Shown one piece after another: positions 1 to 35,031 of a DNA stretch of 35,031 bases. A program made the translations under genes and the position numbers. The stretch is from an uncultured Clostridia bacterium. Lineage in GTDB: Bacteria > Bacillota > Clostridia > Christensenellales > Borkfalkiaceae. Location: contig CAMXOH010000006.1 in NCBI GenBank assembly GCA_947245485.1, forward strand, positions 1-35,031, given 5' to 3'. The first letter of the stretch is position 1; each line of letters opens with the position of its first letter. The notes beneath the pieces were generated by a model. That model had not been told where the DNA came from. It did no database searches and saw only the letters and a list, made by a program, of their open reading frames with translations.

Positions 1-93
1 CGAGCGTAGCGCGGCAATCCAGACTATTCCGCTCTTTCCAATCATCATTTACTTCCGGATTGCTTCGTCACCTACGGTTCCTCGCAATGACGA
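1..93. repeat. REP/MITE-like intergenic inverted repeat, left arm truncated by the window edge
   Basis: cgagcgtagcgcGGCAATCC (1-20) and GGATTGCttcgtcacctacggttcctcgcaatgacga (57-93) are the two arms of an imperfect inverted repeat of the 'TCATTGCGAG...GCAATCC' type, which recurs between genes in many bacterial genomes (from memory). Confidence 0.55.
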
Positions 94-161
94 CAAATCA
101 GCAACGCTTCCGCTTCTTTTTTGCCTCCCGCATAGCGGGAGATTGTCTTTTAGCAACTGAA

Positions 162-189
162 AAGGCGCGGGCAAAAATGCCCGCGCCTT
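162..189 (-). terminator. Hairpin terminator downstream of the DUF4011 helicase gene
   Basis: AAGGCGCGGGCA (162-173) aaaa TGCCCGCGCCTT (178-189), perfect 12-bp stem just after the stop codon on the minus strand. Confidence 0.75.
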
Positions 190-196
190 AAAAATT

Positions 197-3100
197 TTAT
201 GCAAGGGTTATTCGGTCCGAAATACTGCGTATAAATATTCCGCGGCGTACTCCTTCGTCTATACACGCCGATATGAACGACACGAGTTTGTCGCTTGAAC
301 GCGGCACTTTAAGTTCTTTTAAAACCATAGGAATAAGTTCGTCCGCATACATACTTACTTTATTTATAAGCACGCCCTTAATAAGCGAAATTACGTCGTA
401 AGGCGTATAGTCGGTATCCGCCGAACGTATCGATGCGCCCTCTTCCACGCGGTATCTGTCAAACGACGAGAATTTATCCGCCTTGAAGTAGTAAGTCGAG
501 CCGAGCATTTCGCTTTTGCACAGTCCGCACAAGTCGAACAGCGAACGGAGCTTTGCTTCGAGCTTGACGCCGTACTTTTGTATTCCGAACTGCGCGAGCG
601 TGCGCTTTATGAGGAATACTGCGGAAATGGGTTCTTCCGCCGTAACCACGGCTTTTATTACGCGCATAACTTCCGCGTCGTTGTTTCCGCTTAAAATATA
701 TTCGGGCGGCTGTTGCTTTGCTTCGCCCTTTACAAAACGGTAAGGTTTTTTAAAGTTGATTGCCGCGGGTTTTCCGTCGGAAGTGAGCTTGTCGAGATAG
801 TCTTTGATTTTCTTGATTTCGCGCTTGGGGTTATTGAAGAAGTTCAAAGCGCAAAGTCGGACTACGTTCCAGTTGTTGCGTTTCAAAGTCTGAACCTGCA
901 AAACCGTCCTGTCCTTTACCGAGAACGCGCTCTGCGAGCCGTCGCACAGCACCGCAAGTGTAAAGTTATGCCTGTTCTTGGGGTCTATAACCGCAACGTC
1001 GATTTTAAAGTCGGAAACGCCCACGTCGCAACGGCATTCGTAGCCGTAAGCCGCAAGTTCTTCGGCAATGAATTTGCCTATGCCCTGCTTGTTCAAAATT
1101 ATCTCGTCGCTCTTAACCGAAATGTTCGTCCTGCCCTTTTCGGCAAATTCGAGGAAGGCTTTAAGTCCCGCAACGCCGCGCGAAGTGGTTCTCGACATAT
1201 CTATCATAGAGTAACGCATCGATGAGAACACAACCATCTCTTCCCTCGCCCTCGATACCGCAACGTTGAGTCTGCGCCATCCGCCGAGTTGGTTCAACGG
1301 TCCGAAGTTGAGCGAAATTTTGCCGAGCTTGTCTGGTCCGTACCCGACGGAGAACAGGATTACGTCCCTTTCATCGCCTTGAACGTTTTCAAGGTTTTTG
1401 ACGAAAAGAGGTTCTTCCCTGTCGTACGCCGCGTCTTCGAGCTTCTGTTCCGATATTTTCTTGGATAACTGCCTTTCGATATAAATTTGCTGGGGCATAC
1501 TGAAAGTTACCACGCCGATACTCGAATTTTTCAGCCTCTCGTCTTTTAAGCGTTTGATGACTTCCTCAATGAGCGCGTCCGCTTCCTTTTTGTTGAGCTT
1601 TGTATCCCCCCTGTCGTAAACGCCGTCCTCGATTAGTCTGAACTTGACTTTGCTGTCGAGCGCGTCGGGCGACGGGTAAGTGCAGAGTCTGCTCGAATAA
1701 TACATTATATTGGAAAAGGCTATAAGGCTTTCGTGCTTGGAGCGGTAGTGCCATATAAGGTGCTTTTCGGGTATGCCGAGCGCGAGGCAGTCGTCGAGTA
1801 CCGATTCCAAATCCTCTGTTTCGGGGTTGTCCTCGTCCTGCCCCGTTGTGGTGAAGAACGTTGTAGGCGGCATCTGTTTGGGGTCGCCGACAATTATCGC
1901 GCTCTTTGAACGGGCGAGCGAGGGCACCGCTTCGCAAGTAGGCATCTGCGACGCTTCGTCGAAGATAACTATATCGAACAGCGCGGGGTCTGCGGGGAGA
2001 TACTGCGAAACCGTAGACGGACTCATCAGCATACAGGGCGCGACGACGCGCAGAAGTTCGGGCAGTTCGGTGAACAGAGTCCTTAAATTGAGTCCGCGCA
2101 TATTGCCCATAAAGTTGCGCTTAAACGCCATAAGTTCGAGCGCGAGCGGTCCTTCCGTCTCGGTTGCGGGCAGGCGGGAAATCAAATCGGAGCGGAGTTT
2201 TTCGCGGGTGAGCGATGAGAACTCCTCCAAAAGCTGTGAAAAACTTACTGCGTTTGTTTCCTGCACGTTCGCAGAGAACGAAGAGAGAACTTCGTCCGCG
2301 GGAATATTGGTCTGTATGAAATTGCGGTATACGTTTTTGCGGAACGAGGACAGAATTTGCTTGCCGCTTATTCTTCCGCTTTCCATTGCGTCCGTCATAA
2401 ACGTTAAACCGCTTTCATTGAGTTTTTTAGCCGTAGCTTTATACACGCACCAGCCGGGGAGCATATCGATATTGTCGATAAGCGCGGTGCATTTTTTGTT
2501 GAAGTAGTCGAAAATATCGCCGTCGAGAATTTCCGACTTGTCGGCTTTGACGGTTTTAAGGAAGTTGTCGCAACTCTTGTTAAACGCGCTCGCCGCGGCG
2601 ATGAGTCCGGTTATTAGCGGTTTCAAGTGTCCGCCGACAGCTTCCGCGCACACGCTGTTGAAGGCGTCCGCGTTGTAGTCCATAAACACCTGCGCGCATA
2701 GCGTGTGGAGATGGTAAAGGGGTTTTAAAAACTCCTCCCTCTTCCTGTCGTTTATGCTTCCGCCCATACCCGTGAAATTGGAGCTTAACTCCGTGTTGTC
2801 GAATATGCGGGTTTTGGCATGTTCCATTTCGCAGGCGCGGCGAACCCATACAAGCTCTTCCTTAGCCGTCATAGGCACCGACGCGCACTTGTTTATTCTG
2901 CGTATTACGTTTAAAACTATTTTGGACGAACGGTAGTTGTCGCCCCAGTTTTCAAGTTCGTTTTCAACCTTGTCCGCAAGTTTTGCAATATCGGGCAACG
3001 CCTTGAACTTGTTCAGCCACTGTTTAACCGCCGCGTCGTACTTTAAGTTTGCGTTATAGAATTTATAGAACGCGCGTTCCTCGCATTCGAAAAACTCGCT

Positions 3101-5815
3101 CAAATCGTCGCCTTTTAATATGTTGGCGATTTCGATAAGGCTTTTAAGTTTTTTATAGGTGAACGTGCTTGTATTCTGATTGAACGTGTCGAGGAACAAG
3201 CCGAGATAGTTTTTAAGATGTTTAAGCTCGGCAAGCACAACTTCCGCAGCGCACAGCACCGCGCTGCGCGTGGACTTGTCGCAGTGCGTAAGATTGATTT
3301 CCGAGAAGGGCGAACGGTAAACGCCGCCGCACTCTTCCGCCGCCGCCTGCGCGGTCATAAGCATTTTTTCGCATTCTTCGAGTTTGCTCTTCGTAAGCGT
3401 GTCGTAGAAAGTGCTTTCTATGTTTATGAGTTCGGGCGCGTTTTTGTTTTGAAGATAGTAGATAATGCCGTCGTAAACCGACACGCCGAGTCTGCGTTTT
3501 TTGTGGAGCGCGGAAAGGGGCGCTTTTAAGTTTTCGCGCATTTCCTTTATGTTCGCGCCCGCGCTTTTGAACTTTTCTCCGTCCGTACCGCCTTTAAGCG
3601 CAAGCGTGTTTTCTATACTGCGGATAATTTCGCCCTTGTCCGCGGACTTGCCCGAATGCAGTTCGAGACAGAATTCGCCTATACCTATATCCGAAAGGCG
3701 TTTTTTAACTACCTGCAACGCCGCTTGCTTTTCCGCGACGAACAGCACGCGTTTTTTACAGTAAAGCGCGTTTGCTATAATATTCGTAATAGTCTGGCTC
3801 TTGCCAGTTCCGGGAGGTCCGTGTAAAACGAACGTAGTACCCTTGGCGGATTCCGCAACCGCGGCGTACTGCGTGCTGTCGCAGGGCAACGGCGTTATGA
3901 TTTCGCAGGGTTCGCAGTCGTCCTCGCTCACGCCCGTAAGTTTGTTCTTTTCGAGTTTGTTGCCGTTTGTAAGCAGGCTTGCGATAAGCGGATTTTTCTT
4001 GTATTCGTTAATATTGTTCTTGACGTCCGCCCACATTGCGTACCGCGCGAACGTGAATTGGGCGAGGTAAATATCTTCGTACACCTGCCAGCCGCGCATA
4101 TTCGCCGTCTTTGCGCGGAACACCGCGATTATTTCGTCGGGTTTAAGTCCCTTGCCCTCGACGCCGCGGACGTCTATGCCGAACTCCTGCTTCAAAAATT
4201 CGAGCAGGGTTGTGTTGACTTCGTACTCTTCGCCCGTTTCGAGCCAAACGCCCGAAGTTTTGTTCTTTTTCACGTTTACGGGCAAAAGCGCGAGGGGCGC
4301 GTACTTGTCCTCTTTATCGTTCTTGGAACGCCACTTTAAAAAGCCGAACGCAAGATACAGCGTCTTTACGCCCGTTTCTTCCTCTGCCGAGCGCGACTTT
4401 CTTATAAGCGTGTTGGAAACGTCGTTAACGCCCTCCTGCCCCGAGTAGCAACGCATTACGCCCGACTTCATTTCGATTGAAATGAGCTCTTCCATACTCC
4501 TCACGCTCGAACCGCCGAAGAACTGCGCGTCCTTAATCGGCATAGAGAGAGGATTTAATTTATACTTGTCCTTTTCTTCGAGCCTTGCGCAGAACGCGCC
4601 GAGGTCGGCGGAAAGGATATGCAGGCAGTCCCGCTTATAGCGGAAATTCAAGAGGTTGTTCCTCAGCGATAAGTCTAAAAGCCTTCTCTGCCAGTTCTTG
4701 TCCTTGGAAGCCGCTCTGTCGTACTCGAACTTGCTTGCGTCTATAATTTCGCCGGGTTTCGCGTTGTAGGCTATTTGCCTGTCGTCTAAAAGTTCGTAAC
4801 CCGCGTGCGTTTTTACTTTTAAGGGAAGCGGGAAAATTCCGCCAATGCGGCAACGCTTTACGTCGATACAGGTATCGAACGCGTTACTGCGCAAAAATGA
4901 AATGAAGTGCGCGCCGCTTGTTGTGAAACTTGCGTTTTTATGCGCGTATAAATCGTCCGCGTCGAACACGGCGAGGTTGTTTACGCCGTCCGCAACGTAT
5001 TTTTCGATGAGCGGCATATCGTCCTGAATGGGCGAAGAGAAACAGCTTTCATACAGCCATACGCCGACTGCGGCTTTGTTTTTGCCGATAATCAGCACGG
5101 GATTGAGCTTTGTAGCTTCGAAACAGGACGCGACGAAAACGGCGAGTTCGAGCGGACTTGCGCTCTTGCTTTTGATAATAGAGCTTATATCGCCCGCGCG
5201 GGTTACGCCCGTCATATCGCCGCAATCCGAACGCTCGATATTAAGATTTCTCACGGCGGAGAAAATCGACGCCGCGGCGTTTCTTACGGCGTTTCTGTCG
5301 TTGCCCGCGTAACCGCTCCACTCCGAGGAATAACCCCAAGATTTGAGCTGTAACCCCGCTTCCGCCAAAATTTTCTGACAGTCGGAAAGTTTGGGGCGCA
5401 CGAACGCAGAAAGCATTTCCGCATTGCCCGAAAGTCCGCACCAATAATCTATGGGAAGCGCGAGGACTTCCGCGTTCAGAGAGCAGATTATATCCTTGCC
5501 CTGCATAAGTTTGATTTGCACTTTACAGGTTGCAGGCTCTTCCAAATCGGCAAGATATTTAGGGTTGAGAAGATTTCCCGCCGCAAGCTCGATACTGCTT
5601 TGATGGGGAATTTCGGCAACGGGAATTTCCGCGGGCATTATAAGCTGGGTTGAACCCGTAATGCAGACGGTGATTTCCGAAACGCTTTCTTCCGCGCGGT
5701 TGAAAATTCTGAAAGAAGTAAACAGCGGCTGACGGCAATAGTACGTTGCGTAGCTGACTGCGTTTAAAAGTTCGCCTTCTATTTCTATTGTATCTATGTT
5801 CTTTTTCTTAGCCAT
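197..5815 (-). CDS. Very large SF1 helicase: DUF4011 domain, AAA_11/AAA_12 helicase core, MTES_1575/Vsr-like nuclease-fold domain, DUF3320 C-terminus
   Basis: RRLLDLSLRNNLLNFR (DUF4011 signature), GPPGTGKSQTITNIIAN (Walker A), FDIVIFDEASQMPTCEAVP (Walker B), GDPKQMPPTTFF, LNVAVSRAREEMVVF, and a C-terminal DUF3320-like segment. The ORF track begins at a TTG (5821); the ATG at 5815 is the likely start. Confidence 0.88.
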   Translation of the reverse strand: MAKKKNIDTIEIEGELLNAVSYATYYCRQPLFTSFRIFNRAEESVSEITVCITGSTQLIMPAEIPVAEIPHQSSIELAAGNLLNPKYLADLEEPATCKVQIKLMQGKDIICSLNAEVLALPIDYWCGLSGNAEMLSAFVRPKLSDCQKILAEAGLQLKSWGYSSEWSGYAGNDRNAVRNAAASIFSAVRNLNIERSDCGDMTGVTRAGDISSIIKSKSASPLELAVFVASCFEATKLNPVLIIGKNKAAVGVWLYESCFSSPIQDDMPLIEKYVADGVNNLAVFDADDLYAHKNASFTTSGAHFISFLRSNAFDTCIDVKRCRIGGIFPLPLKVKTHAGYELLDDRQIAYNAKPGEIIDASKFEYDRAASKDKNWQRRLLDLSLRNNLLNFRYKRDCLHILSADLGAFCARLEEKDKYKLNPLSMPIKDAQFFGGSSVRSMEELISIEMKSGVMRCYSGQEGVNDVSNTLIRKSRSAEEETGVKTLYLAFGFLKWRSKNDKEDKYAPLALLPVNVKKNKTSGVWLETGEEYEVNTTLLEFLKQEFGIDVRGVEGKGLKPDEIIAVFRAKTANMRGWQVYEDIYLAQFTFARYAMWADVKNNINEYKKNPLIASLLTNGNKLEKNKLTGVSEDDCEPCEIITPLPCDSTQYAAVAESAKGTTFVLHGPPGTGKSQTITNIIANALYCKKRVLFVAEKQAALQVVKKRLSDIGIGEFCLELHSGKSADKGEIIRSIENTLALKGGTDGEKFKSAGANIKEMRENLKAPLSALHKKRRLGVSVYDGIIYYLQNKNAPELINIESTFYDTLTKSKLEECEKMLMTAQAAAEECGGVYRSPFSEINLTHCDKSTRSAVLCAAEVVLAELKHLKNYLGLFLDTFNQNTSTFTYKKLKSLIEIANILKGDDLSEFFECEERAFYKFYNANLKYDAAVKQWLNKFKALPDIAKLADKVENELENWGDNYRSSKIVLNVIRRINKCASVPMTAKEELVWVRRACEMEHAKTRIFDNTELSSNFTGMGGSINDRKREEFLKPLYHLHTLCAQVFMDYNADAFNSVCAEAVGGHLKPLITGLIAAASAFNKSCDNFLKTVKADKSEILDGDIFDYFNKKCTALIDNIDMLPGWCVYKATAKKLNESGLTFMTDAMESGRISGKQILSSFRKNVYRNFIQTNIPADEVLSSFSANVQETNAVSFSQLLEEFSSLTREKLRSDLISRLPATETEGPLALELMAFKRNFMGNMRGLNLRTLFTELPELLRVVAPCMLMSPSTVSQYLPADPALFDIVIFDEASQMPTCEAVPSLARSKSAIIVGDPKQMPPTTFFTTTGQDEDNPETEDLESVLDDCLALGIPEKHLIWHYRSKHESLIAFSNIMYYSSRLCTYPSPDALDSKVKFRLIEDGVYDRGDTKLNKKEADALIEEVIKRLKDERLKNSSIGVVTFSMPQQIYIERQLSKKISEQKLEDAAYDREEPLFVKNLENVQGDERDVILFSVGYGPDKLGKISLNFGPLNQLGGWRRLNVAVSRAREEMVVFSSMRYSMIDMSRTTSRGVAGLKAFLEFAEKGRTNISVKSDEIILNKQGIGKFIAEELAAYGYECRCDVGVSDFKIDVAVIDPKNRHNFTLAVLCDGSQSAFSVKDRTVLQVQTLKRNNWNVVRLCALNFFNNPKREIKKIKDYLDKLTSDGKPAAINFKKPYRFVKGEAKQQPPEYILSGNNDAEVMRVIKAVVTAEEPISAVFLIKRTLAQFGIQKYGVKLEAKLRSLFDLCGLCKSEMLGSTYYFKADKFSSFDRYRVEEGASIRSADTDYTPYDVISLIKGVLINKVSMYADELIPMVLKELKVPRSSDKLVSFISACIDEGVRRGIFIRSISDRITLA

Positions 5816-5850
5816 ATCCAAATTATACCACTTTTTTATTTTATTGACAA
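5815..5850 (-). promoter_or_regulatory. Candidate sigma-A-type promoter, apparently leaderless
   Basis: Minus strand TTGTCA (5850-5845) - 17 nt - TATAAT (5827-5822) - 6 nt - ATG (5815). Confidence 0.6.
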
Positions 5851-5899
5851 TGACTTACCTAAGTTTTCAATAATTTTTAAATAATAAGCCGCTGTGAAA

Positions 5900-5925
5900 A
5901 ATTTTTAACGTACGCGGCTTTCCGC
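5900..5925 (-). terminator. Possible weak terminator hairpin downstream of the HelD-like gene
   Basis: AAGCCGC...GCGGCTT arms with a ~20-nt loop (around 5887-5920), followed on the minus strand by a T-rich stretch (TTATTATTT). Exact limits uncertain. Confidence 0.3.
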
Positions 5926-5941
5926 CGCCCGAAGTTTTCGG

Positions 5942-8311
5942 CTACTCTATTATTGCAAGATTTTTCAGCGCACGGGTATAGGCGATATACTTTTCGTTAA
6001 CCGTCATATCTCCGTCGGCAACCGCAACGGCGGTAAATTCAAGTCCCTTGCTCTCGTAGACGGTCATAATATTAATTTTCGTCTTTGAAATTTTGCCCGT
6101 TTCACGAAGAACGTTGTAACTCTTCCTCGAATGTTTTTCAAACCCCGCCTCGGTGACGATAACCGCGCAAAGTCCGTTTTTGTCCGAAAGATACTTAGTG
6201 ACGGAACGCGCCGAAATTTTTTCCACTTTACAGCCGTCGAAACCTATGGGTTGCATATCTATGCCCAGCCGCTCCGAAACGAAATTGACTATTTGGTTGG
6301 TGTTGCGGTAATTCAAATTTAAATCGTAAACCTTATACCCAAGCTCCGCCCAATCGCGTATTCCGCGGTATGCGGTAATGTTCTGCTTCAAGTCGCCGAA
6401 CACGTTGAACGACGCCCTGTCGTTGATTTTACGAAGCACAGCGTACTCCTGCGGGGAAATATCCTGCGCTTCGTCCACGAACACAAAACCGTATTTGGGC
6501 GTTAGCGGAAATTCGAGTTCGGTGAGAATAAGGCAGAGCGCAAACGGGTCGGTGCGGCAAAGTTTTTTTGTAGGCATGCCGAACCTGTATTTGATTTTTT
6601 TAACCGTTTCGCGGTAGAAATAGCGCGCTATGTCGTAGGTGTTTTCGCACTTGCCGAGAGAGACAAGCTCGCCGTCGCCGCGGAGCACGTCCGCAAACTC
6701 ATAGAGCGGTATAAACGCATTGCGTATGCGCTCCACTCTCTCTATGGTGACGGAGATTTCTTTTTTGAGCTGTTCGCGCTTTTCTATTCTGTCCGCATAG
6801 GTTAAAACTTCCTGCCCGCCGTTGTTCGTCTTATAGCGCAGTAAGTCGTGTATTTCCTTCTCTACCGCCTTATAGAGAGCTTCCAAATCTTCTTTGGCGT
6901 TCAGACAGATTTTGTCCGAATAGTGCCTTAAAAACTTTATGGACTTATAAAACGAAAGGAATTGCTTGTAGAAGAACGCATAGCTTTTCATACGCTCGTC
7001 CGACATAAGCGAAATAAATTCCTTTACGTCGGTAACGCAGTTGAACGCGTTCCTGAACTGTTTTGTAAAATAGAGTCCGCCGTCGGGTTTTTCCTTTATT
7101 TCGCCGAGTACGCAACGCCTTACGCGCAGGCTCGCGTTTTTAATGAACGAATAATCGTTTTCCTGCTCGCCGCAGGCTTGTCTCACCGCTTCGGCGACTT
7201 CACTGCATCCGTCGGCTGTAAACATACCGTAAATTCCGTCGAACACTTTTGAAAGTTTCTTTCTCACGTCAGCGGTAAATTTATCCGAATAGATATAACT
7301 CAGCATTCCGTCGGGTACGTTCTGGGCAAAATCGATTTTGTCCGTCACGAACACTCCCGCATTGCGCAGTACGTTTAAAAAATAATTGTCGAGAGTGGAA
7401 GTTTTTACTTTTTCAAGTTCGAGTATCGCCGAAAGCTCGTCGATAAACGCGTTGAAAGAGTCCGACGGAGTAATTACAAGAATATCGGACGGGCGCAGGC
7501 TTTCGTTATTATAAAGGATATAGGAAAGGCGGTGAAGTAAAATCATAGTCTTACCGCTGCCCGCAACGCCCTGCAAAATAAATTCCGAGCGTTCGGGCAG
7601 GGTTATAATTTCATACTGCTTTTCCTGTATGGTTTCGATTATATCGGTAATTTCACGCTTTTCCTTTCGGCTTTCGAGAATTTCCTTTAAGAACGGGTCG
7701 AAAATAAGCGCCTCGTCCCGTCCCCCGATTTCCTCTTGCGTGAGATAATCGGCAAGCGAAAGATACTCGTTTTTCATATCGAGCACCGCGCCGTTCTTGG
7801 TGCGGAGCGCGCGGCGCAGAATCAGTTTATATTCGTAGTCGTTTATTTTAAATTCGGTCTTGCTCTTTTGGTAGTACTTTCTCGCAAGCGGTGCGCGCCA
7901 ATCGACTATTTCAAGTCCCTCGTCGCCGCGCTTGCCTATATAGTAACTGTTGTACCCTTCCGCCTTATCCTCCAAGTCCATACGCGCAAAGTACGGCTCT
8001 TCGAAAAAGGGTTTATAGGACGCAAGTTTTTCGTTTAGCGTTTTTATTACGGCGTTGAGTTCGAGAACGCGTCTGTAATTTTCCGCCGAATGCTCGTTCT
8101 CGGAATTTTTGGCGTGACGCTCGGCTTTTGCCTCGGCTATTTTGTCTTTAAGTTTATTTATATAAAGACATTTAAGCATAAGCATTACCGCCTTAATTCG
8201 GCGGTTTTCGTAATCGCGCTGACTTTCTCCGTCGAGCAGTTCGAGGAAAAAGGCTTTATCCGGCTGTTTATGCGGCTCTATTGAGATTTTAAGTTTTTCG
8301 AATTCCGTCAT
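5942..8311 (-). CDS. helD: HelD-like UvrD-family helicase (RNA polymerase recycling motor)
   Basis: 789 aa; coiled-coil-like N-terminus, GVAGSGKTMILLHRLSYIL (Walker A), FVFVDEAQDISPQEYAVLRKI, GDLKQNI, VYESKGLEFTAVAVAD and YIAYTRALKNLAIIE motifs; 'YYIGKRGDEGLEIVDWRAPLARKYY' is typical of HelD-type proteins. Confidence 0.8.
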   Translation of the reverse strand: MTEFEKLKISIEPHKQPDKAFFLELLDGESQRDYENRRIKAVMLMLKCLYINKLKDKIAEAKAERHAKNSENEHSAENYRRVLELNAVIKTLNEKLASYKPFFEEPYFARMDLEDKAEGYNSYYIGKRGDEGLEIVDWRAPLARKYYQKSKTEFKINDYEYKLILRRALRTKNGAVLDMKNEYLSLADYLTQEEIGGRDEALIFDPFLKEILESRKEKREITDIIETIQEKQYEIITLPERSEFILQGVAGSGKTMILLHRLSYILYNNESLRPSDILVITPSDSFNAFIDELSAILELEKVKTSTLDNYFLNVLRNAGVFVTDKIDFAQNVPDGMLSYIYSDKFTADVRKKLSKVFDGIYGMFTADGCSEVAEAVRQACGEQENDYSFIKNASLRVRRCVLGEIKEKPDGGLYFTKQFRNAFNCVTDVKEFISLMSDERMKSYAFFYKQFLSFYKSIKFLRHYSDKICLNAKEDLEALYKAVEKEIHDLLRYKTNNGGQEVLTYADRIEKREQLKKEISVTIERVERIRNAFIPLYEFADVLRGDGELVSLGKCENTYDIARYFYRETVKKIKYRFGMPTKKLCRTDPFALCLILTELEFPLTPKYGFVFVDEAQDISPQEYAVLRKINDRASFNVFGDLKQNITAYRGIRDWAELGYKVYDLNLNYRNTNQIVNFVSERLGIDMQPIGFDGCKVEKISARSVTKYLSDKNGLCAVIVTEAGFEKHSRKSYNVLRETGKISKTKINIMTVYESKGLEFTAVAVADGDMTVNEKYIAYTRALKNLAIIE

Positions 8312-8337
8312 ATAAATAACCTGCTTAAAGTCGAGTG

Positions 8338-8366
8338 TAACACATATTTAAGAAAAATACAACCCT
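8338..8366 (-). promoter_or_regulatory. Candidate promoter for the HelD-like gene
   Basis: Minus strand TTGTAT - 17 nt - TACACT, about 27 nt before the start codon. Confidence 0.4.
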
Positions 8367-8468
8367 TTAACCCAAATGATTTTTAACATAAGACAGTGTA
8401 AAAACCGATATATTTTATAAATTGCCAAACAAAATATGCCTTATTTAATTTTATTTTTAGGTTAATTA

Positions 8469-8497
8469 TTGACAAAAATAGATATTTCGGATATAAA
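8469..8497 (+). promoter_or_regulatory. Strong-looking sigma-A promoter on the plus strand with no annotated plus-strand gene downstream
   Basis: TTGACA (8469-8474) - 17 nt - TATAAA (8492-8497). Confidence 0.5.
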
Positions 8498-8500
8498 ACT

Positions 8501-8541
8501 AAACCAAATGGGTTTGCGGAATCCGCAAACCCATTTGGTTT
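8501..8541. repeat. 41-nt near-perfect palindrome (hairpin, terminator or operator)
   Basis: AAACCAAATGGGTTTGCGGA (8501-8520) a TCCGCAAACCCATTTGGTTT (8522-8541): 20-bp perfect inverted repeat with a 1-nt centre. Confidence 0.9.
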
Positions 8542-8569
8542 ATACCAACGAAAGAAAATGATGAGTGAA

Positions 8570-9235
8570 CTATTTTACCCTTACAATTTGCTGAACCGTA
8601 GCGAAAAACGCTTCGTCCCCCATTGCAGGTTTTTGCATATAATCGAAATATAAAATTTCCGTACCCTTTTCAATCCAACCCTGATAATTTATATACGTTT
8701 TGCTTCTGTCGCTCTCTTTCCCGTAATTGACGGTGTAATCAGTTAACTGTTCAGTAACCATTTCAACTTTAAAGTCTGCGTTGTATGTATAATTCTCATT
8801 TATGACTACAACTATTTTTAGAGAAGATTTTACGTCAATGGCTGTCGCTCTATAATATAAATCATCATTACTTTTTGTATCATAATACAAATTGATTTGC
8901 AATTCCGAAAGAACTTCGAAGTTCACGTCAAAATACGTGATATCATCCTGCATTTGCGCGACAGTCACTTCTCTGCTTGTAATATATTCGTCCTTATACA
9001 GTATTTCATCTGGTTTTCTTGTGGCGAACATACAAACCATAACCACTGCGACGGCGCACAGAACGGACGCTACGGGAGTAAACCACTGCAAAAAGCTCCT
9101 GTTTGCATAGGCGTTCCCCGCTTTCTTTTCTTCGAGGCGCGGCAACAGAGTTTCAAACAGTTCGCGCTCCTCTTTCGACAGTTCGTCATTCGGCGGACTG
9201 TCATTTTTTAACCTCATATATTTTTTAAAATTCAT
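8570..9235 (-). CDS. Single-TM membrane protein, putative anti-sigma factor
   Basis: ~50-aa charged N-terminus, TM segment (FTPVASVLCAVAVVMVCMF), ~150-aa extracytoplasmic domain; last gene of an apparent operon starting with a sigma-like gene; GAGG Shine-Dalgarno. Confidence 0.55.
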   Translation of the reverse strand: MNFKKYMRLKNDSPPNDELSKEERELFETLLPRLEEKKAGNAYANRSFLQWFTPVASVLCAVAVVMVCMFATRKPDEILYKDEYITSREVTVAQMQDDITYFDVNFEVLSELQINLYYDTKSNDDLYYRATAIDVKSSLKIVVVINENYTYNADFKVEMVTEQLTDYTVNYGKESDRSKTYINYQGWIEKGTEILYFDYMQKPAMGDEAFFATVQQIVRVK

Positions 9236-9242
9236 TATAACC

Positions 9243-10424
9243 TCAATAGATATTTACGCCGTAAGCAGAAACGACGTTGGTTCTGAAATCTATATTGAAA
9301 TAAGCCTCATCGGGGTCTCCAAACCCCGTAGCAACGTGAATAAATCTGTTATTAGGTCTGCTGCCGTCGGGCATATTATAGATTATATCTCTGTAACCGA
9401 AACCAACCATTACGTGATTGCCTGAAAAAACCAAATAATCCAAATAATCTTTATCATCGCTAAAATAAGCATCGCAAATATTGTAAGTACTTAAAAACAG
9501 TACTACGGGTTTGTTCGACTTCATACTCGATTTAACCATAGCGTAATCGAGTTTGCCCGAACTTTTAACCGAGGAGTAACTGATTCTTAACCCCTTGCGC
9601 GAACAGTACTTTTCGAGTCCCGATTTAAAACTCGATTCTGAAATGCCGTTTTCCGTGCCGCCCATATCCTCGTATAAAACTTCGATTGCTCTATATACGT
9701 ATGTATTTGCCACGCCGTAATAAAACAAATCGTCATCTTCCAATTTCCCGGCGGAATGATTGGGAATTAAATCTTCATAGTATCTGTCGAAATAACCGAT
9801 AAGATTTCCGCCCGCAACCGCCGCGCAACCGCTTGTTATGCCCGAACCGCAAAACTGTGGAAATCTTCCGCTCATTTCGTAATCGTCTTCACTATATATA
9901 GACTTAAATTCTACAACTATATTAACCTTTTCGGGAGCGGTTGAACCGCCGCCCTGATAGAGAATAGCGTTCTGTTCCAAAAGCGCGAACGCCTGTTCCG
10001 TAACCAGTTCGCCGCTGTCAATGTGGCAAAGTTTGCCGTCCGTTGCCTTAAAGTAAGACATTACGTTTGCGAATACATACTGCTCTTCCGCGTTCAAGTC
10101 CGCATAGGGACTTGTGGCTTGGGGGAGCATTTCTATTGCAACGTACTCGCCCCTGTCGCAAATTATTATAGCATAACCCGAGCCGCGCGCGGTATCGAAG
10201 TCATAGATAAATCCGAGATGTTCGAGATTAACGTCGTAAACGGGACTGCGGGTTGCTTTGAGAGTATTGCCCTCCACATCCTCGCGTTCGAGTATTCCGT
10301 TTACGGTGTCGCGGAAGCATTTATCGCATTCTTCGATATCTACGTCCGCAAAAGCGGTAATTCCGCCGAAAGCGCCTATTACAGTTGCCAAAAATATTAA
10401 AAATGTTAAAATTTTCTTTTTCAT
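9243..10424 (-). CDS. Secreted papain-fold cysteine peptidase, C10 (streptopain)/C39-like, with signal peptide and propeptide-like region
   Basis: Signal peptide MKKKILTFLIFLATVIGAFGGITAFA; ITSGCAAVAGGNLIGYFDRYY (catalytic Cys context), SGNHVMVGFGYRD (His context); 'YDFDTARGSGYAIIICDRGEYVAIEM' resembles C10 propeptides. Confidence 0.65.
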   Translation of the reverse strand: MKKKILTFLIFLATVIGAFGGITAFADVDIEECDKCFRDTVNGILEREDVEGNTLKATRSPVYDVNLEHLGFIYDFDTARGSGYAIIICDRGEYVAIEMLPQATSPYADLNAEEQYVFANVMSYFKATDGKLCHIDSGELVTEQAFALLEQNAILYQGGGSTAPEKVNIVVEFKSIYSEDDYEMSGRFPQFCGSGITSGCAAVAGGNLIGYFDRYYEDLIPNHSAGKLEDDDLFYYGVANTYVYRAIEVLYEDMGGTENGISESSFKSGLEKYCSRKGLRISYSSVKSSGKLDYAMVKSSMKSNKPVVLFLSTYNICDAYFSDDKDYLDYLVFSGNHVMVGFGYRDIIYNMPDGSRPNNRFIHVATGFGDPDEAYFNIDFRTNVVSAYGVNIY

Positions 10425-10442
10425 ATGGAACCTCTTGTTTCA

Positions 10443-10970
10443 CTATTCAGTAGATTTAAAAATTTTTTTAGCGCGGCTTTTCTTCAATCTTACATAATCC
10501 GCGCGCAAGTTAAGAATTTTTGCTATTTCAGTCAGTTTATAACCGAGAAATATATTCATATAAAGAATGTATCTTGTAAGTTTGTCAAGTTTACGCCATT
10601 TCAACTCGAACTCCAAATTAAGAAATTCTATGTTGTTCTCATATTCGGGAAAATAGGGATAATCGTCATAAAGTACCAAAGTTTGATTGTCTTTAATGTT
10701 ATACATATCGTACATAAATTTCCTCGCGCAAGAACATAGATAAGAAGTCGGACTTGTTACAAATTTCTTCGGCGGATAATCGAAATAAAATCTTGTGAAA
10801 GCGTCGTGAGGTACGTTGCTGAAAAAATTATTTCTGCCGTATTTATAAATGACGTGTTCCTTGATAATCTCCGTGCAATATTTGTAAAGTACTTCGAACA
10901 AATCTTTATCGTAACGTGCCCGCTTCAAAATAAAATTGAATTCCTTCACAGACAACTTTTTCTTTTGCAT
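10443..10970 (-). CDS. Divergent ECF-like RNA polymerase sigma factor
   Basis: 175 aa; region-2-like 'DAFTRFYFDYPPKKFVTSPTSYLCSCARKFMYDMY' and region-4-like HTH 'LDKLTRYILYMNIFLGYKLTEIAKILNLRADYVRLKKSRAKKIFK'. Confidence 0.6.
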   Translation of the reverse strand: MQKKKLSVKEFNFILKRARYDKDLFEVLYKYCTEIIKEHVIYKYGRNNFFSNVPHDAFTRFYFDYPPKKFVTSPTSYLCSCARKFMYDMYNIKDNQTLVLYDDYPYFPEYENNIEFLNLEFELKWRKLDKLTRYILYMNIFLGYKLTEIAKILNLRADYVRLKKSRAKKIFKSTE

Positions 10971-11071
10971 AATTCCAATACTTTCCTATTAAACGTTTTT
11001 TTATAGGCAACGGGGCTTTATTCCGAACGCCTTGGCGGAAAGTCTTTCCCGCCGCGAAAACTTTACGGAAA

Positions 11072-11287
11072 TTATTTAACCGGAAAACGCTGTTCTATAT
11101 CTTTTATGCCGCACTTATCATAGCCTGTCCACTTGCTTGTAATTTCAAGGCATTCTACAAACGCTATGATTTCACCGTCGGAAAATTGAGAATTTTCCGG
11201 ACTCGACGTCAGTTCTTCGAGACTGATTAGCAAATAACTTATCAAGTTTTTCAGTACTTTTGCACTGCTTTGTTTCTTTCCTTTCAT
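11072..11287 (-). CDS. Small conserved-looking protein of unknown function (71 aa)
   Basis: MKGKKQSSAKVLKNLISYLLISLEELTSS...FSDGEIIAFVECLEITSKWTGYDKCGI; plausible coding composition and no competing ORF. Confidence 0.5.
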   Translation of the reverse strand: MKGKKQSSAKVLKNLISYLLISLEELTSSPENSQFSDGEIIAFVECLEITSKWTGYDKCGIKDIEQRFPVK

Positions 11288-11355
11288 ATTTTCGATTACA
11301 CATAAAAAATAATATAGAAGTACTCTGCGTTTTATCGGTTTTTTTAGCCGCCGTT

Positions 11356-11384
11356 TTTACTGATTTTAATTATAAATGTAAAAT
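11356..11384 (+). promoter_or_regulatory. Candidate promoter for the tandem small paralogues
   Basis: TTTACT (11356-11361) - 17 nt - TAAAAT (11379-11384). Confidence 0.4.
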
Positions 11385-11395
11385 ATTGGAAAAAA

Positions 11396-11412
11396 CCGAC
11401 ACATTTTGTCGG
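11396..11412. promoter_or_regulatory. Inverted repeat, candidate operator or 5'-leader hairpin
   Basis: CCGACA cattt TGTCGG perfect 6-bp arms; with one mismatch the symmetry extends into flanking A/T runs (AAAAaCCGACA...TGTCGGaTTTT). Confidence 0.5.
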
Positions 11413-11465
11413 ATTTTACAGTCATATTTATAGAATTTAAAAAAAACTTTAAAAAGAGGTACTTT

Positions 11466-11759
11466 ATGAAAAATCCGAAATCCATTGAAAAACTTATGAT
11501 GCAGGCTTCGCGGCAGGAAAGTCCCGAGCTTGAAAAAGCGTTTGAGAACGTTGTAGCCGTTTTCAGGTTTATCGACAGAAAGGAACACTCCAACCACTGC
11601 GATATACTGAACACGTTATATAATGCAAAAACCAAAAAGTTTACTTACGTCGGCGTTGCGGCGGCATTTTTTCTCAGCGACAATAAGTTAAGACGGCACA
11701 GGCGGAACTATGCGGACTGGTTCAGCTATTTTTTTGAACTGCAAACGCAAAAAAAATAA
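11466..11759 (+). CDS. Small HTH-like protein, paralogue A (97 aa)
   Basis: AAAGAGGT Shine-Dalgarno before ATG at 11466 (the ORF track start at 11406 is upstream of the best RBS); FTYVGVAAAFFLSDNKLRRHRRNYADWF resembles an HTH. Confidence 0.65.
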   Translation: MKNPKSIEKLMMQASRQESPELEKAFENVVAVFRFIDRKEHSNHCDILNTLYNAKTKKFTYVGVAAAFFLSDNKLRRHRRNYADWFSYFFELQTQKK

Positions 11760-11792
11760 ATTAAAAAAAATTAACGAAAGAGGTGTAAAAAA

Positions 11793-12119
11793 ATGAAAAA
11801 CTTTCAAACAACAGAAGAACTTATGACTTTGGAAAAGAGACGTCAGAACCACGAGTTCGACTATGCGTTTAAATGCGTTTTAAACGTTTACAGATTTCTC
11901 GACGGCAAGAATATGACGAACCACTGCGAAATTTTGAACGCGCTTTATAACGTGGCGGAGAGAACGACTACTTACGAGGGCATTGCCTGTAAATTCAATT
12001 TAAGCGATAACGCGCTGAGGAGATACAGACGGGTTTATACCGAGTGGTTCCGTTATTATCTCGAACTCAACGCGAAAGTGCATATACAATTTTCTCTGCC
12101 GAAATTCTGCGCTATATAA
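11793..12119 (+). CDS. Small HTH-like protein, paralogue B (108 aa)
   Basis: AAGAGGTG Shine-Dalgarno; aligns without gaps to paralogue A over ~92 residues with about half identical (counted by eye), including NHC.ILN.LYN and LSDN.LRR.RR.Y..WF.Y..EL. Confidence 0.7.
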   Translation: MKNFQTTEELMTLEKRRQNHEFDYAFKCVLNVYRFLDGKNMTNHCEILNALYNVAERTTTYEGIACKFNLSDNALRRYRRVYTEWFRYYLELNAKVHIQFSLPKFCAI

Positions 12120-12153
12120 AAGCACCGAAAAGCCGCAGGCTTTTTCGGTGCTT
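12120..12153. terminator. Hairpin terminator between convergent genes
   Basis: AAGCACCGAAAAGCC gca GGCTTTTTCGGTGCTT. Confidence 0.7.
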
Positions 12154-12159
12154 AGTTGA

Positions 12160-14001
12160 TTAATTTTGGGGTTTATATGTGGTGACGAGGTTAGCTACAA
12201 GCTGTTTCATATGGTCAGTTTCGCTATATGCTTCTTCTTTTAGTTTATCAAGCGTCGCCCAAAGGAATTTTTCGTCAAGCTCGATAGGGTTTGCAATGTT
12301 AATAAGTCCGTTTGCAGTCTTTTGCATTCCCTCTTCGTCCATAAGACGTTCTTCATAGAGTTTCTCGCCGGGGCGAAGTCCCGTGCATTGAATTTCTATA
12401 TCCACGTCAGGTTCCAAACCCGATAACTTAATCAAGTTGTACGCAAGGTCGTAAATCTTTACGGGTTCGCCCATATCGAGAACGAAAATTTGTCCGCCCT
12501 TTGCGTACGCGCCCGCCTGCAATACGAGCGAAACCGCCTCCGGTATTGTCATAAAGTATCTTATGATATCTTTATGCGTTACCGTGACGGGTCCGCCCTC
12601 CGCTATTTGTTTTTCAAAGAGCGGTATGACAGAACCGTTGGAGCCGAGCACGTTGCCGAACCTTACGGCGACAAATTTTGTGTTTTGGCTGTACTTGCCT
12701 ATTGTCTGAATTATCATTTCGCAGATACGCTTTGTCGCGCCCATTATGTTTGTGGGGTTGACGGCTTTATCCGTGGAGATTTGGACGAATATTTTCGCTT
12801 TGTACTTGTCCGCGCAACGGGCAACGTTGAGGGTGCCGAAAACGTTGTTCTTTACCGCTTCGTTAGGACTCGTTTCCATAAGCGGAACATGCTTATGCGC
12901 CGCCGCGTTGAATACTATTTCGGGGTTATATTTGGTGAATATATCTTCCATTTTCCCCAAATCCCTTATGCTTGCAATAAGCGTAAGTAAATTTAATTCG
13001 GGGTAGCGGCGTTTAAGTTCCTGTTCTATTTCATAGGCGTTATTTTCATAAATGTCTAAAATAATAAGCCTTTTGGGGTTATGCGTCGCAATCTGGCGGC
13101 ACAGCTCGCTGCCAATCGAACCTCCGCCGCCCGTTACGAGGACGGTGCGATTTTCGATGTAACCCATAATCTCGTCGAGGTTGATTTTGATTTGGTCTCT
13201 TCCCAATAAGTCCTGTATCTGTACGGGACGGAGCGAAGTTACGCTTGCGTCGCCCGTGATAATCTGATATATGCCGGGGAGAATTTTTATTTTACATTTT
13301 GTTTTTTCGCAAATATCGAATATTCGCTTGACTTCCGATTTTGCAGCGGCGGGCATTGCGATTATTATTTCGTCGATTGAATACCTTTCGACAAGTTTTA
13401 CTATGTCGGCGGAAGTGCCCATAACCCTTACGCCGTTTATTCTCTTGTTCATTTTAGCTTCGTCGTCGTCTACAAGACAAAGCGGCAAATAGTCGATTTT
13501 ATCCGTCGTCTGAATTTCGCGGATGAGCGTCGTTCCCGCATTGCCCGCGCCGACGATAAGCGCCCTTACTTTGTTTTTATTGCCGCGGGTAATGGAATAC
13601 CTTACGGCGATATAAATTCTTTTCGAAAATCTGATTAACAGCGCGAGAGAAAAGAGTATTACGCAATATATAGAGCAAACTCTTATACCGATAGGTTCGC
13701 GCAAAAACGTACAGCATACGGCGTTTACGCAGTATATGCACAACGCGGCGCAGAACGTACGCAGTCCGTCTATAATTCCGACGGAAGTGAAAACTATATA
13801 GTACATTCTGAACAGGGCAAAAAATACGTAACCGATTGATAAATTTATCAGCACCCAATATAAAAGATGCATATTAAATTCGATTCTCGCATTTACGATT
13901 AATAACGACAGCACCATTGCGCCCGTAAAAGCCACAAGGTCTAATAGAGCGAGAATCAGAAAATCTTTAATTTTTTTGTACGTGTTTTTTACATTGAACA
14001 T
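12160..14001 (-). CDS. Membrane-bound nucleotide-sugar 4,6-dehydratase/epimerase, PglF/CapD/FlaA1-like
   Basis: N-terminal TM segments; CoA-binding-like 'ALIVGAGNAGTTLIREI'; SDR 'VLVTGGGGSIGSELCRQI', 'NAAAHKHVPLMETSPNEAVKNNVFGTLN', 'VQISTDKAVNPTNIMGATKRICEMI', 'GLRPGEKLYEE'. Confidence 0.9.
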   Translation of the reverse strand: MFNVKNTYKKIKDFLILALLDLVAFTGAMVLSLLIVNARIEFNMHLLYWVLINLSIGYVFFALFRMYYIVFTSVGIIDGLRTFCAALCIYCVNAVCCTFLREPIGIRVCSIYCVILFSLALLIRFSKRIYIAVRYSITRGNKNKVRALIVGAGNAGTTLIREIQTTDKIDYLPLCLVDDDEAKMNKRINGVRVMGTSADIVKLVERYSIDEIIIAMPAAAKSEVKRIFDICEKTKCKIKILPGIYQIITGDASVTSLRPVQIQDLLGRDQIKINLDEIMGYIENRTVLVTGGGGSIGSELCRQIATHNPKRLIILDIYENNAYEIEQELKRRYPELNLLTLIASIRDLGKMEDIFTKYNPEIVFNAAAHKHVPLMETSPNEAVKNNVFGTLNVARCADKYKAKIFVQISTDKAVNPTNIMGATKRICEMIIQTIGKYSQNTKFVAVRFGNVLGSNGSVIPLFEKQIAEGGPVTVTHKDIIRYFMTIPEAVSLVLQAGAYAKGGQIFVLDMGEPVKIYDLAYNLIKLSGLEPDVDIEIQCTGLRPGEKLYEERLMDEEGMQKTANGLINIANPIELDEKFLWATLDKLKEEAYSETDHMKQLVANLVTTYKPQN

Positions 14002-14011
14002 TTGAGTCAGG

Positions 14012-15847
14012 TTACTCCACGGTTACGCTCTTTGCAAGATTTCTGGGTTTGTCCACGTCGTTTCCTCTGAGTACGCTTAAAAAGTAAGCGAAGAGTTGCA
14101 TAACTATTACAGCTATGCTCGCGGAAAAATGTTCGTCAACCTTGGGTAAGGATGATAATTTACGGAAATCCGCAGGGAGATTGTCATTCCCCTCCGTAGC
14201 AAGCACCGCGACGTACGCGCCCCTGCTTTCCGTTTCTTTAAGATTGCTTACGGTTTTTTCGATAAGCTCGCTCTGAGTCAATATGCCCATAACAAGCGTG
14301 CCGTTTTCGATAAGGCTTATAGTGCCGTGTTTCAATTCGCCCGCCGCGTACGCTTCGGAGTGAATATAGCTTATTTCTTTGAGTTTCAGACTGCTTTCAA
14401 CGCAAATTGCGTAGTCTATGCCCCTTCCGATAAAGAATACGTCTTTTTTGTCAACCATTTCCGAAGCAAACTTCTGCACTTCGGATTTGTTTTCAAGCAC
14501 GCGGGAAATTTTATCCGGCAGCGAGACGAGCTCGTTGATAAGGCTGTCGTAATAAGCCTCGGTAAGCGTCTTGCGGAGCGACGCGAATTTAAGCGCAATA
14601 AGGTACATTGCAATAAGCTGTGCGCTGTACGCTTTTGTAGTGGCAACCGAAATTTCGGGTCCCGCCTTGGTATACAATACGCCGTCCGCCTCTCTTGCAA
14701 TGGACGAACCTACCACATTGACGACTGCAACAGTCTTTATGCCGCGTTCCTTCATATCGCGAAGTGCGGCGAGGCTGTCCGCCGTTTCGCCCGACTGGCT
14801 GATGACAATTACAAGTTCCCTGCCCGTTAAGACGTGTTTGCGGTATCTGAATTCGGAAGCGATTTCAACCCTGACGGGTATTCTTGCCAAATCTTCTATA
14901 ACGTACTGGGCGACTATGCCGACGTGATACGCCGAACCGCAACCCGTTATGATTATGCTGTCTATTTCCGAAAGCTGCTTGTCCGTGAGCTTTAATTCGG
15001 ACAGGTTGAGCTTGCCGTCTTGCAAAAAGTAATTCACGGTGTTTTTTATGACGTCGGGCTGCTCGTGGATTTCCTTTATCATAAAGTGTTCCCAACCGCC
15101 CTTTTCCGCCGCTTCCGCGTTCCAATCTATTAAAGTAGACTGTTTTTGTATTTCATCCCTGTCGAGGTTATAGAAAGTTACGCCGTTTGCGTTAAGCCGC
15201 GCTATTTCGTAATTGTCGATATAATAGATTTTGCGCGTGTATTTCAGTATGGCGGGAACGTCCGACGCGAGATACGCGCCGCCGTCGGTATAGCCTATTA
15301 CCATAGGACTGTCTTTCCTTATGGCAAAGATTTCTCCGTCGTAGTCGCTGAACATAACAGCAAGCGCATAAGAACCCCTTGCGTGCAATGCGAATTCCGA
15401 AATTGCGCGAAGCGGTTCGTTGTACTTTTTATAGTAATAGTCTACAAGTTTAGTGGCTACTTCCGTATCCGTATCCGAATAAAACGTATAACCGCGCCTC
15501 ATGAGTTTTGCTTTCAAGGGCGCATAGTTTTCTATTATTCCGTTATGAACCGCAACTACCGTTTTCTCGTCGTTGCAGTGAGGATGGGCGTTGTTTTCGG
15601 AAGGTTCGCCGTGCGTCGCCCAACGGGTATGCCCTATACCGCATACTCCGCCGAGATTTTCGCCGTCAGACGTCAATTCGCAAAGGACTTTAAGCCTGCC
15701 TTTCGCCTTGACTATTTGCATTTCGCCGCCGTTGTTTTTAACGGCAATTCCCGCGGAATCGTACCCTCTGTATTCAAGTTTGGCGAGTCCGTCTAAAATT
15801 ATGGGCGCCGCCTGACGGCCGCCCGTATATCCTACTATTCCACACAT
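14012..15847 (-). CDS. glmS: Glutamine--fructose-6-phosphate aminotransferase (isomerizing)
   Basis: MCGIVGYTGGRQAAPIILDGLAKLEYRGYDSAGIAV, TRWATHGEPSENNAHPH, two SIS domains, C-terminal DKPRNLAKSVTVE. Confidence 0.97.
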   Translation of the reverse strand: MCGIVGYTGGRQAAPIILDGLAKLEYRGYDSAGIAVKNNGGEMQIVKAKGRLKVLCELTSDGENLGGVCGIGHTRWATHGEPSENNAHPHCNDEKTVVAVHNGIIENYAPLKAKLMRRGYTFYSDTDTEVATKLVDYYYKKYNEPLRAISEFALHARGSYALAVMFSDYDGEIFAIRKDSPMVIGYTDGGAYLASDVPAILKYTRKIYYIDNYEIARLNANGVTFYNLDRDEIQKQSTLIDWNAEAAEKGGWEHFMIKEIHEQPDVIKNTVNYFLQDGKLNLSELKLTDKQLSEIDSIIITGCGSAYHVGIVAQYVIEDLARIPVRVEIASEFRYRKHVLTGRELVIVISQSGETADSLAALRDMKERGIKTVAVVNVVGSSIAREADGVLYTKAGPEISVATTKAYSAQLIAMYLIALKFASLRKTLTEAYYDSLINELVSLPDKISRVLENKSEVQKFASEMVDKKDVFFIGRGIDYAICVESSLKLKEISYIHSEAYAAGELKHGTISLIENGTLVMGILTQSELIEKTVSNLKETESRGAYVAVLATEGNDNLPADFRKLSSLPKVDEHFSASIAVIVMQLFAYFLSVLRGNDVDKPRNLAKSVTVE

Positions 15848-15858
15848 AATTTATGCCA

Positions 15859-17247
15859 TTATTTAATTAAATACCCTTTGCTTTTAAGCACGTCCGATAC
15901 TTCCGACGCGTATTTATTGCAAAGTTTTTCTTTTTCGGCTTCAACCATTATTCTTACCAACGGCTCCGTGCCCGAAGCGCGGTAAAGTATTCTGCCGCCG
16001 TCGCCGAGTTTTTGCTCAACCGCTTTAACCGCGTCAAGCACGTCTTTATCGTTTTGAGCTTTCTCTTTATCCGTTACTTTAAGGTTTAAAAGTACCTGCG
16101 GATATATCTTCATCGGTTTAACAAGTTCGGAAAGCGTCGTCTTTCTCGCAAGCACAGCTTCCATAACTTTAAGACTGGTCAATATTCCGTCGCCCGTCGT
16201 TGCGTATTTAGAGAAAATTATATGCCCCGACTGTTCGCCGCCCAGCCTGCTGCCGTTTGTCACCATATAATCGTGAACGTACTTATCGCCCACGGGAGTC
16301 TTGGCGTAGTCTATTCCCGCCGCTTCAAGCGCCTTATAGAGTCCGAAATTCGACATTACGGTCGTAACGATTGTGTTCGTCAAAAGTTTTCCGCGCTCTT
16401 TCATATAGATGCCGTACAGATACAGTATCTGGTCGCCGTTAACTACGTTGCCTTTTTCGTCGACGCAAAGACATCTGTCGGCGTCTCCGTCGTAGGCAAA
16501 ACCTATATCAAGTTTCTTTTCTTTTACGAGTTTCTGCAATCCCTCGATGTGCGTCGAACCCGCGTTCTCATTTATATTTATGCCGTTGGGTTCGGCATTT
16601 ATAACGTATACCGTCGCGCCGAGCGCTTCGAATACGGATTTAGCTATATTCCAGCTCGAACCGTTGGCGCAGTCCAGTCCCACTTTCATATCGCGGAAAG
16701 AGTACATTCCGAGCGAAATGAGATAGCCTATATAACGGTTTCTGCCCGAAAAGAAGTCAACCGTTTTGCCGATATTCTCCCGCACCGCATAGGGTAAACG
16801 TGGATAGTCTTGTCCGAATACGTTGAGTTTACCGTCGATATAGTCCTCTATGAGCGAAGTTGTCTCTTCGTTCATCTTCTCACCGGACGAATTTATAAGT
16901 TTAATGCCGTTGTCGTAGTACGGGTTGTGGCTTGCGGAAATCATAATTCCGCAGTCGAAGCCGTCTACGCGGGTAATATAAGCAACCGACGGCGTTGTCG
17001 TAACGTGCATAAGATATGCGTCCGCGCCCGAAGCCGTAAGTCCCGAGACGAGAGTGTATTCGAACATATAGCTCGACTTTCTCGTATCCTTGCCGATAAC
17101 TATTTTTGGAGCGGTTTTGTCGCCGCTTCTTTTCTTCAATTCCCCGTAATACCAACCGAGAAATCTTCCTACTTTATACGCATGGTCTGCGGAAAGCGTT
17201 ACGTTCGCTTCGCCGCGAAACCCGTCGGTACCGAAATATTTTCCCAA
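15859..17247 (-). CDS. glmM: Phosphoglucosamine mutase
   Basis: KYFGTDGFRGEAN, MISASHNPYYDNGIKL, AYDGDADRCLCVDEKG, GGEQSGHIIF, YRASGTEPLVRIMVEA. TTG start with an AAGGAG Shine-Dalgarno. Confidence 0.95.
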   Translation of the reverse strand: MGKYFGTDGFRGEANVTLSADHAYKVGRFLGWYYGELKKRSGDKTAPKIVIGKDTRKSSYMFEYTLVSGLTASGADAYLMHVTTTPSVAYITRVDGFDCGIMISASHNPYYDNGIKLINSSGEKMNEETTSLIEDYIDGKLNVFGQDYPRLPYAVRENIGKTVDFFSGRNRYIGYLISLGMYSFRDMKVGLDCANGSSWNIAKSVFEALGATVYVINAEPNGININENAGSTHIEGLQKLVKEKKLDIGFAYDGDADRCLCVDEKGNVVNGDQILYLYGIYMKERGKLLTNTIVTTVMSNFGLYKALEAAGIDYAKTPVGDKYVHDYMVTNGSRLGGEQSGHIIFSKYATTGDGILTSLKVMEAVLARKTTLSELVKPMKIYPQVLLNLKVTDKEKAQNDKDVLDAVKAVEQKLGDGGRILYRASGTEPLVRIMVEAEKEKLCNKYASEVSDVLKSKGYLIK

Positions 17248-17258
17248 ATTCGCTCTCC

Positions 17259-17915
17259 TTAATGTTTTTTTACTATATTTCCGTGAGCCTTATAGATACT
17301 GTCGGACGGAACCACTCCGCGAACGCACGACAGCGGATAAATATTGGTGTTCTTTCCTATCACCGTCCCGGGATTGAGAACGCTGTTGCATCCCACTTCC
17401 GCAAAATCCCCGAGCATTGCGCCGACTTTTTTAAGTCCTGTTTCTATTTTGCCTTCTGCGCTCTTTATTACGACGGGCGTTTTATCCGATTTAACGTTAG
17501 AAGTAATAGAACCTGCGCCCATATGCGATTTGTATCCCAAAATACTGTCGCCCACGTAATTGTAATGCGGCACCTGCGTGCCGTCGAAAATTATTACGTT
17601 TTTAAGCTCGGTGGAATTTCCTATAACGCAACCCTTACCGACAAGCGCGCTGCCGCGTATAAACGCGCAGTGTCTGACTTCGGTTTCGGGACCTATTACG
17701 CATGGCGCGCCGATGAAAGCCGTAGGCGCGATTTTAGCGCTTTTATGAATCCAGACGCCGTCCGAAACTTGCGTATATTCCTTTTCATCCAAGTGTTTTC
17801 CGTATTCGGCAATAAAGTTTTTTATACCCTTTAACGCTTCCCACGGATAGACGAACTGCTTTAAATAATCCGCCGCAGCCGTATAATTTAAGTCGTATAA
17901 TTCGCTGATTTTCAA
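17259..17915 (-). CDS. Left-handed beta-helix (hexapeptide) protein resembling the GlmU C-terminal acetyltransferase domain
   Basis: Hexapeptide repeats; 'FIRGSALVGKGCVIGNSTELKNVIIFDGTQVPHYNYVGDSILGYKSHMGAGSITSNVKSDKTPVVIK' parallels the GlmU LbH domain; no N-terminal uridyltransferase domain. Confidence 0.75.
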   Translation of the reverse strand: MKISELYDLNYTAAADYLKQFVYPWEALKGIKNFIAEYGKHLDEKEYTQVSDGVWIHKSAKIAPTAFIGAPCVIGPETEVRHCAFIRGSALVGKGCVIGNSTELKNVIIFDGTQVPHYNYVGDSILGYKSHMGAGSITSNVKSDKTPVVIKSAEGKIETGLKKVGAMLGDFAEVGCNSVLNPGTVIGKNTNIYPLSCVRGVVPSDSIYKAHGNIVKKH

Positions 17916-18096
17916 AACCGTTCACCAGAAAATGAATATTTTATCTCTATTTATAATATTTTAACACTCATTAAATATAAAGTCAATGATTAAGTTAAAA
18001 ATATGTAAAATTTTGGTGAAACAAGTCGAATTGTAAAGAAGCCTGTTTATCTCTTTTATTTATTTTGCGTAATATATCTAAAATTATTAAAAAGTT

Positions 18097-18128
18097 AAAA
18101 AAGTCGGCGCAAAATGCGCCGACTTTTT
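18097..18128 (-). terminator. Strong terminator downstream of the Wzz-like gene
   Basis: AAAAAAGTCGGCGCA aaa TGCGCCGACTTTTT. Confidence 0.8.
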
Positions 18129-18138
18129 AAAATTGAAT

Positions 18139-19473
18139 TTACTCTTTGTCGTGTTTTTTATTTTCATCCCGATTTTCGGTTTCATCGGTAACTGCAATTT
18201 GCAACTGCGCTTCCGTGAAGACGGGTACCGGCGCGGACGTTTGCACCGCCGTCTCCGATTTCTTTTTCCTGATCTTGGCAACGATAAATCCGACGATACA
18301 AGCAAGAATTAAACCAGCAACAAAACTTACCAAAATGGAAACAGTAATTCCCAATTCACCCGAAACAAGCAAGATATTTGAATTAGAATAACTCACAGAC
18401 GAGGCATTGGAATAAACGCAAGACGCCACTACGGTAAAATCTTCGGTAAATTTCCTGAGCCGCGTTTCAACTTCCGAAACGGATGAAGCGAACTGTTCGT
18501 TTGTCTTTTTACCCGTTATATAACGTTCCAAATCGGCTATTTTCTGTAATAAATTATTGATGATTCTGCGCTGTTCTATAATCTGTGGATTATCGAAAAT
18601 CGCGGTCGAATTGTTCTCTTTCAATAATTTCACAAAGTCGTTGTAAACAGCTTCTTCTACTTCGAGCTGTCTCTCATACTCGAATTTCTGGCTCTTGTAT
18701 TCTTCCAAAGCCTGTTCGCTCTTAATGTATCCGTTTTTAAGCGCTTCGTTTTTCAGCTGGGTTATTCTGTTATTCGAATTAAAAACGTCAATATCAGATT
18801 TGTAAGCGTCGAGCGTTCTGCCTCCGCTAACTACGAAACTTCCGCCGTAGGACGATATGAAAGAATCATAATAGGTTTTAAGATAATCCAACTGGCTTTG
18901 CAGATAATTCAACTGCGTATCGTACGTTACCGCTTCCGCCGCGGACGTGAGATACGTATCGTAATCTATGTCCATTGCGGCAAGATGTCTTGAAGGTATT
19001 TCCGTTACCGCAACCAAAAAACTGCGCGCGATTTCTTTTGATTTGAAATAATTCGCATCGGCTTTTAACGTGTAACTCGACTCAAATATCTCCGAACCCG
19101 TAGCCGTTTCCACCATCACGCGCGTTATCGAAATACCGCCGTTCTGAACCATTTCCGTAACGTCTATGTCTTTAAAACCTTCGTCCGAAGCCTTGATTTT
19201 TTCAAGGTTTGCAAAAGACACCATATCCGTAAAATGGAACCTCGTTCCGTCGGGATACGAATATGAAGTGGGCGAATCCGCGGAATTGGGAAGTTTGATG
19301 ACAAAAGTCGTTTCATAAGTCCTTCTGCTTTTATTCAAACCGTAATATATACCCAAAGTTCCCGCAAGAGTAATTGCGAAGGTTATTATCAATACAAGCC
19401 ACTTCTGTGAAAAAATCGCGCGGAAAATATCGCTTAAAGATATACCGCTCTCGTCTCTTTCGTTTTCTTCCAT
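18139..19473 (-). CDS. Wzz/YveK-like polysaccharide chain-length regulator
   Basis: N-terminal 'ISLSDIFRAIFSQKWLVLIITFAITLAGTLGIYYG' TM, coiled-coil middle, C-terminal TM 'GELGITVSILVSFVAGLILACIVGFIVA'; AAGGAAGG Shine-Dalgarno. Confidence 0.75.
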   Translation of the reverse strand: MEENERDESGISLSDIFRAIFSQKWLVLIITFAITLAGTLGIYYGLNKSRRTYETTFVIKLPNSADSPTSYSYPDGTRFHFTDMVSFANLEKIKASDEGFKDIDVTEMVQNGGISITRVMVETATGSEIFESSYTLKADANYFKSKEIARSFLVAVTEIPSRHLAAMDIDYDTYLTSAAEAVTYDTQLNYLQSQLDYLKTYYDSFISSYGGSFVVSGGRTLDAYKSDIDVFNSNNRITQLKNEALKNGYIKSEQALEEYKSQKFEYERQLEVEEAVYNDFVKLLKENNSTAIFDNPQIIEQRRIINNLLQKIADLERYITGKKTNEQFASSVSEVETRLRKFTEDFTVVASCVYSNASSVSYSNSNILLVSGELGITVSILVSFVAGLILACIVGFIVAKIRKKKSETAVQTSAPVPVFTEAQLQIAVTDETENRDENKKHDKE

Positions 19474-19646
19474 TTTCTTCCTTCCTTTTTAAACTATCTA
19501 CAATTCTACACAATAACGCATAATATGTCAATCGTTAATGGTAAAATTTTCATTCCCAATATTATTATGCTCGGATAATTACAGATTATTAATAAAATAT
19601 AAAACGCCTCTTATAGTTTAATTTTTAACTTTTTTGTATATGAACA

Positions 19647-19678
19647 GACAAAATTTTTAACATAATTTAAGGTATAAT
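19647..19678 (+). promoter_or_regulatory. Candidate spoIIE promoter: TATAAT -10 plus a possible weak Spo0A box at the -35 position
   Basis: TATAAT (19673-19678), 6 nt before ATG; GACAAAA (19647-19653) is the reverse complement of TTTTGTC, a partial match to the 0A-box consensus. Confidence 0.4.
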
Positions 19679-19684
19679 CTACTT

Positions 19685-21949
19685 ATGACTTTAAAACTCA
19701 ACGCAAAAACGTTTGTCCTGTACGGAGTTTACGCCGCAGGACTTGTATTTATGAATAAAGCAGTAGAAGGCGTTCCGCTGTCGGCAGGACTGTATTTTTC
19801 AATGCTCCTGTGCGGAACAAACCTTATTATAACGCCCGTACTTTACATACTTGCCACGATTATTAACCTGAATTTATACACAAGCCTACTAAGCCTTTTC
19901 GAAGCGGCGTTCCTCTGCCTCGTCACGCTCATTTACCGCCGCTCGGGAAGAAAAATTAAAATCGAAGCTGCGGCGTACATTGCCATAGCTCTCGCTCCTT
20001 ACATAGCTTTTTCAGATAATTTAAACGCGGAAATTCCTTTTTTGGACAACCAGTACGCAGTCAAAGGCGTCGCCGCGGTAGCCGTAATTATTTTTACCTA
20101 TTTTTGCTTTAAATCCGTGTATGCGGCAATTTACAGAATGCTCAGGTGCAAACTCCGCGAGGACGAACTTGTTTGTTGCGCGATAACTTTCACAGCGTTC
20201 GGCACGGGATTTTACAACGTTGCGGGAGAATTCATTTATACCGCGGCGGCGTTCGGCGCGCTTGTTTTTTGCGTAAGGCTTGCAAAAAATCCCGCGGCTA
20301 TTATCGCCGCTTTAATACTTGCCGTACCTCCCGCCGCCGTCACGCTTTCGCTCGAACCTCTTACCGTATACGTTATTATTTCCGCCGCCGCGCTGTTGTT
20401 TGCAAACGCGGGACGCATTGCGCCCTCCGCAGTCACGCTCGCGCTTACCGCAGGCTACTGCTATTTAAAAGGCTGTTTCGACTGCGCGGTAGTACTACTC
20501 GTTTTCCGCGCTCTGCTTCTCTTTTGCACTTGTTTGTTGCCCTCGGCAGCTTCCGACAGGTTTTTCACCGATTTAAAGAACGGCTTGCTTGTAAAGGAAG
20601 TTCTTTCAGATACAGCCGTTGAGCGCAGCCGCAGGAGAACTGGCGAAAAACTTTACAGAATTTCGGAAGTATTCCGCGAAATTGAATGCGCGTTCAACGC
20701 TATGGACGACGACGTTAACGAACGCGCTCTGCGCGAAAGAATGTTAGAAGAACTCAAAGAAAAATGCTGTAAAACTTGCGAGAACGCAAAAAAATGCGCA
20801 AAGACAAATGCGTACTCGGGGTTTAAAAAATTAATCGATTCGGGTTGTGCAAAAGGAAAAGTGAACCTAATCGATTTACCGTCGGAAATTACCGTCAACT
20901 GTTCGAGTCCCGCGGAAGTTCTATCCAAACTCAACGCATTGCTTGCCGAATACAGACGGTATATGACCGAGGCGGAAAACGCAAAAAGCGGGCGCGTTCT
21001 GCTTGCGGACCAGGCGCGCGGAGTTGCGGACGTTATGAAAAACTGCGCCGTGGAACTTTGCAAGACGCACGGAGAATATAAGGCGCTCGAAGAACAGCTC
21101 AAAAACGCCCTGTCCGCGCACGGTATCTCCTGTCCCGAACTCAACGTAAACGGAGACGATATGGAAATTTCCGCCGTTGTCTGCGGTAAAGTCAACGCAA
21201 AAGCAATGAACGAAATTATTTCCGACGCGGCGAAAAGAAAATACCTGTTGAAAGACAAACTCAACTACGACGGGGAAAAATGCTGTTACATTTTCGGCGC
21301 GCCGCCGAGACTCGACGCCGCGTTCGGCGTAGCCTACGCCATCAAAAGCGGCGAACGCGTTTCGGGCGATACGCATTCGGTAATAAAAATCAACGAACAC
21401 AGTTTTTTAATGGCGCTGTCCGACGGAATGGGAAGCGGCGAATACGCAAAAAAAGTTTCGTCTACCGCCATATCGCTTATCGAAGCCTTCTACCGCGCAG
21501 AAATGCCGGAAGGCACCGTACTTAAAACTATTAACAAACTTTTATCTTTCAACCGCGACGAGCGTTTCACCTGTATAGATATAGCCGCTGTCAACCTGAA
21601 TACGGGATTTGCAAACTTCGTAAAAATAGGCTCTCCCGCCGGAATAATAATGAGGGAAGGAGAAATCAAAGTACTCGAAAGCCAGAGCCTGCCGCTCGGA
21701 ATACTCGATAACCTTAAACCCACGGTCTGTTCCGAACAGCTTAAAGGCGGAGATATAGTAGTATTTATGAGCGACGGAATAACTTCTGCATTCCCCTCGG
21801 CTACGGAACTCTATGAATTTTTACAGGAATTGAAACCGCTTAACCCGCAAAACTTAGCGGATAAAATACTTGCGGGCGCAAAAGCGCGCGTTTCGGCGGT
21901 GAACGACGATATGACTGTTCTTTGCACGAGAATTTTCGATAAAAAATAA
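19685..21949 (+). CDS. spoIIE: Stage II sporulation protein E (SpoIIE), PP2C-type phosphatase
   Basis: ~10 N-terminal TM segments, then PP2C/SpoIIE domain 'ALSDGMGSGEYAKKVSSTAISLIEAFYRAEM', 'FTCIDIAAVNLNTGFANFVKIGSPAGII', 'VVFMSDGITSAF'. Confidence 0.92.
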   Translation: MTLKLNAKTFVLYGVYAAGLVFMNKAVEGVPLSAGLYFSMLLCGTNLIITPVLYILATIINLNLYTSLLSLFEAAFLCLVTLIYRRSGRKIKIEAAAYIAIALAPYIAFSDNLNAEIPFLDNQYAVKGVAAVAVIIFTYFCFKSVYAAIYRMLRCKLREDELVCCAITFTAFGTGFYNVAGEFIYTAAAFGALVFCVRLAKNPAAIIAALILAVPPAAVTLSLEPLTVYVIISAAALLFANAGRIAPSAVTLALTAGYCYLKGCFDCAVVLLVFRALLLFCTCLLPSAASDRFFTDLKNGLLVKEVLSDTAVERSRRRTGEKLYRISEVFREIECAFNAMDDDVNERALRERMLEELKEKCCKTCENAKKCAKTNAYSGFKKLIDSGCAKGKVNLIDLPSEITVNCSSPAEVLSKLNALLAEYRRYMTEAENAKSGRVLLADQARGVADVMKNCAVELCKTHGEYKALEEQLKNALSAHGISCPELNVNGDDMEISAVVCGKVNAKAMNEIISDAAKRKYLLKDKLNYDGEKCCYIFGAPPRLDAAFGVAYAIKSGERVSGDTHSVIKINEHSFLMALSDGMGSGEYAKKVSSTAISLIEAFYRAEMPEGTVLKTINKLLSFNRDERFTCIDIAAVNLNTGFANFVKIGSPAGIIMREGEIKVLESQSLPLGILDNLKPTVCSEQLKGGDIVVFMSDGITSAFPSATELYEFLQELKPLNPQNLADKILAGAKARVSAVNDDMTVLCTRIFDKK

Positions 21950-21962
21950 AAACCTACAAAAA

Positions 21963-22003
21963 AACACTGCGGAGAACAGGCAACGTTCTCCGCAGTGTTT
22001 TTT
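21963..22003. terminator. Bidirectional terminator between spoIIE and malQ
   Basis: AACACTGCGGAGAAC aggcaac GTTCTCCGCAGTGTT followed by TTTTT: perfect 15-bp stem. Confidence 0.9.
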
Positions 22004-23505
22004 TATCTCTTGAATTTTTCTATTAATTTTCTAAGAACCGCACAGTGCTTGCGCGAGGGAAGCTCCTCCATACGGAACTGCCAGTTGCCGGACGCCGTGG
22101 ACGGAATATTCATTCGCGCGGAAGTATCGAGAAGCATTACGTCCTGCACGGGCAGAATAGCGATTCTCGCCCTCGAAGCAAGCGTGCAGACGTTAACCGC
22201 CATCGCCGTGTCTTCTCTCGACGCAATAGGCAAAATTACGTTCACATACTTCAACGTTTCGCGGATTTGCTGTTTAAAGCGTTTGAAGTCGCTTGCGTCC
22301 ATTTCGTTTATAAAGCCGAGCGTGGTATCGTTATCGTGCGTGCCCGTATAAACAACCGCGTTCTTTTCTATATGTTCGGGAAGATAGGGATTTTCGGGAT
22401 TGCCGTCGAAAGCAAACTGCATAATCTTCATTCCGGGAAAACCCGTCCTTTCGCGCAGTCTTATAACTCCGTTATCCATAACGCCCAAATCTTCCGCAAT
22501 TATATCTATATTTCCGAGTCTTCGGCTTATCTCGCCGAAAAGTCTCATACCCGGTCCCTGCACCCATTCTCCCGTTTCAGCCGTATCGCTTCCTGCGGGA
22601 ATGGAATAATATCTGTCGAGTCCGCGGAAATGGTCTATTCTGATTATATCGTAAAGCGAGTGCGCCCACTGAATGCGCTTTACCCACCATTCGAAATTAT
22701 CGGCGGACATAGCTTCCCAATCATAGAGCGGATTGCCCCATAACTGTCCTTTTTTCGAGAAATAATCAGGGGGAACGCCCGCAACAAAAGTAGGTTTTAA
22801 TTCTCTGTCGAGTTGAAAAAGTTTGGGATTTGCCCATACGTCCGAAGAGTCGTAAGCCACGTAGAGCGGTAAATCGCCGATAATTTTTATACCGAGCGAA
22901 TTGGCATAATCTTTAAGCTGTTTCCACTGTTTAAAGAATATGAACTGTACGAACTGCCAGAACAGATAATCGCTTTTGTAAACCGAATGCTTGAATTCGA
23001 GCATCGCAAGTTTTTCGCGGTATTTGTATGCGTCGGGCAAGGTATCGAAACGTCCGCCGTAACGCGATTTAAGCGACATAAACAGCGCGTAGTCGTCGAA
23101 CATTCCGCTTTCCACGAAAGCGGTAAATTCCTTGTCCTTTACGTTGAAACGCGCGTATGCAAGGCGCAAAATATTAAAACGGGTTTCATAAAGCGCCGAA
23201 TAGTTCACTGCGCCCGAAGGCATTTCGGCAGATTTGAGTTCATCCTCGTCCAAAAGTCCCTTTTCGCGCAACGCTTTTAGGTCTATGTAATAGGGGTTGC
23301 CCGAATTACAGCACACCGACTGATAGGGACTGTCCCCGAAACCCGTCTGCACGAGCGGAAGAATCTGCCAATATTTTACGTGTGTTTTATTGAGAAGCCT
23401 AACGAAATCATACGCTTCGTCGCCGAGCGAACCTATGCCGTACTTGTTCGGAAGCGATGAAATATTGCAGAGAACGCCCGCGCCTCTTTCATATATTCCT
23501 ATCAT
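22003..23505 (-). CDS. malQ: 4-alpha-glucanotransferase
   Basis: GAGVLCNISSLPNKYGIGSLGDEAYDFV, YWQILPLVQTGFGDSPYQS, IRIDHFRGLDRYYSIPAGSDTAETGEWVQGPG, IIAEDLG, YTGTHDNDTTLGF. Confidence 0.96.
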   Translation of the reverse strand: MIGIYERGAGVLCNISSLPNKYGIGSLGDEAYDFVRLLNKTHVKYWQILPLVQTGFGDSPYQSVCCNSGNPYYIDLKALREKGLLDEDELKSAEMPSGAVNYSALYETRFNILRLAYARFNVKDKEFTAFVESGMFDDYALFMSLKSRYGGRFDTLPDAYKYREKLAMLEFKHSVYKSDYLFWQFVQFIFFKQWKQLKDYANSLGIKIIGDLPLYVAYDSSDVWANPKLFQLDRELKPTFVAGVPPDYFSKKGQLWGNPLYDWEAMSADNFEWWVKRIQWAHSLYDIIRIDHFRGLDRYYSIPAGSDTAETGEWVQGPGMRLFGEISRRLGNIDIIAEDLGVMDNGVIRLRERTGFPGMKIMQFAFDGNPENPYLPEHIEKNAVVYTGTHDNDTTLGFINEMDASDFKRFKQQIRETLKYVNVILPIASREDTAMAVNVCTLASRARIAILPVQDVMLLDTSARMNIPSTASGNWQFRMEELPSRKHCAVLRKLIEKFKR

Positions 23506-24677
23506 AACTTTTCAATCCTTTTTACGGCTTCGAGGGTAAGTTCGTAACTGCCGAACGCCGTAAGACGGAAGAAGCCTTCGCCGTTCGCGCCGAACCCGGC
23601 GCCGGGAGTTCCGACAACTTGCGCGTTGTTTAAAAGATAGTCGAAAAATTCCCAACTGCCCATACCGCCGGGGCACTTCAACCAGATATACGGCGAGTTC
23701 TTTCCGCCCGTATACCATATGCCGAGTTTATCCATACAGTCCGCAATGATTTTCGCGTTGCGCCTGTAATAATCGAGATTTGCGTTTATTTCCTTTTGTC
23801 CCTGTTCGGTGAACACCGCCGCCGCGGCTTTCTGCACGATATAGGGCACGCCGTTGAACTTGGTCGACTGACGCCTGTACCACAGTTTGTTCGCGTTCAG
23901 TCCGTCTGCTCCGAGCTGTTTGGGAATTACGGTATACCCGCAACGCGTACCAGTAAATCCCGCAATTTTGGAAAACGAACAGAACTCGATAGCGCACTCC
24001 CTCGCGCCCTCTATTTCGAATATCGAGCGCGCGAGATTTTTATCCGTGATAAAGCACTCGTAAGCGGCGTCGAACAGTATTACAGCTTTTTGCTTGTTAG
24101 CATAATCTACCCATTCTTTGAGTTGCGCTTTGGAGTAAGCCGCGCCCGTTGGATTGTTTGGGGAACATATGTAAATTATATCCGCTTTGACTTTACCGTC
24201 GGGCATAGGAAGAAAGCCGTTTTCTTCGTTTGCGCAGGCGTAAAGCACTTTTCTGCCCGCCATAGTGTTTGTATCTACGTATACGGGATAGACGGGGTCT
24301 GTTACAAGCACCGTATTGTCTTTGTCGAAAATATCGAGAATATTTCCGAGGTCGGACTTGGCGCCGTCGGAAACGAAAATTTCATCGAGAGCAAGTTCGA
24401 CGCCGTGCGAACGGTAATAATTTTGAATACTTTCCCTTAAAAAAGCGTAACCCTCGTACGGTCCGTATCCTTTGAAAGTTTCCTGAACGGACATATCGTC
24501 CGCGGCGGAGTGCAACGCGCTTATGACGGCGGGTGCAAGCGGCAACGTAACGTCGCCTATGCCGAGTTTGATTACCTTTTTGTCCGGATTGGCTTTAATG
24601 TAAGCCGAAGTACGTTCGGCAACCTCTGCGAACAGGTAGCTTTCGCTTATATCTTTGAAATGAGTATTCAGTTTCAT
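23502..24677 (-). CDS. dapL: LL-diaminopimelate aminotransferase
   Basis: SYLFAEVAERTSAYIKANPDKKVIKLGIGDVTLPL, EIFVSDGAKSDLGNILDIF, YICSPNNPTGAAYSK, SFSKIAGFTGTRCGYTVIP. AAGGAG Shine-Dalgarno. Confidence 0.95.
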   Translation of the reverse strand: MKLNTHFKDISESYLFAEVAERTSAYIKANPDKKVIKLGIGDVTLPLAPAVISALHSAADDMSVQETFKGYGPYEGYAFLRESIQNYYRSHGVELALDEIFVSDGAKSDLGNILDIFDKDNTVLVTDPVYPVYVDTNTMAGRKVLYACANEENGFLPMPDGKVKADIIYICSPNNPTGAAYSKAQLKEWVDYANKQKAVILFDAAYECFITDKNLARSIFEIEGARECAIEFCSFSKIAGFTGTRCGYTVIPKQLGADGLNANKLWYRRQSTKFNGVPYIVQKAAAAVFTEQGQKEINANLDYYRRNAKIIADCMDKLGIWYTGGKNSPYIWLKCPGGMGSWEFFDYLLNNAQVVGTPGAGFGANGEGFFRLTAFGSYELTLEAVKRIEKL

Positions 24678-24702
24678 TATTTACTCCTTAATGCGGAATA
24701 TT

Positions 24703-26331
<1,629 letters not shown>

Positions 26332-26397
26332 TTATAACACAACGGCGGGGCGAATGCAAGATTATGCGGATATATTTAAAAATATTTTTAAGCGCGA

Positions 26398-26427
26398 AAA
26401 AGCGCGCGGAAACCTCCGCGCGCTTTT
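26398..26427 (-). terminator. Hairpin terminator downstream of dapF
   Basis: AAAGCGCGCGGA aacc TCCGCGCGCTTT. Confidence 0.75.
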
Positions 26428-26432
26428 AAAAG

Positions 26433-27266
26433 TCAAATTTCTATTTCGCCCGTAAATACAAGCTCCGCGCCGCCCGTCATAAACACGCTTTCATCGGTAT
26501 ATACGATTTTTAAATCGCCCCCCAAAAGATGAACGGTTATCTCCTCGCCTTTTGCGCAGAAACCGTTTAAAACCGCCGCTACCGCTGCCGCGCAAGCGCC
26601 CGTGCCGCAAGCGTGCGTTTCGCCGCTTCCGCGCTCCCATACGCGCATTTTAAGTTCGTTTGCGCCCGTAACGCTAATAAATTCGGTGTTTACCCTGTCG
26701 GGGAATACTTTATGGTTTTCAAACTGCCTGCCGAGTTTTTCTATATCGAGCGAATCGGGTTCGCAGAACACTACGCAATGCGGGTTGCCCATCGAAACGA
26801 GAGTAACGCCGTAAGTTTTTCCGCCTACTTCGAGCGGGTAGTTCACCGCCGTAGTCTCGCCTATCAGCGACGGGATACTTTTGCAGTCGAGAACGGGCGC
26901 ACCCATATCGACTTTTACCGAACTAACCTTTCCGTCTTTACCGAGCGTAAATTCAAGTTTTTTTATTCCCGAAAGCGTCTCTACCGTGCAACTGTTTTTG
27001 CGTACGTAGCCTAAGTCATGCGCGAGCTTGCCGACGCAACGCACGCCGTTGCCGCACATTTTTCCTTCCGAACCGTCGGCGTTGAACATACGCATTCTGC
27101 AATCCGCCTTATCGGATTTGCAAAGCATAATTATGCCATCGCCGCCTATTCCCTTATGCCTGTCCGAGAGTTTTACGGAGAGTTTTTCGGGGTTTGCGAT
27201 TTCGCCGTCCATACAGTCGAAATAAATATAATCGTTACCTATACCGTGCATTTTATAAAATTTCAT
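26433..27266 (-). CDS. dapF: Diaminopimelate epimerase
   Basis: MKFYKMHGIGNDYIYFDC, MRMFNADGSEGKMCGNGVRCVGKL, ERGSGETHACGTGACAAAVAA. Start set at 27266 rather than the ORF-track start 27317. Confidence 0.95.
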   Translation of the reverse strand: MKFYKMHGIGNDYIYFDCMDGEIANPEKLSVKLSDRHKGIGGDGIIMLCKSDKADCRMRMFNADGSEGKMCGNGVRCVGKLAHDLGYVRKNSCTVETLSGIKKLEFTLGKDGKVSSVKVDMGAPVLDCKSIPSLIGETTAVNYPLEVGGKTYGVTLVSMGNPHCVVFCEPDSLDIEKLGRQFENHKVFPDRVNTEFISVTGANELKMRVWERGSGETHACGTGACAAAVAAVLNGFCAKGEEITVHLLGGDLKIVYTDESVFMTGGAELVFTGEIEI

Positions 27267-27301
27267 ACCGATATTATAATCTGTTTCGAAAGTATTTGCA
27301 A
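27264..27301 (-). promoter_or_regulatory. Candidate leaderless dapF promoter
   Basis: Minus strand TTGCAA (27301-27296) - 17 nt - TATAAT (27278-27273) - 6 nt - ATG (27266); no Shine-Dalgarno. Confidence 0.55.
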
Positions 27302-27310
27302 ACAAAAGCA

Positions 27311-27338
27311 TTGACAAATCGAAAAGCTATAATAAAAT
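27311..27338 (+). promoter_or_regulatory. Candidate promoter for the ECF sigma operon
   Basis: TTGACA (27311-27316) - 16 nt - TAAAAT (27333-27338). Confidence 0.45.
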
Positions 27339-27366
27339 AGAATTAAAAAAAACGCGCGGAACCGTT

Positions 27367-27909
27367 ATGTACGAAAATGACTGCGAAAAACTGAATAGAC
27401 TGATTATCGCCGTCGCCGACGGGTACGTCGACTGCCTTGACGGCATTTATGAAATCGCAGGCGGACGAATGCTCGCCGTTGCCGCAGGCATTGCGGGCAG
27501 GGAATATGCGGAAGACGTACTGCACGACAGCTTTATTAAAATCGCAAGGTTTGCGCATAAGTACAGGCGCGACAACCCGTACGGCTGGCTGATGAGATTA
27601 GTCAAAAATACCGCGCTCGATTTTGTGCGCTCGAGAAAGGCGCGCGCCGAAGTTTCGGACGAACTGTTTTTCAATCTCACTTCCCTCGATTACTCTCCCG
27701 AAAAGCGCGACGAGGCGCTCGAACTCGAACGGGCAATCGCACGGCTCGAACCCGATGAGAAAAAAGTTATTTACTGTAAATACTACCTCGATATGAGCGT
27801 GCGCGAAATCGCCGCCGCCAACAAGCAGAGCAAGTCCGCCGTACAGCGCGCCGTGGAAAGGGCGGAAAGAAAACTTAAAAACCTATTGGACGGCGGGACA
27901 AACGACTGA
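27367..27909 (+). CDS. ECF-family RNA polymerase sigma factor
   Basis: AEDVLHDSFIKIARFAHKYRRDNPYGWLMRLVKNTALDFVRSRK (region 2) and LEPDEKKVIYCKYYLDMSVREIAAANKQSKSAVQRAVERAERKLK (region 4). Confidence 0.9.
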   Translation: MYENDCEKLNRLIIAVADGYVDCLDGIYEIAGGRMLAVAAGIAGREYAEDVLHDSFIKIARFAHKYRRDNPYGWLMRLVKNTALDFVRSRKARAEVSDELFFNLTSLDYSPEKRDEALELERAIARLEPDEKKVIYCKYYLDMSVREIAAANKQSKSAVQRAVERAERKLKNLLDGGTND

Positions 27910-27933
27910 GAATATTCGTTATAAAGGTAAGAG

Positions 27934-28626
27934 ATGAAAGATAAAAAACTTGAAGAAAAATTCGGAGAGTATTTCAAGGGCGTGAATACTCCCGACAATA
28001 TAACGGACGACGCAAAGAAATACGCCGTCCGTAAAAGAGCGGTTCTGCCGAAAATCGTGAAGTTTGCTTCCGTTGCGGCAAGTTTCGTGCTGGTATTCAC
28101 CGCCGCGCTGATTATTATTTTGCGGGGCGGAATAACGCCGCCCGAAAAAGGCGGCGACTCCGCCGTTCCCCCTCCCGCGCTTGTAACTTACGGCAACGGC
28201 GAACTCGAATACCGCGAAGCGAACGCGTACGCGGCAAGCGATTTAGAACTTTCGCTCTATTTTATCCGCAATTTGGCGGTTGCTTCAAACGCGGGCGTAA
28301 ACGAAATGACGGCGGGTTACGGCGCGGACGGACTTGCGCTCGTTAAAGCCGACGCCTGTCTGTTCAACGGACTTTTAAGGCACGATACTAAAATCTTCGT
28401 TGAATTTACCGAAGAGAACACCGTTCACGAAGAGCTCGAAGATTACAGGCACGGCGTAGTATACGAATACCGCGGCGTAACGTACCGCTTGACGCGCACG
28501 ATTGCGGAGAACGGCGAACCCGAACAAAAGCTATACTTTTTATATCAAGGCGTCAAATATTATTTCAACGTAACTTCCGCCGACGAGTATGCCCATTTGA
28601 GATATTTGGAAATGATTGTAAAATAA
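27934..28626 (+). CDS. Single-TM membrane protein, putative anti-sigma factor
   Basis: Directly downstream of the ECF sigma gene; cytoplasmic N-terminus, TM 'FASVAASFVLVFTAALIIIL', extracytoplasmic ~160-aa domain. Confidence 0.6.
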   Translation: MKDKKLEEKFGEYFKGVNTPDNITDDAKKYAVRKRAVLPKIVKFASVAASFVLVFTAALIIILRGGITPPEKGGDSAVPPPALVTYGNGELEYREANAYAASDLELSLYFIRNLAVASNAGVNEMTAGYGADGLALVKADACLFNGLLRHDTKIFVEFTEENTVHEELEDYRHGVVYEYRGVTYRLTRTIAENGEPEQKLYFLYQGVKYYFNVTSADEYAHLRYLEMIVK

Positions 28627-28699
28627 TTTTCAAACAAGCGGGACAAATACAGTTTTAATTTCGTTTTAATATCAAATAACGAATTAAACGAGGTGAAGT

Positions 28700-30193
28700 A
28701 TGAAAAAAATCATTGCTTTGACAGCCGCGGCGGCGGCAATGTGCATAGGTCTTACGGCTTGCAATGCGGGTTACAAAGGCGAATACGGCGATGCAGGCTG
28801 GTCGGGCGGATTGGAAATCAATAACGGCGTAACCGGAGATTCAGACGACGGATACTACTATGAAAAAATAGTGGAACAACCTTTTACACAGGTTGCCGAG
28901 CAGGCTTCTTCCTACTTCTCGCTCGACAGAAATACCGCGGGATATTCCATTATGCGCTCGCAGATAGAAAACGGATATAAAATCCAACCTGATTCGGTAA
29001 GAATAGAAGAGTTTATCAACTATTTCGATTACGGTTTCGAAGATACGGACGGCGAAGTTCTGAAAATATCGACTTATATGACGGACTGCCCGTGGAACGA
29101 AGAGAACAAACTTATACTTGCGGGCGTTAAGACGCAGGAGTTCGAGCTTACGGACGTAAACGCAAACTACGTGTTTTTAATAGACGTGTCGGGTTCGATG
29201 TCGGGCGATTTAAGACTCGGACTCGCAAAAAAAGGTTTGAACTTCCTTTTGGACGGACTTACCGAAAACGACTTGGTTTCGCTCGTAACCTACGCAAGCG
29301 GAGTCAGAACGGTCCTTGACGGCGAGGAATGCACGGAAAGCGGAAAGACGAATATAAGAAATAAAATTTCCGCGCTTAAAGCAAGCGGAGCGACGAACGG
29401 CGGCGACGGACTCGAACGCGCGTATAAAATAGCGCAGGAACATTTTATAAGCGGCGGCAATAACCGCGTAATCATAATTTCCGACGGCGACTTCAACGTA
29501 GGTATGAAAAACACCGACGAACTGAAAGAGTTTATTCAAAACAAAGCTCAAAGCGGCGTTCACCTTTCCGTACTCGGCGTGGGTATGGGAAATATGCGCG
29601 ACGATTTGCTTGAAACGCTTGCAAGGTGCGGAAACGGAAATTACGCTTACCTCGACAGCGAAACCGAAGCGCGCAAAGTTTTCTGCGACGAACTGAACGG
29701 CACGCTTAAAACGGTAGCTTCCGACGCGAAAGCGTGCGTCAGCTTCACCGACAGCGTTGCAAAATACCGCCTTATAGGCTACGATACCAAGATTATTTCA
29801 AAGGACGATTTTGAAAACGCAGAAGCCGACGCAGGCGAAATAGGCAGTAACTTGTGCGTTGCGGCTCTGTACGAAGTAACGCTTGGCGGGCAACCCGACG
29901 GCGAGCTCGCGTCCGTTACAGTGAAATGCAAGGCGGACGGCGAAGCGCTTGAATTTACAGAAACGGTTACATTGCAGACTCCCTCCTCCGAAGATTTATC
30001 GTTTATTTCCTGCGTTGCGGAATTCGGTCTTATACTCAGAAATTCCGAATACAAAGAGAACGCGTCCATTGCAAACGTTTTGCAAAGACTTGAAAGTCTG
30101 AACGGATATATAAACGGCGAACTTTACAAAACAGAATTTGTAACGCTCGTCGGCAAAGCCGACGAAAGCGGATTCTATTCGGGCGAACAATAA
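28700..30193 (+). CDS. YfbK-like von Willebrand factor A domain lipoprotein
   Basis: Lipobox LTAC in MKKIIALTAAAAAMCIGLTACNAG; 'SVRIEEFINYFDY' YfbK-type N-domain; MIDAS-like 'FLIDVSGSMSGDLRLGLAKKGL'; C-terminal YfbK/DUF3520-like 'KYRLIGYDTKIISKDDFENAEADAGEIGSN'. Confidence 0.85.
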   Translation: MKKIIALTAAAAAMCIGLTACNAGYKGEYGDAGWSGGLEINNGVTGDSDDGYYYEKIVEQPFTQVAEQASSYFSLDRNTAGYSIMRSQIENGYKIQPDSVRIEEFINYFDYGFEDTDGEVLKISTYMTDCPWNEENKLILAGVKTQEFELTDVNANYVFLIDVSGSMSGDLRLGLAKKGLNFLLDGLTENDLVSLVTYASGVRTVLDGEECTESGKTNIRNKISALKASGATNGGDGLERAYKIAQEHFISGGNNRVIIISDGDFNVGMKNTDELKEFIQNKAQSGVHLSVLGVGMGNMRDDLLETLARCGNGNYAYLDSETEARKVFCDELNGTLKTVASDAKACVSFTDSVAKYRLIGYDTKIISKDDFENAEADAGEIGSNLCVAALYEVTLGGQPDGELASVTVKCKADGEALEFTETVTLQTPSSEDLSFISCVAEFGLILRNSEYKENASIANVLQRLESLNGYINGELYKTEFVTLVGKADESGFYSGEQ

Positions 30194-30201
30194 AAAACTT
30201 T

Positions 30202-30234
30202 ACCCGCCGCGGCAGTATGCCGCGGCGGGTTTTC
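30202..30234. terminator. Bidirectional terminator between the vWA lipoprotein gene and purA
   Basis: ACCCGCCGCGGCA gta TGCCGCGGCGGGT TTTT: 13-bp perfect stem. Confidence 0.85.
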
Positions 30235-30247
30235 ATTTACTCGTTAT

Positions 30248-31528
30248 TCAATACATTTCAATGCACGCGTCTCTCTCCGCGCCCACGGAAACGTAACGTA
30301 TTTTGCACCCGCAAAGTTTTTCGAGAAGTTTTATGTAGTCTACCGCTTCTTTGGGCAAATCGGAAACTTTTCTGCATTGAGATAAATCGCAGTTCCAACC
30401 TTTGACTTTTTCAAAAACTGGTTTGCACTCGTCCAAAACGTCTGTGAAAGGGAAGTCGTCCACGATTTTGCCGTTGAGTTCGTAATGCGTGCAAATTTCT
30501 ATTTCTTCATATCCGTCAAGCACGTCGAGCTTAGTAAGCGCGATTTCGTCCGCGCCCTGACAGCGTATACCGTAGCGTGAAGCAACCGCGTCGAAAGGTC
30601 CTACCCTTCTCGGTCTGCCCGTTGCCGCGCCGTATTCGCCGCCGAGTTCTCTCAGTTTGTCCGCTTTTTCGCCGAAGTATTCGCAGGTAAAAGGTCCCGC
30701 GCCGACGCAGCTCGAATACGCTTTCATTATTCCGATTGATTTATCGAGCTTTAAGTTGGGCACGCCCGCGCCTATCGGAGCGTACGCCGCGATTGTGGAC
30801 GACGACGAAGTATAGGGAACAATGCCGTAATCTATATCGCGCAAAGCGCCGAGCTGAGCTTCGAACATAATGTTTTTGCCCGCCGCGTTCGCTTCGTTGA
30901 GATAAACGCCCGTATCCGTAACGTAGTCCGCAAGAGGTTTGCCGTAAGTTTCGAAATACTCAACCATTTCTTCAACCGTAACGGGTTCGAAGCCGTACGC
31001 TTTTATAGTCATATTCTTCCATGCGATTATATCGGGAAGACGCTTATAGAGAAGCTCTGTATTGAACAATTCGCCCATACGGAACGCTTTTTTCATATAT
31101 TTATCCGCGTAGACGGGCGCTATGCCGCGGCGCGTGGAACCGTAAGGTTTGCCTGTGGCTTTTGTGAGTCTGTCCTCCTCCATAATATCCTGCAAAACGT
31201 TATAGGGCATTGTTATTATGGCTTTATCGCTGATTTTAAGGTTGGCGGGGGATATTTCTATACCGCCTTCGCGCAATCTTTGTATTTCGCCGCAGAGATG
31301 CTTTAAGTCTATAACCATTCCGGGTCCCATAATATTTACCACATTACCGCGGAGAATACCGGACGGCAAAAGGTTGAGTATGAATTTTCCCTTGTCGTTA
31401 ATAACCGTGTGTCCCGCGTTGTTTCCGCCCTGATAGCGGCATACCACGTCGAACTTTTCGGAAAGCAAGTCCACCATTCTGCCCTTGCCTTCGTCACCCC
31501 AGTTTATTCCACAGATACTTGTAAGCAT
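30248..31528 (-). CDS. purA: Adenylosuccinate synthetase
   Basis: WGDEGKGRMVDLLSEKFDVVCRYQGGNNAGHTV, GSTRRGIAPVYADKYMKKAFR, TGRPRRVGPFDAVASRYG. AAGAGG Shine-Dalgarno. Confidence 0.97.
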   Translation of the reverse strand: MLTSICGINWGDEGKGRMVDLLSEKFDVVCRYQGGNNAGHTVINDKGKFILNLLPSGILRGNVVNIMGPGMVIDLKHLCGEIQRLREGGIEISPANLKISDKAIITMPYNVLQDIMEEDRLTKATGKPYGSTRRGIAPVYADKYMKKAFRMGELFNTELLYKRLPDIIAWKNMTIKAYGFEPVTVEEMVEYFETYGKPLADYVTDTGVYLNEANAAGKNIMFEAQLGALRDIDYGIVPYTSSSSTIAAYAPIGAGVPNLKLDKSIGIMKAYSSCVGAGPFTCEYFGEKADKLRELGGEYGAATGRPRRVGPFDAVASRYGIRCQGADEIALTKLDVLDGYEEIEICTHYELNGKIVDDFPFTDVLDECKPVFEKVKGWNCDLSQCRKVSDLPKEAVDYIKLLEKLCGCKIRYVSVGAERDACIEMY

Positions 31529-31630
31529 TTTCCTTACCTCTTAATATTTTTTACGCCTTTCGGCGGTTTGCACAACGTTATTATTATATAATAAACGGTG
31601 CGTTTAGTCAAGTATAATTAGCGTTGAAAA

Positions 31631-31660
31631 CGCCGCGGGAAGCGCATACTTTCCGCGGCG
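31631..31660 (-). terminator. Hairpin downstream of the CLC gene (no clear T-tract)
   Basis: CGCCGCGGGAAG...CTTTCCGCGGCG, 12-bp stem with one G-U pair. Confidence 0.5.
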
Positions 31661-31665
31661 TCAAT

Positions 31666-33279
31666 TTAATTTTCGGGTTTGCCGGCAATGCCGTAAAGAT
31701 AATCGTAAAGCTCCTCTTCCGAATTTGTTTCGCATTCGAACACGAACGTATCTCCCGCTTTTAAAAGCGTTTCGCCGTCGGGAACGGCAACGTTGCCGTC
31801 GGAGGTCATTACCTGCACGATAAGTCCGTTAGTGGGCCAAATAATGGTGCGCACGTGCGTTCCGTCCGCTTTAGAATCGGGTTGCACTTTGACTGTCGCG
31901 CGTATTTTTCTTACGTTTTCATAGAGTTTTTCTTCTGCAATGAATCCCGTAAGACTTCTTTCGTATATAGGTTCGGTTTTAAAGAGCATACTGATGAGAT
32001 AGCCGAGCGCGATTCCCAACAGCGCGGGCAGGAAGTTTGTAAACTGCCCCGTCAGCTCGAAAACCATTACGACGCCCGTTATAGGCGCGCGCACGACGGT
32101 AACGAAGAACACCGACATACAAATTATGACGAGATAGTCGCCGAACGCCGCGTCCATACCCATTTTGCCGAACAGAAGGGAAAGCAGTCCTCCTATTCCC
32201 GCGCCGATTGCAAGCATAGGGATAAACACGCCGCAGGGCACGCCGCAACTCATAGCGAGTATTCCCGCTATAAATTTAAAGACTATTATTATTATTAAAC
32301 TTACCGCTATCGACAGTCCGAAAACTTTTTCGAACGATATACTGCCCGTACCGCTCGTTCCCAACGCTTCTATAAATGAATGTCCGCCGCCCATTGCGTA
32401 AACGGTTATAAGTCCGAAAACGCCCGCAAACAGGAACGGAACGAGATACTTGCCCGCGCCCTTCAAAAACGTTACTTTTTTAAAGCCTTTTTTAACGGCA
32501 AATACCGAATAGTAGAACGCTACGCCCAAAAGCGAGGCGACTATTGCCGCCGGTATTGCCCAAAGACAATATGTAAAACTGAATTCGTGAGGGAAAATAA
32601 AAGTATCGAACGTATACCCCACTCCGTAGCCGAGCGGAGGACGAATCGCGTTGCGCGTAAAAAGCGCGGAAACGACGCTGAGCGCCGCGCAGATAAATAC
32701 CTGCGGCGAGAACGAACGGAAGGCTTCCTCCATTGCGAACACAAGTCCCGTTATAGGCGCATTGAACGCAACGGCAAGTCCCGCGCTGGAACCGCTTGCT
32801 ATTTGCAACCTTCTCGTCATCTGATTGCGCTTTAACAGATGTCCCACGGCGTCGCCCGCGCAACCGCCTATTTCGAGAGAGGGTCCCTCCGCTCCTGCGG
32901 AAAGTCCCATAAAAATGCAGGCAAGAGAAGCGGCGAACATCGAACACATTGTTACGTACCACTTAAAACGCACAATTCCGCGCGCCGCGCCCTCTATCTG
33001 CGGAATACCGCTTCCGCGAATCATCGGAACGAACCTGACGAGCGTGCCTATTACTATTCCGCCCGCGCCGAGGCCCAAAAACAGAACGGGAACGAAAGCG
33101 GGATTATCCCTTACGAGCGTATACAGTTTTACGGACGTTTCTTCGCCCAACGAAGCGAGTATATTGTAAAGCGTAACCACTACGCCCGCAAAAATTCCCG
33201 TAAGCAAACTTATTAAGACAAGGTTGACTGCGTTGTCCGCAAACAGACGCAGATTCTTTTTGACTTTTTCGTTAATCAT
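31666..33279 (-). CDS. CLC-family chloride channel/H+ antiporter with C-terminal TrkA-C (RCK_C) domain
   Basis: GSGIPQIEGAARG, LSAGAEGPSLEIGGCAGDAVG, MSCGVPCGVFIPMLAIGAGIGG; C-terminal 'LIVQVMTSDGNVAVPDGETLLKAGDTFVFE'. Confidence 0.9.
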   Translation of the reverse strand: MINEKVKKNLRLFADNAVNLVLISLLTGIFAGVVVTLYNILASLGEETSVKLYTLVRDNPAFVPVLFLGLGAGGIVIGTLVRFVPMIRGSGIPQIEGAARGIVRFKWYVTMCSMFAASLACIFMGLSAGAEGPSLEIGGCAGDAVGHLLKRNQMTRRLQIASGSSAGLAVAFNAPITGLVFAMEEAFRSFSPQVFICAALSVVSALFTRNAIRPPLGYGVGYTFDTFIFPHEFSFTYCLWAIPAAIVASLLGVAFYYSVFAVKKGFKKVTFLKGAGKYLVPFLFAGVFGLITVYAMGGGHSFIEALGTSGTGSISFEKVFGLSIAVSLIIIIVFKFIAGILAMSCGVPCGVFIPMLAIGAGIGGLLSLLFGKMGMDAAFGDYLVIICMSVFFVTVVRAPITGVVMVFELTGQFTNFLPALLGIALGYLISMLFKTEPIYERSLTGFIAEEKLYENVRKIRATVKVQPDSKADGTHVRTIIWPTNGLIVQVMTSDGNVAVPDGETLLKAGDTFVFECETNSEEELYDYLYGIAGKPEN

Positions 33280-33315
33280 AATGAATATTTTATCACTTAT
33301 ATCTTATTTTGTAAA
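33277..33315 (-). promoter_or_regulatory. Candidate leaderless CLC promoter
   Basis: Minus strand TTTACA (33315-33310) - 17 nt - TAAAAT (33292-33287) - 7 nt - ATG (33279); no Shine-Dalgarno. Confidence 0.5.
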
Positions 33316-33375
33316 TTATGTTTGAGTGCGAACAATAAAGTTTCCGCGGCGCATTGCCGCGGAAACAAATGCTTT

Positions 33376-35031
33376 TTAAACGCTGTAAAGTATATCGGAA
33401 TAGACGGGATAGGGCCAGTAGTCGGAAGAAGTAAGAGTTTCCATTTCGTCCACAAGCATTCTCACTTGCTCCATATCGGGTACTATCTGATGCGCCATTG
33501 CCTGCGAAGCCGCAAGCACGTCCTCTTTATTTATGGCTTTAAGCCGCTTTTCGAGCCGTGAAATCGCCGCGCTCGTCTTATCGTTAAGCGTTGCAAGTTT
33601 CGTTATAAGCGCCTTTTCCGTCTCCCACGGCAAATTCGCGGAAATAGCCTGTTTCGATGCCGCGTTCTGACAGAGAACTCCCACAAAGTCCGATACTGCG
33701 GGAATAACGTCCTTCTTTACCATTTCAAGCATAGTGAGAGCTTCTATATTTATTGTCTTGATATAATTTTCAAGGCGAATATCCGCGCGGGCAATCGCCT
33801 CTTCTTTGCTGTAAACGCCCTGTCTTACATACACGTTCACGTTATTTTCTTTATAGCATACCGAAACCGCGTCCGCAGTGTTCTTGTTGTTGAGAAGTCC
33901 GCGGCGCGCCGCTTCGGGTTCCCATTCGGGGCCGTAGCCGTCGAGATTGAAAATAATGCGGTAGTGCATCTTAAACTCCCTTTCGATGACTGCGTTAGCC
34001 GCGTTTTCAAAGTCCTTACTGCCTTCGAGTTCATCCGCAAACTGTTCGAAAGCGTCTGCCACGATTGTGTTTAAACATATGTTGGCGTCGGAAACGTTCG
34101 CCTGTGAACCGAGCATTCTGAACTCGAATTTATTACCCGTAAACGCAAAGGGCGAAGTTCTGTTTCTGTCCGTAGCGTCCTTGGGGAAAATGGGACTTTC
34201 GGGAACGCCTATGGAACCGTGTTCCGCCTTACCCGTAACGTAGTCCTGCCCCTTGACTATGCTGTCCACAAGCGCGCCGATTTGGTCTCCGAGATAGACG
34301 GAGATAATCGCGGGCGGAGCTTCGTCCGCGCCCAAACGGTGGTCGTTGCCCGCAGAAGCCACGGACGCCCTCAAAATACCCTGATAGTCGTCCACAGCCT
34401 TTATTACAGCCGCAAGCACAAGTTTAAAAAGAGTGTTCTCCTCGGGTTTATCGCCGGGATTTAAAAGGTTGAGTCCCTTGTCGGTAGACATAGACCAGTT
34501 GTTGTGTTTGCCGCTTCCGTTAATCCCCTCGAAAGGTTTTTCGTGGAGAAGGCAGACGAGTCCGTGACGCTTTGCAACCGTGCGCATAAGCTCCATAGTG
34601 AGCATATTAGTATCCGCCGCCACGTTTGCCGTGGTGAAAACGGGCGCCATTTCGTGCTGTGCGGGAGCGCACTCGTTGTGCTTTGTTTTAGAGAGAATGC
34701 CGTAACTCCAAAGCTCTCTGTCCAAATCGCGCATAAACTCGCTAACCTTGGGTTTAATCGCTCCGAAGTAGTGGTCTTCGAGTTCCTGCCCGCGCGAAGC
34801 GCGCGCGCCGAAAAGCGTTCTGCCCGTAAGGCGCAAGTCTTTTCTCTTTAAATACTCTTCCTCGGAAATGAGGAAATACTCCTGTTCGGGTCCTACGGTA
34901 ATAGCAACCTTTTTGCAGTCTATGCCGAACAGCTTCAAAATTCTTTTAACCTGTTTGTCGAGCGCGTTCATAGAACGAAGCAGAGGCGCTTTCTTATCGA
35001 GAGTTTCACCCGTATAAGATACGAATACCGT
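33376..35031 (-). CDS. glnN: Glutamine synthetase type III, 5' end truncated by the window edge
   Basis: [80 protein letters not shown]. The frame stays open to the window edge upstream of the internal Met at 34971 (..[22 protein letters not shown]). Confidence 0.95.

Follow-up and report, generated by a model that had tools for sequence, protein, structure and literature searches.

A putative ECF sigma/anti-sigma cassette enclosing a secreted cysteine peptidase gene recurs in one order of uncultured Clostridia

Pairs of an ECF sigma factor and its anti-sigma factor are a major route of bacterial signalling and, to our knowledge, few of the extracellular proteins that set them off have been identified. 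The anti-sigma factor RsiV binds a secreted enzyme, lysozyme, through its outer domain, after which signal peptidase and, next, a site-2 protease cleave the anti-sigma (PMC5014341; general scheme in PMC8844934). In the SigP/RsiP system of Bacillus thuringiensis, PbpP and SipP act outside the membrane, and site-1 cleavage is followed by the action of a site-2 protease (PMC8844934). Anti-sigma domains have been divided into classes, including a Class II represented by CnrY, in which two helices wrap the sigma factor (PMC7406223). For a cysteine peptidase gene lying between an ECF sigma gene and that of its anti-sigma factor, we found no description in the open-access literature. The cassette described here, which the initial annotation had put forward as an undescribed signalling module, is recurrent and apparently undescribed so far.

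The window analysed is a stretch of 35,031 nt, contig CAMXOH010000006.1 of assembly GCA_947245485.1, from an uncultured Clostridia bacterium (Borkfalkiaceae). Three tightly packed minus-strand ORFs are present as first annotated, encoding a divergent ECF sigma factor (P0001, 175 aa, 10443..10970), a secreted papain-like cysteine peptidase resembling Peptidase_C39_2 (P0002, 393 aa, 9243..10424) and a single-pass membrane protein that is a putative anti-sigma factor (P0003, 221 aa, 8570..9235). The intergenic spacing is 18 nt between P0001 and P0002 and 7 nt between P0002 and P0003, and the predicted operon ends at an intrinsic terminator (8500..8542, minus strand) with a 20-pair stem, a loop of 3 and a T-rich tail. 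A 71-aa protein encoded upstream of the sigma factor (11072..11287, minus strand), at most a candidate member of the cassette, has homologues at the same place in two relatives (2051-2266 in L024 and 2553-2768 in L048). Divergent from the cassette lie two paralogous small RinA-like regulators (11406-11759 and 11793-12119, plus strand), homologues of which occur in eight other fetched peptidase loci.

When the peptidase was searched against 61 genomes of the genus, 22 of them yielded 26 loci in total, among them another copy in the host genome (L002/L022). Regions around the loci were fetched, their ORFs called and scanned with profiles of the three families (A1, A2 and A3). Of 105 peptidase loci, 97 had enough flanking DNA on both sides and 91 of these 97 have the order sigma, peptidase, membrane protein, with the sigma gene immediately upstream and the single-TM protein directly downstream of the peptidase at a median gap of 8 nt. 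The co-occurrence of the three genes in relatives, on which the initial annotation had staked its proposal, is seen in the same order in these 91 loci; this order is not due to chance, and the cassette is real and recurrent. Elsewhere the order is sigma, membrane protein, peptidase (L121, L122 and L191), or the peptidase has no neighbouring sigma (L070 and L106). In L174 (4223-5620, minus strand), the C-terminal part of the peptidase, including the catalytic His, is swapped for a different, YiiX/NlpC-looking domain, and no recognisable membrane protein adjoins it. Fusions of peptidase and membrane protein were absent from the 20 loci scanned for them. The peptidase was found in 51 of 251 sampled genomes of the family and 69 of 347 of the order, the rest of the phylum giving faint matches only; by these searches, the cassette appears confined to one bacterial order of uncultured Clostridia, where it is patchily distributed over about a hundred places. 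A peptidase gene with an invariant putative active site sits between sigma and putative anti-sigma genes across a whole order.

Directly upstream of the sigma gene, 29 of 90 cassettes carry an XRE-type HTH gene (for example, L022:2381-2719), which is probably a fourth gene of many of them. As an obligatory fourth gene it was rejected, being limited to those 29 and missing from the window copy. Distant peptidase homologues of 400-460 aa, with a pro-region, occur at four loci (L086, L087, L192 and L193), and the next gene at each encodes a small protein that has a TM helix at its N-terminus; no sigma gene was seen in their fetched flanks, and the arrangement is possibly the ancestral setting.

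The sigma factor is recognised best through its relatives. Alone, P0001 stays under the curated cut-offs of two sigma models, matching PF08281 (region 4) at E 4e-4 and TIGR02937 at E 6e-4 (for TIGR02937, 19.4 against 42.9 bits, a cut-off that is more an annotation threshold than a biological feature); region 4 is the only sigma region seen by Pfam, region 2 going undetected. Its relatives reach much lower E-values with the Pfam sigma models, region 4 being matched in all 23 members of the family and region 2 in 21 of them. A profile of the 23 relatives matches SigW (5wuq), the best among the ECF sigma structures matched, with an E-value of 1e-26 and an alignment over both sigma regions, which the alignment of P0001 to its relatives still covers. 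The family profile thereby gives the composition of an ECF sigma factor (regions 2 and 4 only, in 160-200 aa), and, judged together with its relatives, the assignment of P0001 by sequence as an ECF sigma factor, divergent enough for curated models to miss, is certain. The initial annotation had proposed such a divergent ECF-like sigma and had set the absence of a sigma fold against itself; the profile points to the contrary, and the warning that automatic annotation might miss the gene is borne out by the curated cut-offs and by the branch length. The terminal branch of P0001 measures 1.44 against a median of 0.58 and is the second longest of 92 sigmas, unlike the ordinary terminal branches of the peptidase and membrane protein of the window. 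P0001 would be either fast-evolving or starting to decay.

P0002 begins with a predicted Sec signal peptide (residues 1-27, 10344..10424), read by eye as KKK, a hydrophobic core and AFA|D, with a helix at 2-19 in the AF2 model. A propeptide-like region follows (about residues 28-165, 9930..10343), comprising some 130 residues of mixed alpha/beta structure in the model, so that both features of the initial annotation are recovered. This region belongs to part of the family only: it is present in the window clade and some other members and missing from relatives of 270-300 aa. The putative catalytic residues Cys200 (codon 9825..9827) and His337 (codon 9414..9416) are invariant in 105 of 105 peptidase relatives, many of them less than 30% identical to P0002, as are G260, G269 and G343. 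Peptidase_C39_2 (PF13529) matches P0002 alone at 15.2 bits, against a gathering cut-off of 24, and weakly matches 17 of 25 relatives (best E 6.5e-5). A profile–profile alignment to C39_2 proteins, whose template set contained some wrong reading frames, aligns each of the two catalytic residues, Cys and His, with its counterpart (prob 93%, a score to be taken as a guide only). Conservation does not extend to the acid or Asn that is the third catalytic residue in the C39 type, positions 365/366 being mostly A/S and S/T. The AF2 model (pLDDT 85) bears a loose likeness only to solved structures, with 22oc ('P210 CD lyase') as the best PDB match at E 4e-3 and AvrPphB at prob 0.35, and is broadly papain-like only; the PDB sequence search with the peptidase profile gave no credible match. 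Of the C10/C39-like identity proposed in the initial annotation, a distant relationship to C39_2 is supported and C10 membership is rejected, streptopain-type Peptidase_C10 (PF01640) having no match in 25 family members and almost none across the sampled phylum. We assign P0002 as a secreted papain-like peptidase, by sequence a distant relative of Peptidase_C39_2, and predict that it has peptidase activity. Its papain-like layout and aligned Cys and His are those of that family, whereas its score below the curated cut-off, its lack of a conserved third residue and the conserved positions of its own family (D213, G260, G269 and G343) set it apart.

For P0003, the predicted topology agrees with that first proposed, with one TM helix (residues 46-72, 9020..9100, from the AF2 model and ORF calls; a narrower estimate places it near residues 52-70) separating a cytoplasmic N-terminal segment (residues 1-45, 9101..9235), the proposed sigma-binding part, from an outer domain (8573..9019). 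Among relatives the average start of the helix is close to residue 54, and an excess of K+R lies on its N-side in 94 as against 2 without (4.4 on the N-side, 1.4 on the C-side), which by the positive-inside rule places the N-terminus inside. The AF2 model (pLDDT 87) is confident in the outer domain, mostly above 90, and less so in two N-terminal helices (3-12 and 21-42). The outer domain is beta-rich and, by Foldseek, neighbours Tsi3, BT_1490, LpqN, MTC28, PsbP and EagT6 at E-values of 3e-3 to 7e-2; the label weakly Mog1/PsbP-like is a reading of this neighbour list. The Pfam scan of P0003 alone gave no relevant match, and NCBIfam did no better across all three proteins. Among 22 membrane-protein members, no Pfam anti-sigma domain model matched, the Pfam scan assigned the outer domain to no known family, and a PDB sequence search with the membrane-protein profile found no credible match. 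The four-helix HMM domain, with or without a zinc motif, that marks a Class I anti-sigma (ASDI) is likewise absent, the model giving two helices. What P0003 has in common with membrane anti-sigmas is a gene adjoining that of a sigma factor, with the peptidase present or absent, and a single TM helix with the N-terminus inside. It is probably an anti-sigma factor, which would bind and hold the sigma through its cytoplasmic N-terminus. This anti-sigma-like family and the divergent sigmas alike escape curated models (Pfam, NCBIfam).

That the sigma factor has its partner in the membrane protein, with the peptidase separable, is supported chiefly by the occurrence of the pair without the peptidase. 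In six of the loci fetched from genomes lacking the peptidase (L147 and L149-L153), homologues of the membrane protein adjoin a sigma matched by the same profile; in a seventh peptidase-free locus, L148, no sigma was seen. Lipoproteins adjoin the pair in L147 and L150-L152, and in L147 the gene between those of the sigma and the membrane protein encodes a small lipoprotein instead of a peptidase. The host genome itself holds a peptidase-free pair at a second locus (L022, 6171-6878 and 6938-7444), beside an LRR protein. A second cassette in the window (27367-30193, plus strand) consists of a canonical ECF sigma (27367-27909, 180 aa) followed by a single-TM protein that is a distant homologue of P0003 (E 1e-3), with a vWA/YfbK-type secreted protein alongside. 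By these comparisons, sigma and membrane protein form a separable core pair, to which the peptidase is a third component that can be absent. Neither this nor the lack of the propeptide-like region in many relatives was visible in the window sequence alone. On the contig of the second cassette of the host genome, a duplicated two-gene unit (L022:3006-4131 and 7675-8795), encoding a protein of about 210 aa and a partner of 160-180 aa, flanks the sigma/membrane-protein/LRR genes.

Housekeeping-type promoters precede many of the cassettes: upstream of 94 of them, at least 10 of 12 matches were found in 50 (10.8 expected) and at least 11 of 12 in 23 (0.9 expected), the cassette of the window having a 9-of-12 match only. 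The usual ECF motif, AAC-N-CGT, is not enriched upstream of the cassettes, and may not be these sigmas' own motif; the cassette may be autoregulated by its sigma. Because of the housekeeping-type promoters and the lack of ECF-motif enrichment, expression of the peptidase alongside the anti-sigma factor probably precedes sigma activity, and the peptidase is probably produced jointly with the anti-sigma rather than only as the output of the sigma, which favours a role on the signal side. Between such a promoter and the sigma start, L024 (1923-2040, minus strand) and also L048 have two strong adjacent hairpins, the L024 pair having a z of -7.6 and no Rfam match; tRNAs were the only RNA families found near the cassette. 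The trees of the three proteins correlate pairwise at 0.71-0.78. Controlling for the membrane protein lowers the correlation of sigma and peptidase to 0.28, while those of the membrane protein stay higher (0.54 with the sigma and 0.46 with the peptidase). The tree comparison thus also points to a signal-side role, within the limit that such correlations can arise from co-inheritance alone; treating the N-terminal and outer parts separately did not yield a clear picture.

Our preferred reading, to which we give about an even chance, is an ECF sigma/anti-sigma cassette with a built-in secreted cysteine peptidase that acts on the signal side and is not purely an output. The anti-sigma factor would tether the sigma at the membrane by its short cytoplasmic N-terminus and sense the exterior with its outer domain, and the peptidase, made with the anti-sigma and secreted, would most likely work at the same outer face. 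Once activated, it would attach to the outer domain of P0003 or cleave it, and intramembrane proteolysis would then complete the destruction of the anti-sigma and free the sigma; a gene for a site-2 type protease (Peptidase_M50) is present in the genome. The narrower claim, that the peptidase is dedicated to the adjoining anti-sigma as its extracellular ligand or its site-1 protease, is made tentatively, as something that may well not hold; if true, the cassette would form a self-contained unit of proteolytic signalling, with a cysteine peptidase as the gate to an ECF sigma. The same pair could, however, control the peptidase as its regulated output, namely a secreted peptidase of the nutrient or surface type whose gene travels with its regulator, as might be expected from the other secreted proteins adjoining peptidase-free pairs (lipoproteins, LRR and vWA proteins) and from the three loci in which the peptidase follows the membrane protein, the usual output position. 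This is a serious possibility to which we give somewhat less than an even chance, given the housekeeping-type promoters in place of an enriched ECF-type motif upstream of the operon, the fact that 91 of 97 loci have the peptidase sandwiched and close to the anti-sigma gene, and its correlation with the membrane protein beyond that with the sigma. Of the roles suggested in the initial annotation, processing of the outer domain, being processed itself and being the output may each apply to the peptidase. Whether the peptidase is trigger or output is directly testable by one active-site mutant.

Two further readings concern the membrane protein and the window copy. Tsi3 neutralises a secreted muramidase, and its presence with EagT6 among the fold neighbours of the outer domain, together with the median of 8 nt between the two genes, could suggest that the membrane protein confers immunity to, or inhibits, a toxic secreted peptidase, the sigma merely adjusting expression. 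That is very improbable, as the fold matches are weak (E above 1e-3) and homologues of the membrane protein accompany sigmas where the peptidase is absent. It is also unlikely, if less so, that the window copy is decaying, its sigma having lost core-binding region 2 and the cassette being non-functional here and functional elsewhere: the undetected region 2 and the long branch of the sigma, beside an ordinary peptidase and membrane protein, fit this account, but the three frames are intact, the layout is operon-like and ends in a terminator, and the alignment of P0001 extends over both sigma regions.

Set against described systems, the proposed signal-side cassette resembles SigP/RsiP by analogy, in that an extra-membrane protein would be needed for site-1 cleavage of the anti-sigma; there, however, the sensor is a penicillin-binding protein and the cutter a signal peptidase, with no cysteine peptidase. 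P0003 can be likened to Class II CnrY, on its modelled helices alone, in its short cytoplasmic part with two predicted helices. The nearest working analogue is SigV/RsiV of Bacillus subtilis (PMC5014341, PMC4183432), which likewise combines an ECF sigma and a membrane anti-sigma, a combination read here from genes alone, and whose binding of a secreted enzyme by the outer domain and stepwise proteolytic release are what we propose by analogy. Unlike SigV/RsiV, the present cassette has no known anti-sigma domain and no known outer-domain family in the Pfam scan, and whereas lysozyme reaches RsiV from outside, here the gene for the peptidase lies between those of the sigma and anti-sigma factors.
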